Below, piece by piece: positions 1-64,000 of a stretch of 64,000 nucleotides of DNA; the first letter of the stretch is position 1, and each line of letters begins with the position of its first letter. Origin of the DNA: Corallococcus macrosporus DSM 14697 (GTDB lineage Bacteria > Myxococcota > Myxococcia > Myxococcales > Myxococcaceae); NCBI RefSeq assembly GCF_002305895.1, contig NZ_CP022203.1, positions 7,846,001 to 7,910,000 of the forward strand. Direction: 5' to 3'. Both the position numbers and the translations under genes were made by a program. Below the pieces are notes generated by a model that did no database searches, was not told the DNA's origin, and saw only the letters and a program-made list of their open reading frames with translations.

Positions 1-30
1 ATCCATCCCCACACAAAGGAGCCGCACGTG

Positions 31-705
31 ATGAAGCATCCCCTTCCGGGGCTCGTCCTCGCCGCCTCGCTGTTCACCCAGAGCGCCTCGTTCGCGCAGT
101 CCGGCATGCCCGACGCCCCTCCGTCCCCGCAGGACACCGTGTCCGTTCAAAAGGGCATGGCCACCTACCGCGGCTACACCGCGCCCACGGACGAGAAGGC
201 GCTGCTCGACCGGCTGCACCTGGCGAACCAGAACGAAATCAAGGCGGGCCAGCTCGCCCAGCAGCGCTCGCAGAACCCCGACGTGAAGGCCTTTGGCGCC
301 ATCATGATGAAGGCGCACACCGCGCTGGACCAGAAGCTCACGTCCTACGCGCGCAGCAAGGGCCTGAAGCTGGCGGAGACACCCAAGCCGATGAACGACG
401 CGGAAGAGGCCGCCATGGCCAAGAGCAAGGCCACGATGGAGCAGCTCCAGGTCATCCGCGGCGCGCCCTTCGACTCCGCCTATCTGGCCTCGCAAGTCAC
501 AGGACATGACGCCGTCCTGGGCATGGTCCACACCGCCCAGAAGGCCCTGCCCAAGGCCTCTCCCGAGCTCGCCGCCATGCTCGACGACCTCGACAAGCAG
601 GTGCCCGCTCACCGGCATCAGGCCTGGTCCATGCTGGGCAAGCTGGGCGACGAGACAGGCGTGGGCGGCTCCGGGCCGGGGCACGAGCCCCCGCCGAAGC
701 CCTGA
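31..705 (+). CDS. DUF4142 family exported protein
   Basis: Secreted or periplasmic protein of 224 aa. An N-terminal signal peptide with a hydrophobic core at residues 5-20 has a likely cleavage site after Ala-Ser-Phe-Ala. The central region (about residues 50-180) is all-helical with the DUF4142 pattern: LHLANQNEIKAGQLA, then a segment with VKAFGAIMMKAHTALDQKL, and a later HDAVLGMVH motif. The family is ferritin-like in predicted shape and its function is not established. An AGGAG box at 17-21 fits the ATG at 31; a GTG at 28 is an alternative start. The C-terminal tail is a Gly/Pro-rich linker ending in PPPKP. Confidence 0.75.
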   Translation: MKHPLPGLVLAASLFTQSASFAQSGMPDAPPSPQDTVSVQKGMATYRGYTAPTDEKALLDRLHLANQNEIKAGQLAQQRSQNPDVKAFGAIMMKAHTALDQKLTSYARSKGLKLAETPKPMNDAEEAAMAKSKATMEQLQVIRGAPFDSAYLASQVTGHDAVLGMVHTAQKALPKASPELAAMLDDLDKQVPAHRHQAWSMLGKLGDETGVGGSGPGHEPPPKP

Positions 706-779
706 CCCGAGGCACGGCGCGCTTTCACACGCCGTACACACCCGCCTCCCGACGATGGAGGCGGGCACGCGCACGGGGC

Positions 780-1070
780 ATGATGACGCCCATGATGCCT
801 CAAACGCTGCCCCTGCCCCTCCTCGTCACCGTGAGCGCGCTGCTGAGCGGCTGCTTCAGCGACACGGACACCATCTGCGAGAGGCGGAAGGAGTGCTTCT
901 CGGACACGCTCAACGTCCAGTCCTGCGAGGACGACCTCCGCGACTGGATGGAGCGGCAGGACCAGGAGCGCCGCCGGGACACGCTCGCCGACTGCGCGGA
1001 CTGCGTCGGCAGCAAGACCTGCTCGCAGATTCGCACCGCCTGCATCGGCGCCTGCATGGGCGTCCCCTGA
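780..1070 (+). CDS. Small cysteine-rich lipoprotein, unknown function
   Basis: A 96-residue protein with a lipoprotein signal: a hydrophobic stretch ends in the lipobox LLSGC at about residue 23, so the mature protein would be membrane anchored. The mature part has eight further cysteines, several closely spaced (DCADC near the middle, ACIGAC near the end), which suggests disulfides or a metal site outside the cytoplasm. It has no family I recognise. Two starts are possible (ATG at 780 and at 783). It ends just before a strong hairpin that separates it from the convergent peptidase gene. Confidence 0.6.
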   Translation: MMTPMMPQTLPLPLLVTVSALLSGCFSDTDTICERRKECFSDTLNVQSCEDDLRDWMERQDQERRRDTLADCADCVGSKTCSQIRTACIGACMGVP

Positions 1071-1084
1071 GCCCCAAAGACAAC

Positions 1085-1113
1085 GGGGCCCGCATCTTCA
1101 CGATGCGAGCCCC
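1085..1113. terminator. Bidirectional hairpin between convergent genes
   Basis: GGGGC then CGCATC pairs with GATGCG then GCCCC across a 5-nt loop, with one mismatch in the stem. It lies between the stop of the small lipoprotein and the stop of the S9 peptidase. A second, shorter hairpin (CACCGCG/CGCGGTG, 1123-1139) follows at once. Neither has a clear U-tract. Confidence 0.55.
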
Positions 1114-1140
1114 GAGTACCGACACCGCGTCACGCGGTGA

Positions 1141-3177
1141 CTACTTGCGCGTCCACTGGTCCAGCCAGCCCAGGACTTCGTCGTGCCACTGCACGCTGTT
1201 GGCCGGGCGCAGCACCCAGTGGTTCTCCTCCGGGAAGTAGAGCAGCTTGGAGGGGATGCCCTTGCGCTGGAGCGCCGTGAAGGTGCCCAGGCCCTGCGTC
1301 TCCACCACGCGGAAGTCCTGGCCGCCGTGAATGACCATCATCGGCGTCTTCCACTTCGCGACGTGCTCAATCGGGTTGTGCTTGCTGTAGCCCGCCGGGT
1401 TCTCCCACGGCGTGCCCTTGTGCTCCCACTCCGGGAACCACAGCTCCTCGGTGTCGAAGTAGCCCATGCGCTCGTCGAGGATGCCGTCGTGGTTGACGAG
1501 GCACTTGAAGCCGTCCGGCCAGTTGCCCGCAATCCAGTTGATCATGTACCCGCCGTAGCTCGCGCCCAGCGCGCACATCTTGTCCTTGTTGATGAAGCTG
1601 TAGCGCTTGAGCGCCGCGGCCAGGCCCTTCTGCAGGTCCTCGAAGGGCTTGCCACCCCAGTCATCGGAGATGGAGTCGGTGAAGGCCTGCCCGTAGCCGG
1701 TGGAGCCGTGGAAGTCGACCATCACGGCCACGTAGCCGCGCCCCGCGTACACCTGCGGGTTCCACCGGTAATGGAAGTGATTGCCGAACGAGCCCTGCGG
1801 GCCGCCGTGGATGAGGAACGCCAGCGGGTACTTCTTCTTCGGGTCGAAGTTCACCGGCTTCACGACGTAGGCGTGGACCGTCTCGTTGTTCCAGCCGGGG
1901 AACGAGAACTGCTCGAAGGCCCCGAAGCGGATGCGGGCCAGCGCATCCTGGTTCACCTGGGTGATTTGGCGCGAGCCGGAGCCGTCCGCGTTCATCACGT
2001 GCAGGTCCGCGGGGGAGTCCAGGTCGTCGTACACGTAGACGATGCGGCCGCCAGCGGCCTGCTGGGGCGCGCCCGCGACGCCTTCCTTCGTGAGCTGGGT
2101 GGGCTTGCCCGTGGCCACGTCCAGCGCGAAGACAGGCTGCTGGCCCACGTGCCCGGCGCTGGCGAGGAGCGTCTTGCCGTCCGCGCTCCACGCGAGGCTG
2201 CCGACGGAGCGGTCCCAGTCCTGCGTGAGCACGCGCTCCTGGCCGCCGGGCCAGGCGCGGAGGATGACGCGGTAGCGGTCCGCCTCGAAGCCGGGGCGCG
2301 ACATGGCCAGGTAGGCCAGCGTCTTGCCGTCCGGGCTGAAGACGGGGCTGGTGTCGGTGGCGCGGTTCTTCTCCGTCAGCTTGCGCGGCTTCGTCTTTCC
2401 ACTGATGGGCGCGACGAAGAGGTCCAGGTCGGTGGACCAGGCCTCGGCGCGGCCCACGTCGCGCGCGGCGAAGACGATGCTCTTGCCGTCCGGCGTGAAG
2501 GTGAACTCCTCCGCGCCGCCGAAGGGCTTGGAGGGGCTGTCCGCGTCCATGCCCTTCATCACGTCCACGGCCGCGCCGCCGGCCACGGGCACGACGAAGA
2601 CGTGCGAGCGGCGGCCGTCCTTCCACGTGTCCCAGTGGCGGACGAAGAGCTTGTCGTAGGTGCGCCCGGTGGCCTTCCGCTTGGAGCGCTCCGCCTCGCG
2701 CTGCGTGTTGCACTCCAGCGTGGCGCAGTCCGGGAACACCTCCAGCGCCACGGCCAGCCGCGTGCCGTCCGGGGACAGGCGGAAGGCGCCCACGTCCAGG
2801 GGCAGCTTCGTCACCTGCACGGCCTCGCCGCCGTCGGTGGGCAGCCGCCATACCTGCGACGAGCCGCCGCGCGAGGACAGGAAGAAGAGGCTCTTGCCGT
2901 CCGGCGCCCAGGTGGGCTCGGAGTCGCCCGCCGGATGCGAGGTGAGCTGGCGCGGCGCCGCGCTGCCGTCGACGCCGACGAGCCACAGGTCGGTGAGCCC
3001 CCGGTTGGCCTCCATGTCCGTGGTGCGCAGGACGTAGGCGACCTGCTTCCCGTCGGGGGAGACGCGCGGGCTGCTCAGCCGGCGCAACGTGATCATGTCG
3101 TGGTGGGTGAAGGGCTGGGGCCGGGCCGGCGCCGGAGTGGCGCTCAGGGCCAGGGCCGCGAGAAGCGACAGCGGCAA
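1141..3177 (-). CDS. S9 family (prolyl oligopeptidase-type) exported peptidase
   Basis: Predicted serine peptidase of 678 aa that cleaves short peptides, probably acylaminoacyl- or dipeptidyl-peptidase-like. The N-terminal half carries WD40-like propeller strands with repeated SPDGK, APDGK and FTPDGK motifs. The C-terminal alpha/beta-hydrolase domain holds the triad: Ser in GASYGGYM (about residue 540), Asp in GGQDFRVV (about 620) and His in EENHWV (about 653). I chose the TTG start at 3177 because an AGGAG lies 6 nt upstream and the protein then begins directly with a signal peptide (PLSLLAALALSATPAPA). The longer open frame to 3282 has a non-homologous Pro/Arg-rich N-terminus. Confidence 0.85.
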   Translation of the reverse strand: MPLSLLAALALSATPAPARPQPFTHHDMITLRRLSSPRVSPDGKQVAYVLRTTDMEANRGLTDLWLVGVDGSAAPRQLTSHPAGDSEPTWAPDGKSLFFLSSRGGSSQVWRLPTDGGEAVQVTKLPLDVGAFRLSPDGTRLAVALEVFPDCATLECNTQREAERSKRKATGRTYDKLFVRHWDTWKDGRRSHVFVVPVAGGAAVDVMKGMDADSPSKPFGGAEEFTFTPDGKSIVFAARDVGRAEAWSTDLDLFVAPISGKTKPRKLTEKNRATDTSPVFSPDGKTLAYLAMSRPGFEADRYRVILRAWPGGQERVLTQDWDRSVGSLAWSADGKTLLASAGHVGQQPVFALDVATGKPTQLTKEGVAGAPQQAAGGRIVYVYDDLDSPADLHVMNADGSGSRQITQVNQDALARIRFGAFEQFSFPGWNNETVHAYVVKPVNFDPKKKYPLAFLIHGGPQGSFGNHFHYRWNPQVYAGRGYVAVMVDFHGSTGYGQAFTDSISDDWGGKPFEDLQKGLAAALKRYSFINKDKMCALGASYGGYMINWIAGNWPDGFKCLVNHDGILDERMGYFDTEELWFPEWEHKGTPWENPAGYSKHNPIEHVAKWKTPMMVIHGGQDFRVVETQGLGTFTALQRKGIPSKLLYFPEENHWVLRPANSVQWHDEVLGWLDQWTRK

Positions 3178-3356
3178 GGGAGTCTCCTGGTTCAGTCGCC
3201 CCGCCGCCACCCCACCCGAGGGGTGCGTCACGGGCACGGTTGTCGGGGGTGGACGCTGCCTGCTACGGCCCGCCCTGTCCACCTCCGCGTACCCGGGGTA
3301 CCACCTGGGCGCACTCCGCCATGACGCGGCGCTTCGACGCGGTTAGACACGGCCCC

Positions 3357-3977
3357 ATGAGCGAGCCCATCACCATCCGCGTCTGGTCTGATTACGTCTG
3401 CCCCTGGTGTTACGTGGGCTACGCCGAAGTCCAGAAGCTGAAGCAGGACTACGACGTCCAGATTGACTGGCGGCCCTTCTACCTGCGCCCGGAGACGCCT
3501 CCCGAGGGCCTCCCCCTGCCCGATTACGTGCGCGAGAAGATGAAGGACCCGAACAACCCGCTGAAGCTCCGCGCCCAGGCAGCCGGGCTCACGCTGGTGA
3601 TGCGAGAAGTCACCCCGTCCACCCGGCGCGCCCACGAGGCCACCGAGTACGCCCGCGAGCAGGGCCGCCTGGAGGCCTTCCACGGCGCCCTCCTGCGCCG
3701 CTACTGGAGCGAGGGCCAGGACCTCTGGCAGTGGGACACGCTCCGCGGCGCCGCCCAGGAGGCGGGCCTGGCCCCAGACGCGGTGCAGCGCGCCGTCGAG
3801 GAGGGCCGCTACACCCAGGTGGTGGAGCAGTCCATCCAGGAGGCGCGGAGCATCGGCGTCAGCGCGGTGCCCACCTTCGTGCTCGGTGAGCGCTTCGGCC
3901 TGCAGGGCGCGCAGGAGTACCCGGTGTTCCAGGAGGCCATGCGGCGCCTGGGCGCCACGCCCCGCGCGCGGCCGTGA
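3357..3977 (+). CDS. DsbA family oxidoreductase (FrnE-like)
   Basis: Thioredoxin-fold protein of 206 aa. It opens with the DsbA/FrnE signature: beta strand TIRVWSDYVCPWCYVG, with the redox CPWC pair at Cys15-Cys18. It is followed by the helical insertion (residues 50-140) and the cis-Pro loop VSAVPTFVLGERFGLQGAQ near the C-terminus, typical of the 2-hydroxychromene isomerase/DsbA superfamily. There is no signal peptide, so it should act in the cytoplasm, as FrnE proteins do in disulfide metabolism or stress. The start at 3357 puts the first strand at the N-terminus; the longer frame to 3240 has no homologous sequence. Confidence 0.85.
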   Translation: MSEPITIRVWSDYVCPWCYVGYAEVQKLKQDYDVQIDWRPFYLRPETPPEGLPLPDYVREKMKDPNNPLKLRAQAAGLTLVMREVTPSTRRAHEATEYAREQGRLEAFHGALLRRYWSEGQDLWQWDTLRGAAQEAGLAPDAVQRAVEEGRYTQVVEQSIQEARSIGVSAVPTFVLGERFGLQGAQEYPVFQEAMRRLGATPRARP

Positions 3978-3986
3978 GCGCCCTCG

Positions 3987-5267
3987 TCAGAGCCCCGTGA
4001 GCAGCACGAGCATCCGGCCGAGCGTCTCGCCGCCTCCGCTCCCCGCCAGCCCCTGGGCCAGCGCGTGGAGCTGGGGCGCCTGCTCGACGTGCTTCGCGAT
4101 GAGCTGGAAGCACTCCACCGCGGCGGCGTCGAGCCGGGCCCGGGACTCCGCCGTGTCCGCCGCGCCTTCCGTGCAGAGCGCCACCACCGTGGGGTGGCCG
4201 AAGAGCGTCCAGCAGAGCACCGCCTCGCGCAGCGCCATGCGGAACACGTAGTCCAGCACATGCGGCGCGTCGGTGAAGGGGTGGCGCAGCCAGTGGTTCA
4301 CCGCGTGGTGCCGCAGGTACTGCTCCACGCGCTGAGCAAGCCCGGGCGACAGCAGCGCCCGGCGCTCCGCGTAGCGGCGCCACGCGTCGTCGGGAAGCAG
4401 GTCCGCGCCGCCGTAGGACTCCAGCACCAGCTCCACCAGCGTGTGGAACCGCTCGCTCCGGACCGCGCCCAGGCGGGACTTCAGCGCCGCGGCGCAGATG
4501 CCCACCCACGGGCCTCCCGGCAGTGACAGCGCCGCGAAGCCCTCGTGCAGTGACGTCAGCGTCTCCTGCTGGGAGAAGGCGCGCAGCACCTCTGCCAGCA
4601 GGGCCTCCGCGCCCTCGCGCGCGTCACCGCGGAACACCTCCGTGCCCTGGAAGTAGAAGCCGTCCAGCCGGAGCCCGAGCTGCCCCAGCGCGAACAGCCT
4701 CGCGGCGAAGGGAAGCTCGCGGCGCTGGAGCACCGACAGCGCGGTGGCTCGCACGGCCTCCGCGTGTCGGGGCCACGCGTCCTCGCCAGCGCCGCTCAAG
4801 GCGCGCGCGTTTTCCGGGCGGAGCGCGAGGTCCTCCGCCACGGGCACGGGGTCCACGCCGTCCTCCGCCAGCAGGCACAGGCGGGCCACCTCCGGACACG
4901 CGAGCGAGCCCGTGACTTCCAGCCCATGCGCCCAGCGCGTGGCGACCCGGGGAAAGGTGGCGCACGCATCGGGCAGCGCGGCCTCGCCGTAGGCGCGGTG
5001 CAGGGAGCACGTCTTGCGCGCATCCAGGAACACGCAGTGCCCGTCCTCGCGCTTCGCGATGACGGCGTCGTCGCCGGGGCTGGCGTCGGGCTCCTTCCGG
5101 ACGAAGGACTCCACCCGCTCCGCGTCCGGCGTGCCCGCCACCGCCTGCTTCAGGCGCTGGAGGCGCGGCTCGCTGACGAGGACGACGAGCCCCGCGCAGC
5201 AGGTGTCCTCGCAGGCCTCCGCGAGGCACCTGAAGCGCGTCATGTACCGGGGCGCGGTGGCCGTCAT
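3987..5267 (-). CDS. FliB-like (flagellin lysine-N-methylase family) protein
   Basis: A 426-aa protein that begins with the cysteine cluster of the FliB family: Cys14, Cys19, Cys23 and Cys24 in RCLAEACEDTCCAG. Further cysteines follow in GHCVFLD, TCSLHRAYG and DACATFPR, as expected for an Fe-S or metal-binding site. FliB methylates lysines of flagellin in Salmonella; the chemistry is still debated. The remaining 250 residues are helical and Ala/Leu rich. It starts 9 nt after the stop of the upstream PilZ-Hsp70 gene on the same strand, so the two are probably co-transcribed. No flagellar gene is in the window and myxobacteria of this group lack flagella, so another protein target is likely. 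Confidence 0.75.
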   Translation of the reverse strand: MTATAPRYMTRFRCLAEACEDTCCAGLVVLVSEPRLQRLKQAVAGTPDAERVESFVRKEPDASPGDDAVIAKREDGHCVFLDARKTCSLHRAYGEAALPDACATFPRVATRWAHGLEVTGSLACPEVARLCLLAEDGVDPVPVAEDLALRPENARALSGAGEDAWPRHAEAVRATALSVLQRRELPFAARLFALGQLGLRLDGFYFQGTEVFRGDAREGAEALLAEVLRAFSQQETLTSLHEGFAALSLPGGPWVGICAAALKSRLGAVRSERFHTLVELVLESYGGADLLPDDAWRRYAERRALLSPGLAQRVEQYLRHHAVNHWLRHPFTDAPHVLDYVFRMALREAVLCWTLFGHPTVVALCTEGAADTAESRARLDAAAVECFQLIAKHVEQAPQLHALAQGLAGSGGGETLGRMLVLLTGL

Positions 5268-5276
5268 GGCGGCTTG

Positions 5277-8200
5277 CTACTTCCGGCCCAGCGCCTTCTT
5301 CACGAAGCCCCAGAAGCCACCCGCGCGCTCCTTGAGGTCGGCGCCACGGCGCTCCTCGGCGGCCTTCACGGACTCCTTGCTGACCTGGAGCTGCTTCTGG
5401 AGCTCCTCCGGCGAGTAGCGCGTGGCCAGCGTGGCCTTCACTTCCTTGCGCGTGGAGTACTCACGCGCCTCCACGTGCAGCACGCATTCGGAGTCCAGCT
5501 TGAGCGTCACCGCCACGCGGACCGAGCCCTTGGGCCCCTTGGGCAGGCCCTCGATGCGCACGGTGCCCAGGTACTCGTTGGCGGAGATGTGGTTGTCCTC
5601 GCCCTGGAAGATGGACAGCTCCAGGGCGGCCTCGTTGTCCTTCGTCGTGTTGATGGCGAAGGAGCGCTGCGCGGGCAGCGGGCTGTTGCGCTCGATGACG
5701 CGCTTGAAGGCGCCGCCGGGCATGGCCACGCCCACCGTCATCGGCAGCACGTCGATGAGCACCACGCTGCTCACCTTGTCCACGGAGCCGGAGTAGAGCG
5801 CCGCGCCCAGGGCCACCGCTTCATCCGCGTTGACGCTGGCCTGCGGCCCCTTGCCGAAGAGCGACTTGAGCTTGTCGCGCACCAGCGGCATGCGGCTCAT
5901 GCCGCCCACCAGGATGATGTCGTCCACCTCGGCGGCCTTCAGCTTCGCGTCCAGGAGCACGTCGCGCACCACGTCGATGGTGCGGCTGAGCAGCGGCTCG
6001 CAGATCTTCTCCAGCTCCTGCCGGTTCATGACGACGCGCAAATCCCGCGGCCTGCCCGCGTCGTCCATCATCAGCATGGGGATGTGGACCTCGAAGGTGT
6101 TGCGCTCGGACAGCGCCATCTTCGCGCGCTCGGCCGCGTCGCTCACGCGCGACAGGGCGATGCCGTCTCCCGTGAAGGCGATGCCCTCCTTCTCCTGGAA
6201 GCGCGCCAGCAGGAAGTCGACGATGAGGTTGTCGAAGTCGATACCGCCCAGGAAGATGTCGCCGCCGGTGCCGAGCACCTCGAAGACGTTCTTCTCGATT
6301 TTCAGGATCGTGGCGTCGAAGGTTCCGCCGCCCAGGTCGTAGACGAGGACCTTCTTGTTGAGGTCGCGGTTGAGGCCGTAGGCGAGCGCCGCGGAGGTGG
6401 GCTCGTTGAGGATGCGCTCCACCTTGAGCCCCGCGAGGATGCCGGACTTGCGGACGGCCTCACGCTGCGGCTCGGAGTAGTACGCGGGCACCGTCACCAC
6501 GGCGCGCTCCACCTTCTGGTTGAGGTGGGCCTCCGCCATCTCCTTGCACTCGCGCAGGATGATGGCCTGCACCTCTTCCAGCGACAGCGCGGTGTCCGCC
6601 AGGCGCACGGCGGCGCGGCCGGCGGAGTCGGGGACGATGTCGTAGTGGAAGCGCTCGCGGACCTGATTCACCACGGCGCTGTCATAGGGGCGGCCCACGA
6701 GCCGCTTCGCGCCGTAGATGGTGTGCTGCGGGCGCAGCACCAGCTGGTTCTTCGCGCGGTGGCTGACCAGCAGCTTGTTCTGCGCGTTGAGCGAGATGAC
6801 GGACGGGATGGTGTTGTAGCCCTCGCGCGAGCGCAGCACGATCGGCCGGCCGTTGGAGAGCAGCGCCACGCACGAGTTCGTCGTGCCCAGGTCGATGCCG
6901 ATGACGGGGCCCGTGCCGCTGAGCGGCCCCGGCGGAGGCAGGAACACCGTCTTCGGCAGGCCGTGCTCATCGAGCCCGGGCGCCTGCGCAAGCGCCTTCG
7001 CCGCGGCGGGCGCGAGCACCGTGGGCGACGCCAACGGCTCCGGGGCCCGAGGCGCCTCACGGCGGACCTGGGGGAGCCCCGGCGGGGGCGGCGGTGCCAC
7101 GGGAGGCGGTGGTGGAGGACGCACGGCCACCGGCGGCTGCACCGGCGCGGGCGGCGCCGCCGGCGCCGCGCGAGGAGGCGGAGGCGCGAGGGGCGGGGCC
7201 TCCTCCACGTCCTCGGACAGGTCGAGGTCGAACTCGATGCTGCCGCCTCCGGAGCTTGCCGGAGCGGGCGCTCGCGGCGAAGGCGGAGGAGGCGGCGGCG
7301 CCTTGCCCGCGTCACCAGCCAGGGCGATGTCGAACTCGAAGACGCCACCGGCCGACACGGGCGCGGGAGGCGGGGCCGCCGCGGCGCGCGGCGGGGGTGC
7401 CACGGGCGGCGCGGGGGGCGCGTCCTCCGTCAGGTCGAAGTCGAACTCGATGCCGCCGCCACCGGCGTGCGACGCGGCGGGCGCGGGCGGCGGGCCCTTG
7501 GGAGCCACGGGCGCGCGCGGAGGAGGCGGCGGTGCGGGCGGCGCGGGCTCGACGTCGCTCAGGTCCAGGTCGAACTCGAAGCTGCCACCGCTGGTGGCGG
7601 GCGCCGGAGGAGGCGCCACACGCGGCGGAGGCGCGGGCGCACGAGGTGGCTCCGCCACCGCGTCCCCCAGGTCCAGCTCGAACTCCAGGCCCCCGCCGCC
7701 GGCCGGCGCGGAGGGCGCCGGCTCCAGCTCCAGGGAGATGCCGACCTCGATGGGCGGCTCGTCGAGCGGCGCGCCCATGGCCACGGGGGCGTCCCCTGAC
7801 GGGCTCTCGATTTCGAACTCGAAGCCAGGCAGCGGCTCGTCGACCTCCAGGGACGTGGCGGAGGGGGGCGGCGTGCTCGCGATGAGCTCGTCGAGCGGGA
7901 TGTCCACGTCATTCGCGTCCGTCGGAGGCGGCGGCGAATAGGAGACGGGCACACGGCTGGGGGGCGGCGTCAGCGGCTCGTCCACCACGGGCGGCGCCAG
8001 GTCGAACGGCTCGTCCAGAACGGGCGCGGAGGAGCCACCCGTCGGCTCCAGGTCATCGAACAGGGAGTCGAGCGCCATGCCGCCCACGTCCGCGGGACGC
8101 GCGGGGGCGGCCACGGGACGAGGCGGCGCGGGCGCCGGACGGGCCTGGACCGGGGGCACGGGCGCCGGACGGGCGGGCGCCACGGCGGGCGCGATGGACG

Positions 8201-8642
8201 GCGCAATCGCAGGCGCCACGGCGGGCGCGATGGACGGCGCAATCGAAGGTGCCACGGACGGCGCAATCGAGGGCAGGGGCTGGACGGCGGGCCCGTTGGC
8301 CTCCGCCACGGCCTTGCGCATCGTCATCATTTCGACGAGCGCGCGGCTCGCCGTATCCAGCTCCTCGAACTGGAGCCCCATGCCCGGTGGCCCCGAGGGG
8401 TCTCCGACTTCGCGGACCCAGCGCACCAGGGCGGAGCCGCGCAGCACGCGCACGCCTCCGGCAATCTGCACCTCGAACTTGACGGGGGTCCCCACGGCCT
8501 GAGGGGTGCGCGAGCGGATGAACATTCCACCCGGGCTCAGGTTGGTGGCGAACTCCTCCGCGAAGCTCCCCACCGTCTCATGTTTCAGCTTCACCAGCAG
8601 GCCAACTGCTTTCCTGTCCGTGGTGCGCCTGCCTTGATCCAT
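5277..8642 (-). CDS. PilZ-domain / Hsp70 (DnaK-like) fusion with long proline-rich acidic-motif linker
   Basis: A 1121-aa multidomain protein. Residues 1-110 are a PilZ-like domain of the TIGR02266 type (DRKAVGLLVKLKH, then NLSPGGMFIRS). Residues 110-575 are a Pro/Ala-rich linker carrying SIAP/AVAP repeats and six acidic FEFDLDL-like motifs. From about residue 578 there is a complete Hsp70: phosphate-1 loop IGIDLGTTNSCVAL, phosphate-2 loop VYDLGGGTFDATI, adenosine motif LVGGMSRMPLV, then a substrate-binding domain (DVLPMTVGV). The lid is short and lacks the DnaK EEVD-like tail. The ATG at 8642 starts the PilZ domain; a TTG at 8726 is in frame. It is followed directly by the FliB-like gene. 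Confidence 0.9.
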   Translation of the reverse strand: MDQGRRTTDRKAVGLLVKLKHETVGSFAEEFATNLSPGGMFIRSRTPQAVGTPVKFEVQIAGGVRVLRGSALVRWVREVGDPSGPPGMGLQFEELDTASRALVEMMTMRKAVAEANGPAVQPLPSIAPSVAPSIAPSIAPAVAPAIAPSIAPAVAPARPAPVPPVQARPAPAPPRPVAAPARPADVGGMALDSLFDDLEPTGGSSAPVLDEPFDLAPPVVDEPLTPPPSRVPVSYSPPPPTDANDVDIPLDELIASTPPPSATSLEVDEPLPGFEFEIESPSGDAPVAMGAPLDEPPIEVGISLELEPAPSAPAGGGGLEFELDLGDAVAEPPRAPAPPPRVAPPPAPATSGGSFEFDLDLSDVEPAPPAPPPPPRAPVAPKGPPPAPAASHAGGGGIEFDFDLTEDAPPAPPVAPPPRAAAAPPPAPVSAGGVFEFDIALAGDAGKAPPPPPPSPRAPAPASSGGGSIEFDLDLSEDVEEAPPLAPPPPRAAPAAPPAPVQPPVAVRPPPPPPVAPPPPPGLPQVRREAPRAPEPLASPTVLAPAAAKALAQAPGLDEHGLPKTVFLPPPGPLSGTGPVIGIDLGTTNSCVALLSNGRPIVLRSREGYNTIPSVISLNAQNKLLVSHRAKNQLVLRPQHTIYGAKRLVGRPYDSAVVNQVRERFHYDIVPDSAGRAAVRLADTALSLEEVQAIILRECKEMAEAHLNQKVERAVVTVPAYYSEPQREAVRKSGILAGLKVERILNEPTSAALAYGLNRDLNKKVLVYDLGGGTFDATILKIEKNVFEVLGTGGDIFLGGIDFDNLIVDFLLARFQEKEGIAFTGDGIALSRVSDAAERAKMALSERNTFEVHIPMLMMDDAGRPRDLRVVMNRQELEKICEPLLSRTIDVVRDVLLDAKLKAAEVDDIILVGGMSRMPLVRDKLKSLFGKGPQASVNADEAVALGAALYSGSVDKVSSVVLIDVLPMTVGVAMPGGAFKRVIERNSPLPAQRSFAINTTKDNEAALELSIFQGEDNHISANEYLGTVRIEGLPKGPKGSVRVAVTLKLDSECVLHVEAREYSTRKEVKATLATRYSPEELQKQLQVSKESVKAAEERRGADLKERAGGFWGFVKKALGRK
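7215..7830 (-). repeat. Six acidic EFDLDL-type motifs in a proline-rich linker
   Basis: Within the PilZ-Hsp70 gene the peptide motif [F/L/I]-E-F-[D/E]-[L/F/I]-[D/A/E]-L-[S/G/T/A] occurs six times: FEFEIESPSGD, LEFELDLGD, FEFDLDLSD, IEFDFDLTED, FEFDIALAGD and IEFDLDLSED. The copies are separated by 35-60 residues of Pro/Ala. Five of the six follow a Gly- or Ser-rich step such as SGG or GGG, so the unit is periodic although the DNA has diverged. Confidence 0.8.
8179..8270 (-). repeat. 36-bp in-frame tandem repeat encoding AIAPSIAPAVAP
   Basis: A 36-bp unit (12 codons) is present about two and a half times in the linker of the PilZ-Hsp70 gene. It encodes alternating Ser-Ile-Ala-Pro and Ala-Val-Ala-Pro tetrapeptides. 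The copies are nearly identical at DNA level, so this part of the linker probably changes length by slippage. Confidence 0.75.
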
Positions 8643-8786
8643 GGCGAGGACAATCGCGGTACGCGCCGCGCCGCTCAAGTAGGTTTTGACCCCTCGGTCC
8701 CCTGCACGGCGAATGAGCGCCGACAAGTGGGCAATTCACCCACCTGTACCTTCCTGTATTCTCGGTGGCGTCCCTCGGGAGCCCTC

Positions 8787-9929
8787 ATGAGCGCCATCCC
8801 TCTCGCAGTGCCCGCCCCCGCCCGCACGGGGTGGCTCGTCGACCGGCGGCAGGACCTGCTTTCCACGGTGGGCGGTTTCAGCGTCAGTCTGGCCCTGGTC
8901 GGACTCCATGTCTGGGGCGGCGTCAGCAGCCTGGTGTTGTGGTGGGCCTGGGTGCTGGCGCTGGATGGACCGCACCTGTTCGCCACCGTGTCGCGCACCT
9001 ACCTGGACGCGCGGGAATGGCAGGGCCGGCGGCGGCTGCTGCTGGGCAGCCTGGCGTGGTTCGGGGCGGGGCCCCTGTCCTTCGGCCTGTCGGTCCTGCT
9101 GGGGACGAAGCTGCCCTTCGCGCTCTTCATGACGGCGGCCGCGCTCTGGGCGTACTGGCACGTGGTGCGGCAGCACTACGGCATCATGGCGCTGTACCAA
9201 CGCAAGGGCGGCGAGTCGCTTCCGCTGGACCGCCGGCTGGACAGCGTCACTCTGTACACGGGGCTGCTGGCGCCCTTCGTCGCGTTCGCGGTGACGCATC
9301 CGGGGGCGCGCAAGCAGTTGGGGCTGGTGGGCCCGCCCACCTGGGAGCTGGTGGTGGCCGGGGCCTGCTTCGCGCTGGTGCTGGCGCTGGTGACGCTCCA
9401 CGCGGGCCGGCAGGTACGGCGCCACCGCGCGGGCCTGAAGGTGAATGGGCCCAAGCTGCTGATGATGGGCGCGGCGATGGCGCTGTCGGCCGTGGTGTTC
9501 TGGCCTCCGTTCGCGGCGCGCATGGACTTCATCATGTTCGCCGTGGCGGTGACGGCGTTCCATAACGTGCAGTACCACGGCGTGGTCTGGTTCTATCACC
9601 GCAACCGCTACCACGCGGCGGGCGTGGACCCGGCGCCGTTCGGCTGGGCGCCCAGGGTGAGCCAGCGCTTCGTCATCTATGCGGTGTGCGGCGTCGTCTT
9701 CACGCTGCTGTACCGGGGCCTGGGCTGCGGCTTCGGCGCACACCCGGGGTGTGGCGGCTTCGACTGGAAGGTGCCGCTGGGCGCGGGGCTGACGCTGCGC
9801 AACCTGATGGAGTGCTTCATCTGGGGCTTCGCGCTCCATCATTACTACCTGGATCAAAAAATCTGGCGCGTGAGCCGGGACACCGGGCTGAACCGGGACT
9901 TGAAGCTCGGGACGGCCCCGGCCGCCTGA
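8787..9929 (+). CDS. Polytopic membrane protein with conserved histidine motifs, unknown function
   Basis: A 380-aa integral membrane protein with about eight to ten hydrophobic helices. Three His-rich motifs stand out: WHVVRQHYG (about residue 125), FHNVQYHGVVWFYHRNRYH (about 260) and FALHHYYLDQKIWR near the C-terminus. Such clusters at helix ends recall membrane metal enzymes such as Brp/Blh or fatty-acid desaturase/hydroxylase proteins, but I cannot place it in a named family. The ATG at 8787 has GGGAG about 5 nt upstream; the frame is open to 8580 but that part overlaps the divergent PilZ-Hsp70 gene. Confidence 0.65.
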   Translation: MSAIPLAVPAPARTGWLVDRRQDLLSTVGGFSVSLALVGLHVWGGVSSLVLWWAWVLALDGPHLFATVSRTYLDAREWQGRRRLLLGSLAWFGAGPLSFGLSVLLGTKLPFALFMTAAALWAYWHVVRQHYGIMALYQRKGGESLPLDRRLDSVTLYTGLLAPFVAFAVTHPGARKQLGLVGPPTWELVVAGACFALVLALVTLHAGRQVRRHRAGLKVNGPKLLMMGAAMALSAVVFWPPFAARMDFIMFAVAVTAFHNVQYHGVVWFYHRNRYHAAGVDPAPFGWAPRVSQRFVIYAVCGVVFTLLYRGLGCGFGAHPGCGGFDWKVPLGAGLTLRNLMECFIWGFALHHYYLDQKIWRVSRDTGLNRDLKLGTAPAA

Positions 9930-10015
9930 CCGCCGGCCCGCCGGGCGCCCAGGAGGTGACATCCGGGCGCCGGAACCCAGGCGCGGGGCGAATCCGGTGA
10001 TAGCGTGCGCCGCGA

Positions 10016-11035
10016 ATGAAGCGGATTCTCTGGGTCCTGGGTGCAGCCTTCGTGCTGCTGGTGGCGTCCGGCGCGGGCGCCTTCTTCTGGCTTGAGCAGC
10101 AGGCGCGCACGGCGGCGGCGCCTCCCGGCGCGGACGTGGTGGAGTTCACCGTGCCCAAGGGCACGTCCGGGCGCGGCCTGGGCACGCTGCTCGAATCACA
10201 GGGCCTCATCCGCGACGCGCGGGTGTGGCGCTGGCACCTGTACCGGCGCGGCAAGTTCGCCCCCAAGGCGGGCCGCCACGAGGTCAGCCCGTCCATGACG
10301 CTGGCCGAGCTGGCCACCGAGATGGAAGGCAACCCCATCCCCGAGGACGTCCCGTTCGTCGTCGTCGAGGGCTGGCGCCTGCGCGACACCGACGCGGCGC
10401 TCGTGGCCGCGGGCCTCATCAAGCCGGGCGCGTACATCGCGGCGGCCAGCAAGCCGAAGAACTTCACCGCGCCCTTCCCCCTGCCCAGCATGGGCACGCT
10501 GGAGGGGTACCTCTACCCGGAGACCTACGGCGTGATTCCGGGCAAGTTCGACGTGGAGGCGCTCATCCAGCGTCAGCTTGACGCCTTCGCGCAGCGCTTC
10601 TACGCGCCCAACCGGGACGCCCTCTCGAAGAGCGGACGCACGCTGCACGAGGTGGTGGTGATGGCCTCCATGCTGGAGCGCGAGGAGCCGCTCCCCGAGC
10701 AGCGCCCCCTGGTCGCCGGCATCCTGTGGAAGCGCGTGGACAAGGGCTACCCGCTCGGCGTGGACGCCACGTCGCGGTACGAGCTGGCGCAATGGAACGA
10801 CCGCAGGGCCTTCCTCAAGCGCCTGCGAGACCCGCAGGACCCGTACAACACCCGGCACAAGAAGGGCCTGCCGCCCGGCCCCATCGGCGCGCCCACCGTG
10901 GCCTCGCTCCAGGCCGCGATGTCGCCCAAGCCGAGCGAGTACTGGTACTACCTGCACGACGCGCAGCGCATCCTCCGCCCGTCGCGCAACGCCGAGGAGC
11001 ACGAGGCGCTCCGCCGCAAGTACAACGTGTACTGA
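10016..11035 (+). CDS. mltG: Endolytic murein transglycosylase MltG (YceG-like)
   Basis: A 339-aa protein anchored by one N-terminal helix (residues 3-23), with the YceG/MltG domain in the periplasm. The catalytic glutamate lies in VVMASMLEREEPLPEQRPLV, matching the ASIVEKE motif of E. coli MltG. Other family blocks are AGILWKRVDKGYPLGVDAT, the YNT-type motif PYNTRHKKGLPPGPI, and the C-terminal YWYYLHD. MltG cuts nascent glycan strands and is thought to set their length next to the elongation machinery. The length fits the family. The gene is apparently monocistronic and ends at a convergent hairpin. Confidence 0.93.
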   Translation: MKRILWVLGAAFVLLVASGAGAFFWLEQQARTAAAPPGADVVEFTVPKGTSGRGLGTLLESQGLIRDARVWRWHLYRRGKFAPKAGRHEVSPSMTLAELATEMEGNPIPEDVPFVVVEGWRLRDTDAALVAAGLIKPGAYIAAASKPKNFTAPFPLPSMGTLEGYLYPETYGVIPGKFDVEALIQRQLDAFAQRFYAPNRDALSKSGRTLHEVVVMASMLEREEPLPEQRPLVAGILWKRVDKGYPLGVDATSRYELAQWNDRRAFLKRLRDPQDPYNTRHKKGLPPGPIGAPTVASLQAAMSPKPSEYWYYLHDAQRILRPSRNAEEHEALRRKYNVY

Positions 11036-11042
11036 GGCGCGG

Positions 11043-11065
11043 GCGCCCCGGGACATGCGGGGCGC
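11043..11065. terminator. Hairpin between convergent mltG and enoyl-CoA hydratase genes
   Basis: A perfect 8-bp GC stem (GCGCCCCG/CGGGGCGC) with a 7-nt loop begins 7 nt after the mltG stop. There is no U-tract, as is common in this GC-rich genome. Confidence 0.5.
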
Positions 11066-11095
11066 TCCGCTCCAGCGGCACGGCGCCGCGCCGGC

Positions 11096-11887
11096 TCAAC
11101 GCCCCTTGAAGTGGGGCACTCGTCGCGAGGCCGCCGCGGCCAGTCCCTCGCCCAGGTCCTCGCTGCCGTAGCTCTGCGCCTGGAAGCGCGCCTCTTCCTC
11201 CAGCGCGCGATGCAGCGCCGCCCTGTCGAGCCCCAGCCTCGTCTTCAGCGCACGCACCGCGAGCGGCGCGTTCGCGGCGATTTGTCCCGCCAGCTCCCGC
11301 GCCCGCGCGAGCACCTGCCCCGCCGGAGCCGCCTCCAACGCCAGCCCCAGCTTCACGGCCTCCTTGCCATCGAAGCGGCGGCCCGTGAGCAACAGCTCGG
11401 CCCCCGCCTGTGCCCCCGCGCGGCGCGGCGCCAGGTACGTCGCGCCCATGCCCGGGTGCAGGCCCAGTTGGACGAAGTTGAGCGCCAGCTTCGAGTCCTC
11501 GGCCACGAGGCAGAGGTCACACGCCAGCGCCACGCACAGGCCCGCGCCAATCGCGGGCCCGTCCACCGCCGCGATGACGGGCACCGGGAGGTCCAGCACG
11601 CTGAGATAGCGCGCGTAGAAGCCGAGCATGAACGTGCGCGCGTCCTCGAAGGACGCCTGACGAAGCCGCTCCAGCATCTTCAGGTCCCCACCGGCGGAGA
11701 ACGCGCCTCCCGCCCCGGTGAGCACCACCGCCCGGACATCGTCACGCAGCTTCAACTCCGCGACGCGCGCGGACAACGCGTCGCCCAGCTCGGGCGTCAT
11801 CACGTTGCGGCGGGCAGTGTCATTGAGGGTGAGGGTGGCGACACCACCCTCCACCTCCAGAAGGACCTCGGCAGTGGCAGCGGACAT
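11096..11887 (-). CDS. Enoyl-CoA hydratase/isomerase family protein
   Basis: A 263-aa crotonase-fold protein with the oxyanion-hole motifs AGGAFSAGGDL (about residue 60) and AVDGPAIGAGLCVALACDL (about 105). Crotonases process CoA thioesters in fatty-acid or amino-acid breakdown. By alignment to classical enoyl-CoA hydratase, the first catalytic glutamate (QPE motif) is replaced in LNFVQLGLHPGMGAT. The second glutamate may be kept in GAELLLTG. The reaction could therefore be isomerase- or hydrolase-like rather than a standard hydration. It lies 27 nt after the stop of the upstream lipoprotein gene on the same strand. Confidence 0.85.
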   Translation of the reverse strand: MSAATAEVLLEVEGGVATLTLNDTARRNVMTPELGDALSARVAELKLRDDVRAVVLTGAGGAFSAGGDLKMLERLRQASFEDARTFMLGFYARYLSVLDLPVPVIAAVDGPAIGAGLCVALACDLCLVAEDSKLALNFVQLGLHPGMGATYLAPRRAGAQAGAELLLTGRRFDGKEAVKLGLALEAAPAGQVLARARELAGQIAANAPLAVRALKTRLGLDRAALHRALEEEARFQAQSYGSEDLGEGLAAAASRRVPHFKGR

Positions 11888-11914
11888 GGCCGCGCACTGT
11901 AGCGGCCTCGCGGG

Positions 11915-13273
11915 CTACGGCACCACGAACCGGAGGAACGCGTCCTGGTTCCAGGTGTCCCCCGCCCCATCGCGCTGCCAGCCGGTGACGGCCACGCCAC
12001 GGCCAGGCACGTTGGCCACCTCGGCGGTGGTCAGCGAGCACTCGCCGCTGGCGCACGGCTGCGCCTCCAGCGTCTGCTCCCCCTGCCATGTCCCCTCGGC
12101 CGAGTAGCGCGTCAGCACGCTGCCACACGTCACCACCACGCTGCCCGAGTCCTCCACCGCGACGGACGCGCCCAGCTCCGTCACCGGGCCGCAGGCGGGC
12201 TGCCGCACCCAGCCCGCGCTCCCATCCGCGCCCGCGGTCAGCACGAAGGCGCCCGACGAGCCCAGCGACGCCTCGCCCCACACCAGCAGGCCAATGAAGT
12301 CACCCGCCACGACGACAGTGCCATCCGCCGCCACCGTCACCGAGGTGACGCGGCCCTTCGCGCCCGGCAGCTCCTTGCCCCACAGCAGGCGCCCGGACGT
12401 GTCGAACGCGAGCACCACGAAGCCGCGCGCCCCAGGCGCGCCGAACGTCTGCCCGTCCACCTCCAGCGCGTCCACGAGCTGCCCGGCGACAATCGCCTGC
12501 CCCGTGGGCGCCAGCGCCGCCGCGTGCAGCGCGGTGTCCATGTTCGCGCCCCGCAGGCGCCGCGTCCACGCCACGGAGCCATCCGCGGCGTAGCGCGTGA
12601 GCACGGGGTCCTCGGTGAACTCGCCCTCCCACTCCTCGCCCGCGGCCAGCACGCCGCCCCGCGCGTCCGCGGCGATGGAGTAGACCTTCTGCCCCACGCG
12701 GTGCTGCCACACCGGGGTGCCGTCTCCAGAGAACTTCACCAGGAAGCCGTCCTGCGCCTCGCCCAGTCCGAAGTCCGCCGAGTAGAGGAACGCGTTGCCG
12801 GACAGGAACGTCGCGTCGTCGCTGGCCGCCACGCGCGTGTCGGAGAAGCGGTTGCGCACCCACTCCCGCGACCAGCGCGGCGTCCCATCCGCCGCGTAGC
12901 GAGACAGCGTCAGCGCCAGCTTCTCGCCTTCCACCGGCTCCCGGTCTCCGTCCTGGCGCGGCGTGCTGTACACCACCACCGCGACGTCGCCGGAGCGGCT
13001 CACCGCCACGCCCGTCCCGACGTCGTCCTGGGGCCCACCCACCACCTGGTTCCAGGGCGAGGCCGCCGCCGGCGCCGGGCGCTGCGGGAGCCCGTCTTCG
13101 CCCCGCGGCGCCGTGGGCGTCACGGATACACCCGGTGTGGCTTCGTCATTGTCACGCGGCGCTCCAGCGGGAACCTCCCCGTCCCCGCCGCACCCGCTCC
13201 CCACCCACAGCAGGGCGACTGGAAGAAGCCCCGTCCAGAGGTTGCCACGCCCACCACGCCGAAATGACCCCAT
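11915..13273 (-). CDS. Lipoprotein with beta-propeller-like repeats
   Basis: A 452-aa predicted outer-surface lipoprotein. The signal peptide ends in the lipobox VGSGC at about residue 27, followed by a Pro/Ala/Asp linker. From about residue 90 there are repeated strands of the type GDVAVVVYS, RYAADGTPRW, KFSGDGTPVW, RYAADGSVAW and FDTSGRLLWG, one per roughly 50-60 residues. This is the pattern of WD40/PQQ-like or SBBP-repeat propellers. The start at 13273 has GGAG 8 nt upstream; the longer frame to 13381 is not supported. The function is unknown; related proteins are common surface lipoproteins in myxobacteria. Confidence 0.75.
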   Translation of the reverse strand: MGSFRRGGRGNLWTGLLPVALLWVGSGCGGDGEVPAGAPRDNDEATPGVSVTPTAPRGEDGLPQRPAPAAASPWNQVVGGPQDDVGTGVAVSRSGDVAVVVYSTPRQDGDREPVEGEKLALTLSRYAADGTPRWSREWVRNRFSDTRVAASDDATFLSGNAFLYSADFGLGEAQDGFLVKFSGDGTPVWQHRVGQKVYSIAADARGGVLAAGEEWEGEFTEDPVLTRYAADGSVAWTRRLRGANMDTALHAAALAPTGQAIVAGQLVDALEVDGQTFGAPGARGFVVLAFDTSGRLLWGKELPGAKGRVTSVTVAADGTVVVAGDFIGLLVWGEASLGSSGAFVLTAGADGSAGWVRQPACGPVTELGASVAVEDSGSVVVTCGSVLTRYSAEGTWQGEQTLEAQPCASGECSLTTAEVANVPGRGVAVTGWQRDGAGDTWNQDAFLRFVVP

Positions 13274-13546
13274 GACGCTCTCCAAGGAGCCTGCTCCCGT
13301 CCACCGGAAGCGAGGCCCTGGGAACCTAAGCAGCGTGTCCAGCCCCCGGCATTCCCCCCCGCCCCGGGGGCACCGCCACATGGCAGGGGGGCGTGCAGGC
13401 GATCAGCGCGTCCATGTACCCCAGCGTGCCGGGGTGTACGGCAGCGGAATAGGTCTCCCCCGGAACGGTTGGCAGCGCACGCCGTGGCGCAGGGGTGGCG
13501 GAATCCTTTGGTCCCAGCGCCACCCACGAATTAAGAGAACCGTTCC

Positions 13547-14575
13547 ATGGAAAGCGCCGCCCCCGACTCTCTGCCCGTGCCCGACGCCTCGAGCGACGAC
13601 CTCCGTGCCGTCGAGGAGCTCGCCCAGGCCCGCAACGAAATCGTCGCCCAGATTGAAAAGCGCGTCGTCGGCCAGCGCGAGGTGGTGGAGCACCTGCTCA
13701 TCTCCCTCTTCAGCCGCGGCCACTGCCTCTTCGTGGGCGTGCCGGGGCTCGCCAAGACGCTGCTCATCTCCACGCTGGCGGACGTCCTCAACCTGTCCTT
13801 CAACCGCATCCAGTTCACGCCGGACCTGATGCCGTCGGACATCACCGGCACGGACATCCTGGAGGAGGACCGCACCACCGGCCGGCGCACCTTCCGCTTC
13901 CTCCAGGGGCCGCTGTTCGCGAACATCATCCTCGCGGACGAGGTGAACCGCACCCCGCCCAAGACGCAGGCCGCGCTGCTGCAGGCCATGCAGGAGTACC
14001 GCGTCACCGCCGGTGGCCGCACGTACCCGCTGGAGCTGCCCTTCCTCGTCTTCGCCACGCAGAACCCCATCGAGCAGGAGGGCACCTACCCGCTGCCCGA
14101 GGCGCAGCTCGACCGCTTCATGTTCCTGGTGGACGTGGGCTACCCCACCGCGGACGAGGAGGTGCAGATCGTCAAGAGCACCACCGGCGGGCCGCAGCCG
14201 AAGCTGGAGAAGATTCTGTCCCCCGAGCGCATCCTCGCGCTCCAGGAGCTGGTGCGCCGCGTGCCGGTGCCGGACCACGTGGTGCGCTACGCCGTGGAGC
14301 TGGTGCGCCACACGCGCCCCAAGGAGCCGGGCGCGCCGGACTTCATCGCGAAGAACGCGTCCTGGGGCGCCGGTCCCCGCGCCAGCCAGTACCTGGTGGT
14401 GGCCGCCAAGGCGCGCGCCATCCTCCACGGGCGCTTCGTGGCCACCGTCGAGGACGTGCGCGCGCTGGCCCGTCCGGTGCTGCGCCACCGCGTGCTGCCC
14501 AACTTCACCGCGGAGAGCGAGGGCATCACCTCCGTGAAGCTCATCGACCAGCTCCTCACGGTGGTGAAGGGCTAA
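13547..14575 (+). CDS. MoxR family AAA+ ATPase
   Basis: A 342-aa AAA+ protein of the MoxR group. Walker A is GVPGLAKT (about residue 65), Walker B is IILADEVNR (about 130), and ATQNPIEQEGTYPLPEAQLDR is the sensor-1 region typical of MoxR. The C-terminal lid domain contains the family block GASPRAS-like (GAGPRASQYLVVAAK). MoxR ATPases act as chaperones for vWA proteins. The next two genes, DUF58 and BatA-type, encode such partners, 9 nt downstream and then overlapping, giving the usual MoxR-DUF58-Bat operon linked to envelope stress. Confidence 0.93.
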   Translation: MESAAPDSLPVPDASSDDLRAVEELAQARNEIVAQIEKRVVGQREVVEHLLISLFSRGHCLFVGVPGLAKTLLISTLADVLNLSFNRIQFTPDLMPSDITGTDILEEDRTTGRRTFRFLQGPLFANIILADEVNRTPPKTQAALLQAMQEYRVTAGGRTYPLELPFLVFATQNPIEQEGTYPLPEAQLDRFMFLVDVGYPTADEEVQIVKSTTGGPQPKLEKILSPERILALQELVRRVPVPDHVVRYAVELVRHTRPKEPGAPDFIAKNASWGAGPRASQYLVVAAKARAILHGRFVATVEDVRALARPVLRHRVLPNFTAESEGITSVKLIDQLLTVVKG

Positions 14576-14584
14576 CGCCCGCGC

Positions 14585-15463
14585 ATGCTGCTCGACGCCC
14601 AGACACTGGCCCGCCTCCAGGGAGTGAAGCTGCGCGCCCGCGCGGTGATGGAGGGCGTGCTGTCCGGCCTCCACAAGAGCCCCCATCAGGGGCAGAGCGT
14701 GGAGTTCGCGGAGCACAAGGAGTACGCCCCCGGCGACGAGCTCCGCCACCTGGACTGGAAGGCCTACGGCAAGTTCGACAAGTACTACGTCAAGCGCTTC
14801 GAGCATGAGACGAACCTGCGCGCGGTGATGGTGGTGGATGCGTCCGCCTCCATGGGCTACCGCAGCGGCGCGCTGAGCAAGCTGGACGTGGCCACCACGC
14901 TGGCGGGCGCGCTGTGCTACCTGCTGGTGCGCCAGCAGGACGCGGCGGGCCTGGCGCTGATGACGGGCGGCAAGTGGAAGGACGTGCCGCCGCGCGCGTC
15001 GGCCGGGCACCTCAACGTGCTGCTGGACACGCTGGAGCGCACCGCGCCCGATGGCGCCACGGACCTGGGCGGCGCGGCGGACCACCTGGCGGAGGTGCTG
15101 CCCCGGCGCTCCAGCGTCGTCGTCCTGTCGGACCTGCTGGATGAGAACCAGGACGCGCTGCGCCGCGTGCTCGCGCTGCGGCAGCGGAAGAACGACGTGT
15201 CCGTGTTCCACCTGGTGGACCCGGCGGAGCTGACCTTCCCCTTCGACGACCCCACGCTCTTCATGGACATGGAGGGCCAGGGCCGCATCGAGGTGAACCC
15301 GCGCGAAATCAAGGAGAGCTACCTGGAGGAGTTCAACGCCTTCCTGGCGAACGTGAAGGCCACGTGCGCCGAGGCGGACGTGGACTACGAGCTGGTGCGC
15401 ACCGACGACAAGCTGGATGACGTGCTGCTGCGGTACCTGTCGCGGCGCGGGAGGCGCCGGTGA
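14585..15463 (+). CDS. DUF58 domain protein (vWA-like, MoxR partner)
   Basis: A 292-aa cytoplasmic protein with the DUF58 signature: GQSVEFAEHKEYAPGDELR, then HLDWKAYGKFDKYYVKRFE. It is followed by a vWA-like domain with a MIDAS-type DASASMGY (about residue 87). It is the middle gene of a MoxR operon and probably binds the ATPase. Its TGA stop overlaps the GTG start of the next gene in a GTGA arrangement, so translation of the two is likely coupled. Confidence 0.9.
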   Translation: MLLDAQTLARLQGVKLRARAVMEGVLSGLHKSPHQGQSVEFAEHKEYAPGDELRHLDWKAYGKFDKYYVKRFEHETNLRAVMVVDASASMGYRSGALSKLDVATTLAGALCYLLVRQQDAAGLALMTGGKWKDVPPRASAGHLNVLLDTLERTAPDGATDLGGAADHLAEVLPRRSSVVVLSDLLDENQDALRRVLALRQRKNDVSVFHLVDPAELTFPFDDPTLFMDMEGQGRIEVNPREIKESYLEEFNAFLANVKATCAEADVDYELVRTDDKLDDVLLRYLSRRGRRR

Positions 15464-17559
15464 CCTTCGGCAACCCGTGGATGCTGCTGGGCGCGCTGGG
15501 CGCGCTCATCCCCCTGCTGGTGCACCTGTTCGACCGGCGCCGTCCCCGGCCGCACCCCTTCGGGCCGCTGGCCTTCGTGATGCGCAGCCAGAAGCGCACC
15601 GCCAGCCGCCTCAAGCTCAAGCGCCTGCTGCTGTACGCGCTGCGCACGCTCATCCTGCTGGCCATCCCCATGGCCCTGGCCCGCCCGGAGCTGACGCGGG
15701 ACGCGGCCGCCGCGCAGGTGGTGAAAGGCCCCGCGGCCACGGCCATCATCCTGGACGCGTCGCTGTCCATGCGCTGGTCGGACGGCACGCCGCTCTTCGA
15801 GCGCGCCCGCGACGAGGCCCGCGACGCGCTGAAGGACCTGCTGCCGGAAGAGCCCGCCACGGTGCTGGTGTGCACGCAGTCCCCCGCCGCGCCGCCGCCG
15901 CCGGGCTTCGACCGCGGCCGCCTGCGCTCGCTGGTGGACGAGGCGAAGGCCACCTCCGGCACCGCGGACCTGTCGCGATGCCTGGACATGGCGGCGCGCG
16001 CGCTGGAGGAGAACCCCATGCCGGCCAAGCGGCTGGTGCTGGTCTCCGACATGACGGCCGCGGCCTTCCGCCTGGAGGCCCCGCCGCCCACGGTGAAGGG
16101 CCCCACGGGCGCGCCGGTGAAGCCGGAAGTGGTGCTGCGCGACGCGGCCGAGGGCCTCGAGGTGCTGAACAACCGCGCCATCGTGGACCTCAAGGTGGAG
16201 CCCGCGCTGCAGGCCGGACCGCGCACGTTCCAGTTCACCTTCACGGTGCGCAACTTCGGCACGGAGGCCGTGAAGGACCTGGAGGCCGCGGTGCGCGTGG
16301 GTGAGTCCACGCTGGCCAAGGGCTTCGTGGACCTCCCCCCGGGCGGCACGACGCAGAAGACGCTCACCGTGCGCTTCCCGCAGGGCGGCACGGTGCTGGG
16401 GCAGGTGACGCTGGCGCCGGACGCGCTGGTGGACGACGACCGGCGCTCCTTCGTGCTGCCAGTGCCCCGGGCGCTGAAGGCGCTGGTGGTGAATGGCTCG
16501 CCCCACGCGACGCGCTACCGGGACGAGGCCTTCTTCGTGGACGCGGCCCTCACCGCGCCGGGCTCGCCGGTGGAGGTGGCCACGCGCGACGCGGAGGTGG
16601 GCCTGCGCGAGGACTTCTCCGCCTACGACCTGGTGCTGCTGCTCAACGTGCCCGCGCCGAGCGCCGACGAGGCCCAGAAGCTGGCGGCCTTCGTGGAGCG
16701 CGGCGGCGGCCTCTTCATCAGCATGGGCGACCGGGTGAACCCGGACGCGTACAACCAGCGGCTGGGCCCGGTGCTGCCGCGCCCGCTGCGCCTGGTGCGC
16801 ACCAGCGCGGAGCGCGACGACCCGGACGCGGACGCCAAGAGCGCGCGGCTGGCGCAGGTGTCCGTGGAGCACGTCCTCTTCTCTCCCTTCACGGGGCAGG
16901 CGGAGGAAGGGCTCGTGGGGGCGCGCTTCTACAAGTACATGCTGCTGGAGGCGGACTCGCCGGGCGAAAGCGGCGCCAGCCAGGTGCTGGCCACCTACGA
17001 GGACGGCGCGCCGGCGGTGGCGGTGGCGCGCAAGGGCAAGGGGCGCGTGGCGCTGCTCACCAGCACGGTGGACCGTGACTGGAGCGACTTCGCCATCCGC
17101 ACCTCCTTCCTGCCGCTGATGCAGCGCTTCGCCGCGTACCTCACCGGCTCCCTGGACGAGCGCGAGGAGGTGCGCGTGCGCGTGGGCGAGAGCGCCACGC
17201 TGCGTCCGGAGGGCGCGCAGAAGGTGTCCGCGGTGCGCGCGCCGGATGGCAGCGACCTCCCCGTGAAGGAGCAGCCGGAGGGCACGCTGGTGGCCGGCCC
17301 GGTGATGGAGCCGGGCGTGTACTCGGTGCTGGGCGCGGACGGGAAGGTGCAGTCCGACCTGTCCTTCGCCGCCGTGCTCGAACCGTCCGAGAGCGACCTG
17401 GCCCGTGTGCCGGTGGACACCCTCACCGCCTACTTCGGAGAGGAGACGGTGAAGGCGTCCACGGGTGACGCGGACAAGCCGTCCGTGCCGCTGTGGACCT
17501 GGCTCATCCTGGCCGCGTGCCTGGCGTTCTTCTTCGAGGGCACGCTGCTGCGCAAGTAG
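15460..17559 (+). CDS. BatA/aerotolerance-type membrane protein with vWA domain
   Basis: A 699-aa membrane protein. The N-terminus (residues 1-80) matches the aerotolerance/BatA N-terminal domain: FGNPWMLLGALGALIPLLVH, then RPHPFGPLAFVMRSQKRTAS and a second helix LLYALRTLILLAIPMALARP. A vWA-like domain begins at TAIILDASLSMRWSDG. A large periplasmic region follows with a CARDB-like segment and a DUF4159/glutamine-amidotransferase-like fold (VVNGSPHATRYRDEAFFVD). A C-terminal helix (WTWLILAACLAFFFEG) closes it. The GTG start overlaps the preceding stop. It completes the MoxR-DUF58-Bat module. Confidence 0.88.
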   Translation: MTFGNPWMLLGALGALIPLLVHLFDRRRPRPHPFGPLAFVMRSQKRTASRLKLKRLLLYALRTLILLAIPMALARPELTRDAAAAQVVKGPAATAIILDASLSMRWSDGTPLFERARDEARDALKDLLPEEPATVLVCTQSPAAPPPPGFDRGRLRSLVDEAKATSGTADLSRCLDMAARALEENPMPAKRLVLVSDMTAAAFRLEAPPPTVKGPTGAPVKPEVVLRDAAEGLEVLNNRAIVDLKVEPALQAGPRTFQFTFTVRNFGTEAVKDLEAAVRVGESTLAKGFVDLPPGGTTQKTLTVRFPQGGTVLGQVTLAPDALVDDDRRSFVLPVPRALKALVVNGSPHATRYRDEAFFVDAALTAPGSPVEVATRDAEVGLREDFSAYDLVLLLNVPAPSADEAQKLAAFVERGGGLFISMGDRVNPDAYNQRLGPVLPRPLRLVRTSAERDDPDADAKSARLAQVSVEHVLFSPFTGQAEEGLVGARFYKYMLLEADSPGESGASQVLATYEDGAPAVAVARKGKGRVALLTSTVDRDWSDFAIRTSFLPLMQRFAAYLTGSLDEREEVRVRVGESATLRPEGAQKVSAVRAPDGSDLPVKEQPEGTLVAGPVMEPGVYSVLGADGKVQSDLSFAAVLEPSESDLARVPVDTLTAYFGEETVKASTGDADKPSVPLWTWLILAACLAFFFEGTLLRK

Positions 17560-17785
17560 CCAGCATCACTGCGTCAGAGGCCCGAGGCGTGGACCGGGAG
17601 GCCTGACAGGCGACGTGAGGCGCGCGCCCCAGGCTCGTGTGGTGGCGGGTGGGGCAGCGAGGCCACCAGGTGGCAATCACCCGCGCCATCACGCGGCGTG
17701 CCGTAACGAAGCTGTCGTGGAAGGGGCGTTCAGGTCGAGAGCGGCTGCGCGTGGGCTTCAGCCGCCCCTCTTGTTGCTGAGCACA

Positions 17786-17798
17786 GTGATAGAATCAC
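17786..17798 (+). promoter_or_regulatory. Candidate -10 region/palindrome upstream of the effector cassette
   Basis: GTGATAGAATCAC is a palindrome with 5-bp arms and a 3-nt centre. It contains a good -10-like TAGAAT (17790-17795), 25 nt before the ATG of the first cassette gene. I see no matching -35 box at a standard distance, so it could be an operator as well as a promoter element. Confidence 0.35.
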
Positions 17799-17822
17799 GG
17801 CAGCAGCCCAAGGGGGGGCAAC

Positions 17823-19091
17823 ATGGTGCTGGTCGACATCTGGGAAGAGCACCTCGACGAAGCTTCCTTTCAGTGGGAGCAGTGGGAGCGAGCCCTGGTG
17901 GCCCCCGACTTCACGCTGCCGGAGGCCGCGGAGCGCGAGGAGCGCCTGCTGGCCCACCTTGAAGGCCTGGAGGAAGCCGCCGCACTCGACCCGGTGTTGC
18001 GCCCAGCCTTCGACTCCGAGGAGCATTCACGCCAGAGCGCGGCAACGTACGCGCTGCTGTCCCTGGGCGGGATGGATGAAGCGCTTGCACGATTCCAGGG
18101 TTCGTCGACGGAGGCTCGCGCCGGGCTCCGCCGCGCCTTGGAATTGAGCGAGGCGCCCTGCCTCGGCGCACGGCTGAGGGAGGTGCTGCAGAGCATCGAA
18201 CCGGACGCGCAGGCCCACGCCCTGGAAGCGCTGGTCTTCCGTCAGGAAGCGCCACCAGGAATGCTGGCCCGCTTCTTCATGCACGATGAGCCCCGAGCGC
18301 GAATGGCGGCCCTGCGTGCGGCATGGCCCCTTCCCGAGGATGCCGTGAGCAGGCTGTTGCCGGTGCTCCTGGACTCCGCCCACCCAGGCATCCTCGCGGT
18401 CGCGATGGAAGCGGGATTGGCATCAGGCGTGCGGCTGGCCTGGGAGGCGTGTCTCAAGGCGGTGCATCGCCGCGAGCCGGGCATGCCCGAAGTCCTCACG
18501 CTCCTCGCGTTCGGCGGAGCAGATGCGGACACGGCCCTGCTGGTGGAGCTGCTGAAGTCACCCGAGCTGCGTCCGGATGTCCTGTGGGCACTGGGTTTCA
18601 GTGGACGCGTGACAGCCATGGAAGCCTGCCTGGAATACCTTTCGGAGCCCTCGGTGGCGCGACTGGCCGGCGAGGCCTTCTCAGCCATGACGGGTCTGCG
18701 GCTGGAGGGAGCATATGCATTGCCGTCTGGGACGCCTCCCGAACCATCGGATGACCTGGACGCAAGCCTTGTGCCCAGGCCGGAGGATGACCTGCCCTGG
18801 CCTCACGTGGCCGCCATCACCGCGTGGTGGAGTGAGGCACGCAAGCGCTTCGACAAGGGGACGCGTTTTCTGCTGGGGCAACCCTTCAGCGGCTCCGTCC
18901 TGGTGGACGCGCTGGAAACCAGCCCCATGCGGCGCCGGGACGTTCTCGCGCGAGAGTTGGCCATTCGCACTCGCGGCAAGCACGTCATCCCGACGCGCGC
19001 CTTCTCCCGCCGCCAGCGCGTGGCCCTTGCGGAGGCCCGAACGGACTGCGCGCACGTGCGGGGCCTGCCACTCATCCATGCGCTGCGCTGA
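17823..19091 (+). CDS. TIGR02270-like HEAT-repeat protein, type VI effector cassette
   Basis: A 422-aa protein that I recognise as the TIGR02270 type (MVLVDIWEEHLDEASFQWEQ at the start). The body is made of alpha-helical HEAT-like repeats about 30 residues long (for example RMAALRAAWPLPEDAVSRLL and LLPVLLDSAHPGILAVAMEA). In myxobacteria and other proteobacteria this family sits beside DUF2169 and PAAR-like genes and is thought to help load or recruit type VI secretion effectors. No enzyme motif is visible. The ATG has a strong purine-rich AGGGGGGG box. It is the first gene of a five-gene plus-strand cassette with gaps of 18 nt or less. Confidence 0.85.
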   Translation: MVLVDIWEEHLDEASFQWEQWERALVAPDFTLPEAAEREERLLAHLEGLEEAAALDPVLRPAFDSEEHSRQSAATYALLSLGGMDEALARFQGSSTEARAGLRRALELSEAPCLGARLREVLQSIEPDAQAHALEALVFRQEAPPGMLARFFMHDEPRARMAALRAAWPLPEDAVSRLLPVLLDSAHPGILAVAMEAGLASGVRLAWEACLKAVHRREPGMPEVLTLLAFGGADADTALLVELLKSPELRPDVLWALGFSGRVTAMEACLEYLSEPSVARLAGEAFSAMTGLRLEGAYALPSGTPPEPSDDLDASLVPRPEDDLPWPHVAAITAWWSEARKRFDKGTRFLLGQPFSGSVLVDALETSPMRRRDVLARELAIRTRGKHVIPTRAFSRRQRVALAEARTDCAHVRGLPLIHALR

Positions 19092-19109
19092 GGTCAGGAG
19101 CGATACACA

Positions 19110-20135
19110 ATGCCCGCCCTCAAGAACTTCACCCCGTTCGCGGCCACGGACTTCCTTTCACTGACGAAGCAGGGCGAGGAGTGCCTCGTCCTCGTCGTCG
19201 CGGGCAGCTTCACCCTCCCCCCACCCGGGCGCCTTGCCACCACGCCGTTGTCCCCGTGCGACGAGCAGGTCCCTCCACCGAAGGCCGACGCCTATTGGGG
19301 TGAGCCAGAAAAGTCGAGCCTCCGCTACGAGTCCCAAGCCGCATACACCCGGATAGCCACCGACGTGCTGCTACACGGCCGTGCGTGGGCGCCCCGGGGC
19401 CGCAAGGTGACACGGACGCAGGTGACGGTGCGGGTGGGCGCCCTGGAGAAGCAGGCCCTCGTTTCGGGCGCACGCGTCTGGTATCGGAGCCTCGTGGGCC
19501 TGAGCGCGTCGGACCCGCTGCCCTTCGAGTCCGTACCGCTCCAGTACGAGCACAGCTTCGGCGGCACCTCCGCGACCTGGCGCGAGGCACGAAACCCCGT
19601 GGGCGAGGGCCTCTACGAGAGCGCGAAAGACGCCATCGACAAGCCTCTTCCCGCCATCGAGGAACCCCGGCATCCCATCCGCAAGTGGACGGACCGGCCG
19701 CCACCGTGTGGCTTTGGTCCGGTGGCGCGACACTGGCAGCCTCGCCTCGGGTGGGCGGGAACGTACAACGCGGCATGGGTGAAGCAGCGGGCCCCGCTCT
19801 GGCCCGAGGACTTCGATGAGCGCTTCCTCCAGACGGCCCCCCAGGCGTTGCAGGCCTCGCCTCACCTTCGAGGCGGGGAACGGGTGGTGCTGGATGGCGT
19901 CTCACCGGACGGCCCCATCGCATTCACGCTTCCCGCGTTCCGGCTGCTGGCGCGCTGCACCTTTGCCCGGCGCCGTGAGCGCCGGCGCATGACACTCGAC
20001 ATGGTGTTGCTGGAGCCGGAGGAGCGCCGGGTAGTGCTCACCTGGCGCGCGACCTTCCCCGCCCACCGAGAGCTGGCCACGCACGAGGTCAGCTCCGTGC
20101 GGCTGCTGGAGCCCTGGGAGGAGGACGTCTCGTGA
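19110..20135 (+). CDS. DUF2169 domain protein, type VI effector-associated
   Basis: A 341-aa protein with the DUF2169 layout: N-terminal NFTPFAATDFLSLTKQGEE and VVAGSFTLPPPG, then YWGEPEKSSLRYESQ, TDVLLHGRAWAP and the block YEHSFGGT. DUF2169 proteins are encoded next to PAAR/VgrG and effector genes and are regarded as effector adaptors or chaperones of type VI secretion. A CAGGAG box lies 9 nt upstream of the ATG. The stop overlaps the GTG start of the next gene (GTGA). Confidence 0.88.
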   Translation: MPALKNFTPFAATDFLSLTKQGEECLVLVVAGSFTLPPPGRLATTPLSPCDEQVPPPKADAYWGEPEKSSLRYESQAAYTRIATDVLLHGRAWAPRGRKVTRTQVTVRVGALEKQALVSGARVWYRSLVGLSASDPLPFESVPLQYEHSFGGTSATWREARNPVGEGLYESAKDAIDKPLPAIEEPRHPIRKWTDRPPPCGFGPVARHWQPRLGWAGTYNAAWVKQRAPLWPEDFDERFLQTAPQALQASPHLRGGERVVLDGVSPDGPIAFTLPAFRLLARCTFARRRERRRMTLDMVLLEPEERRVVLTWRATFPAHRELATHEVSSVRLLEPWEEDVS

Positions 20136-21169
20136 GCGGCGAGCTGGTCGTAGGCCTCGGCCTGTGTACGCCGGTGGGGACCTCGGCGCGAATGACGCTC
20201 GCATCCCTGCGCGCGGGACTCGTGCGCTTCGCCGAGACATCAGTCAAGGACGCCCTGGGCGAGCCCGTACGCGCCTCCCGCTTGAGCCTGCTCACACCAT
20301 CCCTTTCGAGGACGCGGCGCATGGCGGCCCTGGGACGGCAGGCGCTCTCGGAGCTCCTCCCATTGTCGACGGGCCTGCCCGGTGGTCCCCTGCCGCTGTA
20401 TCTCGGCTTGCCCGAAGCCGGCATTGGAGCGGAGGTGCAGCAGGAATCGCTGCTGGCGGACTTGCTGGCGGACACGGGAGGAAGCCTACGGGTCGTGAAG
20501 ACGTACGCGACGGGACGGGCTGCATTCTTCGAGGCCCTCAGCACGGCCCAGGCGGACCTCCGCTCCGGGAAGGCGGGGGCGCTCGCATTGGTGGGGGCCG
20601 TGGACTCACTGGGCGACCCGGCATCGCTGGAGGCACTGGTCTCCGCGCGGCTGACGCTGGGTCCCATCAACCGGGACGGGAGGATTCCGGGCGAGGCCGC
20701 GGGATTCGTTGCCCTGGCACGCCCGGGCGCGACAACGTCACTGGGACTGGAGCCCTTGGGCGTGCTGCTCGGCACGGAGCTGGGCGTGGAGCCCTCCCCG
20801 TTCACCCAGCAGGCCCCCAGCACGGCGGAGGGCCTGACCAGGGTGCTGCGGCAGTTGCGGCAGAACAGGGAGAGCGGGGCACGGAGGGTGGATGGCGTCC
20901 TCGCCTGCCAACCGGGAGAATCCTTCTGGGGCACCGAATTTTCCCGGGCATACCTACGCAACACGGCGCTGATGCCCGAGCCTCTGTGCGTGGGATTGGC
21001 GGGCGAGGGACTCGGGGATGCAGGAGCGGGCGCGGGCCCCGTCATGGTGGGTGTGGCGCTGCACCGGGCGCGGTGGAAGCAGCATGGTGAGCGCAGGACG
21101 CTCATCTACGGAAGCTCCGATGGAGGTCGCATCGGCGCGTGCATCGTGGAGCTGATTCCGAGGAGCTGA
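20132..21169 (+). CDS. Degenerate beta-ketoacyl-synthase-like protein
   Basis: A 345-aa protein with a thiolase/ketosynthase-like outline: ELVVGLGLCTPVGTSA at the N-terminus matches the KS start (V-G-x-G-x-x-T-P-x-G). TYATGRAAFFEALSTAQADL followed by GALALVGAVDSLGDP matches the nucleophile-elbow region. GLAGEGLGDAGAGAGPVMVG matches the GHT-x-AAAG block. In each the catalytic residue appears lost: the Cys position is Ala, and the second His motif is replaced. It is probably a non-catalytic structural protein. Similar genes occur between DUF2169 and PAAR-like genes in type VI cassettes; the role is unknown. GTG start overlaps the previous stop. Confidence 0.65.
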   Translation: MSGELVVGLGLCTPVGTSARMTLASLRAGLVRFAETSVKDALGEPVRASRLSLLTPSLSRTRRMAALGRQALSELLPLSTGLPGGPLPLYLGLPEAGIGAEVQQESLLADLLADTGGSLRVVKTYATGRAAFFEALSTAQADLRSGKAGALALVGAVDSLGDPASLEALVSARLTLGPINRDGRIPGEAAGFVALARPGATTSLGLEPLGVLLGTELGVEPSPFTQQAPSTAEGLTRVLRQLRQNRESGARRVDGVLACQPGESFWGTEFSRAYLRNTALMPEPLCVGLAGEGLGDAGAGAGPVMVGVALHRARWKQHGERRTLIYGSSDGGRIGACIVELIPRS

Positions 21170-21178
21170 GGAGGAGCC

Positions 21179-22276
21179 ATGACCAAGGTCTTCGCCAATG
21201 GGCGCTCGATTCTGCACAAGGGGGCCGGGAACACGCATGTTTCGGCGGCACCGGACGTCTGCAAGGTCCCGACACCGGCAGGGCCGGTGCCCACGCCCTT
21301 CGTCAACTCCGCCCAGGACTCAATGCTCGCGAAGGGGAGCAAGAAGACGACGATTGAGGGCAACCCCGTCGCATTGACGAACTCCGAGCTGAGCACCAGC
21401 TCCGGCGACGAACCAGGCACCGCCGGTGGACTCATCTCCTCCAAGTTCAAAGGGAAGCTGACCTGGGGCAGCGGCAGCATGGACGTGAAGGTGGAGGGCA
21501 AGGGCGTGGTGCGCTTCCTTGACCCAACGCTTCACAATGGGAACACCTTCAACACGAGTTTCATGTCCGCAGGGGGCACCGGCCTGGTCTATGGTGACGA
21601 CCCTGTCGACGGGAACATGCGGTGCCCCAACTGCAAGGATGACAAGGCCGAGCACCGCCTGCCAGAAACCCACCTTTCACTGACACAAGCCAGGAAGCTT
21701 CTCCGGGAGCTGCTGAGAGTGACCCGAGAGAAGAAGCATTCGACTCTCAAAACAGACATCGACGAGGATGGCTCAGAAATCCTCAGGGGATACATGATTG
21801 GCGTGCTCATCTGCAGGCTCAATCACAAAATCTATGCCGCGATGTCCGGCTCCTACTATCTCGATGGATTTGGCGAAGCCGTCAATCGACTGCAAGCCCA
21901 AGATGGGAGATGGACCCTCTGCCAGCCACTTGCCAAGGGCGCGATGACAACCAACCCCAGAGGCGACGAAATCCCCCTGAGTTCGTTCCGCCAGAAGAAG
22001 ATTGGCAAGAACCTGCCTGGCGTCTGCGCGGGACCACAGCTCGTCCAGAAGGCACTTCGGGAGGGACATATCCCATCTTCCATGTCCGAGCTCTGGTTCC
22101 GTCCACGAATCCTGAAGCGCTTCAGACAGCCCGGCGTGACGGTCACAGTCGAGCATCTCCGGAACGGAGAGTACGTCAAGAAGGACTTTCGGCACCGCGA
22201 AAGCGTTCCCTCGTGCGACACCTGCAAGGTGGTGTTGACGGAGATGCTCTGCGACATCAACAAGAAGTCATGCTGA
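21179..22276 (+). CDS. PAAR-like (DUF4150) protein with C-terminal toxin candidate domain
   Basis: A 365-aa protein. Residues 1-135 are a DUF4150/PAAR-like domain (VFANGRSILHKGAGNTHVSA, DVCKVPTPAGPVPTPFVN, then the STSSGDEPGTAGGLISSKFK block), which would cap the type VI spike. A CPNC pair at about residue 144 opens a new region, and the C-terminal 200 residues are unlike the rest. They contain VCAGPQLVQKAL (about 280) and SVPSCDTCKVVLTEMLC at the end, a Cys arrangement reminiscent of nucleic-acid deaminase toxins, but I cannot prove this. Codon use turns much richer in A/T from about 21640. A strong AGGAGGAG lies before the ATG, and a SMI1/KNR4 gene follows. Confidence 0.75.
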   Translation: MTKVFANGRSILHKGAGNTHVSAAPDVCKVPTPAGPVPTPFVNSAQDSMLAKGSKKTTIEGNPVALTNSELSTSSGDEPGTAGGLISSKFKGKLTWGSGSMDVKVEGKGVVRFLDPTLHNGNTFNTSFMSAGGTGLVYGDDPVDGNMRCPNCKDDKAEHRLPETHLSLTQARKLLRELLRVTREKKHSTLKTDIDEDGSEILRGYMIGVLICRLNHKIYAAMSGSYYLDGFGEAVNRLQAQDGRWTLCQPLAKGAMTTNPRGDEIPLSSFRQKKIGKNLPGVCAGPQLVQKALREGHIPSSMSELWFRPRILKRFRQPGVTVTVEHLRNGEYVKKDFRHRESVPSCDTCKVVLTEMLCDINKKSC

Positions 22277-22295
22277 GCCCTCTCGCGCCCGTTTG

Positions 22296-23048
22296 ATGCC
22301 CCACGCCATGAAAGAACTGCTCGAGTACATCAATGGATTCGAACCCGCCTTTTCCAGACAGGTCCAGGGGGCGACTGCAACGGAGGTCTCCCGGCTCGAG
22401 AGCCTGGTCAAGCGGCCTCTTCCCACTCACTACAAGGACTTCCTCCTCGGCATGGGGCGAGGCATGGGAAGCCTTCGCGAGGAAGACACTGACTTCGGCA
22501 TTGGCCGGGTCCTGAAGTTCTACGAGACGAGCAAGCGGCGTCCTCCTCCGAGGTTCATCTTCATTGGCGCCCAGCTCGTGGACACCTACGGAAGGTTCCT
22601 GCTCGACTGCGGACAGGCCGCGGAGCAGGCTGACTGTCCCGTTGTCCAGGCGGACCCTGAAGAGCCGTTCGAGAACGAGGACCATATCGTTCCCCTGTAT
22701 GGCTCCCTGAAGGACATGCTCTTCCTGCTGGCCTTCAGCAGGAAGCGGATGGCGCTCCTCGAACATCGGCGAAGGTTCCTCCCTTCACTCGTGGGCAGCG
22801 GGACAGGGAATGTCCGAATCGTGGACCCCGCCTTGGTGGGAGCCATCGACAAGACGCTTCTTCAGCTCGGCTTCCAGAAGCTGCCCCATACCAGCCCACT
22901 GACTCCGCTCTACGAGCGTGGTGACGCGGCCTTCTACGTCGACCGGTCTTCACAGGGAGGAGGGATATCAGCAGAGCTGGCGGCACGAGATGAGAGGGAG
23001 TTCGGGAGGCTGGTTGAAGTCATCCAGGACTCCACGACCCTTGTCTAG
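22296..23048 (+). CDS. SMI1/KNR4 family protein, probable immunity protein
   Basis: A 250-aa protein with the SMI1/KNR4 pattern: ATEVSRLESLVKRPLPTHYKDFLLGMGRGMG (split here only by description; key residues Leu-Pro-x-x-Tyr-x-x-Phe-Leu), then a strand-rich middle. SMI1/KNR4 (SUKH) proteins are the commonest immunity proteins of polymorphic and type VI toxins. It sits 19 nt after the PAAR-toxin gene, so it most likely neutralises that toxin in the producing cell. The start is uncertain: ATG at 22296 or 22308; neither has a clear ribosome-binding site. Base composition is less GC-rich than the genome, like the toxin part. Confidence 0.75.
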   Translation: MPHAMKELLEYINGFEPAFSRQVQGATATEVSRLESLVKRPLPTHYKDFLLGMGRGMGSLREEDTDFGIGRVLKFYETSKRRPPPRFIFIGAQLVDTYGRFLLDCGQAAEQADCPVVQADPEEPFENEDHIVPLYGSLKDMLFLLAFSRKRMALLEHRRRFLPSLVGSGTGNVRIVDPALVGAIDKTLLQLGFQKLPHTSPLTPLYERGDAAFYVDRSSQGGGISAELAARDEREFGRLVEVIQDSTTLV

Positions 23049-23241
23049 GGAACCGCCTTTCCGTGGGCGTGTCCTTATCAATGCCTTGTGTCTGCGGACG
23101 TGGCGTGGGCGGACGAGACGCCTCTTCGGGTGCTGGACGTGAGGGGCTGGGCCGGCAAGACGCCGAAGGAGGAGCTGGGCGGAACCCTCCTGTGCGCACG
23201 GGCCCCTGGCGGCCTCATGGCTACGGTTCCCCAGTCGCGTA

Positions 23242-23271
23242 AAGGCCTTGGCCGCCTCTGGCGGTGGCCTT
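23242..23271. terminator. Hairpin downstream of the effector cassette
   Basis: AAGGCC and GGCC-GCC pair with GGC-GG and GGCCTT around a TCT loop, with a small internal loop. It lies in the 263-bp gap between the immunity gene and the convergent 132-aa gene. The rest of this gap holds no gene I can support. Confidence 0.4.
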
Positions 23272-23311
23272 GGGCCAGCCCCAACGCGACCGGGGAGCCG
23301 CAGGATGGTAG

Positions 23312-23710
23312 CTAGGCCCGCAGCCGCCGCATCACGACGCCGCCGGCGAGGACGACCGCCGCGGCCGCCGCGAGCCGTGGAAGGCCCCTCCTGAGCTTGT
23401 GCTCGGCCACGTCCACGCGGTCCGCGAACAGCAGCATCATCCAGTGCCGCGTCCAGTGGTCCGGGTACTTGTAGGCCAGACGCCGCAGCAGGCCGGAGAC
23501 GCCCTGGGGCGGCTGGGCCGTGCCGAACACCGGCGGGAACCTCCGCGCGGGCTGCCCGTGCTTGAACACCGTCACGTCCGACTCCTGGGGGGACGGCGGG
23601 CCCCGCGCGTCCCCGCGGAGCTGGGGTGACTCCTCCCTCGGGAAGCCGGGGCGGTTCTTCGGGTCGGCGTCCACGCCGTACCCGGGAATGTCTCTCACGT
23701 TCGGGTTCAT
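23312..23710 (-). CDS. Small protein with C-terminal membrane helix, unknown function
   Basis: A 132-aa protein. The first 75 residues are polar and Pro/Arg-rich (MNPNVRDIPGYGVDADPKN). They are followed by an amphipathic part with YPDHWTRHWMMLLFADRVD, and a C-terminal hydrophobic helix PRLAAAAAVVLAGGVVMRRL, so it is probably a tail-anchored inner-membrane protein. I recognise no family. It starts 16 nt after the stop of the alcohol dehydrogenase gene and has AAGGAA about 7 nt upstream of the ATG, so it is the second gene of that operon. Confidence 0.6.
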   Translation of the reverse strand: MNPNVRDIPGYGVDADPKNRPGFPREESPQLRGDARGPPSPQESDVTVFKHGQPARRFPPVFGTAQPPQGVSGLLRRLAYKYPDHWTRHWMMLLFADRVDVAEHKLRRGLPRLAAAAAVVLAGGVVMRRLRA

Positions 23711-23726
23711 GGTGGGTTCCTTCCGC

Positions 23727-24875
23727 TCAGGCATGGGCATGCGGGGAGAGGACGCACTTGATGCAGCCGTCCTGTTTCTTGGAGAAGAGGTCGTACGCCT
23801 TGGGCGCGTCCTCCAGGCTGAAGCGGTGGGTGATGAGGCCCTTGGCGTCCACGCGCCCCTTGCGGATGTGGTCCAGCAGGTGCGGCATGTAGCGCTTCAC
23901 GTTGCACTGCCCCAGCCGCAGCGTCTGGTTCTTGTTCATCGCCGTGCCGATATCCACCAGGTTCCACGGCGGCCCGTACACGCCCACCACGGAGATGACG
24001 CCGCCCTTGCGCGTGGCGTGCATGCACCAGTTGAGCGCCGTGGTGGCGCCGGCCTCGGCCATCAGCCCCAGGCCCAGCACCCGCTGCAGCATCGAGCCCT
24101 CGGCCTCGCAGCCCACCGCCTCGATGCTCACGTCCGCGCCGCGGCCCTCGGTCGTCTCCTTGATGGCGGTGACGATGTCCACGTCCTTGAAGTTCAGCGT
24201 CTCCACGTGGGCGAACTTCCGCGCGAAGTCGAGCCGGTAGTCCTGCAGGTCCACCGCGATGACGCGGCCGGCGCCCATCAGCCACGCGCTCTTCATGGCG
24301 AAGAGGCCCACCGGGCCCGCGCCGAACACCACCACCGTGTCTCCCGGCTGGATGCCGCCCATCTCCGCGCCCATGTAGCCGGTGGGGAAGATGTCGCTGA
24401 GGAAGAGGACGTCCTCCTCGTCCATGTCCTCCGGAATCTTCATGGGCCCCACGTTGGCGAAGGGCACGCGCACGTACTCCGCCTGCCCGCCGTCGTAGCC
24501 GCCCGTGGTGTGCGAATAGCCGAACGTGCCGCACGCGATGTCGCTGGAGGGGTTGGAGTTCTCACAGCACGCCGTCAGGCCCTTCTTGCAGTAGAAGCAC
24601 GCCCCACAGGAGATGTTGAAGGGCACCACCACCCGGTCCCCCCGTTTGAGGTTGGTGACGCCCGGCCCCAGCTCCTCCACGACGCCGGCGAACTCGTGGC
24701 CGAACGTGCAGCCCACCCGCGTGTCGGGGATGAGGCCGTGCAACAAGTGCAGGTCCGAGCCACAGATGGCCGTCTTCGTGACCTTGAGCACCACGTCCTG
24801 CGGGTGCTCGATTCGTGGGTCCGGCTTGTCCTGGACCCGGACCTTGTAGGGCCCCTGATAGCTGAGTGCGCGCAT
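23727..24875 (-). CDS. Zinc-dependent alcohol dehydrogenase (formaldehyde dehydrogenase-like)
   Basis: A 382-aa medium-chain dehydrogenase. Catalytic zinc ligands are Cys in AICGSDLHLLHG and His-Glu in GHEFAGVVEE. The structural zinc site is the four-Cys lobe CGACFYCKKGLTACC. The NAD-binding motif is VVFGAGPVGLFAMKSA (about residue 180), preceded by FLSDIFPTGYMGAEM, which is typical of the glutathione-independent formaldehyde dehydrogenase branch. It probably oxidises formaldehyde or small alcohols. The ATG at 24875 has AAAGGAG 10 nt upstream; the longer frame to 24995 is upstream DNA. Confidence 0.88.
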   Translation of the reverse strand: MRALSYQGPYKVRVQDKPDPRIEHPQDVVLKVTKTAICGSDLHLLHGLIPDTRVGCTFGHEFAGVVEELGPGVTNLKRGDRVVVPFNISCGACFYCKKGLTACCENSNPSSDIACGTFGYSHTTGGYDGGQAEYVRVPFANVGPMKIPEDMDEEDVLFLSDIFPTGYMGAEMGGIQPGDTVVVFGAGPVGLFAMKSAWLMGAGRVIAVDLQDYRLDFARKFAHVETLNFKDVDIVTAIKETTEGRGADVSIEAVGCEAEGSMLQRVLGLGLMAEAGATTALNWCMHATRKGGVISVVGVYGPPWNLVDIGTAMNKNQTLRLGQCNVKRYMPHLLDHIRKGRVDAKGLITHRFSLEDAPKAYDLFSKKQDGCIKCVLSPHAHA

Positions 24876-25142
24876 GCGTGTTCTGCTCCTTTGTGGGTAA
24901 AGGAGTGAGGACCGCGCACCGACGTGGCAAGGCGGGGCTGGCGCCCGAGTGCATGCCCCCTGCCCTGGCAGGCCTCCGCGGCAGCGTGGTGCCACGAGGA
25001 GGGCCTGGACGTCCGGCCGGCCTGGGCCCGGGAGCCCTTCTCGCCGCGTCGTCCCCCGCTGACGGAGAGAGGCTTTCCGCTACGCTGGAGCGCCCCTCCT
25101 CGCTCCGGGAGGGCTCACTTCCGCGGGAGGCGGCGGCAGCGC

Positions 25143-26228
25143 ATGGACATCCAACTGGCGGAGGAGATCCGCAAGCAGGTCGAGGAGGCCTTCCGCAAGC
25201 GCGGCCGGGTCAACATCGTCATCACGGGCCGCAGCGGCGTGGGCAAGAGCACGCTGGTCAACGCCGTGTTCCACGGCCGCATCGCGGACACCGGCCAGGG
25301 CCGCCCCGTCACGAAGGAGACGCGCGAGTACACGAAGGACGGCATCCCCGTCAGCATCCTCGACACCCGCGGCCTGGAGCTGGGCGCCTTTCAAGAGACG
25401 CTGAAGCTGCTGGAGGAGCTGGTGGCCGCGCGCGCCAAGGAGGCGGACGCCACGCGCCACCTGCACTGTGCCTGGCTGTGCATCAGCGAGGACTCGCGCC
25501 GCGTGGAGGACGGTGACGTGAAGGCGGCGGAGATGCTCGCGCGGCACATGCCGGTGGTCGTCGTCGTCACGAAGGCGCGCAGCGACCAGGGCTTCCGCGC
25601 GGAGGTGCAGCGGCTGCTGCCCCTGGCCCGCAACGTCATGCGCGTTCGCGCGCTCCAGGAGACGGACGACGAGGGCCACACGCTCCAGCCCAAGGGCTTG
25701 GTGGAGCTCGTCGAGCTCACCATGGAGCTGGTTCCAGAAGCCCAGCGCAACGCCTTCGCCGCCGCGCAGCGCGTGAGCATCGACCAGAAGCGCAAGCGCG
25801 CGCACGGCATCGTCGCCAGCGCTGCGGCCGCCGCGGGCCTCATCGGAGCCGTCCCCATCCCTTTCGCCGACGCCGCCCTGCTCGTCCCCACGCAGGTCGG
25901 GATGCTGGCGGGGGTGAGTAGCGTCTTCGGCCTCCCGCTGACGGAGGCCTTCCTCTCCACGCTGGTGGGCGCGGGCATCACCGGCCTGGGCGCCACCTTC
26001 ACCGGCCAGTCCATCGTGTCCGGACTGCTGAAGCTCGTCCCTGGGCCGGGCACGGCGCTTGGCGCGCTCATCTCCGCCACCACCGCCACCGCGCTCACCA
26101 CGCTGTTCGGCGAGGCCTACGTCGCCGTCCTCTCCAGGCTGATGGAGAAGCGCCGCGGCGAGCTGCCCACGGAGGACGAGGTCATCCAGGCCTTCCGCCA
26201 GGAGATGTCCCTGCGCGGCGCCGCGTAG
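25143..26228 (+). CDS. Membrane-associated GTPase with DUF697-like domain
   Basis: A 361-aa protein. The N-terminal Era-like GTPase has G1 GRSGVGKST (about residue 28), G3 LDTRG (about 72) and G4-like VVVVTKARS (about 140). The C-terminal part holds Ala/Gly-rich hydrophobic segments (GIVASAAAAAGLIGAVPIPF, then ALLVPTQVGMLAGVSSVFGL and GTALGALISATTATALTTLF) of the DUF697/YcjF type, which insert in or lie on the membrane. Related bacterial GTPases are linked to envelope stress. The GGAGG box at about 25124 is rather far from the ATG. No start upstream has homology. Confidence 0.8.
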   Translation: MDIQLAEEIRKQVEEAFRKRGRVNIVITGRSGVGKSTLVNAVFHGRIADTGQGRPVTKETREYTKDGIPVSILDTRGLELGAFQETLKLLEELVAARAKEADATRHLHCAWLCISEDSRRVEDGDVKAAEMLARHMPVVVVVTKARSDQGFRAEVQRLLPLARNVMRVRALQETDDEGHTLQPKGLVELVELTMELVPEAQRNAFAAAQRVSIDQKRKRAHGIVASAAAAAGLIGAVPIPFADAALLVPTQVGMLAGVSSVFGLPLTEAFLSTLVGAGITGLGATFTGQSIVSGLLKLVPGPGTALGALISATTATALTTLFGEAYVAVLSRLMEKRRGELPTEDEVIQAFRQEMSLRGAA

Positions 26229-26243
26229 ACGGTGTGTCGGGCG

Positions 26244-27629
26244 CTACTTCACGCGCTCGATTTTGTACCGGCGGCCCTTGATGCGGCCCTCGCTCAGCCG
26301 CTGGAAGGCCACGCGCGACACGCGGCGGGCGACGGCGACGTAGGCCACGTGGTCCTGGATTTCAATCTTGCCCACGTCGGCCGCGTCCAGCCCGCCCGCC
26401 TCGCCCGTGAGCGCGCCCAGGATGTCGCCGGGCCGCATCTTGTCCTTGCGTCCGGCGGAGATGTAGAGCGTGTCCCAGTTGGACTCCAATGACACCGCGT
26501 TGCGCGGGTCCGCCGAGGGCAGCGCCTCCACGTCACCGCGCGCCAGCTTCACGCCGGTGGCCAGCTCGATGTCGTCCACCTTGCGCCCGTCCCGAGGCGT
26601 GACGATGGACACGGCCAGCCCCGCGCGGCCCGCCCGGCCCGTTCGGCCGATGCGGTGTACGTAGGGCTCCGCCTGCATGGGCAAATCGAAGTTGATGACG
26701 GCGTCCAGCGCCTCCACGTCGATGCCGCGCCCCGCCACGTCCGTGGCGATGAGCACCCGCGTGCTCTGGTTGCGGAACTTCGCCATCACCCGGTCGCGCT
26801 CGAACTGCTCCAAGTCCCCCTGGAGCCCGTCCACGCTGACGCCCGACGCGGAGAGCGCCTTCTTCAGCTCCACGACGGTCGCCTTGAGGTTGCAGAAGAC
26901 AATGGCGGACGCCGGCTGGTGGTGGCGGAGGATGCGCAGCAGCAGGGCCTGCTTCTCCTCCGGCGCGCAGTCGTAGCGCACCTGCTGGATGTCCGGCCCC
27001 GCGGTGGCGGCCTCCACCGTGACGCGCACGGGCTGCCGCTGGAAATCACGGCTCAGCGCCTCGATGTCCGGAGGGAAGGTCGCGGAGAAGAGCACCGTCT
27101 GCCGCCGTGGCGGCATGACCCCGAGGATGCGCTCCATGTCCTCGCGGAAGCCCATGTCGAGCATCCGGTCCGCCTCGTCCAGCACCACCGTGGACAACTG
27201 CCGCGTCTCCAGCGCCTCGCGGTCCAGCACGTCCAGCACCCGGCCCGGCGTCCCCACCGCCAGGTGCGCCCCCTTCTCCAGCGCGTCCAACTGCGGCCGG
27301 ATGGGCTGGCCGCCCGCGAGCACCAGCACCTGGAGCCCCGGCAGCCGCCGCCCCAGCCTGCGAATCTCCCCCGCCACCTGCGCGCACAGCTCGCGCGTCG
27401 GGCACAGCACCAGCGCCTGCACCTTGCGGTGCTGCAGGTTGACCTTCTGGAGGAGCGGCAACGCGAAGGCCGCCGTCTTGCCGCTGCCCGTCTGCGCCTG
27501 ACCGACCAGGTCCCGGCCCTGGAGCAGCACCGGGATGCTCTGCGCCTGGATGGGCGTGGCCGTCTTGAAGTCGAGCTCCTCCAGGACCTGGAGCAGGGGG
27601 GGAGCCAACGCGAGCGATGAGAAGTCCAT
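26244..27629 (-). CDS. dbpA: ATP-dependent RNA helicase DbpA
   Basis: A 461-aa DEAD-box helicase. Motifs in order: Q motif (FKTATPIQAQSIPVLLQGRD), Walker A AQTGSGKT, VLDEADRMLD (DEAD), SAT in LFSATFPP, and the domain-2 motif HRIGRTGRAGRAG. The last 75 residues are the DbpA RNA-binding domain (KDKMRPGDILGALTGEAGGL, then GRIKGRRYKIERVK), which in E. coli binds hairpin 92 of 23S rRNA and directs the helicase to large-subunit assembly. The full length matches the family. Convergent with the GTPase gene, with a 15-nt gap. Confidence 0.95.
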   Translation of the reverse strand: MDFSSLALAPPLLQVLEELDFKTATPIQAQSIPVLLQGRDLVGQAQTGSGKTAAFALPLLQKVNLQHRKVQALVLCPTRELCAQVAGEIRRLGRRLPGLQVLVLAGGQPIRPQLDALEKGAHLAVGTPGRVLDVLDREALETRQLSTVVLDEADRMLDMGFREDMERILGVMPPRRQTVLFSATFPPDIEALSRDFQRQPVRVTVEAATAGPDIQQVRYDCAPEEKQALLLRILRHHQPASAIVFCNLKATVVELKKALSASGVSVDGLQGDLEQFERDRVMAKFRNQSTRVLIATDVAGRGIDVEALDAVINFDLPMQAEPYVHRIGRTGRAGRAGLAVSIVTPRDGRKVDDIELATGVKLARGDVEALPSADPRNAVSLESNWDTLYISAGRKDKMRPGDILGALTGEAGGLDAADVGKIEIQDHVAYVAVARRVSRVAFQRLSEGRIKGRRYKIERVK

Positions 27630-27810
27630 TCGAAGCCTCGGGAAGCGGAGGCACGGAAGGAGCCTCGGGTTCTCGCAGGCCCCATGTCACACCCTCCGAA
27701 GCCAGGACAAGTGGAGCCGCCCACCCCGCCTGGCCGCCCACACTGGATTGCGCCTCACACTCTCTGCGAAAATCACGTTTTGCCGGAAAGTCTTCCGCCT
27801 GGAGCGCTCC

Positions 27811-28441
27811 ATGCCCTGCCGCCGCCTCTCCCTGGCCCTGCCGTCCACCGTCCTCCTCGGCGCGCTCCTGCTGCTGCCTTCGACGGCGGCGGCGCGGACC
27901 GCCATCCTCCAGAAGGATGGCCAGTGGCAGCTCCAACAGGCTCGGGGACGCGGCGCCTGCTCGACGCCGCGCACAAGCATGGCCTGAAGGTGCTCGTGGG
28001 CCTCTGGATGCGGCACGGCCAGCCCGGCATGGAGGGCGACGACACCTTCGACTACACGCGCGACACCGCTGGCATGAAGCAGCAGCGCGAGGCCACGCTG
28101 ACGCAGGTGCGCAACCTCAAGGACCACCCCGCCGTCCTGGCCTGGGGTAGGGCCTCAACGTCTACGGCGGCGGCATCCACGTGCTGCCCGCTGAGCTGGC
28201 GAAGGCCGGCGTGAAGAAGCCCTGGTTCATCACCGAGTTCGGCGCGCAGGGCGAATGGGACGCGCCCAGGGACGCCCAGCCCGGCCCCACCGCGAACACC
28301 TGGCGGGTGCGGATGCCCGCGGTGCGCGGGGCCATCAAGCTCTATGCGCTCGGCAAGGACACCGCCGGGAACCTCGCCGTGGCCACCACCTCCGCCGCCC
28401 TCCCCCTGACGGCGTCGGAGCCCACCAGCGGCCCGCCATGA
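27811..28441 (+). pseudogene. Broken glycosidase-like gene (GH2/TIM-barrel type), three reading frames
   Basis: Three pieces of one protein lie in three successive frames. From the ATG at 27811 an intact signal peptide (SLALPSTVLLGALLLLPSTA) and a strand TAILQKDGQWQLQ are in frame 1. From about 27940 frame 3 encodes RLLDAAHKHGLKVLVGLWMR to DHPAVLAWG. From 28151 frame 2 encodes GLNVYGGGIHVLPAEL, KPWFITEFGAQGEW and a C-terminal beta domain to the stop at 28441. Homologues have a long stretch between the first two pieces and another, with catalytic residues, between AWG and GLNVYGG. So this is a remnant with at least two internal deletions. It still has a ribosome-binding site (CTGGAG). Confidence 0.75.
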
Positions 28442-28443
28442 AA

Positions 28444-28470
28444 CCGCTCGCTCGCTGACAGGGCGAGCGG
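28444..28470 (+). terminator. Hairpin after the glycosidase pseudogene
   Basis: CCGCTCG pairs with CGAGCGG across a 13-nt loop, starting 3 nt after the stop codon of the pseudogene remnant. There is no U-tract. Confidence 0.35.
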
Positions 28471-28536
28471 CCAGCGGCGCGCGTGTCAGGAAGTCCTGGT
28501 AAGTGGCGGCCTCAACTTTTTCTGGAGAACCCCGCC

Positions 28537-29466
28537 ATGAAGACGTCTGTCTGGAAGTCCCTGGCCCTCGCGCTGCCGCTGCTGGCGGCCTGCGGTGGGG
28601 CGCCGCAGCAGGGGGAGACGCCGGCCGACTCCGCTCTGGAGACGCAGCAGGCGCCGCTCACCACGCCCACCGCCACGGTGCGCTTCCTGACGGGCTGGTC
28701 GCACTCGCAGCACGGCGCCATCGTCCGCGGCGGCCAGCTCGTCGTGGACTATGAGCTGTACCGGATGACGGACTGTCACCACAGCACCTACGCCGGTCAG
28801 CAGGCGTGGGACACGCTGGCCTACGTCCGCTTCCTCCCGGGCGGTCAGCTCTTCAGCGGCAGCGTGAAGCAGGCCACCGGCAGCACCTCGTTCGTGAACA
28901 AGCCCTTCGAGGTGACGGTGCCCACGGACGCCACGAGCGTGGAGACGTGGTTCTTCACCTCGGGCCGCACGTGCACCGCGCGCTACGACAGCAACTTCGG
29001 TCAGAACTACGTCTTCCCCGTGGAGGCGCAGTCGCCGTCCGCGGTGGCGTGGGCCGGTGACTGGGGCGGCAGCTTCGCGCGTGACTGCGAGCACCGCGCC
29101 GGCCTGCCGGACCCCATCATCATCGACAGCTACGTCATGGAGCGCGCCTGCAAGTTCGTGGAGGCGGAGGTGTACGTGCCCGGCGTGACGGATGCCGCCA
29201 CCGCGCGTCCGGAGCTCATCCAGGCGCAGGTGGAGTTCAGCGTGGACGGCGCCGCCACGCAGTACCGCTGGCTGACCTACCAGTGGCGGGTAGGGAACAA
29301 CTTCCGGTACCGCTGGAGCCTCGACGCGGAGCCGCTCGCGTATACGCCGTGGAATGCCTATGCATTCGGGTTCCGCTATTCAACGGATGGCCAGAGCTGG
29401 TATCGCATCGCGAACGGCGCCGGCCCCACGGGTGGCACCGCGAGGACCGTGCAACGCAATTTCTGA
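28537..29466 (+). CDS. Secreted lipoprotein, DUF6209-like
   Basis: A 309-aa lipoprotein. The signal peptide ends in LLAACGG (lipid Cys at about residue 19), followed by a Gln/Thr linker. The mature part is beta-rich: TVRFLTGWSHSQHGAIVRGG, DYELYRMTDCHHSTYAGQQA and YVRFLPGGQLFSGSV. It ends with FGFRYSTDGQSWYRIANGAG. I place it, with moderate confidence, near the DUF6209 family of myxobacterial surface proteins; its function is unknown. The ATG at 28537 has CTGGAG 9 nt upstream. Confidence 0.65.
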   Translation: MKTSVWKSLALALPLLAACGGAPQQGETPADSALETQQAPLTTPTATVRFLTGWSHSQHGAIVRGGQLVVDYELYRMTDCHHSTYAGQQAWDTLAYVRFLPGGQLFSGSVKQATGSTSFVNKPFEVTVPTDATSVETWFFTSGRTCTARYDSNFGQNYVFPVEAQSPSAVAWAGDWGGSFARDCEHRAGLPDPIIIDSYVMERACKFVEAEVYVPGVTDAATARPELIQAQVEFSVDGAATQYRWLTYQWRVGNNFRYRWSLDAEPLAYTPWNAYAFGFRYSTDGQSWYRIANGAGPTGGTARTVQRNF

Positions 29467-29626
29467 GACGGGCCACCTCCTTCGAATGCCGCTGGAGCCG
29501 CGGTGCCTCAGCGGCAGCTCGGAAGAGGCGCTGTGGCAAGAAGTGTTCCCCTGAGAAGGCGAGCGCACTGCTCCCATCATTCCAGCGGGGCCACACCCGG
29601 GCCGGGCCCAGGAAAGGGAACGCGAA

Positions 29627-31126
29627 ATGACCGAAGGCACTCCACGCGTGGCGGAACGGATCTCCACGGGCATCCCTGGACTCGACACCGTGCTGCACGG
29701 CGGCCTCCGCAAGGCCCGCACCTACATGCTGTTGGGCCTGCCGGGCTCGGGGAAGACCATCTTCGCCAACCAAGTGTGCTTCCACCACGCGAGCCGTCAC
29801 GGCGGCCGTGTGCTCTACCTGACGCTGCTGGCGGAGTCGCACACGGAGCTGGTGGGCAACCTGTCCTCGCTGTCCTTCTTCGACCCCACGCTGCTGCCCA
29901 ACGCCATCACCTACCTGAGCGCCTTCACCGTGCTGGAGCAGGGCGGGCTGGACGCGCTGGCGGAGCTCATCCGCAAGGAGACGAAGAACCACCAGGCCAC
30001 GCTGCTGGTGCTGGATGGGCTGGTGGCCGCGGAGGAGGTGGCGCCGTCGCAGCAGGCCATCAAGAAGTTCATCCACGGCCTCCAGGTGGTGACGGGCCTG
30101 ATGGGCTGCACCACGCTGATCCTCACCACCGGCCGGGGCCAGGGCCTGCGCGCCGAGCACACCATGGTGGACGGGCTGCTGCTGCTCAAGCAGCGCATGT
30201 TCGGCGCGCGCGCCGTGCGCGAGCTGTTCGTGCGCAAGTTCCGCGGCAGTCCCTATCTGCTGGGCAAGCACAGCTTCGACATCACCCAGGACGGCCTCGT
30301 CGTCTACCCGCGGCTGGAGGTGCTCGCGGAGTCCGGCCCTCCTCCGGGACCGCCGCTGGAGGCGAAGTGCGCGCTGGGCATCCCTGGCCTGGACACGATG
30401 CTGTCTGGCGGCGTGCCCCAGGGCTCGACGACCATCCTGCTGGGGCCGCCCGGCAGCGGGAAGACGCTGCTGGGGCTGAACTTCCTCGCGGAGGGCGCCC
30501 GCCGGGGCGAGCGCGTCCACTACTTCGCCTTCTATGACTCCCCCGAGCGCATGGTGGCGCAGGCGGCGGGCATCGGGCTGGACCTGAAGCCCCTCATCGA
30601 CCGGGGGGACTTCGAGGTCAGCTTCCGGCCGCCCACGGAGAACCTGCTCGACAAGCTCGGCGTGCAGCTCCTGGACGTCATCCGGACGCACGGGGTGCGG
30701 CGGCTCTTCCTGGACGGGTATGACGCGCTCCGCAGGGCGGCCATCCGCATGCCGCGCGTGTCCCGCTTCCTGGCCGCGCTGGTCAACGAGTGCCGCATGC
30801 GCGGGGTGACGCTGCTCTACTCCGTCGAAGCCGCCGCCGCGTTCGGCCCCGAGGTGGCCTTTCCCATGAAGGGCATCTCCATGGTGGCGGAGAACGTCCT
30901 CTTCCTGCGGCAGGCCGAGCTGGACTCCGAGCTGCGCCGCTTCGTCACGGTGCTGAAGCTGCGCAACAGCCCGCATGACGTGGCCCTGCGCGAGCTGCGC
31001 ATCAGCTCGAATGGGATGGAGGTCACGGGCACCTTCACGGACGTCGAGTCGATGATGACGGGCCTGCCGCGGACGACGGCGCGGTCCGAGCCCCGGCATC
31101 CCGGCGGCGGGCATCAGGGGACCTAG
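29627..31126 (+). CDS. KaiC-like double-domain RecA/RAD55 ATPase
   Basis: A 499-aa protein with two KaiC-type ATPase domains in tandem. Domain 1: STGIPGLDTVLHGGLRKART and Walker A LLGLPGSGKT (about residue 42). Domain 2: ALGIPGLDTMLSGGVPQGST and Walker A LLGPPGSGKT (about 288). The EE pair after Walker A in cyanobacterial KaiC reads LLAES in domain 1 and FYDSP in domain 2. The last 50 residues are an added tail (DVESMMTGLPRTTARSEPR). KaiC homologues outside cyanobacteria act in signalling with kinases and receivers. A receiver protein starts 2 nt after its stop, so the pair is an operon. A GGAAAGGGA box precedes the ATG. Confidence 0.88.
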   Translation: MTEGTPRVAERISTGIPGLDTVLHGGLRKARTYMLLGLPGSGKTIFANQVCFHHASRHGGRVLYLTLLAESHTELVGNLSSLSFFDPTLLPNAITYLSAFTVLEQGGLDALAELIRKETKNHQATLLVLDGLVAAEEVAPSQQAIKKFIHGLQVVTGLMGCTTLILTTGRGQGLRAEHTMVDGLLLLKQRMFGARAVRELFVRKFRGSPYLLGKHSFDITQDGLVVYPRLEVLAESGPPPGPPLEAKCALGIPGLDTMLSGGVPQGSTTILLGPPGSGKTLLGLNFLAEGARRGERVHYFAFYDSPERMVAQAAGIGLDLKPLIDRGDFEVSFRPPTENLLDKLGVQLLDVIRTHGVRRLFLDGYDALRRAAIRMPRVSRFLAALVNECRMRGVTLLYSVEAAAAFGPEVAFPMKGISMVAENVLFLRQAELDSELRRFVTVLKLRNSPHDVALRELRISSNGMEVTGTFTDVESMMTGLPRTTARSEPRHPGGGHQGT

Positions 31127-31128
31127 GC

Positions 31129-31494
31129 ATGGGCCCCATCCTCATCGTCGATGACGAGTTCGGCATCGTCGAAGCCATGCGCGACCTCCTGAGCGACGAA
31201 GGCTACCGGACCGCCATCGCGCTCAACGGGAAGGAGGCCCTGGAGCGGATGGCCGAGGAGCGCCCATGCCTGGTGCTGCTCGACTACATGATGCCGGTGA
31301 TGAACGGCCCCGCCCTGCTGGAGGCGATGGAGCGCAATCCGCTGCTGCGCGACATCCCGGTGGTGATGATGAGCGCCAGCCCTCCGGACTACTGGAGGAA
31401 CCTCCGCTGCGCGGCCTTCCTCCCCAAGCCCTTCTCCCTGGACGAGCTGCTGATGGTGGTGAAGCGCTTCGCCCAGGGGGCCATCCTCCAGTAG
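31129..31494 (+). CDS. Single-domain response regulator
   Basis: A 121-aa receiver domain with no output domain. The acidic pocket is DDE near residue 9, the phosphorylation site Asp is in VLLDYMMPVMNG (about residue 50), the Ser is in VVMMSASPP, and the Lys is in AAFLPKPFSLDEL. It is CheY-like in size and must act by protein contact. It is 2 nt downstream of the KaiC-like gene, which suggests that the two proteins work in one pathway. No histidine kinase is nearby. Confidence 0.92.
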   Translation: MGPILIVDDEFGIVEAMRDLLSDEGYRTAIALNGKEALERMAEERPCLVLLDYMMPVMNGPALLEAMERNPLLRDIPVVMMSASPPDYWRNLRCAAFLPKPFSLDELLMVVKRFAQGAILQ

Positions 31495-31594
31495 CGCGCC
31501 TCGACGCCCTGCGGCCTGCCGGGCAGCCGACGCTTCCGGGGGAATGGCGTTCCCGCCGCGCACCCGCCCCCTGGCTTCTGACAGACTGCCGGCC

Positions 31595-32704
31595 GTGACG
31601 ACCTCCTCCACCCTCTACCGCGACTGCGCCCGCCTCTTCATGGTGGGTTTTCCCGGCACCGACATCGACAGCGAGCTGGCCGCGCTGATGGATGACGGCA
31701 TCTATGGCGCCATCCTCTTCAAGCGCAACGTGGGCAGCGCCGGGGACACCGCCGCCCTGTGCCACGCGCTGAAGTCCCGCGCGGGCCGCCCCTTCATCCT
31801 GTCGGTGGACCAGGAGGGAGGGCGCGTGGCCCGGCTTCGCGGCGCGCCCTTCACCACGCTGCCGCCCATGCGGGAGCTGGGACAACGCGGCGACGCGGCC
31901 CAGGTGGAGCGGGTGGGCCGGCTGCTGGCGTACGAGCTGCGCGCGCTGGGCTTCGACTATGACTTCGCGCCGGTGCTGGACGTGGACACCAACCCGGCCA
32001 ACCCCGTCATTGGAGACCGCAGCTTCAGCCGCGAGGCGGAGGAGGTGGCGCGGCTGGGCGTGGCGCTCGCGCGAGGCCTGGAGGCGGGCGGCGTGGCGTC
32101 GTGTGGCAAGCACTTCCCCGGGCACGGCGACACCACCACGGACAGCCACCTGACGCTGCCGCGGCTGCCGCATGATTTGGAGCGCCTGCGCCGCGTGGAG
32201 CTGGTGCCCTTCCGCGCCTTCGCCCAGGCGGGGCTCGCGTCCCTGATGACGGCGCACGTCCTCTTCGATGCGCTGGACCCGGGCGTGCCCGCCACCATGA
32301 GCCCGCGCGTGCTCCAGGGCGTGCTGCGCGAGGAGCTGGGCTTCGACGGCGTGCTCGTGAGCGATGACTTGGAGATGAAGGCCATCGCCGGCCACTACTC
32401 CGTGGAGGAGGCCACGGTGCAGGGCACGCTCGCGGGCGTGGACCTGTTCCTGGTGTGCCACGACGCGGAGGTGCAGCGCCGCGCCATCGAAGCGCTGGTG
32501 AAGGCGGTGGAGTCGGGCCGCGTCTCCCGGGAGCGGATTGCCCAGGCCCACCGGCGGCTCGACGCGCTCAGCGCCCGCTTCGCGCACCCGGCGGAGGACC
32601 GGCTCGCCGCGCTGGGGAGCCCGGAGCACCAGGCGCTGGCGGAGGGGCTCGTCAGCACCTTCACCGGCCGCGACCCCACCGAGGTGATGCTGGCCTCCCG
32701 CTGA
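31595..32704 (+). CDS. nagZ: Beta-N-acetylhexosaminidase NagZ (GH3)
   Basis: A 369-aa GH3 enzyme that removes N-acetylglucosamine from muropeptides in cell-wall recycling. Family motifs: LSVDQEGGRVARL, the catalytic-loop motif GKHFPGHGDTTTDSHLTLP (Asp-His pair), MTAHVLFDALDP and the nucleophile Asp in DGVLVSDDLEMKAI. There is no signal peptide, in line with cytoplasmic NagZ. I chose the GTG at 31595 because homology begins at once with the STLYRDCARLFMVG block. An ATG at 31544 would add 17 Pro/Arg-rich residues and has a GGGGGA box. Confidence 0.9.
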   Translation: MTTSSTLYRDCARLFMVGFPGTDIDSELAALMDDGIYGAILFKRNVGSAGDTAALCHALKSRAGRPFILSVDQEGGRVARLRGAPFTTLPPMRELGQRGDAAQVERVGRLLAYELRALGFDYDFAPVLDVDTNPANPVIGDRSFSREAEEVARLGVALARGLEAGGVASCGKHFPGHGDTTTDSHLTLPRLPHDLERLRRVELVPFRAFAQAGLASLMTAHVLFDALDPGVPATMSPRVLQGVLREELGFDGVLVSDDLEMKAIAGHYSVEEATVQGTLAGVDLFLVCHDAEVQRRAIEALVKAVESGRVSRERIAQAHRRLDALSARFAHPAEDRLAALGSPEHQALAEGLVSTFTGRDPTEVMLASR

Positions 32705-32718
32705 AGGGGCGGAGGCCG

Positions 32719-32745
32719 CGCTCCCGGTGGAAGCCACCGGGAGCG
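32719..32745. terminator. Perfect 12-bp bidirectional terminator hairpin
   Basis: CGCTCCCGGTGG pairs perfectly with CCACCGGGAGCG across a 3-nt loop. It lies 15 nt after the nagZ stop and 36 nt before the stop of the convergent lipoprotein gene, so it can serve both. Confidence 0.7.
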
Positions 32746-32780
32746 ATGGAGGGGCGACACGCGGCCGCCCCGGAATGACT

Positions 32781-33272
32781 TCAGCGGATGTAGGGGCCGC
32801 TGCGGTCCTGCCAGCCCAGCGGGGCGTAGCCGCTGTAGTGGCCGCCGCGCTTGCCGCCCACGGCCGCGCCGTCCTCGCCGCCCAGGCCGTGAGCCGCGGG
32901 CGAGTACGCGGCGCCGCCCTCCACGTTGTACCGGTCACCCATCATGTTGCCGGCGTCATCCACGATGGAGCGCCCCTGGGTGCCGTCGTTCTTCGCCGTG
33001 CGCGGGTCGATGCTGGAGCCAATCTGCGCGATGGTGCCGTTGTAGCCCCGGTTCGCCGGCAGCGTCCAAGGCGGCAGCGGCTTGTTGGTGTCGCCGCCCT
33101 CCATGTTCTTCATCGCGTCGGGCTGGTCGCCGCGCTGGGCCACGAGGCTGCCCCGCGGCTCATCCGGCTGAGTGCCACCGGTCTCCGGCAGGCCCCTGCA
33201 GCCCACGGCCAGAACCGCGCCCGCCACCACCGCCGCCGTCGTACCCCACCGCCGAAAATTCCGCTCGCGCAT
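32781..33272 (-). CDS. Small Gly-rich lipoprotein, unknown function
   Basis: A 163-aa lipoprotein. The signal peptide AAVVAGAVLAVGCRGLP has its lipid Cys at about residue 25. The mature part is low in hydrophobic residues and has short motifs such as DKPLPPWTLP-like (NKPLPPWTLPANRGYNG), GSSIDPRTAKND and GHYSGYAPLGWQDRSGPY. I recognise no domain. The ATG at 33272 begins with a positively charged MRERNFRRW. The much longer open frame in the same phase is a shadow of the peroxiredoxin gene upstream. Confidence 0.6.
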   Translation of the reverse strand: MRERNFRRWGTTAAVVAGAVLAVGCRGLPETGGTQPDEPRGSLVAQRGDQPDAMKNMEGGDTNKPLPPWTLPANRGYNGTIAQIGSSIDPRTAKNDGTQGRSIVDDAGNMMGDRYNVEGGAAYSPAAHGLGGEDGAAVGGKRGGHYSGYAPLGWQDRSGPYIR

Positions 33273-33438
33273 GTCGACTCCTCCGAGTCCCTTCAATCTG
33301 ATTGCTCGTACTTCCCGAAGATGGGGCACGCCGGGCGTGGAGACCACGGGGTGACTTCCCGCCCGCATGACGACAGACGGCCCGGACTCCCCATATAGCC
33401 CCAGCCGGGGGCCGGAGCAGCCTTCTTCCGCGCCGCCT

Positions 33439-33461
33439 GAAGCCCCCACGCGGAGGGCTTC
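33439..33461 (-). terminator. Hairpin downstream of the peroxiredoxin gene
   Basis: GAAGCCC pairs with GGGCTTC across a 9-nt loop, about 60 nt after the peroxiredoxin stop. The 248-bp gap around it, between the peroxiredoxin and the lipoprotein, holds nothing else I can call beyond the lipoprotein promoter. Confidence 0.4.
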
Positions 33462-33520
33462 TTCTTCGTCGAGGAAGCCCACTTCGCGGCCGGGCGCCCT
33501 TTCCACCTGCCCTCTGAGCG

Positions 33521-34372
33521 TTACCGCCTGGAGGCCTTCCTCGCCGCCTTTTTGGCGGCCCCAGGCTTCTTCACCGTGGGCGCCTTCTTCGCGGCGGCCT
33601 TCCCCGCAGGTGCCGTCCTGGCCTTGGCGCCCTTTCCCGCCACCTTCCGGGTCGCGGCGGCCTTCCCCGCAGGTGCCGTCCTGGCATTGGCGCCCTTTCC
33701 CGCCGCCTTCCGGGGCGTGGCCGCCTTCCCCGCAGGTGCCGTCCTGGCCTTGGCGCTCTTTCCCGCCGCCTTCCGGGGCGTGGCTGCCTTCGGGGACGCG
33801 GCGGTCTTCCCCGCGGGGGCCTTCTTCGCGGCGGCCACCTTCTTCCCCGCGGACGGCTTCTTCGCGGCGGGCGCCTTCTTCGCACCCGCATCGGATGCCG
33901 ACGGAGCTTCGCCCTTGAGCGCGGCCATCACCTCGGCGACGTGGCCATTCACCTTCACCTTGGGCCACACCTGCTTCACCACGCCATCCGGCCCGATGAG
34001 GAAGGTGGCGCGGGTGATGCCCAGGAACTTCCGGCCATAGAGCGACTTCTCGCCCCAGACGCCGTAGGCCTCGGACAGCGCGTGGTCCACGTCCGCGAGC
34101 AGCGGGAAGGGCAGGTTGAACTTGTTGGCGAACTTCCGGTGGCTCGCGGTGCTGTCGGCGGAGACGCCCAGCACCACCGCGCCCGCGGCCTCCAGCGCCG
34201 AGTGCTCGTCGCGGAAGCCACACGCCTCCACCGTGCAGCCGGGCGTGTCGTCCTTCGGATAGAAGTAGAGGACGACACTGCGTCCCGCGAACTGCGCGAG
34301 CGAGACCGGAGTTCCGTCCTGGTCGGGGACCTGGAAGGCGGGGGCCTTGTCACCTGCTTGGGGGATGGGCAT
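33521..34372 (-). CDS. Bcp-type peroxiredoxin with a histone H1-like lysine/alanine-rich tail
   Basis: A 283-aa protein. Residues 1-160 are a complete AhpC/TSA peroxiredoxin of the BCP type: YFYPKDDTPGCTVEACGFRD, with peroxidatic Cys46 and resolving Cys51, GVSADSTASHRKF, and RATFLIGPDGVVKQVW. From about residue 163 to the end, 121 residues consist almost only of Lys, Ala, Pro, Gly, Arg and Thr (AAKKAPAGK, KAATPRKAAGK), as in histone H1 and bacterial H1-like proteins. They include three 21-residue tandem repeats. The domain detoxifies peroxides; the tail should bind nucleic acid. The usual BCP ends near residue 155, so the tail is an extension. Confidence 0.9.
   Translation of the reverse strand: MPIPQAGDKAPAFQVPDQDGTPVSLAQFAGRSVVLYFYPKDDTPGCTVEACGFRDEHSALEAAGAVVLGVSADSTASHRKFANKFNLPFPLLADVDHALSEAYGVWGEKSLYGRKFLGITRATFLIGPDGVVKQVWPKVKVNGHVAEVMAALKGEAPSASDAGAKKAPAAKKPSAGKKVAAAKKAPAGKTAASPKAATPRKAAGKSAKARTAPAGKAATPRKAAGKGANARTAPAGKAAATRKVAGKGAKARTAPAGKAAAKKAPTVKKPGAAKKAARKASRR
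33602..33790 (-). repeat. Three 63-bp in-frame tandem repeats in the H1-like tail
   Basis: A 63-bp unit encoding 21 residues of the pattern KAATPRKAAGKGAKARTAPAG (variants by copy) occurs three times, with few differences between copies. The period is easily read from the recurring TTCCCCGCAGGTGCC on the plus strand near 33600, 33663 and 33726. Confidence 0.85.
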
Positions 34373-34428
34373 GCGGGCTCATTAGTCACAAAGCCCGCGC
34401 CACTCAACGCCCAGCAGGCGCCGCCCCG

Positions 34429-34950
34429 CTAAGGCGTGGGTGCCGCGCCAGGCCCGTGCCCCGGCTCCTCGCCGTGGTCGTGGCCATGCTCCCCGGGCGG
34501 ATGGCTGTGGGCCTCCAGCTTGACCAGCGCCTTGCGGCACTCGGCCAGCGTCTGGCGCAGGGGCTCGCGCGCGGGGCCCTCGGGCGTCTGCCCCAGCCGG
34601 ATGGCCAGGGCCTCACAGGCGGCGCGCTTGGCGTCCGCTTCAGACGTGCCGGGCCCCGTGGCGCCCGGCGTGGCCAGGGGACGCGCCGGCAGCTTGCCCC
34701 GCAGGCGGCGGATGGCGGCGATGCGCTGCTCCGCGGCGGGACGGGCCTTGGAGTCCTGGGGGATGGCCTCGAAGGAGGCGATGACGGGGTCCCAGGCCGC
34801 GTCCTGGGGGGACACGCGGCGGTCGATGAGCTCGCGGTAGGACTTCTCCGCGTCCCGGAGCTGGTCGGGCCCCTTGTCGCACCCAGGCGACAAAAGCAGA
34901 CAGAGCGCGAGCGGCATGACGGCGGACAGCCGTCGGGTGGTCATCCTCAT
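34429..34950 (-). CDS. Lipoprotein with histidine-rich C-terminus
   Basis: A 173-aa lipoprotein. The signal peptide ends in LLLSPGCDKG (lipid Cys at about residue 24). The body is helical with charged pairs, and two Cys (AACEALA, LAECRKAL) could pair. The last 25 residues are a metal-binding-like tail: SHPPGEHGHDHGEEPGHG. It is divergent from a NicO-like transporter that also has a His-rich loop, with 61 bp between the starts. I therefore suggest a role in metal binding at the envelope. The start at 34950 gives MRMTTRR; 34944 is an alternative. Confidence 0.6.
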   Translation of the reverse strand: MRMTTRRLSAVMPLALCLLLSPGCDKGPDQLRDAEKSYRELIDRRVSPQDAAWDPVIASFEAIPQDSKARPAAEQRIAAIRRLRGKLPARPLATPGATGPGTSEADAKRAACEALAIRLGQTPEGPAREPLRQTLAECRKALVKLEAHSHPPGEHGHDHGEEPGHGPGAAPTP

Positions 34951-35011
34951 GAAGGGTCGGTTCTCCTCTCCTGCTGGCCTCCCGATTGAAGCACGGCTAG
35001 GGTGCCGCGTC

Positions 35012-35659
35012 GTGCAGCCCATTCTCCTCGCCTTCCTGCTTGGCCTGTCCCAAGGCATGCTCCACGCCGTGGGCCCGGACCACTGCGCCGCCATGGCCAC
35101 CCTCGGTACCCTGGGGGGAGGCCGGCGCCGCGCCGCCATCGCCACCGCCGTGCGCTTCGCGCTGGGACACGCCGCCATGCTGGGCGGCATCGCCGCGGTC
35201 TGCATCCTGGCGGGCGTGGGCCTGTCGGAGACCTTCGAGCGCTGGGCCGAGATTTTCGGCGGCGCCGTGCTGGTGTCCCTCGCGGTGGCCGCCCTGCTCT
35301 TCCCCAATAGCGTGAGCCACGGCCACCCGCACCTGCCCGGCCACACCCAGGAGCCGCATCAGCACGTGCACACGGTGAGCACCACCGCTGGCGCGCTGAT
35401 GGCCGTCAGCGGCGTGCGCTCGCTGCTGCTGGCCCTGCCGCCGCTGCTGGTGGGCGGCAGCATGAGCGTGGCCGCGTGGATGTACCTGCCCGGCTTCGCG
35501 CTGGGCATCCTCATCGGCATGGGCGTGGTGGGGCTGCTCTTCGCGGAGGGCATCGCCCGCCTGAACGCGCGAATCACCCTCTGGGTGCAGCGCACGGTGG
35601 CCGTGGGCTCCGCCGCGCTGGGCCTGTTCTGGATGGGCTCGCGGCTGGTCGGCGGCTGA
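35012..35659 (+). CDS. NicO/NiCoT-like metal transporter
   Basis: A 215-aa membrane protein with about six helices. Helix 1 carries LGLSQGMLHAVGPDHCAAMA, matching the H-x(4)-DH signature of the NicO/RcnA/NiCoT nickel-cobalt transporters, and helix 2 carries ALGHAAMLGG. Between helices 3 and 4 lies a His-rich loop (HGHPHLPGHTQEPHQHVHT) as in RcnA. RcnA-type proteins export Ni/Co; NiCoT-type import them. The sequence does not decide the direction. The GTG start at 35012 follows homology, without a clear ribosome-binding site. Divergent from the His-rich lipoprotein. Confidence 0.65.
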   Translation: MQPILLAFLLGLSQGMLHAVGPDHCAAMATLGTLGGGRRRAAIATAVRFALGHAAMLGGIAAVCILAGVGLSETFERWAEIFGGAVLVSLAVAALLFPNSVSHGHPHLPGHTQEPHQHVHTVSTTAGALMAVSGVRSLLLALPPLLVGGSMSVAAWMYLPGFALGILIGMGVVGLLFAEGIARLNARITLWVQRTVAVGSAALGLFWMGSRLVGG

Positions 35660-35711
35660 GCCCCGCACGCGGTGTCCCCGCCCGGCACGGCGGGGACGGA
35701 CGGCGCGGCGG

Positions 35712-37031
35712 TTACCCGCGCTTGTCCAGGATGCCCAGCGACATCATCGCCACCAGGAAGCCGTAGACGACGTGCTCGGGGCGGTTGGCGAAGGCCAGCA
35801 GCTCCGCCACGGTGCGGTTGCCGTCAATCTTCGGCAGCAGCTCCGCCTCCCACCGCTCCAGCTCCACTTCATTGAGCTGGTACGCCGGGGCCACGGCGGG
35901 GATGAGCCGGTCCTCCGGCTGGAGCAGGCGGCGCAGGCGCTCCGGCTTGTAGAGCTTCTTGATGCCCCGGACGATGAGGTTGGCCGGGTGCACGTCCAGC
36001 TTGATGGACTCCGCGCTCGCCTTCTCCCGGAAGCTCAGCACGTACGAGCCCTCATCCCACGCGAAGAGCGAGTAGATGACGGCCTTCACCTGCTGGCCCA
36101 CGTAGTAGAGGCGCTCGGTGTCCTTGAGCAGCCCGCGCTCCACCAGCACGTCGCCGGTGCGGCGGTTGGACTGCGCGGCCACCGCTGACGCGTCCTGGAG
36201 CTGCTCGGGCTTGATTTTGCCCACGCGGACCAGGAACTGGCCGAAGCGGTCCGCCAGCAGGTTGGAGAGGGCGAACACCGGCGTGCCCTTCTCGAAGTAG
36301 ACGACCTTCTTCACCTTGCCCTTCTGCACGCCCAGTTCGCCCGTCTCCCGGGAGAGGTAGAAGGCGGTGAGGAGCGAGGGCAGGTTGTCCCGGATTTCGC
36401 CGCGGCGGCTGCCCGGCGCGCCCGCGGGCGGCGGGTCCGGCGGGCGGCCCGGCGTGGGCGGGCGCACCTGGGTGGACGGCACCTTCTGCATCGGGCTGGC
36501 CGTGAGGTTGGCGCCGCGAATCTCCGCCGTGATGTTGCCGCCGCCCGTCACCTTGATGCGGCCGGTCAGCTCCATGGCGTCCTGCGGGCCCTCCTCCTCC
36601 ACGTCGATGTCCAGCTCCACCTCGAAGGCGTCCTGGAGCGACGCGGCCGCCGGCGCGGACTTCTCCGGAGGCAGCACCTTGGTCATCGCCTCCAGCAGCT
36701 TCTGGGCCTCGAAGGGTTTCTCGAAGTAGCCGGCGGCCTGGTACTTGGTGCGCGACTCCACGGCGTGCTTGCCGCCCTTGAAGACGCCGGTGATGAAGAG
36801 GAGCGGGAGCTGGGGGTTTTCCTTCCGCAGCGCGTCCGCCAGGTGGTACCCCATCATGTCGGGCAGCAGGATATCGAGCACGGCCGCCGCGGGCGGCTGG
36901 GCCTTGGCCAGCTCCACGGCCTGCTTGCCGCGGTTCGCGCCAATGACCTCATAGCCCGCCTCCTCGAAGAGCTGCGTGAGGAGGGACAACAGCTCCTGAT
37001 TGTCATCGACGACGAGGATTCGGGGTGCCAT
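35712..37031 (-). CDS. Response regulator with C-terminal DUF4388-like (PATAN) domain
   Basis: A 439-aa regulator. Residues 1-120 are a receiver: ILVVDDNQELL, phospho-Asp in AAVLDILLPDMMG (about residue 52), and Lys in AGYFEKPFEAQKL. A Pro-rich linker follows (residues 170-205, PPTPGRPPDPPPAGAPGS). From about 215 there is a DUF4388-like region (LPSLLTAFYLSRETGELGVQ, VVYFEKGTPVFALSNLLADR), common in delta-proteobacterial regulators of motility and development. A helical end (ELLAFANRPEHVVYGFLVAM) closes it. No DNA-binding domain is visible, so the output is by protein contact. The ATG at 37031 sits at the start of the receiver. Confidence 0.85.
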   Translation of the reverse strand: MAPRILVVDDNQELLSLLTQLFEEAGYEVIGANRGKQAVELAKAQPPAAAVLDILLPDMMGYHLADALRKENPQLPLLFITGVFKGGKHAVESRTKYQAAGYFEKPFEAQKLLEAMTKVLPPEKSAPAAASLQDAFEVELDIDVEEEGPQDAMELTGRIKVTGGGNITAEIRGANLTASPMQKVPSTQVRPPTPGRPPDPPPAGAPGSRRGEIRDNLPSLLTAFYLSRETGELGVQKGKVKKVVYFEKGTPVFALSNLLADRFGQFLVRVGKIKPEQLQDASAVAAQSNRRTGDVLVERGLLKDTERLYYVGQQVKAVIYSLFAWDEGSYVLSFREKASAESIKLDVHPANLIVRGIKKLYKPERLRRLLQPEDRLIPAVAPAYQLNEVELERWEAELLPKIDGNRTVAELLAFANRPEHVVYGFLVAMMSLGILDKRG

Positions 37032-37145
37032 CGCGGGGCGTACCGTACCAGATGCCAGCCGAAGGGTCAGACAATCTGCCCCCGGGTGCTCCTGGCACCG
37101 CGGAGGATGCATCCGCCCCTTCAGGCGGTTAGGGTGACGGCCTCG

Positions 37146-37487
37146 ATGTTCCCCTCCCGTTCCCACCTGCTGGCCTGCCTCCTCCTCCTGCTGCCCCTGG
37201 GGGCCGCGGCCCAATCCGACGGAGGGCTCGACGCGGGCCTGCCCGACGCCTCCGTCGGGGAGGGCGGCGCCGACCGCGACAACCCCGAGGGCGACGACAG
37301 TACAGGCAGGGTGAATACCTCTTGCCGCAGCACCCGGGATTGCTCACCCCGCTTCACCTGCGACGACGGCCTCTGCCGCTACACTGGCGTGCGCCAGGCG
37401 GACCAGCAAGGCTGCGTGCTGGGCGCCCAGGCGGCGCTCGTCGTCGTGGGCCTGGCCGCCGTGGGTGGGTACAGGCGCAGGCGTTAG
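37146..37487 (+). CDS. Small exported protein with Cys-Gly/helix/Arg C-terminal anchor
   Basis: A 113-aa protein with a signal peptide (LLACLLLLLPLGAAAQ). It has an Asp/Gly-rich segment (DGGLDAGLPDASVGEGGAD) and a small Cys cluster (SCRSTRDCSPRFTCDDGLC). The C-terminus has a Gly-Cys, a hydrophobic helix (AALVVVGLAAVGG) and an RRRR end. This tail has the order of a MYXO-CTERM sorting signal (GC, helix, Arg cluster), though the GCGCS core is reduced. It precedes the methyltransferase gene by 10 nt, whose AGGAG overlaps its stop codon. Confidence 0.65.
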   Translation: MFPSRSHLLACLLLLLPLGAAAQSDGGLDAGLPDASVGEGGADRDNPEGDDSTGRVNTSCRSTRDCSPRFTCDDGLCRYTGVRQADQQGCVLGAQAALVVVGLAAVGGYRRRR

Positions 37488-37497
37488 GAGCACACGC

Positions 37498-38541
37498 ATG
37501 AGGCTGGGGCTCAAGGCGGACAACCTGCTGGAGCGCGTGGCGGACTGGCTCAACCTGGCCCCGCAGCCGGTGGCCCAGGCCTTCTTCGGGATGATGGCGT
37601 CGCGCACGCTGATGGCCGGCGCGCGGCTGGGCGTCTACGAGGCCCTGACGGATGGCCCGGTGTCCGCGGAGACGCTGGCGGCGAGGCTGAAGTTGTCCCA
37701 GGAGGGCACCCGCACGCTGCTGGAGGCGCTGGTCGCCTGCGAGGCCGTGGAGCGGCAGCGCGGTGGCCGCTACCGGCTGGCGCCGCGCGCCCGGCGTTGG
37801 TTGGATCCGCGCTCGCCCCGGTACGTGGGGGCCTTCCTGGAGTTCAACTACGCGCAGTGGGACTGGTGGAACGGGCTGGAGGGCGTGGTGCGCAGCGGCG
37901 AGGCGGTGGACATCCACGGCTTCGCGCCCGACGACGCGCGCTGGCGCGACTACATCCACGCCATGCATCAGCTCGCGCGGCTGGCGGCCCCGGAGGTGGC
38001 GGCGGCCATCCCCCTGCCCCGCGGGGCGAAGCAGGTGTTGGACCTGGGCGGCGCGCACGGCTGGTTCGCCGCCGAGCTGTGTCTGCGCAACCGGGGCCTG
38101 AAGGCCACGGTGCTGGACCTGGAAGGCAGCGCCCGCGTGGGCCGGGAGATCATCGCCTCGGCGGGGCTGAGTCACCTGGTCACCCACCGCGAGGGGGACA
38201 TCCTCACCGCGGAGCTGGGCGGCCCGTACGACGGGGTGATGCTCTTTCAAGTGATGCACCACCTGTCCCCCGCGCAGAACGTGGCCCTGCTGCGGCGGGT
38301 GCGCGCCTCGCTGGCGCCCCGGGGGACGCTGGCGGTGCTGGAGTACCTGCGCGAGAGCGCCGACACGCCCACCAGCGCGGCGCCGCTGATCGGCCTGCAC
38401 TACTTCCTCACCTCCGGCGCGGCCGCCTACACGCCCGCCGAGGTGGAGGGCTTCCTGGACGACGCGGGCTTCCGCATCGAACACAGCCGCCCCATCCGCC
38501 ACCTGCCCTTGCAGACGCTCCTGGTCGCTCGGATGGACTGA
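37498..38541 (+). CDS. SAM-dependent O-methyltransferase-like protein (family 2 type)
   Basis: A 347-aa enzyme. Residues 20-110 are the winged-helix dimerisation domain of plant-type O-methyltransferases (SRTLMAGARLGVYEALTDGP, LAARLKLSQEGTRTLLEALV). The Rossmann domain has the SAM motif QVLDLGGAHGWFAAEL (about residue 180), an acidic VLDLEGS, and the motif-IV region YDGVMLFQVMHHLSP. Such enzymes methylate small phenolic or polyketide-like molecules; the substrate is unknown. TTAGGAG lies 7 nt upstream of the ATG. Confidence 0.8.
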   Translation: MRLGLKADNLLERVADWLNLAPQPVAQAFFGMMASRTLMAGARLGVYEALTDGPVSAETLAARLKLSQEGTRTLLEALVACEAVERQRGGRYRLAPRARRWLDPRSPRYVGAFLEFNYAQWDWWNGLEGVVRSGEAVDIHGFAPDDARWRDYIHAMHQLARLAAPEVAAAIPLPRGAKQVLDLGGAHGWFAAELCLRNRGLKATVLDLEGSARVGREIIASAGLSHLVTHREGDILTAELGGPYDGVMLFQVMHHLSPAQNVALLRRVRASLAPRGTLAVLEYLRESADTPTSAAPLIGLHYFLTSGAAAYTPAEVEGFLDDAGFRIEHSRPIRHLPLQTLLVARMD

Positions 38542-38636
38542 GCCTCCACTCAGCCGCCGTCCCGGCGAGCCTGCCCACGGGGAAGACGTCTGCGCTCCCC
38601 TGCCCGCCTCTGGCGGCTTCCGTCGCACCGTTGCCC

Positions 38637-40082
38637 ATGCTTCCCCAAACGCCACTTCCCGAGGACTCTCCGGACGTACCGCTCGCCGTCGACCTGGACG
38701 GCACGCTGGTGCGCACGGACACCCTGCACGAGAACCTGCTCGTCCTCTTCAAGCGCGCGCCCTGGCTGCTGCTGCTGGCGCCATTCTGGGTGCTGAAGGG
38801 CAAGGCCTTCTTCAAGGCGGAGGTGGCCCGGCGTGCCGCCCTGGACGCGGCCAGCCTCCCCTACCACGAGGAGCTCCTGGCCTGGCTGCGCGAGGAGAAG
38901 GCCCGTGGGCGCCGGCTCGTGCTGGCCACCGCGGCGGACCGGCGCATCGCCGACGCGGTGGCGGCGCACCTGGGCCTCTTCTCCGACGTCGTCGCCAGCG
39001 AGGCGACGGTGAACCTGTCCGGCGCGCGCAAGCTGGCGAAGCTCAAGGAGCTCCTGGGCACCTTCGACTATGCGGGCAACGACGGGGTGGACCTGCCCCT
39101 GTGGCGCGAATGCCGCCGCATCGTCGTGGTCCACGCGCATGCGGGCGTGCTGAAGCAGGCGCGAGGCCTGGGCCGCGACGTCCACCGCGTCTTCGAGCGC
39201 CCCGCCACCAGCCTCCGCGTCTGGGTGAAGGCGTTGCGCGTGCACCAATGGGCGAAGAACGCGCTCGTGTTCGTGCCGCTGTTGGCGGCGCACAAGGCCA
39301 CCGAGCCGTCCAAGCTGCTCCAGGCCCTGCTGGCCTTCGCGGCCTTCAGCCTGTGCGCCTCCAGCGTGTACGTGCTGAACGACCTGCTGGACCTGGACGC
39401 CGACCGGCGCCATCCGACGAAGAAGGCGCGCCCCTTCGCGGCCTGCACGCTGCCGGTGAGCACCGGCGTCATGCTGGCTCCCGTGCTGCTGCTGGCCGGC
39501 GCCGCGGTGTGCCTGCTGTTGCCACCCGCCTTCGCCGCCCTGCTGGGCACCTACTACGTGCTGACGCTGGCCTATTCGCTGCGGCTGAAGCAGGTGGTGA
39601 TGCTGGACGTGCTGGTGCTGGCCGGGCTGTACACGGTGCGCATCTTCGGCGGCGCGCTGGCGGTGGACGTGCCCACGTCGAGCTGGCTGATGATGTTCAG
39701 CATGTTCCTCTTCCTCTCGCTCGCGCTGGTGAAGCGCCTGAGCGAGGTGCGGCGGCTGCGGTTGTCCAACGAGACGTCCGCGCACGGCCGAGGCTATCTG
39801 GCCCAGGACTATGAGCAGCTCGCCAGCCTGGGCGCGGCTTCCGGACAGGTGTCCGTGCTGGTGCTCGCGCTCTACATCACCTCCGATGAGGTGACGGCGT
39901 TGTACGCCCACCCCGAGCGGCTGTGGCTCATCTGCCCGGTGATGCTGTACTGGGTGGGCCGGGTGTGGCTGCTGGCCCACCGCGGGCTGGTGAACGAGGA
40001 CCCGCTCGTCTTCGCCCTGAGGGACCGGGTGAGCTACGCCGTGGGCCTCGTGTGCGCGTTGGTGCTATGGGCCGCCACGTGA
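38637..40082 (+). CDS. HAD phosphatase - UbiA prenyltransferase fusion
   Basis: A 481-aa fusion. Residues 1-190 are a haloacid-dehalogenase domain: nucleophile motif LAVDLDGTLVRTDTL and motif II LVLATAADRR. Residues 200-481 are a UbiA-family membrane prenyltransferase of eight or nine helices. It has the Asp-rich motifs VYVLNDLLDLDADRRHPTKK (NDxxDxxxD type) and YSLRLKQVVMLDVLVLAGLY. The UbiA part resembles mycobacterial phosphoribose-polyprenyl-phosphate synthase (Rv3806c type). With the DprE1- and DprE2-like genes right behind it (13 and 24 nt gaps), it may make a polyprenyl-phospho-ribose and dephosphorylate it. Confidence 0.85.
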   Translation: MLPQTPLPEDSPDVPLAVDLDGTLVRTDTLHENLLVLFKRAPWLLLLAPFWVLKGKAFFKAEVARRAALDAASLPYHEELLAWLREEKARGRRLVLATAADRRIADAVAAHLGLFSDVVASEATVNLSGARKLAKLKELLGTFDYAGNDGVDLPLWRECRRIVVVHAHAGVLKQARGLGRDVHRVFERPATSLRVWVKALRVHQWAKNALVFVPLLAAHKATEPSKLLQALLAFAAFSLCASSVYVLNDLLDLDADRRHPTKKARPFAACTLPVSTGVMLAPVLLLAGAAVCLLLPPAFAALLGTYYVLTLAYSLRLKQVVMLDVLVLAGLYTVRIFGGALAVDVPTSSWLMMFSMFLFLSLALVKRLSEVRRLRLSNETSAHGRGYLAQDYEQLASLGAASGQVSVLVLALYITSDEVTALYAHPERLWLICPVMLYWVGRVWLLAHRGLVNEDPLVFALRDRVSYAVGLVCALVLWAAT

Positions 40083-40095
40083 GAGGTCTGGCGCG

Positions 40096-41490
40096 ATGAA
40101 GGCACGGGAGTCCTGGGGGCGCTACCCCCAAGTCGAACAAGAGACGCACGCCCTGGTGTGGCGCACGGACGCCCTGCCCCAGAAGGGCGGCAGCCTGCTG
40201 CCCCACGGCCTGGGGCGCAGCTACGGCGACTCATGCCTCAACGCGGGCGGCACGCTGCTGCTGACCTCGGGGCTGGACCGCTTCATCGCCTTCGACCCGG
40301 CCACGGGCGTGGTCCGCTGTGAAGCAGGCGTGTCGCTGGACACGATTCTGCGGCTGGCCGCGCCGCGCGGCTGGTTCCTGCCGGTGACGCCGGGCACCAA
40401 GTTCGTGACGGTGGGCGGCGCCATCGCCAACGACGTGCACGGGAAGAACCACCACCGGGGCGGCTCCTTCGGCCGCTACGTGCGCCGCTTCGAGTTGGTG
40501 CGCTCGGACGGCAGCCGGCGGGTGTGCGCGCCGGATGAGCACCCGGACTGGTACGGCGCGACGATTGGCGGCCTGGGCCTCACCGGGCTCGTCACGTGGG
40601 CCGAAATCCAGCTCAAGCCCATCAGCAACCCGTACGTGCTCCAGGAGACGGTGCCCTTCGGGAACCTGGATGGGTTCCTCGACGTCGCCCGCGCGTCGGA
40701 GAAGGACTACGAGTTCACCATGGCCTGGGTGGACTGCCTGGCCCGAGGCAGGAAGCTGGGACGCGGGCTCCTGTACCGGGGCAACTTCGCGCCGCCGCAG
40801 TTCGACGGACTGCCGCTGGCCAGGAGCCACCTGTCGCACGGCGTGGGGCTGGCGGTGCCCATGGACATGCCAGCCTTCTGCCTCAACCGGCTGTCGGTGT
40901 CCGCCTTCAACTGGCTCTATTACCACCGGCAGAACGGCAAGCCGAAGCAGCGGCTGACGCACTACGACCCGTTCTTCTACCCGCTGGACGCCATCTACGG
41001 ATGGAATCGCATCTACGGCCGGCGCGGCTTCCTCCAGTTCCAGTGCGTGGTGCCCTATTCGACGGCGCGTGATGCGTTGAAGGAAATCCTGGAGCGCAGC
41101 TCGCGCGGCGGGCTGCCCAGCTTCCTGTCGGTGCTGAAGACCTTCGGCGACCTCCCGTCCCCCGGGTGGCTGTCCTTCCCGCGCGAGGGCGTGACGCTGG
41201 CCATGGACTTCGCCAACCGCGGCGAGAAGACGTGGAAGCTGGTGGAGGACCTGGACCGGCTCACACGGCAGGCGGGCGGCGCGGTGTATCCGGCGAAGGA
41301 CGCGCGGATGAGCCCGGAGAGCTTCGCGGCGTACTTCCCGCAGCGTGAGCGCTTCATGCAGTACGTGGACCCGTCGTTCTCCTCGTCGTTCTGGCGGCGG
41401 GTGAATCCGGTGTCCCTGCCCTTCTCCCTGGCCGCGGAGCGGGGCGCGACGGCGTCCCCGCCGCCGCGGTCCCTGCTTGCCATCCGCTGA
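40096..41490 (+). CDS. FAD-dependent oxidase, DprE1-like
   Basis: A 464-aa vanillyl-alcohol-oxidase-fold flavoenzyme. The FAD-binding PP-loop is LLPHGLGRSYGDSCLNAGGT, followed by VTPGTKFVTVGGAIANDVHG and KNHHRGGSFGRYV. This set is typical of decaprenylphosphoryl-beta-D-ribose 2'-oxidase (DprE1), as is the C-terminal region with the KDARMSPESFAAYFP motif. DprE1 oxidises the 2-hydroxyl of the ribose; the keto product is reduced by DprE2 to the arabinose donor. The next gene is a DprE2-like reductase. I did not verify the cysteine/loop that contacts benzothiazinone drugs. Confidence 0.88.
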   Translation: MKARESWGRYPQVEQETHALVWRTDALPQKGGSLLPHGLGRSYGDSCLNAGGTLLLTSGLDRFIAFDPATGVVRCEAGVSLDTILRLAAPRGWFLPVTPGTKFVTVGGAIANDVHGKNHHRGGSFGRYVRRFELVRSDGSRRVCAPDEHPDWYGATIGGLGLTGLVTWAEIQLKPISNPYVLQETVPFGNLDGFLDVARASEKDYEFTMAWVDCLARGRKLGRGLLYRGNFAPPQFDGLPLARSHLSHGVGLAVPMDMPAFCLNRLSVSAFNWLYYHRQNGKPKQRLTHYDPFFYPLDAIYGWNRIYGRRGFLQFQCVVPYSTARDALKEILERSSRGGLPSFLSVLKTFGDLPSPGWLSFPREGVTLAMDFANRGEKTWKLVEDLDRLTRQAGGAVYPAKDARMSPESFAAYFPQRERFMQYVDPSFSSSFWRRVNPVSLPFSLAAERGATASPPPRSLLAIR

Positions 41491-41514
41491 CCTTCCTCCC
41501 GAGATTCGCCCCCT

Positions 41515-42252
41515 ATGAAGAAAGTGCTCGTCCTCGGCGCCACCAGCGCCATTGCCCAGGCGACGGTGCGGCTGCTCGCCGCGCGCGGGGCCTCGCTGTA
41601 CCTCACCAGCCGCAACGCGGAGAACCTGGACGCGGTGACGAAGGACGCCGCCACGCGCGGCGCGGCGAAGGTGGCGTCGCAGGTGGTGGACCTGAACGAC
41701 TTCGACAGCCACGAGGCGCTGGTGGAGGCCGCGTACACGGCGCTGGACGGGCTGGACGGCGTGGTGCTGGCGCACGGCGTGCTGGGAGACCAGGCGGAGG
41801 CGCAGCGTTCATGGACGGCGACGGAGGCGGTGCTGCGCACCAACTTCCTGAGCGCGGTGTCGCTGCTGACGGTGCTGGCCAACCGCTTCGAGGCGCAGAA
41901 GGCCGGCACGCTGGTGGTGATTTCGTCGGTGGCGGGTGACCGCGGCCGGCAGAGCAACTACGTGTACGGCGCGTCGAAGGGCGCGCTCAACGTCTTCCTC
42001 CAGGGCCTGCGCAACCGGCTGGCGAAGTCCAACGTCGCGGTGGTGACGGTGAAGCCGGGCTTCGTCGACACGCCGATGACGGCGCACCTGCCGAAGAACA
42101 AGCTGTTCGCCTCGCCGGAGAAGGTGGCGCGCGGGCTGCTGAGCGCCGCGGACTCGCGGAAGAACGAGGTCTACGTGCCCGGCATCTGGGCGCTCATCAT
42201 GCTCATCATCCGGACGATTCCGGAGACGGTGTTCAAGCGCATGAAGCTGTGA
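41515..42252 (+). CDS. Short-chain dehydrogenase, DprE2-like
   Basis: A 245-aa SDR. Cofactor motif VLVLGATSAIAQATVRLLA, LAHGV (NNAG-type), catalytic Ser in ISSVAGDRGR, and the Tyr-x-x-x-Lys pair in YVYGASKGAL. The C-terminal segment VKPGFVDTPMTAHLPKNKLF and the hydrophobic end (WALIMLIIRTIPETVFKRM) fit decaprenylphosphoryl-2-keto-ribose reductase DprE2. It lies 24 nt after the DprE1-like gene and completes the pair. Confidence 0.85.
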   Translation: MKKVLVLGATSAIAQATVRLLAARGASLYLTSRNAENLDAVTKDAATRGAAKVASQVVDLNDFDSHEALVEAAYTALDGLDGVVLAHGVLGDQAEAQRSWTATEAVLRTNFLSAVSLLTVLANRFEAQKAGTLVVISSVAGDRGRQSNYVYGASKGALNVFLQGLRNRLAKSNVAVVTVKPGFVDTPMTAHLPKNKLFASPEKVARGLLSAADSRKNEVYVPGIWALIMLIIRTIPETVFKRMKL

Positions 42253-42280
42253 GGGGAGAGGCCTGGGCACCCACCCCGCC

Positions 42281-42317
42281 TGATAGCGCAGCTCTCATGG
42301 GCTGAGCTGCGCTATCA
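42281..42317. terminator. Perfect 14-bp bidirectional terminator covering a stop codon
   Basis: TGATAGCGCAGCTC pairs without mismatch with GAGCTGCGCTATCA across a 9-nt loop. It follows the DprE2-like gene by 28 nt. Its right arm contains the TGA stop of the convergent metallo-hydrolase gene (42315-42317). It can therefore end both transcripts. Confidence 0.75.
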
Positions 42318-43379
42318 ATCCAGCACGGGCACGTCTCGGCCCTCGCCGAAGCCCAGGGCCCAGAAGCGCGGGCGCCTGGGCTCACGGGCCAGCAACCACA
42401 GCAGGTGGTACTTCGCCTCGTCCTGGCCATCCAGCGCGAGCGCGAAGGTGCCGTAGTGCATCGCCACCGACGTGGAGGAGCGCAGCACCTTGTGCGCCTG
42501 GAGCGCTTCCACCGGCCCCATGTGCACGGGCCGGAAGGCCGTGGGCCGGTAGGCGCCAATGGGCAGGATGGACAGCCGCATGGGCCCGAAGCGCTCGGCC
42601 ACCATCCCGAAGTGCGGACCGAAGCCCGTGTCCCCAGCGAAGAGCACCGGCCCGCCGGACGTGGAGAGCACGTAGCCCGCCCAGAGCGTCGCCGCGTTGT
42701 CGGTGAGCCCGCGGTTGGAGCGGTGCTGCGCCGGCACCGCCGTCACCGTGCGGCCCGGCGCCACCTCGGTGGACTGCCACCAGTCCAGCTCCACCACGTT
42801 CTGGAAGCCCTCATCGTCCAGCAGCGCCTTGTTGCCCAGGCCCACGATGAAGCGCGGGTGGTGCGCCTCCTCCAGACGCCGCAGCGTCGGCAGGTCCATG
42901 TGGTCGTAGTGGTTGTGGCTCACCACCACCACGTCGATGGGTGGCAGGTCCTCGAAGCGGATGCCCGGAGGCCGCACGCGCTTGGGCCCGATGAAGGGCA
43001 CCGGGCTCGGCCGGTCCGAATAGATGGGGTCCGTCAGCATGTTGAGGCCGTCCGCCTGGACGAGCACGGTGGCGTGGTTGATGAACGTCACCCGGAGCTG
43101 CCCCGACCCCACGCGCTCCGGTGGCGGCTTTCCCGGAGGCAGATCCTCATATGCACGCCAGGGACCGCGAGGCCCCTTGCGCAGCGCCTTGAAGACCTCG
43201 TCCGCGCTCAGGCGTTTGACGGGCTCCAGGTTCTCGAACCGCTCACCGTCGAAGTGGTCCGTCACCGGTCCTTGGTGACGGGGACCCGCGAAGAGGCAGC
43301 CTCCGAGCCACGGCGCCGTCATCAGCAACACCAACGGCAGCCACTTCGTCACGGGCCGGGAAGGACGGTCCAGGGACAT
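42315..43379 (-). CDS. Metallo-beta-lactamase-fold lipoprotein (NAPE-PLD/UlaG-like)
   Basis: A 354-aa lipoprotein; the lipobox is in TAPWLGGCLFAG (Cys at about residue 27). The body is an MBL fold of the type seen in N-acyl-phosphatidylethanolamine phospholipase D: FINHATVLVQ, LTDPIYSDRPSP, the metal motif VVSHNHYDHMD (HxHxDH), FAGDTGFGPHF and a late VAMHYGTF. It may hydrolyse a phospholipid-like or other phosphodiester at the envelope. The ATG at 43379 has GGAG 9 nt upstream. It is downstream of the FAD oxidoreductase gene of the polyketide cluster by 186 nt, so membership in that cluster is uncertain. Confidence 0.85.
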   Translation of the reverse strand: MSLDRPSRPVTKWLPLVLLMTAPWLGGCLFAGPRHQGPVTDHFDGERFENLEPVKRLSADEVFKALRKGPRGPWRAYEDLPPGKPPPERVGSGQLRVTFINHATVLVQADGLNMLTDPIYSDRPSPVPFIGPKRVRPPGIRFEDLPPIDVVVVSHNHYDHMDLPTLRRLEEAHHPRFIVGLGNKALLDDEGFQNVVELDWWQSTEVAPGRTVTAVPAQHRSNRGLTDNAATLWAGYVLSTSGGPVLFAGDTGFGPHFGMVAERFGPMRLSILPIGAYRPTAFRPVHMGPVEALQAHKVLRSSTSVAMHYGTFALALDGQDEAKYHLLWLLAREPRRPRFWALGFGEGRDVPVLD

Positions 43380-43565
43380 GGGTGCGACGCTCCATCCAGA
43401 CAGGACAGGGAAGACGCCCGCGCGGCCCGGGCCCTGAGTCCACGTCTCGGCGCGGCAGTGGACCGGGTTTGCGGCCGTCCGGCAACCGGAATGCAATAGC
43501 CCCCCGAAGCGCTGCACGACCGGTGTCATCCAACGGCGACTGCGCGAGGACCTCCCGTCCGGCGC

Positions 43566-44663
43566 TCAGGTCACGATGCCGTGCAGGATTCGCTCGAACA
43601 GCCAGGGCGTCTTGCCCAGCAGCCGCACCACGGGGCGGCGCAGCCACGGCCGCCGCGCCAGCATGAGCAACCCTCCCGTCGACCGGGAGTACTTGCGGAA
43701 GACACGCTGGAAGCACTGCTCGTAAGGCGCCAGCGACTCCCGCGTGGCGCCCTGGATGAGCGCCTCCGGCAGCAGGTTCCCCAGCGACTCCGCGCACACG
43801 AAGGCCAGGGACATGCCCTCTCCGGTAATGGCATCCACGTAGCCCGCCGCGTCGCCCACCAGCGCGAAGCGGTCCGCGATTCTCGCCCGGGACACCCGCG
43901 CCAGGGGCCCCGCGCCGCGCGGCTGCGAATCCGTCTCCACGCCCGAAAGCCGCGCCTCCAGCGCAGGGAAGCGGGACAGCAGCGACTCGAAGCTCACGCG
44001 TCCCTCCACCACGCCGTCCTCCCAGAGGAAGGCCAGGCCCACGCGCCGCACGCCCGTGGGCGTCACGTAGGCCTCCACGCCCCGCGCGAAGTAGATCTCC
44101 ACGAAGGGCGTCCACGGCGCGAGGACGAAGTGCCGGCGCAGGCCGAAGCGGCGCGGCCCGGTGGGCTCCACCTCCAAGCCCTCCGCGCGGCGCAGCGGCG
44201 AGGCCAGCCCGTCCGCGGCCACCAACATGGCGGCCTCCACGGAGCCCTCCGCCGTCCGCAGGACAACGCCGTTGCCGCTCCGCTGATGGGACAGCACCTG
44301 CGTACGCTCACGCAGCTCCACGCCCACCGTGCGTGCCCGGGACACCAGCGCCGACGCCAGCGCCACGCGCCGCACGCCCAACGCGCCCTTGCCTGGGAGC
44401 AGCCCCTCCGCCGTGCTGCCATCCTCCTGAACGTAGCGGATGCCCACGAAGGGATGGCTGCCCTGGTCGTCCAGCAATGGCAGGACGCCCAGCCGCTCCA
44501 TCACCGCCATTCCGGGAGGCAGCAGGCCCTCGCCGCAGGCCTTGTCCACGGGCGCGCGACCGCGCTCCAGCACGACGGTGTTCAACCCGCGCAGCGCGGT
44601 GGTGATGGCCACCGCCATCCCCGCGGGCCCGCCTCCCACCACGGCGACGTCATACCGCTTCAC
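43566..44663 (-). CDS. FAD-dependent oxidoreductase (PHBH fold / geranylgeranyl-reductase-like)
   Basis: A 365-aa flavoprotein. FAD motifs: YDVAVVGGGPAGMAVAITTA (GxGxxG) with LERG, VAADGLASPLRR (DG motif) and FALVGDAAGYVDAITGEGMS (GD motif). Such enzymes either hydroxylate aromatic rings or reduce isoprenoid chains. Near a type III polyketide synthase, members such as SrsC of Streptomyces hydroxylate alkylresorcinols to quinone-type lipids. I infer a similar role here. It starts 237 nt downstream of the acyl-AMP ligase on the same strand; the gap contains no other gene I can support. Confidence 0.85.
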   Translation of the reverse strand: MKRYDVAVVGGGPAGMAVAITTALRGLNTVVLERGRAPVDKACGEGLLPPGMAVMERLGVLPLLDDQGSHPFVGIRYVQEDGSTAEGLLPGKGALGVRRVALASALVSRARTVGVELRERTQVLSHQRSGNGVVLRTAEGSVEAAMLVAADGLASPLRRAEGLEVEPTGPRRFGLRRHFVLAPWTPFVEIYFARGVEAYVTPTGVRRVGLAFLWEDGVVEGRVSFESLLSRFPALEARLSGVETDSQPRGAGPLARVSRARIADRFALVGDAAGYVDAITGEGMSLAFVCAESLGNLLPEALIQGATRESLAPYEQCFQRVFRKYSRSTGGLLMLARRPWLRRPVVRLLGKTPWLFERILHGIVT

Positions 44664-44900
44664 GGCGTGGACTCCTTCGGGGCTCGCACTCCCATGACGG
44701 CGGGCCTCATACCGGCGCCGGCCTCGCCCGCGCGGACAGCAGCCGCGTGTCCTGCTTCCGGGTGATTCTCGGCGCCGCCGGAACAGGATGACAACGCCTC
44801 TCGCGCCGACAGCGACCGCGCGGTGGGCGCCTTCACGCGCCCCCTCGCATGACGCTCGCCGCCAGCGAGCGAGGAGCCCCGCCTCCCACCGCCGCCAGCC

Positions 44901-46679
44901 TCAGGTGTCGCGCTCCGCGCGAACCATCGCCAGCGCGCTCTTGGCCATCTCCACCGCGAGCCCCACCGCGCCCACCTTCTTCGGCGGCGCCAGCGCTTCC
45001 GCCAGATAGCGCCGCAGCGCCTCGGCGCGGCGCAGCTTGCCGCTGGACGTGCGCGGCAACGTCCCCGGCTCCAGCAGCCGCACGGTGTGAGGCCGCACGC
45101 CCGTGGCCTCCACCACCACGGTGCGGATGCGCTGCTCGACCACGTCATCCGCCTCGTCCCCTGCGCGCTCAGCCAGGATGAGGAGCGCCTCGTCCTCGCC
45201 GCCCTCGGGCGTGAAGCCGAGCGCCACCGCGCAGCCCGTGCGCACGCCCTCCACGTTCTGCAGCGGCTCCTCGAAGGCCTGGGGCGCGTGGTTCGCCCCG
45301 CGGATGATGACCACGTCCTTCGCCCGGCCCGTGAGGTACAGCTCACCGTCCGCGAGGAAGCCCAAATCTCCGGTGTCCAGCCACCCGTCCCGCGTCAGCG
45401 TCCGGTCCGTGGCCTGCGCGTCCGCGAAGTAGCCGGACATGAGCGACGGCCCCCGCGCGAAGACCCGGCCCACGTGTCGCTCCGCGAGCGGCTCGCCCGC
45501 CTCGCCGCGCACCTCCACCTCGAAGCCCGCCACCGGCCTGCCCACGCTCACCAGCTCGCGCGAGCCCTCCGCCACCCGGCCCTCCCGGGCCAGCAGCGCC
45601 GCGTCCACCCCCAGCGCGCGAGGCCCCCGGCCCGCCGGCGGGAAGGTGACGGCGAGCGACGCCTCGGACAGCCCGTACACCGGACGCAGCGCCCGCGCGG
45701 AGAAGCCCCACCGCTCGAAGCGCCGCGCGAAGCGGCGCAGCGTGTCCGCGGAAACCGGCTCCGCGCCGTTGAGCGCGTGCCGCCACGACGACAGGTCCAC
45801 GCCCTCCAGCTCCGAGTCCCTCACCCGCTTCAAGCACAGCCCATAGGCGAAGTTGGGCGCGGGCGAGATGTAGGCCCGGTGCCGTGACAGCGCGCGCAGC
45901 CACAGCGAGGGCCGCGCGAGGAAGACCTCGGGCGGAATCAGCACCAGGCTGCCCGGGTAGTACAGCGCGGCCAGCAGACAGCCGATGAGCCCCATGTCGT
46001 GGTACAGCGGCAGCCAGCTCACGCCCACCCGGGGCACGTCCGGCCCCAGCGGCATCTCCACCTCCAGCGCCGCGACCTGCGCCAGCAGCGCCTCGTGCGT
46101 CAGCGTCACCGGCTTCGGGTCCACCGTGGAGCCGGAGGAGAACTGGATGAGCCCCAGCGCGCCGGGCCGCACGGCGGCCTCCAGCACGTCATCGCCCTTG
46201 GACACCTCGTCCACCGTGTGACAGCCCAGCCGGGGACGCGCGCGCTCCACGCTGGGCCCCAGCAGCAGCCGCACCCGGCTGTCCGTCAGCACCATCACCG
46301 CGCCCGTCACGTGGAGCATCCGCGAGGTGGCGCGGTGGTACTCCTCCAGGCGCCCCAGCCGCACGGGCGGGTACAGCGGCACCGGCACCGCGCCCGCCAG
46401 CAACGTGCCGAAGAAGGCGTCCATGAAGGCCGGCGACGTGGGCAGCAGCAAGGCCACCCGGTCGCCCTCGCGCACGCCCAGCCGCGCCAGCCCCGCCGCG
46501 GTCCGCTTCGCCCGGCGGTACACCTCCGCCCAGGGCAGGGACACCTCGCGCTCGGCCGCGTCCACGAAGGTGAGGCCCAGCGGGGACGTGGTGCCCGTGG
46601 CCGCGAGCGCCGCGTTCACCGTGGCGTGCCTCCGAGCCGGCAGCGCCGGCCCCACCAGCCGCGAGCCCGCGTCCGTCAC
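44901..46679 (-). CDS. Fatty acyl-AMP ligase (FAAL)
   Basis: A 592-aa adenylating enzyme. The AMP-binding P-loop is IQFSSGSTVDPKPVTLTHEA, then WLPLYHDMGLIGCLL (typical of FAALs), YGLSEASLAVTFPP, and the hinge DTGDLGFLADGELYLTGRAKD. The catalytic Lys lies in RTSSGKLRR near the C-terminus. FAALs activate a fatty acid as acyl-AMP and transfer it to an acyl carrier protein instead of CoA. A carrier protein gene is directly upstream and overlaps in a GTGA junction (GTG start at 46679), so the pair should load a starter for the type III synthase. Confidence 0.9.
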   Translation of the reverse strand: MTDAGSRLVGPALPARRHATVNAALAATGTTSPLGLTFVDAAEREVSLPWAEVYRRAKRTAAGLARLGVREGDRVALLLPTSPAFMDAFFGTLLAGAVPVPLYPPVRLGRLEEYHRATSRMLHVTGAVMVLTDSRVRLLLGPSVERARPRLGCHTVDEVSKGDDVLEAAVRPGALGLIQFSSGSTVDPKPVTLTHEALLAQVAALEVEMPLGPDVPRVGVSWLPLYHDMGLIGCLLAALYYPGSLVLIPPEVFLARPSLWLRALSRHRAYISPAPNFAYGLCLKRVRDSELEGVDLSSWRHALNGAEPVSADTLRRFARRFERWGFSARALRPVYGLSEASLAVTFPPAGRGPRALGVDAALLAREGRVAEGSRELVSVGRPVAGFEVEVRGEAGEPLAERHVGRVFARGPSLMSGYFADAQATDRTLTRDGWLDTGDLGFLADGELYLTGRAKDVVIIRGANHAPQAFEEPLQNVEGVRTGCAVALGFTPEGGEDEALLILAERAGDEADDVVEQRIRTVVVEATGVRPHTVRLLEPGTLPRTSSGKLRRAEALRRYLAEALAPPKKVGAVGLAVEMAKSALAMVRAERDT

Positions 46680-46957
46680 GGGAGGGCCTCCTCCGCCACG
46701 GGCTCCGCCGGCGCCGCGACGCGCCGAGCCACCAGCCTGGCCAGGTCCCCCACCGTGCGCACGCCCTGCGCATCCTCTTCGGACAGCCGGATGCGGAAGC
46801 GATTCTCCAGCCCGACCGCCAACACCGTGAGCCCCAGGCTGTCCAACTGGAGGTCGCGCACCAGGTCCTGTCCCGGCTCGACCGCGCCCTTCCACTCCAG
46901 CTCGTCGGTGACGATGCGGTGAATCTCCGCCAGGACCTCCAGTTCGGGCTCAGCCAC
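46676..46957 (-). CDS. Acyl carrier protein
   Basis: A 93-aa carrier protein. The phosphopantetheine attachment Ser is in DLVRDLQLDSLGLTVLAVGL (D-S-L at about residue 40). Helix 3 follows with RLSEEDAQGVRTVGDLARLV, and a Pro/Ala tail ends it. The GTG start at 46957 overlaps the end of the methyltransferase gene by 8 nt; the stop overlaps the FAAL start. It should carry the fatty starter made by the FAAL to the type III polyketide synthase. Confidence 0.88.
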   Translation of the reverse strand: MAEPELEVLAEIHRIVTDELEWKGAVEPGQDLVRDLQLDSLGLTVLAVGLENRFRIRLSEEDAQGVRTVGDLARLVARRVAAPAEPVAEEALP

Positions 46958-47525
46958 GTGGCACCTCCGGGATGAAGCGGGGACGGTGGGAGAACGCCTG
47001 CGCGTATACCTCACCCAGCGCCGCCTCCTCCGCGCGGATTCGCACGTAGAGCAGCGCCGCGTTGCCCACCGAGAAGACAAGGGCCGTCCACCACGCACCA
47101 TGGATGAGCGGCACGCACGCCAGTTCCAGCACCACCGCGACATAGTTGGGATGGCGCAGGAAGCGATAGGGCCCGCCCGTCACCGGCGCCAGCCCCGGCA
47201 CCACGATGATGCGCGAGTTCCACCGGTCGCCCAGCGTGGCGATGGCCCAGTACCGCAGCCCCTGCGCCAGCACCGCGCCCGCCAGCGCCGCCCAACCCCA
47301 CGCGCCCGGGAAGCCGCGCCGCAGCCCGAACACCTCCGCCACGCACGCCACCAGGAACAGCGTGTGGAACACCACCATGAAGCGGTAGTGCCGCTGCCCC
47401 GTCTCCACGCCGCCCCGCGCGAAGGCCCGGGCGGCGTTGCGATTGGAGAGCACCAGCTCCACCAGCCGCTCCACGACGAGCGCGGCCATGAAGCCCAGGA
47501 AGAGGGCCTGGGTGGAGGTCACCAT
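46950..47525 (-). CDS. Isoprenylcysteine carboxyl methyltransferase-like membrane enzyme
   Basis: A 191-aa membrane protein with about five helices. The C-terminal motif VTGGPYRFLRHPNYVAVVLE and the later EEAALGEVYAQAF (E-E-x-x-L) are the SAM-binding signature of the ICMT family. In Bacillus BpsB and Streptomyces SrsB, enzymes of this kind next to a type III polyketide synthase O-methylate alkylpyrones or alkylresorcinols. The ATG at 47525 overlaps the PKS stop by 7 nt; a GTG at 47522 would give a GTGA junction. Confidence 0.87.
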   Translation of the reverse strand: MVTSTQALFLGFMAALVVERLVELVLSNRNAARAFARGGVETGQRHYRFMVVFHTLFLVACVAEVFGLRRGFPGAWGWAALAGAVLAQGLRYWAIATLGDRWNSRIIVVPGLAPVTGGPYRFLRHPNYVAVVLELACVPLIHGAWWTALVFSVGNAALLYVRIRAEEAALGEVYAQAFSHRPRFIPEVPRG

Positions 47526-48616
47526 CGCAGCAGCACCATCTCCGCGCCGAAGCCCGGCCCCATGGCCATCATCACGCCCCAGTCCCCCGGCTGCGCCTGG
47601 ACCTGCTCCAGCGTCTCGCCCAGCACGAAGAGCACCGACGCGGAGGACAGGTTGCCCACCTCGCGCAGGGAGGCCCACGAGCGCGCGAGCGTCGCGGGCG
47701 CCAGCTCCAGCGCCTCCTCGAAGGCCTCCAGCACCTTGGGGCCGCCGGTGTGCGCCACCCAGTGCCGGATGTCCTGGCGCTTCAGGCCGTGCGCCTCGAG
47801 GAAGCCGTCCACGTTGCCGCGGATGTGGTCCTTCACCAACCCCGGCACCTTGGCGGACAGCACCACCTTGAAGCCGGTGTCCACCACGTCCCAGCCCATG
47901 ATGCGCTCGGTGTCCGGGTAGAACACGGAGCGCGACGCCACCACCCGCGGCCCCTGGCCCCCCGGCGCCGCCGCGCCCCGGAGCACCGCGCACGCGGCGC
48001 CGTCACCGAAGAGGCCGGAGGCGATGATGTTCGGGATGGACAGGTCCTCGCGCTGCAACGTGAGCGAGCACAGCTCCACGGCGATGACCAGCGCCGTGTG
48101 CTCCGGGAAGCCGCGCAGGTAGTCCGCCGCCCGCGCCACGCCCGCCGCGCCCGCCACGCACCCCAACCCGAAGAGCGGCGTGCGCTTGAAGTCCTCACGC
48201 AGGCGCAGGCGGTTGGCCAGCCGCGCGTCGATGCTGGGCGTGGCGATGCCCGTCACCGTGACGAAGAAGACGTGGTCCACGTCCCGCGGCGTCAGCTCCG
48301 CCGCCTCCAGGGCCTTTCGCGCCACCGTCTCCCCCAGCTCCGTGGCCGAGCGAATCCAGGCGTCATTGCGCTGCTGGAACGTCACCAGTGAGGGGTAGTC
48401 CTCCAGGGGCCGCGCCAGGTGCCGTCCGCCCACCTGCACCGCGCGGTGCAGGTCCTCCAACCGCTCCAGGTTGAAGTGCCGCGTGGCCCACAACTCACGG
48501 AACGCGGCGATGAGCTGCTCCTGGCTGGCGTAATGCGGCGGCAGCGCCCGCCCCACGGCGCGGATGAAGGGCGAGCGGTCCTGGCCTGAGGCACTGAGCA
48601 TGGTGTTCCCGGTCAT
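47519..48616 (-). CDS. Type III polyketide synthase (chalcone/stilbene synthase family)
   Basis: A 365-aa homodimeric thiolase-fold enzyme. The catalytic triad is visible: Cys in LFGLGCVAGAAGV (about residue 150), His in HWVAHTGGPKVLEA (about 285) and Asn in VGNLSSASVLFVL (about 318). The GFGPG-like loop is MAMGPGFGAEMVLL near the C-terminus. It extends an acyl starter with malonyl-CoA to make alkylpyrones or alkylresorcinols. It is the first gene of a four-gene overlapping operon with methyltransferase, carrier protein and FAAL. An inverted repeat lies just upstream. Confidence 0.93.
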   Translation of the reverse strand: MTGNTMLSASGQDRSPFIRAVGRALPPHYASQEQLIAAFRELWATRHFNLERLEDLHRAVQVGGRHLARPLEDYPSLVTFQQRNDAWIRSATELGETVARKALEAAELTPRDVDHVFFVTVTGIATPSIDARLANRLRLREDFKRTPLFGLGCVAGAAGVARAADYLRGFPEHTALVIAVELCSLTLQREDLSIPNIIASGLFGDGAACAVLRGAAAPGGQGPRVVASRSVFYPDTERIMGWDVVDTGFKVVLSAKVPGLVKDHIRGNVDGFLEAHGLKRQDIRHWVAHTGGPKVLEAFEEALELAPATLARSWASLREVGNLSSASVLFVLGETLEQVQAQPGDWGVMMAMGPGFGAEMVLLRW

Positions 48617-48632
48617 TCGCGGCGGTGGAGAG

Positions 48633-48659
48633 TGGACGCATAATCGGAGATAGCGTCCA
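48633..48659 (-). promoter_or_regulatory. Inverted repeat at the promoter of the polyketide operon
   Basis: TGGACGC and GCGTCCA form perfect 7-bp arms separated by 13 nt. The right spacing puts it 17 nt before the PKS start codon. On the minus strand the spacer contains GATTATG, the best -10-like sequence in this otherwise GC-rich 176-bp gap. It is therefore a good operator candidate overlapping the promoter. Confidence 0.5.
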
Positions 48660-48792
48660 ACGCGATACGGGATGTTCCCGCTTCAGCCGCCTTCGTGCAC
48701 CTCTCGCGCCTGACTGTCACGCGGATGACGCCCACGCCGGCACCGTCGAACAAATCCGCCCGGGCCATGCACAAGCATTGAACGAACCTTGC

Positions 48793-50409
48793 TCAGCGCC
48801 GGACGAAGGCGGCCACCAGCAGCAGGAGCAGGGCCCACGACAACCCGCCCGACGCGGACGAACAGCCACAGCCGCCTTCGTCGGGCGGTGGAGGCTCGCC
48901 CGGCCCGGCACCACCGTCCGGGTCACCTCCGGTGCCCGCGTCCACGCCGCCATCCGGCGCACCGATGACGCCACCGTCCGGGTCGCTCCCGGTGCCGGCG
49001 TCCGCCCCACCATCGGGGTCGCTCCCGGTCCCACCGTCCGGGTCTGGCGGGGGGGCGCCCACGCAGGTCGCCCCGGAGTCCTCGCCGGAGATGCACAGCC
49101 GACCGTAGCGGCCCACGCCTTCGAGCCGTCCATCCACCACCGCGACGATGACGTGTGTCGCGTCCCCGGCGTCCACGCGGGCCGACAGGCTCCCCGCGCC
49201 ATCCGCGCGCGAGACGCGCAGCACCTGCGTCGGTGTCACCGCGGCCACCAGCAGGTGGACGGCGGGGGAGTCCACCCCCGGGGTGGGTTCAAAGGACGCC
49301 GTGACGGAGGGCGCGCCACCCTCCACCTCGAAGTAGCGCGTCGACGCGGCCGCCACCCGCACGGAGGGCTCCGACACCGGCAGCGCGCGAGCGGCGACGG
49401 TCAGCGGCGCGTAGCCCGCGCCATGCTCATACCCCGCGCCCCGCGGCCGGCGCGCCCCGGTGGCCAGGTTCCACAGCGCGAACTCGGCGAAGGCGGTGTC
49501 GAAGTCGGCGCCCCAGTCGCGTCGCAGCGCCGTCTCCACCAGCACCGGCCAGCGGACCGACGGCGTCACGATGCTCGCCTCCCACAGCGCGCGCACCACG
49601 CCATCCCCGAAGCGCTCGCCCAGGAACTGGAAGTAGATGCCCGTGCCATAGCTGAAGGACACCGCGGGCCCTTCCGGGTCCAGCACCAGGGTGCGGTCCG
49701 GACGCGACAGGTACGCAGCGGTGAAGCGCTCCAGGTCATCCAGCGCGGGCCGGTAGCGCTCACTGGCCCAGACCGCGGTGCCTTCCGAAGCCACGCTGCC
49801 CAGCCCCGGGTGATAGGCGGCCTGCACCGCGTGGAAGAACTCGTGGCTGGCCAGGATGTCCACCGCCTCCTCGTAAGAGGGGTAGCTGTAGCCCGCGAAG
49901 TCGTTCTCCTGGAGCATGTGCCCGGTGCACCGCGACGCCTCCTCCAGACAGCCGTCCAGCCGGAAGGCGCCGTCAGCGACTCCGCCGAAGTCCACCAGGT
50001 ACACGTCGAAGCGGCCGTCGCCGCCGTTGTCGCTCCCCACCCAGCCGTCACCCGGCGGCAGGCGGAAGCCCAGCCCTTCGTAGAAGACGGCGACGCGGTC
50101 ATACGCGGCCGCCACCGTCTCCACCGCGTCCGGAATACCGCTCCCGTCCGAGTCCGCCGCCGGCACGGCGTTGGAGCCCGACCGGGAGAAGTGGATTCGG
50201 AAGAGTCCCCCAGGGGACACCACCGACTCCACCGCCTCGCCCTCGTCGAAGCGCGGCGGCATCGCCGAGGGCGAGGTGGGGCGCGCTCCCGCTTGCATCC
50301 CCGCCTCCCACGTCACGAACGCGTCGTGACGCTCGTGCGGTTCACGCGGAGCCTGCTGGACAGGCCCACACCCGAAAGGGAGCAGCAGGAGCAGCGCCCG
50401 GAGCCTCAT
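48793..50409 (-). CDS. MXAN_6640-like putative metalloprotease with MYXO-CTERM anchor
   Basis: A 538-aa exported protein. The lipoprotein signal LLLLLPFGCGP has its Cys at about residue 14. The middle has SDSDGSGIPD-like calcium-type sequence (ADSDGSGIPDAVETV) and the zinc motif ILASHEFFHAVQAAYH (HExxH) with a downstream Glu in SEGTAVWASE. A linker of DPDGG repeats leads to GGCGCSSASGG, a hydrophobic helix and RR, the MYXO-CTERM sorting signal. It is thus probably a cell-surface protease. I recall MXAN_6640 as a family name for such proteins, unverified. Its ATG overlaps the stop of the HmuY-like gene (ATGA). Confidence 0.85.
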   Translation of the reverse strand: MRLRALLLLLPFGCGPVQQAPREPHERHDAFVTWEAGMQAGARPTSPSAMPPRFDEGEAVESVVSPGGLFRIHFSRSGSNAVPAADSDGSGIPDAVETVAAAYDRVAVFYEGLGFRLPPGDGWVGSDNGGDGRFDVYLVDFGGVADGAFRLDGCLEEASRCTGHMLQENDFAGYSYPSYEEAVDILASHEFFHAVQAAYHPGLGSVASEGTAVWASERYRPALDDLERFTAAYLSRPDRTLVLDPEGPAVSFSYGTGIYFQFLGERFGDGVVRALWEASIVTPSVRWPVLVETALRRDWGADFDTAFAEFALWNLATGARRPRGAGYEHGAGYAPLTVAARALPVSEPSVRVAAASTRYFEVEGGAPSVTASFEPTPGVDSPAVHLLVAAVTPTQVLRVSRADGAGSLSARVDAGDATHVIVAVVDGRLEGVGRYGRLCISGEDSGATCVGAPPPDPDGGTGSDPDGGADAGTGSDPDGGVIGAPDGGVDAGTGGDPDGGAGPGEPPPPDEGGCGCSSASGGLSWALLLLLVAAFVRR

Positions 50410-51353
50410 GGCAGGAAGGCCCACTTCACGCGGAGCTGACCCGAGCCGCTCGGCACACCCGACGGCAGCTCGTTGTTCGCGTTGCAGTGCTCCTGCACGG
50501 GCACGTCGTAATAGGACGTCACCTCGAACTTCACGTGACGGCCGTCGGCCAGACTGATGATGAAGACCTCCCCCGTCATCCGCACGCAGCCCTCGTAGGC
50601 CCAGAAGCTGCTCAGCGCCATCGTCGGGCCGGCGAGGCCCGAGTTATCCGGGAGGAACTCACACGCGTCGGTGAACCAGGCGTCCGACTGGAAGGTCAGG
50701 TCCGCGGGCACGGCGTTCACGGTCTCGAAGCGGGTGCCCATGGGCAACCGCGCCACGCCGACGCAGGACGGGCCGGACGTTCCGCCGTTCACCCGGATGT
50801 AGTAGCGGCGGAACGCGATGTCCCAGCCCGGGTCACCCAGCGACGTCTGGTCATCGATGCTGACCCGGGACAGGCCCTCGGGCGTGAAGCGGGCGTAGGT
50901 GTAGGACTGGTTCACCGAGAGGCCACCCGCGCGGGCGTCGATGTAGGAACGGAACTCGCCCGCGGGCGCCTCCTCCTCGTACATCGGCGACGTCGACGGC
51001 GTGGTGAGCAGGTTCAGCCGGTCGATGCTCTGCTCGCTGCAGGGCACGTCGCTCTGGCACAGCGGCTCGGTGCCCGCGTCCGGCTCCGGCTCGGTGCCCG
51101 CGTCCGGCTCGGGCTCGGTGCCAGCGTCCGGCTCGGGCTCGGTGCCCGCGTCAGGCTCCGGCTCGGTTCCAGAGTCCGGCGTCGGGTTCGTCCCGGAGTC
51201 CGCCGTCTGCCCCGCGTCAGGCACCGGGGTGGGGTCCTCCTCGGACGAACCACAGTTCACCAACAGGGCCAGCGCCATCGCCACGGCGGCCAGCACCCAC
51301 AGGCCCTGCTTGCCGGCCTTCGTGTGCATCGCTTCTTCGGTGTGAGTCTTCAT
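50406..51353 (-). CDS. HmuY family haem-binding lipoprotein
   Basis: A 315-aa lipoprotein. The lipobox is in LALLVNCGSSE (Cys at about residue 34), followed by Pro-Asp/Glu repeats. The mature domain has the HmuY outline: QSYTYARFTPEGLSRV, the core motif DPGWDIAFRRYYIRVNGGT, and strands VFIISLADGRHVKFEVTSYY. HmuY captures haem outside the cell and passes it to a TonB receptor; no receptor gene is in the window. The ATG at 51353 has GGGAGAGGG upstream; a second ATG at 51329 is possible. A Fur-box-like site lies about 107 nt upstream. The next gene is a putative surface protease. Confidence 0.82.
   Translation of the reverse strand: MKTHTEEAMHTKAGKQGLWVLAAVAMALALLVNCGSSEEDPTPVPDAGQTADSGTNPTPDSGTEPEPDAGTEPEPDAGTEPEPDAGTEPEPDAGTEPLCQSDVPCSEQSIDRLNLLTTPSTSPMYEEEAPAGEFRSYIDARAGGLSVNQSYTYARFTPEGLSRVSIDDQTSLGDPGWDIAFRRYYIRVNGGTSGPSCVGVARLPMGTRFETVNAVPADLTFQSDAWFTDACEFLPDNSGLAGPTMALSSFWAYEGCVRMTGEVFIISLADGRHVKFEVTSYYDVPVQEHCNANNELPSGVPSGSGQLRVKWAFLP
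51066..51170 (-). repeat. 24-bp tandem repeat encoding EPEPDAGT in the HmuY-like linker
   Basis: Four copies of a 24-bp unit encode Glu-Pro-Glu-Pro-Asp-Ala-Gly-Thr just after the lipidation site, preceded by related Pro-Asp-Ser-Gly-Thr units. The copies differ only at wobble positions (CCGGCTCCGG or CCGGCTCGGG). The length of this stalk should vary between strains. Confidence 0.8.
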
Positions 51354-51459
51354 CAACGGCCCTCTCCCTCGAATGGTGCGGAGCCGGAGACCACCGACGG
51401 CCAGGACAGGACGCACACGTCGCTGTGCCATTCCGGCCTCCGCGCGTGGCACCCTAGTT

Positions 51460-51478
51460 GATAACGATTCTCATATTC
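51460..51478 (-). promoter_or_regulatory. Fur-box-like site upstream of the HmuY operon
   Basis: GATAACGATTCTCATATTC matches the 19-bp consensus GATAATGATAATCATTATC at 14 positions. It sits in the only markedly AT-rich stretch of this region, about 107 nt upstream of the HmuY-like start. This is the expected control for a haem-uptake gene under low iron. Confidence 0.6.
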
Positions 51479-51480
51479 AA

Positions 51481-51889
51481 TATTTAGACAGCAGATTCTT
51501 CGTCGTTTGGGAGCACCCATGCATGAGGTGCCCGCAGTCCTGGCGAACACCCTGTGCCCTGGTTCGCGAAGCCCACCGCGTCACCCAGGCGGAGTGCCGC
51601 CGAGGTGGCCCCGGTCACCGAGGACTGGCCGAGGCTGGTGGGCCTGCCATAGACGGCCGTGGTCCGCCCGGGCACGCGCGGACGCCATGGTCATGTCGCG
51701 CGAGGAGCTGCTCGAAAGGCGCGGCTTCGCGAAGCGCGACGTGCGCAGCAAGGCCTACTGGGCGGACGGCAAGCGGGGCCGCTGATCGCGCGGCTCAGGT
51801 GCGCTGAGCGAAGGAGCCGTCGCAGTGGGCGCCCCCTCAGCGGGGTCGCCCCAACGGGGCCCTCGCGCCGGGGGGGCGGAGCCGGTTCC
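51481..51889. other. Gene-poor stretch between the HmuY and mod operons
   Basis: I see no intact gene here. A short open frame at 51687-51785 on the plus strand encodes a basic peptide (SREELLERRGFAKRDVRSKA) that looks like the end of some protein, but has no recognisable family. The minus strand at 51500-51670 also has coding-like sequence with no start or family. The stretch may hold decayed gene remnants. Confidence 0.4.
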
Positions 51890-51961
51890 GGAGCTCGCTG
51901 TTTGGAAATGTCGGGGGTTTTGCGCCGCGAAATGTCCCGACATTTCCGGACAGCGAGCTCC
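51890..51961. repeat. Large near-perfect inverted repeat (26-nt arms)
   Basis: The left arm 51890-51915 and the right arm 51936-51961 are reverse complements except for two adjacent positions (TT against the expected CC). Core pieces are GGAGCTCGCTGT and GGAAATGTCGGG on the left. The 20-nt spacer ends in another AAATGTC, so the right side also forms a small palindrome AAATGTC-CC-GACATTT (51930-51945). It lies 186 nt from the modC stop. Confidence 0.85.
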
Positions 51962-52147
51962 TCAAGTGTGCCCCGGCCCGCCTGGCGTCTCGCCTCATGG
52001 CGCCCGTGATTCACGGACGTCGATGCGCGCTCGGCACGTGTGAGCGGCCAGCGCCTCGCAGACGACCCGCTGGCCAGGCTCAAGGAAGCGGCGGCACCTT
52101 CACTCAGCAGCCTCCGCCTGTTCGCTTCATCCGCACGCCGCCATGAG

Positions 52148-53218
52148 TCAGCGCAGCCGGCGGCACGCGGAGGTCTTCACCGCCAGGAACACTCGCGCGC
52201 CGGGCGCCACGCCCAGCTCCCGCACGGAGGCGGACGTGAGCCACACCACCCAGCGCACGCCCGCCACCTCCACGGTGGCCGCGTCCTCGCCCTCCGCCAC
52301 GGGCTCCACCTTCACCACCGTGCCCGTCATGACGTTGCGCGCGGAGACGCCCGTCAGCGGTTGGATGGACAGCAGGATGTCCGCGGCCGGCACGGCATAG
52401 GCCGCGCGCGCGCCGGCGCCCAGCGCGGGCGAGTCCGGCACCCACAGCGTCAGCCCGCCCTGCACGCGCAGCCGCAGGCCGCCACCCTCCGGGCGCTCCA
52501 GGACGCCTTCGAGGATGTTCTCCTCCCCTTCGGCCTCACCGGCGAGCACGCCTCGCGCCGCGGCGCCCAGGACTTCGGCCGCGGGCCCGGCCGCGCGCAC
52601 CCGGCCCTGTTCGAGCAGCAGCGCCTCGCGGGCCAGCACGCGCGCTTCCCCCAGTTGGTGCGTGACGTAGAGCATCGGCACGCGGGCCTCGTCGCGCACG
52701 CGCAGCAGGTACGGCAGCACGCGCTCCTTCAGCGCGACATCCAGCGCGGCGAGCGGCTCGTCGAGCAGCAACAACGCCGGGTCCGTGGCCAGCGCCCGCG
52801 CCAGCGCCACGCGCTGCTTCTCGCCTCCGGACAGCGTGGCCGGGTAGCGGCGCAGCAGCGGCGCCAGCTCCAGGAGCTCCACGGCCTCATCCACGCGCGA
52901 GGCGCGCCCCGGCCGCACGCCGAAGCGCACGTTCTGCTCCGCCGTGAGATGCGGGAAGAGCAGCGCGTCCTGGGGCACGTAGCCCATGCGGCGCTGCTCG
53001 GGCGGCACGTCGATTCGGGCGGCGCTGTCCAGCAGCACGCGCCCGTCCAGCACCACCCGGCCCCGGGCCCCGGGCCGCAGCCCCGCGAGCACCTCCAGCA
53101 GCGACGTCTTCCCAGAGCCCGAGCGCCCCATCACCGCCACGGACGCGCCGTCGAGCCGCGCGTCCACCTCCAGGGTGAAGCGCGCCAGCGGCAACCGGAG
53201 GTCCAACGCCAGGCTCAC
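52148..53218 (-). CDS. modC: Molybdate ABC transporter ATP-binding protein
   Basis: A 356-aa ATPase. Walker A GRSGSGKTSLLE (about residue 33), Q-loop YVPQDALLFPHL, signature LSGGEKQRVALARAL, Walker B LLLLDEPLAALD and the H-loop VTHQLGEA. The C-terminal 110 residues include a TOBE domain (VSARNVMTGTVVKVEPVAEG), which binds oxyanion in ModC. The GTG start at 53218 overlaps the modB stop in GTGA. It powers molybdate import with ModA and ModB. Confidence 0.92.
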   Translation of the reverse strand: MSLALDLRLPLARFTLEVDARLDGASVAVMGRSGSGKTSLLEVLAGLRPGARGRVVLDGRVLLDSAARIDVPPEQRRMGYVPQDALLFPHLTAEQNVRFGVRPGRASRVDEAVELLELAPLLRRYPATLSGGEKQRVALARALATDPALLLLDEPLAALDVALKERVLPYLLRVRDEARVPMLYVTHQLGEARVLAREALLLEQGRVRAAGPAAEVLGAAARGVLAGEAEGEENILEGVLERPEGGGLRLRVQGGLTLWVPDSPALGAGARAAYAVPAADILLSIQPLTGVSARNVMTGTVVKVEPVAEGEDAATVEVAGVRWVVWLTSASVRELGVAPGARVFLAVKTSACRRLR

Positions 53219-53889
53219 GCGCGCACCCGCTGCCCACGGCGCCGCGTCACCACCTCCGTCGCGAACACCGCCACGAACGCGAGCAGCGCCGCCACGCCCG
53301 CCAGCCGCAGCGCCTCCGCGTCCCGCCCGAGCTGCGTGCGCTGGAAGATGGCCAGGGACAGCGTCTGCGTGCGGCCTGGGATGTTGCCCGCCACCAGCAC
53401 CGTGGCGCCGAACTCCCCCAGCGCGCGGGAGAACGCCAGCAGCGCGCCCACCAGCACGCCGCGCCAGGCCAGCGGCAACGTCACGCGGAAGAAGGCCCGC
53501 GCGCGCGAATCGCCCAGCGTGCGCGCCACCGCCACCAGCCGGGGGTCCACCTCCTCGAAGCCCGACCGCGCCGAGCGCACCAGCAGGGGAAACGCCATCA
53601 CCGCGCTCGCCAGCACCACGGCCTTGGGCGTGAAGACGACCTCCACGCCCCACGCGTCCAGCACGCGGCCCAGCGGGCCGTGACGGCCCAACAGCTCCAA
53701 CAACACCAGGCCCACCGCCGTGGGGGGCAGCACCAGCGGCAGCGTCAGCACCGTCTCCACCACGCCCTTGCCCGGGCCGTCCCAGCGCGCCAGGGCGTAC
53801 GCCACCGCGAGCCCCGGCGGCAGGATGAGCAGGGTGGCCAGCGCCGCCACCCCCACCGTGAACACCACCAGCGCCGTGATGCCCTCCAT
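53215..53889 (-). CDS. modB: Molybdate ABC transporter permease
   Basis: A 224-aa membrane protein with five or six helices (ITALVVFTVGVAALATLLIL at the start) and the permease EAA loop. It has VDPRLVAVARTLGDSRARAF and the conserved GVLVGALLAFSRALGEFGATVLVAGN, and then IPGRTQTLSLAIF, characteristic of ModB. Its ATG overlaps the modA stop (ATGA) and its stop overlaps modC. Confidence 0.93.
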   Translation of the reverse strand: MEGITALVVFTVGVAALATLLILPPGLAVAYALARWDGPGKGVVETVLTLPLVLPPTAVGLVLLELLGRHGPLGRVLDAWGVEVVFTPKAVVLASAVMAFPLLVRSARSGFEEVDPRLVAVARTLGDSRARAFFRVTLPLAWRGVLVGALLAFSRALGEFGATVLVAGNIPGRTQTLSLAIFQRTQLGRDAEALRLAGVAALLAFVAVFATEVVTRRRGQRVRA

Positions 53890-54647
53890 CAGGGGACCCG
53901 CGCCCCCGGCACGCCGAAGCCGTGCCGCGCGAAGACCTTCCGGGCCGCGTCCGTCTGGAGGAAGCGCACGAACGCCCGCCCGCCCGCCAGCGCGCCGCCC
54001 TTCGTCAGCACCGCCGCCGGGTACACGATGCGCGGCACGTCCTGCTCGGGCACCTGGAAGGCGATGCGCGCGCGCCTCGAGTGCGCCGCGTCCGTGGAAT
54101 ACACCACGCCCGCGTCCACGCGCCCCGTCTCCACCGCCGCCAGCGCGGCGCGCACGTCGAGCGCCGGAACCACCTTCGGCGTCAGCGTCTCCCAGAGCCC
54201 CGCCTTCACCAGCCACGCCTTCGCGTACACGCCCGCGGGCACCGCCTCCGGGTCCGCCAGCGACAGCCGCTTCACCCCGCGCAGCCCCTCGGCGGACGAC
54301 GGCGCCGTCTTCGCGTCCACTGGCACCACCACCACCAGCCGGTTGGACAGCAGGTCCACGCGCGTGGAGGGCGCGACCAGCCCCGCCTTCTCCACCACGT
54401 CCATCTGCGCCACGTCGGCGGACAGGAACACGTCCGCGGGCGCTCCCGCCACGGCCTGACGCGCGAGGACACTGGAGGCCCCCAGCGCGAACTCCACCGT
54501 GTGGCCCGTGGCCCGGGTGAAGGCCGGCGCCAGCGCCTGGAGCGCGTCCGTGGTGCTCACGGCCGCGAACACCAGCACCTTCTCCGCCCAGGCGGACGAG
54601 CCCGCCAACAGCACGAAGACGGCGCAGAGCAGGGACAGATGACGCAT
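53889..54647 (-). CDS. modA: Molybdate-binding periplasmic protein
   Basis: A 252-aa binding protein with a signal peptide (SLLCAVFVLLAGSSAWA). ModA motifs: VFAAVSTTDALQALAPAFTR, FALGASSVLARQAVAGAPAD (oxyanion-binding Ser), DVFLSADVAQMD and GRVDAGVVYSTDA. It binds molybdate or tungstate in the periplasm and delivers it to ModBC. First gene of the modABC operon and divergent from a MarR regulator, 96 bp apart. Confidence 0.93.
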   Translation of the reverse strand: MRHLSLLCAVFVLLAGSSAWAEKVLVFAAVSTTDALQALAPAFTRATGHTVEFALGASSVLARQAVAGAPADVFLSADVAQMDVVEKAGLVAPSTRVDLLSNRLVVVVPVDAKTAPSSAEGLRGVKRLSLADPEAVPAGVYAKAWLVKAGLWETLTPKVVPALDVRAALAAVETGRVDAGVVYSTDAAHSRRARIAFQVPEQDVPRIVYPAAVLTKGGALAGGRAFVRFLQTDAARKVFARHGFGVPGARVP

Positions 54648-54709
54648 GGCGTAGCACCTCGTTTATCAGGACAACCGGCGAGGCATTGTCGTCGGGTCCG
54701 AGTCCGTCA

Positions 54710-54725
54710 GGTCAACGGATTGACC
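54710..54725. promoter_or_regulatory. Palindromic operator candidate in the modA-MarR intergenic region
   Basis: GGTCAACGGATTGACC has perfect 6-bp arms with a 4-nt centre. It is 18 nt upstream of the MarR start and 62 nt upstream of the modA start, in the 96-bp divergent gap. Size and symmetry suit a MarR dimer. Confidence 0.5.
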
Positions 54726-54743
54726 CGCTCATGCGGGGCCGCT

Positions 54744-55262
54744 ATGGGATACTCCGTGTCACGGAAATTCCACAAAGAGGATGAAGACGTTTCCGAGGAC
54801 CTGGAGAAGCTCCAGAACCTGCTCCTCGCGCTGGGCCGGCGCAGCTCGCTCCGTGACCCCATCGCCAGCATGTGTGAGCAGCTCCAGTTCACGCCCCCCC
54901 AGGTCCACGCCATCCTCTGGTTGGGGCAGGACGGCCCGCTCACCATGGGGGAGCTGGCGCGCAGGCTGGGTGTCACGGAGAAGACAGTCACGGGCGTGGT
55001 GGACCGGCTGGAGCGGCAGGGGCACCTGCTGCGGGAGCGCAGCGCCACCGACCGCCGCGTCGTCCACTGCCACCTCACGGAGGAGGGGCAGTCGACCTGG
55101 GGGCGGCTCAACCGCGTGGTCGTCCATGGAATGCACCAGTTCCTGGGCATCCTGGACGCGGGGGACCGCAAGGCCCTCTTCCGCATCCTGGAGAAGCTGT
55201 TGAAGCGCATGGGCGACCCAACCACGCCCGCGCCGCCCGCCCCGCGCGAACGCACGGGCTGA
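54744..55262 (+). CDS. MarR family transcriptional regulator
   Basis: A 172-aa winged-helix regulator. The DNA-binding part has LTMGELARRLGVTEKTVTGV (recognition helix) and VVDRLERQGHLLRERSATDR (wing, D-x-R motif), followed by the dimerisation helix. MarR proteins usually repress themselves and a divergent operon; a palindrome lies in the shared gap with modA. The C-terminus is a Pro/Ala tail. The ATG at 54744 is preferred; a GTG at 54756 is possible. Confidence 0.9.
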   Translation: MGYSVSRKFHKEDEDVSEDLEKLQNLLLALGRRSSLRDPIASMCEQLQFTPPQVHAILWLGQDGPLTMGELARRLGVTEKTVTGVVDRLERQGHLLRERSATDRRVVHCHLTEEGQSTWGRLNRVVVHGMHQFLGILDAGDRKALFRILEKLLKRMGDPTTPAPPAPRERTG

Positions 55263-55377
55263 GCAGGCCCTGTCCCGCGCGTCCGCTCCGCGAGCTGCCT
55301 GACAGGCCCCATGCCCGGAGGGTCAGGCCCCCGCGCTCCACGCGGCGGTCGCAGCTTGCCAGAGGGGGAGGACGGCG

Positions 55378-56877
55378 ATGATGGGACGCACGCGCGGGGT
55401 GGCGTTGGGGGTGCTGCTGGGCCTGGTGGCCTGCCGGAAGGACGCGGAGGAGCCACCTGCTCCCACGGCGCCCCCGGCGGAGCAGCAGGCCCCGGCCCCC
55501 AAGCGCTCCACGCTGCCCTCCGGACGCGCCGTCGCGCTCGCCTCCGTCGCCCCGTTGGTGGCGTCCGTGAGCCCGGCCGTCGTCAACGTGGAGGTGCGGC
55601 TGGGCGCCCCGACGCCCGGCGAGCTGAACGAGCTGCCCTGGGGTGGTGGCCTCCCCTTCGACGGGCCCCCCTCCCCCTTCGACAGCCCCGCCCCTTTCGG
55701 CCCACCCATGCGTGAAGGCATCGGCTCCGGCTTCATCATCGACGCCAAGGGGTTGGTGCTCACCAACCACCACCTGGTGGAAGGCGCGGAGGAGATTCAG
55801 GTGCAGCTCGCGGACGGACGCGACCTGGAGGCGCGCGTGCTGGGCTCCGACCCGCTCACCGACGTGGCGGTGCTCCAGCTCGAACGCCCGGACGGCGCGA
55901 AGCCGCTCCCCGTGGTGCGGCTGGGGGACTCGGATGCGCTGCGCGTGGGGGACTGGGTGGTGGCTATCGGCAATCCCTATGGCCTGACGTCCAGCACCAG
56001 CCTGGGCATCCTCGCCGCGAAGGAGCGCGACATCGAGGCGGGCCCCTTCGACGACTTCCTCCAGACGGACGCCGCCATCAACCCGGGCAACTCCGGCGGC
56101 CCGCTGTTCAACCTGAAGGGCGAGGTGGTGGGCATCAACACCGCCATCGCCGGCCAGGGCGCGGGCATTGGCTTCGCGGTGCCCAGCAACCTCGTCAAAT
56201 CGCTGCTGCCCCAGTTGGAGAAGAAGGGCACCGTCACCCGGGGCTGGCTGGGGCTGCTGGTGCAGGACATGACGCCCGACCTGGGCGAGGCGCTGGGCGT
56301 CCCGGTGCGCGAGGGCGCCGTCGTCACCGACGTCACCGAGGAGACCGCGGCCGCCCGGGCTGGCGTGCGGCCGGACGACGTCATCGTCGCCGCGGATGGG
56401 CAGCCCATCGACTCGGCGGGGGCGCTCACGCGGCTGGTGGCGCAGAAGGCCCCCGGCACGGAGCTCACGCTGGCCCTCTACCGGGACGCGAAGAAGCGCG
56501 ACGTGAAGGCGACGCTGGGGGAGCGGCCCGACCTGGAGGGCGTCGCCGTGAAGGCGCCCTCCGTCGGAGGCTCGCAGCGCCCCGCCGAGCATCGGGTGGG
56601 CCTGAGCCTGATGGACATGGACCCGGCGCTGGCGGAGGCCCAGGAGCTGCCTCCCGAGGGGGCGCTGGTGACGGAGGTGGCCCCCGCCTCCATGGCCGAG
56701 CACGCCGGCCTGCTGCCGGGCATGGTGGTGGTGGAGGTCGCGAACCGGCCCGTGCGCGGCGCGCAGGACGTGGTGACGGCGCTGCGGAAGGCGAAGCCGG
56801 GTGAGGCCGTGCTGCTCCGCGTGGCGCTCCCGGGCGGCGCGCTGGAGCTGCACGCGCTCACGGTGCCGGAGGAGTGA
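55378..56877 (+). CDS. HtrA/DegP-type serine protease with two PDZ domains, lipoprotein
   Basis: A 499-aa trypsin-like protease at the envelope. The lipobox LLGLVACRKD puts the lipid Cys at about residue 19. Triad: His in LTNHHLVEGAEE, Asp in DPLTDVAVLQLE, Ser in INPGNSGGPLFN. PDZ1 (about 290-385) and a second PDZ (about 400-490, VEVANRPVRGAQDVVTAL) follow. A Pro/Phe-rich loop (LPFDGPPSPFDSPAPFGPP) replaces the usual linker. It should degrade or refold misfolded envelope proteins. Its end overlaps the end of the convergent YdcF-like gene by 20 nt. Confidence 0.92.
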   Translation: MMGRTRGVALGVLLGLVACRKDAEEPPAPTAPPAEQQAPAPKRSTLPSGRAVALASVAPLVASVSPAVVNVEVRLGAPTPGELNELPWGGGLPFDGPPSPFDSPAPFGPPMREGIGSGFIIDAKGLVLTNHHLVEGAEEIQVQLADGRDLEARVLGSDPLTDVAVLQLERPDGAKPLPVVRLGDSDALRVGDWVVAIGNPYGLTSSTSLGILAAKERDIEAGPFDDFLQTDAAINPGNSGGPLFNLKGEVVGINTAIAGQGAGIGFAVPSNLVKSLLPQLEKKGTVTRGWLGLLVQDMTPDLGEALGVPVREGAVVTDVTEETAAARAGVRPDDVIVAADGQPIDSAGALTRLVAQKAPGTELTLALYRDAKKRDVKATLGERPDLEGVAVKAPSVGGSQRPAEHRVGLSLMDMDPALAEAQELPPEGALVTEVAPASMAEHAGLLPGMVVVEVANRPVRGAQDVVTALRKAKPGEAVLLRVALPGGALELHALTVPEE

Positions 56878-57514
56878 CGTCCGGCGCGCGGGCCAGCAGC
56901 ACACGGGGATGCACGAGCAGGGCGATGGCCTCGCGCACCGTCCAGTAGAAGCGGTCCACCGGGTCCAGGTTGCGCTCGGTGTCCAGCGCCGGGCTCGTCT
57001 CCACTTCCCAGCCCTGCAGCCGGAAGTGGTTGCGCGCGCGCAGCAGGTGATACGGGTCCGACACCACCACCACGCGCCGCGCGCCCAGGCCTCGCAGCAG
57101 CGCCGCGGTGAGCCGGGCATTGTCCTCGGTGGAGTGGCTGTCCTCTTCGAGGATGCACGCCTCCTCCGGGACGCCCATCCGCGTCGCCAGCGCCCGCATG
57201 ACGCGCGCCTCGGAGGGCGGATTCACGCCCACCCCACCGGAGAAGACGAGCCGGGGCGCCACGCCGCGGTGGTACAGCGCCACCGCGTGCTCGGTGCGAG
57301 CGAGCAGCGCCCCGGAAGGAAGGCCGCCCGGCAGCACGCGCGCGCCCAGCACCACCAGCACGTCCGCGGACGTCGCGCGGTCCCGCTGGCCGAAGCGGTC
57401 CACCCACCAGGCGAGCCCGAAGACGCCACACGTCAGCACCCCGACGCCGGCCATCAGGAGCCGGGTGAGGCGCGCGGTGCGCGGGGTGAGTGACAAGGGG
57501 GCCACCCGCGTCAC
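56858..57514 (-). CDS. YdcF/DUF218 family membrane protein
   Basis: A 218-aa protein with one N-terminal helix (LMAGVGVLTCGVFGLAWWVD) and a DUF218 domain: DVLVVLGARVLPGGLPSGAL, YHRGVAPRLVFSGGVG, EDSHSTEDNARLT and VVVSDPYHLLRARNHF. Family members (SanA, YdcF, ElyC) act at the envelope, in E. coli ElyC in cell-wall or lipid-carrier metabolism. The start is uncertain: GTG 57514, GTG 57505 or ATG 57454, all without a good ribosome-binding site. Confidence 0.8.
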   Translation of the reverse strand: MTRVAPLSLTPRTARLTRLLMAGVGVLTCGVFGLAWWVDRFGQRDRATSADVLVVLGARVLPGGLPSGALLARTEHAVALYHRGVAPRLVFSGGVGVNPPSEARVMRALATRMGVPEEACILEEDSHSTEDNARLTAALLRGLGARRVVVVSDPYHLLRARNHFRLQGWEVETSPALDTERNLDPVDRFYWTVREAIALLVHPRVLLARAPDVTPPAP

Positions 57515-57769
57515 GGTAGCCCGAAGCCGCTCCGGCGCCACGGCGCAATCCGCGCATCCGCCCCTGGGCGACGCCGCCAGGGCCCGCGCTCCGCCGCGAT
57601 GGTGGCCGGCGAGCACCGCCGGCGTGGCGAGCCCTGGAAGCGGCGGCGCGTCGCCCGTCTGGACCCGCCGCTTCCGCGCCGCGTCGTGACGGGGCGCGTG
57701 TGCGAGCTGACACGCGGGGCCGGGCGCACTGGACGCGGCCCCATGGGGTGCGCTCCAATCAGCCGGGTG

Positions 57770-58156
57770 ATGACTCCCGAAGACGCGACGAAGGCCTTGT
57801 CGGACGCGGAGCTGGTGCCCTGCGCGGAGATGGCGCTGATGGACGCGCGGCGGCTGGTGGACGCCTGCCTGGGCGCGGACGTGCCGGCGCTGGTCCACCG
57901 CGAGGCGTGCAGCAAGCCGGGCTGCAGCCCGAAGTTCCAGGTGCTGGTGCGCCCCGAGGACGGCCCTCGCGTGGCCGCCCTGCTCCAGCAGCGGTGGATG
58001 GACAGCATCGAGCGCGAAGGCCTGGTGCCCATGGGCCGCACCGCCGCCCCGGCCGCGCCCATCGCCGAGGACGGCGAGCCCCCCTGCCCGGCCTGCGGCA
58101 CCGCCGCGCCGCTGGTGGAAGGCGCCTGTAGCGACTGCGGCCTTCAGCTCGACTGA
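57770..58156 (+). CDS. Small protein with C-terminal zinc ribbon
   Basis: A 128-aa cytoplasmic protein. The N-terminal half resembles the DUF2007 type (ELVPCAEMALMDARRLVDAC, then QVLVRPEDGPRVAALLQQRW). The C-terminus is a CxxC...CxxC zinc ribbon: PPCPACGTAAPLV and GACSDCGLQLD. In family knowledge DUF2007 proteins are putative signalling proteins without known targets. The ATG at 57770 is my choice; 57743 is an in-frame alternative. Confidence 0.65.
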   Translation: MTPEDATKALSDAELVPCAEMALMDARRLVDACLGADVPALVHREACSKPGCSPKFQVLVRPEDGPRVAALLQQRWMDSIEREGLVPMGRTAAPAAPIAEDGEPPCPACGTAAPLVEGACSDCGLQLD

Positions 58157-58217
58157 GGAATCCGCCCCGCGAACCCAGACGCGGAGCTCCCGCTCACCCT
58201 CCCGTGGAGGAACGTCG

Positions 58218-58769
58218 ATGGAAGTCAAAGGTGTCGCCTTCCTGGCCCGGCAACAGTTGATGGTGCAGTCCCACGGGGAGGCGGCCTGGAAGGCGTTCCT
58301 CACCGAATTCGCGCAGAAGGAGCCCTTCTTCGCCAAGCCGGTGATGCCGGTGTCGCGCATGCCGGCGGAGGCCTTCCTCAAGCTCAACGACGCGCTGCTG
58401 GCGCGCTTCTACGACAACAACCCGAGCGCCTGGTGGCAGTTCGGCGTGAAGTCCGCCGAGTACGCCCTGGGCCAGGGCCAGCTCAAGGCGATGTTCAGCC
58501 AGGGTGACTTCCGCCGCTTCCTGCTGTTCACCCCCGGCATCTGGAAGGGCTACTTCACCGAAGGCGACCTCAGCGTCATCCCCGGTGAGGGCCACACGGA
58601 CCTGCGCATCACCCACGTGCCCCGCCCGCACCCCTACTTCGAGCTCTCCGTCATGGGCTTCGCCCACGGCGGCCTGGTGTACCTGGGCGCGCAGGACCTC
58701 CAGCACCAGGTGCTCAAGGGCTTCACCCGGAACGACAACGAGGTGCTGTACCGCTTCAACGTGGGCTGA
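58218..58769 (+). CDS. DUF2378/TIGR02265-like myxobacterial protein
   Basis: A 183-aa cytoplasmic protein of the TIGR02265/DUF2378 type, a large paralogous family of Myxococcales with no known function. Typical blocks are VKGVAFLARQQLMVQSHGE, PEAFLKLNDALLARFYDNN-like sequence, and WWQFGVKSAEYALGQGQLKA. The strand RITHVPRPHPYFELSVMGFA follows. A strong GGAGG precedes the ATG at 58218. Confidence 0.75.
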   Translation: MEVKGVAFLARQQLMVQSHGEAAWKAFLTEFAQKEPFFAKPVMPVSRMPAEAFLKLNDALLARFYDNNPSAWWQFGVKSAEYALGQGQLKAMFSQGDFRRFLLFTPGIWKGYFTEGDLSVIPGEGHTDLRITHVPRPHPYFELSVMGFAHGGLVYLGAQDLQHQVLKGFTRNDNEVLYRFNVG

Positions 58770-58783
58770 GGCCCGCGCCTCGC

Positions 58784-59650
58784 TCAGGGCGCGGTGCCGG
58801 CGGCGGCCGAGCGCTCCGCCACCACCGGTGCGGCCTCCGGGTTCAACCGGAGGTCCGCCACCACGGGGTAGTGGTCGGACGCGTCCACGCGCAGCACGCG
58901 GCTGGACACGGGCGTGAAGGCATCACACGCCAGCACGTAGTCGATGCGCAGCGTGGGCAGGAAGAGCGGCAGCGGATAGGTGCCGCCCACGGTCCCCGTG
59001 TCGGCGACGACGTCTTGCAGGCCGCGCCGCAGCAGCCGCGTGGAGCGCGAGTCCGGCCCGTCGTTGAGGTCCCCCATCAACACCTTGGGCCGCGAGTCCC
59101 GCGCCAGCAGCCCGGCCACGTAGGCGCTCTGCCGCACGCGCGTGCCCCCATTGAAGGGCCGGCGGATGAGGTGCGTGAGGTAGACGCTCACCTCGCGTCC
59201 GTCCACGTCCACCACCGCGTGGGCCAGCGTGCGAGGCTCCGCGCCGCGCGGCACCGGCAGCGGATACTGCGCCAGCGCCTCCAGCGGGAAGCGGGACAGC
59301 ACGGCGATGCCGTAGGCGCCTCCGAACAGGTCCGTGGTGCGGAAGTGGGCGCGGTACTTCAAGCCGGTGAGGCGGGACAGCTCCTCCGTCTGGTCCAGGC
59401 CGCGCGCCCGGGTGGAGCCCACGTCCACCTCCTGCAAGGCGACGACATCCGGCACCGCGGCGCGAATCACGTGGGCCACGCGCTCCAGCCCACGGACCCC
59501 GGATTGGATGTTGAACGTCATCACCCGCAGCTCCCCCGGCGCGCGTCGCACGGTGTCGACAGGCGTGGTGGAGGCATGGAGGCCAGGGCCGGTCGCACAC
59601 GCGAGCGGCCCCATCAGGAACAGGATGGGGAGGAGGCGGCGGAGGCTCAT
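58784..59650 (-). CDS. Endonuclease/exonuclease/phosphatase family lipoprotein
   Basis: A 288-aa protein with a lipobox (MGPLACATG, Cys at about residue 18) and a complete EEP fold. Motifs: LRVMTFNIQSG, VALQEVDVGS (metal Glu), LTHL, LMGDLNDGPDS (Asp-x-Asn), RIDYVLACD and the catalytic VDASDHYPVVADL (Asp-His). Family members cleave phosphodiesters in DNA, RNA, phosphoinositides or sphingomyelin. The substrate is unknown; the surface location argues for an extracellular lipid or nucleic acid. Confidence 0.88.
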   Translation of the reverse strand: MSLRRLLPILFLMGPLACATGPGLHASTTPVDTVRRAPGELRVMTFNIQSGVRGLERVAHVIRAAVPDVVALQEVDVGSTRARGLDQTEELSRLTGLKYRAHFRTTDLFGGAYGIAVLSRFPLEALAQYPLPVPRGAEPRTLAHAVVDVDGREVSVYLTHLIRRPFNGGTRVRQSAYVAGLLARDSRPKVLMGDLNDGPDSRSTRLLRRGLQDVVADTGTVGGTYPLPLFLPTLRIDYVLACDAFTPVSSRVLRVDASDHYPVVADLRLNPEAAPVVAERSAAAGTAP

Positions 59651-59864
59651 GTCGGGAGGGGCGCGATGTTAGGCCCCGCCCCGCGGCCCTGTCGCCTCGC
59701 CCCCACAGGCTCGCATGGTGGGCGGGCGGCCAGGCGGCGGTTCAGGGAGCAGGGCGGCGAGGCCGCGTCCGCCCTCCACCGGGGGGGCCCGACCCGGGAG
59801 CCCGCCCGCCTCCGGCCCGCCCCGCCCTTCCCCCTGCTCCAGGCGACGCCCAACCTGTTTCCTC

Positions 59865-60146
59865 ATGGAAACGACACTGGCATCCGATTCGTCTGGCCGG
59901 GCTCGCTGGGGCGCGTGGGCGCTGACGGCGATTCCCGCGGCCCTGCTGCCCGTCGGCCTCCTGAGCTACCGGGCCCGGCGACGACGGGCGCGACGCCCAG
60001 CGCCCCTGCGCAGCACCCTGGGCCTGGGCCTGGTGTCCCTGGCCATCCTGCGGCTGGCGGGCAACTCCCGGCGGAAGGGACGCGTACCGCCCTTCAGCGC
60101 CTTCCTGCCGGAAGAGTTCTCGGCCTCGGTGGCCTCCGGTCACTGA
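59865..60146 (+). CDS. Small membrane protein, hypothetical
   Basis: A 93-aa protein with one hydrophobic segment (WALTAIPAALLPVGLLSYRA), followed by an Arg-rich stretch RARRRRARRP and a second weak helix (LGLGLVSLAILRLAGN). I recognise no family. The choice of frame is supported by codon bias and the ATG but could be wrong. Confidence 0.4.
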   Translation: METTLASDSSGRARWGAWALTAIPAALLPVGLLSYRARRRRARRPAPLRSTLGLGLVSLAILRLAGNSRRKGRVPPFSAFLPEEFSASVASGH

Positions 60147-60212
60147 CGGCGCGTTCGCACCCCGGAGGCTCGCGTCAACAACAGGGCCCCAGCGTCCTGA
60201 AGGACGGAAGGC

Positions 60213-60854
60213 CTACGGGGCCTGGCGGCGGCGGCGCAGGCGGGTGCCGAGCAGCATCAGGGCCGCGCCCACCAGCGGGACGCCCCCCGCAGCGGCGCAA
60301 CCGCCGCCTTCGTCGTCCCCACCCTCGTCACCACCACCGCCCGTGCTGCTGCCCACGGTGACCTGGAGCGTGGTGGTCGCGGAGGAGTCACCCTGCTCGG
60401 TGCCGTTCTGGTTCACCGAGTTGCCCGCGCCATACAGGGTGACGGTGCCGGGGGTGGACGGGGCCACCAGGGTGAAGTCGAAGCGGGCCTCGCCGTTGGA
60501 GAAGGCCCGGATGCCGTTGTGCGTGAGCTCCCCGCTCATCTTGGTGGAACCCGGCCCCGCGTTGAGCGTGCCGCCATTGTCGCTCACCGCGACGTTGAAG
60601 CCCGCGCCGGAGGCCGGACCGCCCCGGACGATGAACGTGTAGTTGCCGGTGGCGCCCGGCGCCAGCGTGGTCGGACCTTGGATGGTCACCGTGGGCGACC
60701 CGCCGCCGCCGGTGTGGCACGACGCACAGGTGAGGCTCGAACCCTGCTTGCCACTGTGCCCACTCATGCCGACAGAGCTGGCGAACGCAGAACCGGAGAC
60801 GAGGCACGCCGACACGACGCCGACAACCCCGAGAGATGCAAGGTACGACCGCAT
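60213..60854 (-). CDS. MXAN_6652-like MYXO-CTERM protein with CxxCH haem motif
   Basis: A 213-aa exported protein. The signal peptide (LGVVGVVSACLVSGSAFA) is followed by SSLTCASCHTGGGG, a CxxCH haem-attachment motif. Then there is a beta-sandwich (TTLAPGATGNYTFIVRGG, GFNVAVSDNGGTLN) of the Reeler-like type. It ends in a Gly/Asp/Glu linker GGGCAAAGG, a hydrophobic helix and RRRRQAP: a MYXO-CTERM-type anchor. It resembles, from memory, the MXAN_6652 family. It may be a surface c-type cytochrome; one CxxCH would hold one haem. Confidence 0.85.
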   Translation of the reverse strand: MRSYLASLGVVGVVSACLVSGSAFASSVGMSGHSGKQGSSLTCASCHTGGGGSPTVTIQGPTTLAPGATGNYTFIVRGGPASGAGFNVAVSDNGGTLNAGPGSTKMSGELTHNGIRAFSNGEARFDFTLVAPSTPGTVTLYGAGNSVNQNGTEQGDSSATTTLQVTVGSSTGGGGDEGGDDEGGGCAAAGGVPLVGAALMLLGTRLRRRRQAP

Positions 60855-60925
60855 GAAGCCTCCAAAAAGAACGACGGGAAGGAGGCACCCTACATAGCGC
60901 GCCCCACCCGTCCTTCACAGCCACC

Positions 60926-61648
60926 CTATTGGCCGCTACTGCGCAGCAATACCGCACAGGCTTCGTCACGGAGCTGGGACAGGGTGAAGCGCGTCCCCAC
61001 GCCGGAGTGCTCCAGTCCGGCCCCCAGCGAAAGCACCCCGTGCGCCACGGTCCACGCCAGGTTGGCCAGCCGACGCGGCTGGAGCCCCGGGGCCAGGCGA
61101 CCCGCGCGCGCGTCCGCCTGCAGCCGGGCCTCCAGCACGTCATTGAGCTGTCCACTCAGCGCCAGGATTCGCGACTGGTGGGCCTCCGAGAGCCGCCCCA
61201 TCAACTGGGGCCACAGATAGACGACGCGGAAACCGTCCAGGTCATCCGTGTACAAATCCACCCGGGCCCGCACCAGCGCGGCCAGGGCCTCCACCCCGCT
61301 GGCCGCGGCCGTCACCGCCGCCTCCAGCACCTTCACCTCGCGCGCCAGCCCCTCCACCGCCAACGCGCCGACGAGGTCCTCCTTCGAGCGGAAGTAGTAG
61401 AAAAGGGAAGGCTTGCTCAGGTCCGCCTCCGCCGCCACGGCCTCCAGGGTGAGCCCCAACACGCCGCCCCGGACCAACACCGCCCGCGCGGCGACGAGGA
61501 TGTCTTGACGGCGGCCCTCCTGGCGCCGCGCCTTCCGGGCCTCGCGCTCGGAGCGCCCCGCGGCGGGCGCGGGCGCGGCGGTGGGCGGCGCGCGGCGGCG
61601 TCCGGGCGGGGGCTTGCGGCCACCGCCGCTAGAACCGGGCGAAGGCAT
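60926..61648 (-). CDS. TetR family transcriptional regulator
   Basis: A 240-aa regulator. After a 45-residue Pro/Arg/Ala extension comes a TetR helix-turn-helix: RRQDILVAARAVLVRGGVLG, LTLEAVAAEADLSKPSLFYY, FRSKEDLVGALA. The C-terminal ligand domain is helical. The N-terminal extension is longer than usual. The start at 61648 overlaps the end of the DUF4336 gene by 20 nt, so the two are one operon and the regulator probably controls it. Confidence 0.88.
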   Translation of the reverse strand: MPSPGSSGGGRKPPPGRRRAPPTAAPAPAAGRSEREARKARRQEGRRQDILVAARAVLVRGGVLGLTLEAVAAEADLSKPSLFYYFRSKEDLVGALAVEGLAREVKVLEAAVTAAASGVEALAALVRARVDLYTDDLDGFRVVYLWPQLMGRLSEAHQSRILALSGQLNDVLEARLQADARAGRLAPGLQPRRLANLAWTVAHGVLSLGAGLEHSGVGTRFTLSQLRDEACAVLLRSSGQ

Positions 61649-62303
61649 TCCGCACCGCCTCCTGAGCGCCCTGCTCCACCACGTCACCGTGGCACACCAC
61701 CACGCGCGCCACGTCCCACGCCTGGGCGCGGGCCAGCGACGCGCGCACGGCCTGCCGGTCCTTGACGACGGAGCGGGCCAGCAGCGAGGGCGCCAGCCGC
61801 TGCCACGCGCCGCTCAGCTTCAGGTACACGCGGGTGAACCACGAGCCGGTCCGGTGCACGTTGAACGCCAGGTCCGTGACGAACAGCGTCCGGCTGGGAC
61901 GGTGGAAGAAGAGCACCTCGTCCACCCTGGGCATCCCCCGGACGAGCACCTGGTCCAGCACGCCGGCCCAACCGGCCTCCGCCGCGTCCCCCAGCGCCAC
62001 GTCGATGCGCAGGTCCGGCCGTTTGCCCTGGAGCGCCGCGGGCGCGGCGACCTTCGCGTCCGGGTAGGCCGCCGCCCAGTCCCGCACGTGCAGGTGGTGC
62101 ATCAGGTTGGGCGCCACCAGGAAGCGCACCGGCCCCAGCGCGTCCACCGCCGCCCGCGCCTCTGGACCGAAGCGGACGGGCGAGTGGAGCCACAGCCCCC
62201 CATCCGGCAGCCGGACGGCCGTCATCCGCCCCCCCAGGTCCATCGGCCCGACACGGAACTCCACCGACAGCGCGTACACGTCCTCGGCCACCTGGCGAAA
62301 CAT
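61629..62303 (-). CDS. DUF4336 (metallo-beta-lactamase-like) protein
   Basis: A 224-aa protein of the DUF4336 type, related to MBL-fold hydrolases: VYALSVEFRVGPMDLGGRMT, LHSPVRF, FLVAPNLMHHLHVRDWAAAY (His cluster) and LFVTDLAFNVHR. In the family the metal motif is reduced compared with true beta-lactamases and the activity is unknown. The upstream gene of a two-gene operon with a TetR regulator; a palindrome lies 43 nt upstream of the start. Confidence 0.8.
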   Translation of the reverse strand: MFRQVAEDVYALSVEFRVGPMDLGGRMTAVRLPDGGLWLHSPVRFGPEARAAVDALGPVRFLVAPNLMHHLHVRDWAAAYPDAKVAAPAALQGKRPDLRIDVALGDAAEAGWAGVLDQVLVRGMPRVDEVLFFHRPSRTLFVTDLAFNVHRTGSWFTRVYLKLSGAWQRLAPSLLARSVVKDRQAVRASLARAQAWDVARVVVCHGDVVEQGAQEAVRNAFARF

Positions 62304-62345
62304 GACTGCCTCCCGGAAGCGGATTCAACCGCCACTCATTATTCT

Positions 62346-62356
62346 GACCAACGGTC
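62346..62356 (-). promoter_or_regulatory. Palindrome GACC-AAC-GGTC upstream of the DUF4336-TetR operon
   Basis: The site lies in a comparatively AT-rich stretch 43-53 nt upstream of the DUF4336 start. TGACC-N-GGTC-type palindromes are common TetR operators, and the operon encodes a TetR protein, so autoregulation is likely. Confidence 0.45.
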
Positions 62357-62412
62357 GAAAAATGCAATCCCGTCTTCGAAGGGAGCCGGCGTCCGGACGA
62401 CGCAGGGGGTGA

Positions 62413-62440
62413 CGGGGCCGTTGATTTCCGGGTGGCCCCG
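62413..62440 (+). promoter_or_regulatory. Hairpin in the leader of proS
   Basis: CGGGGCC pairs with GGCCCCG across a 14-nt loop, ending 48 nt before the proS ATG. It could belong to the proS leader or close a transcript; I do not see a T-box (no conserved T-box sequence) or another known riboswitch. Confidence 0.3.
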
Positions 62441-62488
62441 GCGTAGGCAACCGTCCTCTTTCCACGACTTTTGAAGGGTGCTCCGCAC

Positions 62489-63922
62489 ATGGCCGAGAAG
62501 CTCACGCCCCGCGAGAAGGGCTTTTCCGAGTGGTACGTCGACCTGGTCCAGAAGGCGAAGCTCGCCGACTACTCGGACGTGAAGGGCTGCATGGTCATCC
62601 GGCCCAATGGCTATGCGCTGTGGGAGAACATGCAGCGCGTCCTGGACACGAAGTTCAAGGACCTGGGCCACAGGAACGCGTACTTCCCGCTGCTCATCCC
62701 GGAGAGCTACCTGAAGAAGGAAGCTGAGCACGTGGAGGGCTTCAACCCGCAGCTCGCCGTCGTCACCCACGCGGGCGGCTCCAAGCTGGAGGAGCCCTAC
62801 GTCATCCGGCCCACCAGTGAGACCATCATCAACCGCAGCTTCTCCAAGTGGATCCAGAGCTACCGGGACCTCCCGCTGCTCCTGAACCAGTGGGCCAACG
62901 TGATGCGCTGGGAGATGCGCACGCGCCTGTTCCTGCGCACCACCGAGTTCCTCTGGCAGGAAGGCCACACCTGCCACGAGACCGAGGAGGACGCGGAGAA
63001 GGAGACCCGGCAGATGCTGGAGGTCTACCGGTCCTTCGCCGAGGACTACATGGCGATGCCCGTGCTGACCGGCCAGAAGTCGGAGTCCGAGCGCTTCGCC
63101 GGCGCGCTGCGCACCTACAGCATCGAAGCGATGATGCAGGACAAGAAGGCGCTGCAGGCCGGCACCAGCCACAACCTGGGCCAGAACTTCGCCAAGGCCT
63201 TCGACACCCAGTTCCAGGGCCGCGACGGCAAGCAGCACTACGTGTGGCAGACGTCCTGGGGCGTGTCCACGCGCCTCATCGGCGGCCTCATCATGACCCA
63301 CTCGGATGACGCCGGCCTCATCGTCCCGCCGAAGCTGGCGGCCACGCACGTGGTCATCATCCCCATCTTCGGCAAGGCCACCGACGAAGAGAAGACGCAG
63401 GTGCTGGAGAAGACGAACGCGCTGGCCGCGGACCTGCGCAAGGCGGGCCTGGGCGTGGTGCTGGACGACGACGTGAACAAGAGCCCGGGCTTCAAGTACA
63501 ACGAGCACGAGCTCATCGGCACGTGTCTGCGCATCGAGCTGGGGCCCAAGGACCTGGCGAAGAACTCCTGCGTCATGGTCCGCCGCGACGTGCGCCAGAA
63601 GGAGTTCGTGTCCCTGGACGAGGCCGTGTCCAAGGCCCAGGCCATGCTGGACGCCATGCAGAAGGACCTGTTCACCAAGGCCAAGGCCTTCCGCGACTCG
63701 CACACCTTCGAGGTCAACTCCTACGAGGAGCTGAAGGAGAAGGCGGACCAGGGCTTCCTGCTGGCGCACTGGAACCTGGACCCCAAGGTGGAGGCGCGCA
63801 TCAAGGAGGAGACGGGCCTGACCACGCGCTGCCGTCCCTTCGACCTGAAGCAGGAGCCGGGCAAGTGCGTCGTCACCGGCGAGCCCTCGCCGGGCCGCAT
63901 CGTGTTCTCCAAGGCGTACTGA
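62489..63922 (+). CDS. proS: Prolyl-tRNA synthetase, archaeal/eukaryotic (ProS type 3) form
   Basis: A 477-aa class II synthetase that charges tRNA-Pro. It lacks the large editing insertion of the common bacterial form and is short. Motifs: [20 protein letters not shown] and [10 protein letters not shown] (motif 1 region), [39 protein letters not shown] (motif 2) and [20 protein letters not shown] (motif 3). The anticodon domain and a C-terminal zinc-like domain end in KAY, as usual for this type. I chose the ATG at 62489; a TTG at 62471 is in frame. Confidence 0.95.
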
Positions 63923-63940
63923 GCCACACCCGCGGCAAGG

Positions 63941-63973
63941 CCGGCGGTGAGGCCTGACCTCGCCCACCGCCGG
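63941..63973 (+). terminator. Hairpin after proS
   Basis: CCGGCGGTG pairs with CACCGCCGG (9 bp, perfect), and the loop holds a further AGG/CCT pair. It begins 18 nt after the proS stop. There is no U-tract. The last bases of the window contain no gene I can call. Confidence 0.6.
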
Positions 63974-64000
63974 GCGCCGCGCTCAGCCCGCCTCGAGCAG

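Follow-up and report, generated by a model that had tools for sequence, protein, structure and literature searches.

Which lipid is made by a type III polyketide locus that carries its own fatty acyl-AMP ligase (FAAL) and carrier protein, and must its synthase be fed from that carrier? The question is raised by five genes on the minus strand of the window, a stretch of 64,000 nucleotides from the genome of Corallococcus macrosporus DSM 14697 (one contig, 8.97 Mb). A preliminary description of the locus had proposed a fatty acid starter that is loaded directly onto the carrier instead of CoA, and an O-methylated alkylpyrone or alkylquinone-type lipid as the product.

The five genes and their proteins

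In the order of transcription the genes code for the synthase, an ICMT-family methyltransferase, the carrier, the FAAL and an FAD enzyme. The Pfam assignments (Chal_sti_synt_N/C, ICMT, PP-binding, AMP-binding and FAD_binding_3) gave the same five families as the preliminary description. Its layout of four overlapping genes followed by an FAD oxidoreductase gene was likewise found: synthase and methyltransferase genes overlap by 7 bases, methyltransferase and carrier genes by 8, carrier and FAAL genes by 4 (GTGA), and the FAD gene starts 237 bases past the FAAL stop, with GAAGGAGTCCACGCC directly before its GTG start. Gene starts were set to those conserved with M. xanthus AM003. The coordinates described earlier are right overall, apart from the synthase start at 48616; in relatives a conserved ATG (48601) lies five codons downstream, which is probably the genuine start.

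Features of the locus. Positions are those of the window; identities are between proteins.
Feature	Position	Strand	Evidence
Type III polyketide synthase (FtpA orthologue), 360 aa	47519..48601	-	Pfam Chal_sti_synt_N/C; 94% to M. xanthus AM003
ICMT-family integral-membrane methyltransferase (SrsB-like), 191 aa	46950..47525	-	PF04140 5e-28; 98% to M. xanthus
Stand-alone acyl carrier protein, 93 aa	46676..46957	-	PF00550 4.7e-8; 89% to M. xanthus
Fatty acyl-AMP ligase, 592 aa	44901..46679	-	AMP-binding 3.1e-59; NCBIfam FAAL 455 bits; FAAL 3PBK; 90% to M. xanthus
FAD-dependent oxidoreductase (SrsC position), 365 aa	43566..44663	-	PF01494 (FAD_binding_3) 2.9e-21; 91% to M. xanthus
FAAL-FAD intergenic gap, 237 bases	44664..44900	-	sequence

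The synthase has the thiolase fold domains and the Cys-His-Asn triad of a type III enzyme. The triad consists of Cys153, His289 and Asn322 (numbered in the 365-aa reading frame from 48616), the corresponding motifs are FGLGCVAGA, WVAHTGGPK and EVGNLSS, and the catalytic residues are invariant in an alignment of 13 rows. The nearest solved structure is Pks11 of M. tuberculosis (E 8e-96). PMC5916927 describes a Trp that is conserved among bacterial synthases forming resorcinols; Trp242 in the motif MGWDV, invariant in 13 relatives and aligned with Pks11, may be this residue.

The best NCBIfam match of the ligase is the fatty acyl-AMP ligase family NF006624 with 455 bits, which does not reach the family's own cut-off of 600. 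Its best solved structures are FAALs, with CoA ligases scoring far lower; 3PBK, the best of them, was aligned nearly end to end without a large gap, and the ligase may possess the FAAL-specific insertion. As judged from the family scores and the 3PBK alignment, the ligase is a FAAL and not a CoA ligase. Among the orthologues of the other proteins, the RHPNY motif of the methyltransferase is kept, the phosphopantetheine site LDSLGL of the carrier is kept in most and its Ser in all, and the FAD enzyme likewise retains its motifs across the family.

A gene for a metallo-beta-lactamase-fold protein with a lipobox-like LGGC (42315-43529, minus strand) lies 36 bases past the FAD gene. As a possible sixth gene of the cassette it was dismissed, because it adjoins the other five only in close Myxococcus relatives, is farther away in other relatives and was not found in the Corallococcus loci. 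Further along, the plus strand carries a HAD-UbiA fusion (PRK08238, 663 bits), a DprE1-like oxidase and a DprE2-like reductase (38571-42252), a block adjoining the cassette that resembles a decaprenylphosphoryl-arabinose-like pathway known from mycobacteria. It is preceded by an O-methyltransferase gene (37465-38541) and is located near the cassette in several relatives too. On the other side, the minus strand codes for a predicted secreted protein (48793-50424), whose C-terminus with a Cys-rich GGCGC, a hydrophobic segment and Arg resembles a MYXO-CTERM sorting signal, and for a lipoprotein-like reading frame with a run of TEPEPDAG repeats (50406-51452).

The ftp locus and its proposed product

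M. xanthus AM003 has the same five genes as the window, in the same order and with the same lengths, and the proteins are 89-98% identical to those of AM003 (individual values in the table). The differences fall mostly at third codon positions (39/29/100 over the three positions for the FAAL gene), which indicates coding selection and not chance. In the tree the window synthase groups with M. xanthus (100/96), and by its synthase the window belongs to a Myxococcus next to M. xanthus. The record 'Comamonas sp. KCTC 72670' is also Myxococcus by sequence, with 82-96% identity to the window genes in the same order, and is apparently mislabelled. A single Chal_sti_synt_C protein is present in the window genome and in AM003. 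The same count was obtained for 25 of the 27 genomes searched within the genus, the window's included, and of the other two one has three and one has none. Elsewhere in the window genome there is a second, weak match to PF00195 (28 bits).

The M. xanthus synthase has been named FtpA, and its products are further oxidised to alkylquinones (PMC10896814). The title of Hayashi et al. (2011; doi 10.1002/cbic.201100344), as cited there, names the involvement of a FAAL in alkylresorcylic acid production by FtpA. Alkylresorcylic acid is listed among FAAL products with C18:0 as substrate on the basis of in vitro data (PMC11837247), and the M. xanthus alkylresorcylic acid locus has served as a reference elsewhere (PMC5006271). 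In 2021 an M. xanthus FAAL was reported to load an M. xanthus carrier, a transfer abolished by a Ser-to-Ala exchange in the carrier (PMC8460268); the two proteins have neighbouring UniProt accessions (Q1CXX0 and Q1CXW9) and are likely the ftp pair. A FAAL-loaded carrier that feeds the synthase, as envisaged in the preliminary description, is thus reported for the M. xanthus orthologues in passages of PMC10896814, PMC11837247 and PMC8460268.

Given the orthology and the single synthase per genome, we take the window locus to be the ftp locus of M. xanthus. We put at roughly 90% the probability that this is the ftp operon from a near Myxococcus relative of M. xanthus, with a FAAL-carrier-synthase-tailoring route to a methoxylated quinone or hydroquinone lipid. 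Besides orthology and the synthase count, the assignment draws on the citing papers. Chemistry of the locus that could plausibly have passed for new turns out to be published chemistry.

In the proposed pathway the FAAL would convert a long-chain fatty acid to acyl-AMP and pass the acyl group to the phosphopantetheine arm of the carrier, as reported for the M. xanthus proteins and expected here from 89-90% identity. The synthase would take over the acyl group, add malonyl and possibly methylmalonyl units, and close the ring to an alkylresorcylic acid, the product described for M. xanthus FtpA and the expected first product here. By analogy with SrsB, whose activity is called decarboxylative O-methylation in the title of Nakano 2012 (cited in PMC5916927), the methyltransferase may methylate this acid with loss of CO2. 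The FAD enzyme, by analogy with SrsC, may then hydroxylate the ring, which would yield a methoxylated quinone or hydroquinone membrane lipid. O-methylation and hydroxylation of the product are thus predicted from the Srs enzymes, and quinones are probably derived from the alkylresorcylic acid.

Within this pathway the FAD step is the least sure one, because the protein scores higher against geranylgeranyl reductases than against UbiH hydroxylases: the geranylgeranyl-reductase superfamily is the best NCBIfam match with 119 bits, compared with 66 bits for the UbiH-type families, both below the cut-off. The enzyme might accordingly be one that reduces an isoprenoid or alkyl chain instead of hydroxylating a ring, in which case the end product would not be a quinone. 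We regard this as improbable. The nearest matches in a profile search are PyrE3 and digeranylgeranylglycerophospholipid reductase, with the ring oxygenase PyrE3 marginally first, and the top solved structures are a mixture of oxygenases and reductases. Moreover, the counterparts in actinobacterial three-gene loci (39-43% identity) take the position of SrsC, which has been reported to be a hydroxylase (PMC6669644).

The ring hydroxylase reading, which we prefer, agrees with the quinone part of the product proposed earlier, which is plausible in view of the oxidation to alkylquinones (PMC10896814); the alkylpyrone part is not supported, since M. xanthus forms alkylresorcylic acid and an alkylpyrone would not be expected from the locus. 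The alkylpyrone label also comes from a 2025 survey of Myxococcota, in which a conserved type III cluster is given 20-63% similarity to the alkylpyrone-407 cluster (MIBiG BGC0001831; PMC12766979). That the cassette is such an alkylpyrone cluster seems very improbable to us: the literature assigns alkylresorcylic acid to the M. xanthus synthase, and alkylpyrone-407, from strain MCy9487, was selected by way of a pentapeptide repeat gene (PMC9231227), whereas no such gene lies near the synthase, the PF00805 matches in the window genome being about 700 kb or more away. An alkylpyrone cluster with a second synthase of M. xanthus was considered too and rejected, as AM003 has one synthase only. We suggest that the 'alkylpyrone' cluster of the survey is probably this locus under another name; by orthology, the conserved myxobacterial type III cluster so labelled in surveys is more likely the alkylresorcylic acid locus ftp.

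Starter and tailoring genes in relatives

The synthase was identified in 127 of 193 genomes searched within the phylum (E <= 1e-40), and arrangements were determined from the flanks of about 40 synthase genes together with the named loci. The commonest arrangement (a) is the five-gene cassette, which occurs in Myxococcaceae and other families of the order; most Myxococcaceae loci have the gene order of the window. Arrangement (b), synthase, methyltransferase and FAD gene without carrier and FAAL, has three occurrences: among actinobacteria, in a single genome farther off in the phylum, and in a Myxococcaceae clade (G128, G136, G143, G153 and G183). The five genomes of the clade gave no carrier match, and any FAAL in them is at 41% or below. 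Since five-gene loci surround the clade in the tree (forks supported by 99/96 outside and 86/91 just around it), loss of the starter module is the simplest reading.

The FAAL-less clade bears directly on how the synthase is fed. It retains synthase, methyltransferase and FAD enzyme, and FtpA itself uses long-chain acyl-CoA starters (PMC5916927), so that the FAAL may not be obligatory. The synthase might then be fed mainly by acyl-CoA like SrsA, with FAAL and carrier serving a special acyl chain only or another pathway. This we consider unlikely, as the FAAL and carrier genes overlap those for methyltransferase and synthase, the synthase keeps both as neighbours in cassettes that methyltransferase and FAD enzyme have left, and a published title together with in vitro data assigns the product to the FAAL route. 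For the claim of a carrier-bound starter in place of CoA, the FAAL-carrier route stands as reported, but strict dependence on it is weakened by the acyl-CoA use of FtpA and by the FAAL-less clade.

Arrangement (c) consists of synthase, carrier and FAAL without methyltransferase and FAD enzyme. Two groups have it, one of Hyalangium-type genomes and one next to Archangium, and their positions in the tree imply at least two events. Plain loss of the two tailoring genes was considered and rejected, as they lie side by side elsewhere in six of the seven arrangement-(c) genomes tested; in the seventh, the draft G144, both are absent. The unlinked pairs, five of the six having been fetched, occur in two different neighbourhoods. 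In the tree they group as a single clade (100/100) adjacent to the linked pairs, so that relocation of the very same copies is not supported either; an old second copy appears to have taken over, and the pattern does not look like a recent transposition. In five genomes whose methyltransferase is linked, this was the sole match. Together this supports, short of proof, a function of the methyltransferase-FAD pair in the pathway of the synthase. Arrangement (d) is represented by two genomes (G063 and G090), which have no methyltransferase beside the synthase or elsewhere in the genome.

Additional synthases were also seen. At four loci of relatives (L107, L108, L109 and L117) there is, within a few kb of the cassette and pointing the other way, another type III synthase gene; it is distantly related (about 30% identity) and accompanied by its own FAAL. 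At L078 (G025:C1:3805000-3822000) large PKS-like reading frames and a FAAL-like gene are joined by yet another type III synthase and an ICMT-like gene, which has the look of a hybrid pathway.

From these arrangements we lean towards a view of the ftp cassette as two exchangeable modules round one synthase, a starter module (carrier and FAAL) and a tailoring module (methyltransferase and FAD enzyme); on this view, loss of the starter module would have occurred in one Myxococcaceae clade, and genomes whose cassette lacks the tailoring pair would retain it as an unlinked locus. If this is true, the relatives are natural experiments on the need of the synthase for a carrier-bound starter, and the same synthase with and without a FAAL offers a direct route to testing what the FAAL adds.

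Comparison with known systems

The Mor1 cluster from a bacterial associate of Moorea producens resembles the M. xanthus alkylresorcylic acid pathway in gene order and with 47-58% identity; it belongs to a different lineage, and its product was not found there (PMC5006271). The cylindrocyclophane pathway, which comprises a stand-alone FAAL, a carrier, a type I PKS and the type III PKS CylI, likewise places a FAAL-loaded carrier ahead of its type III synthase, but type I modules stand in between and CylI is a more distant synthase. The likeness to srsABC of Streptomyces griseus pointed out in the preliminary description is supported by the actinobacterial three-gene loci, which hold this synthase, methyltransferase and FAD enzyme: srsABC codes for a type III synthase, an ICMT methyltransferase and an FAD monooxygenase in that order. 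However, it has neither FAAL nor carrier and uses acyl-CoA starters, whereas the window has both genes, so that its locus is not of the three-gene type. Closest is the ftp locus of M. xanthus, from which nothing of substance differs; the gap before the FAD gene is about 80 bases there, compared with 237 in the window. The ftp system is real, already published and widespread in myxobacteria, and the modular comparison is the new part.
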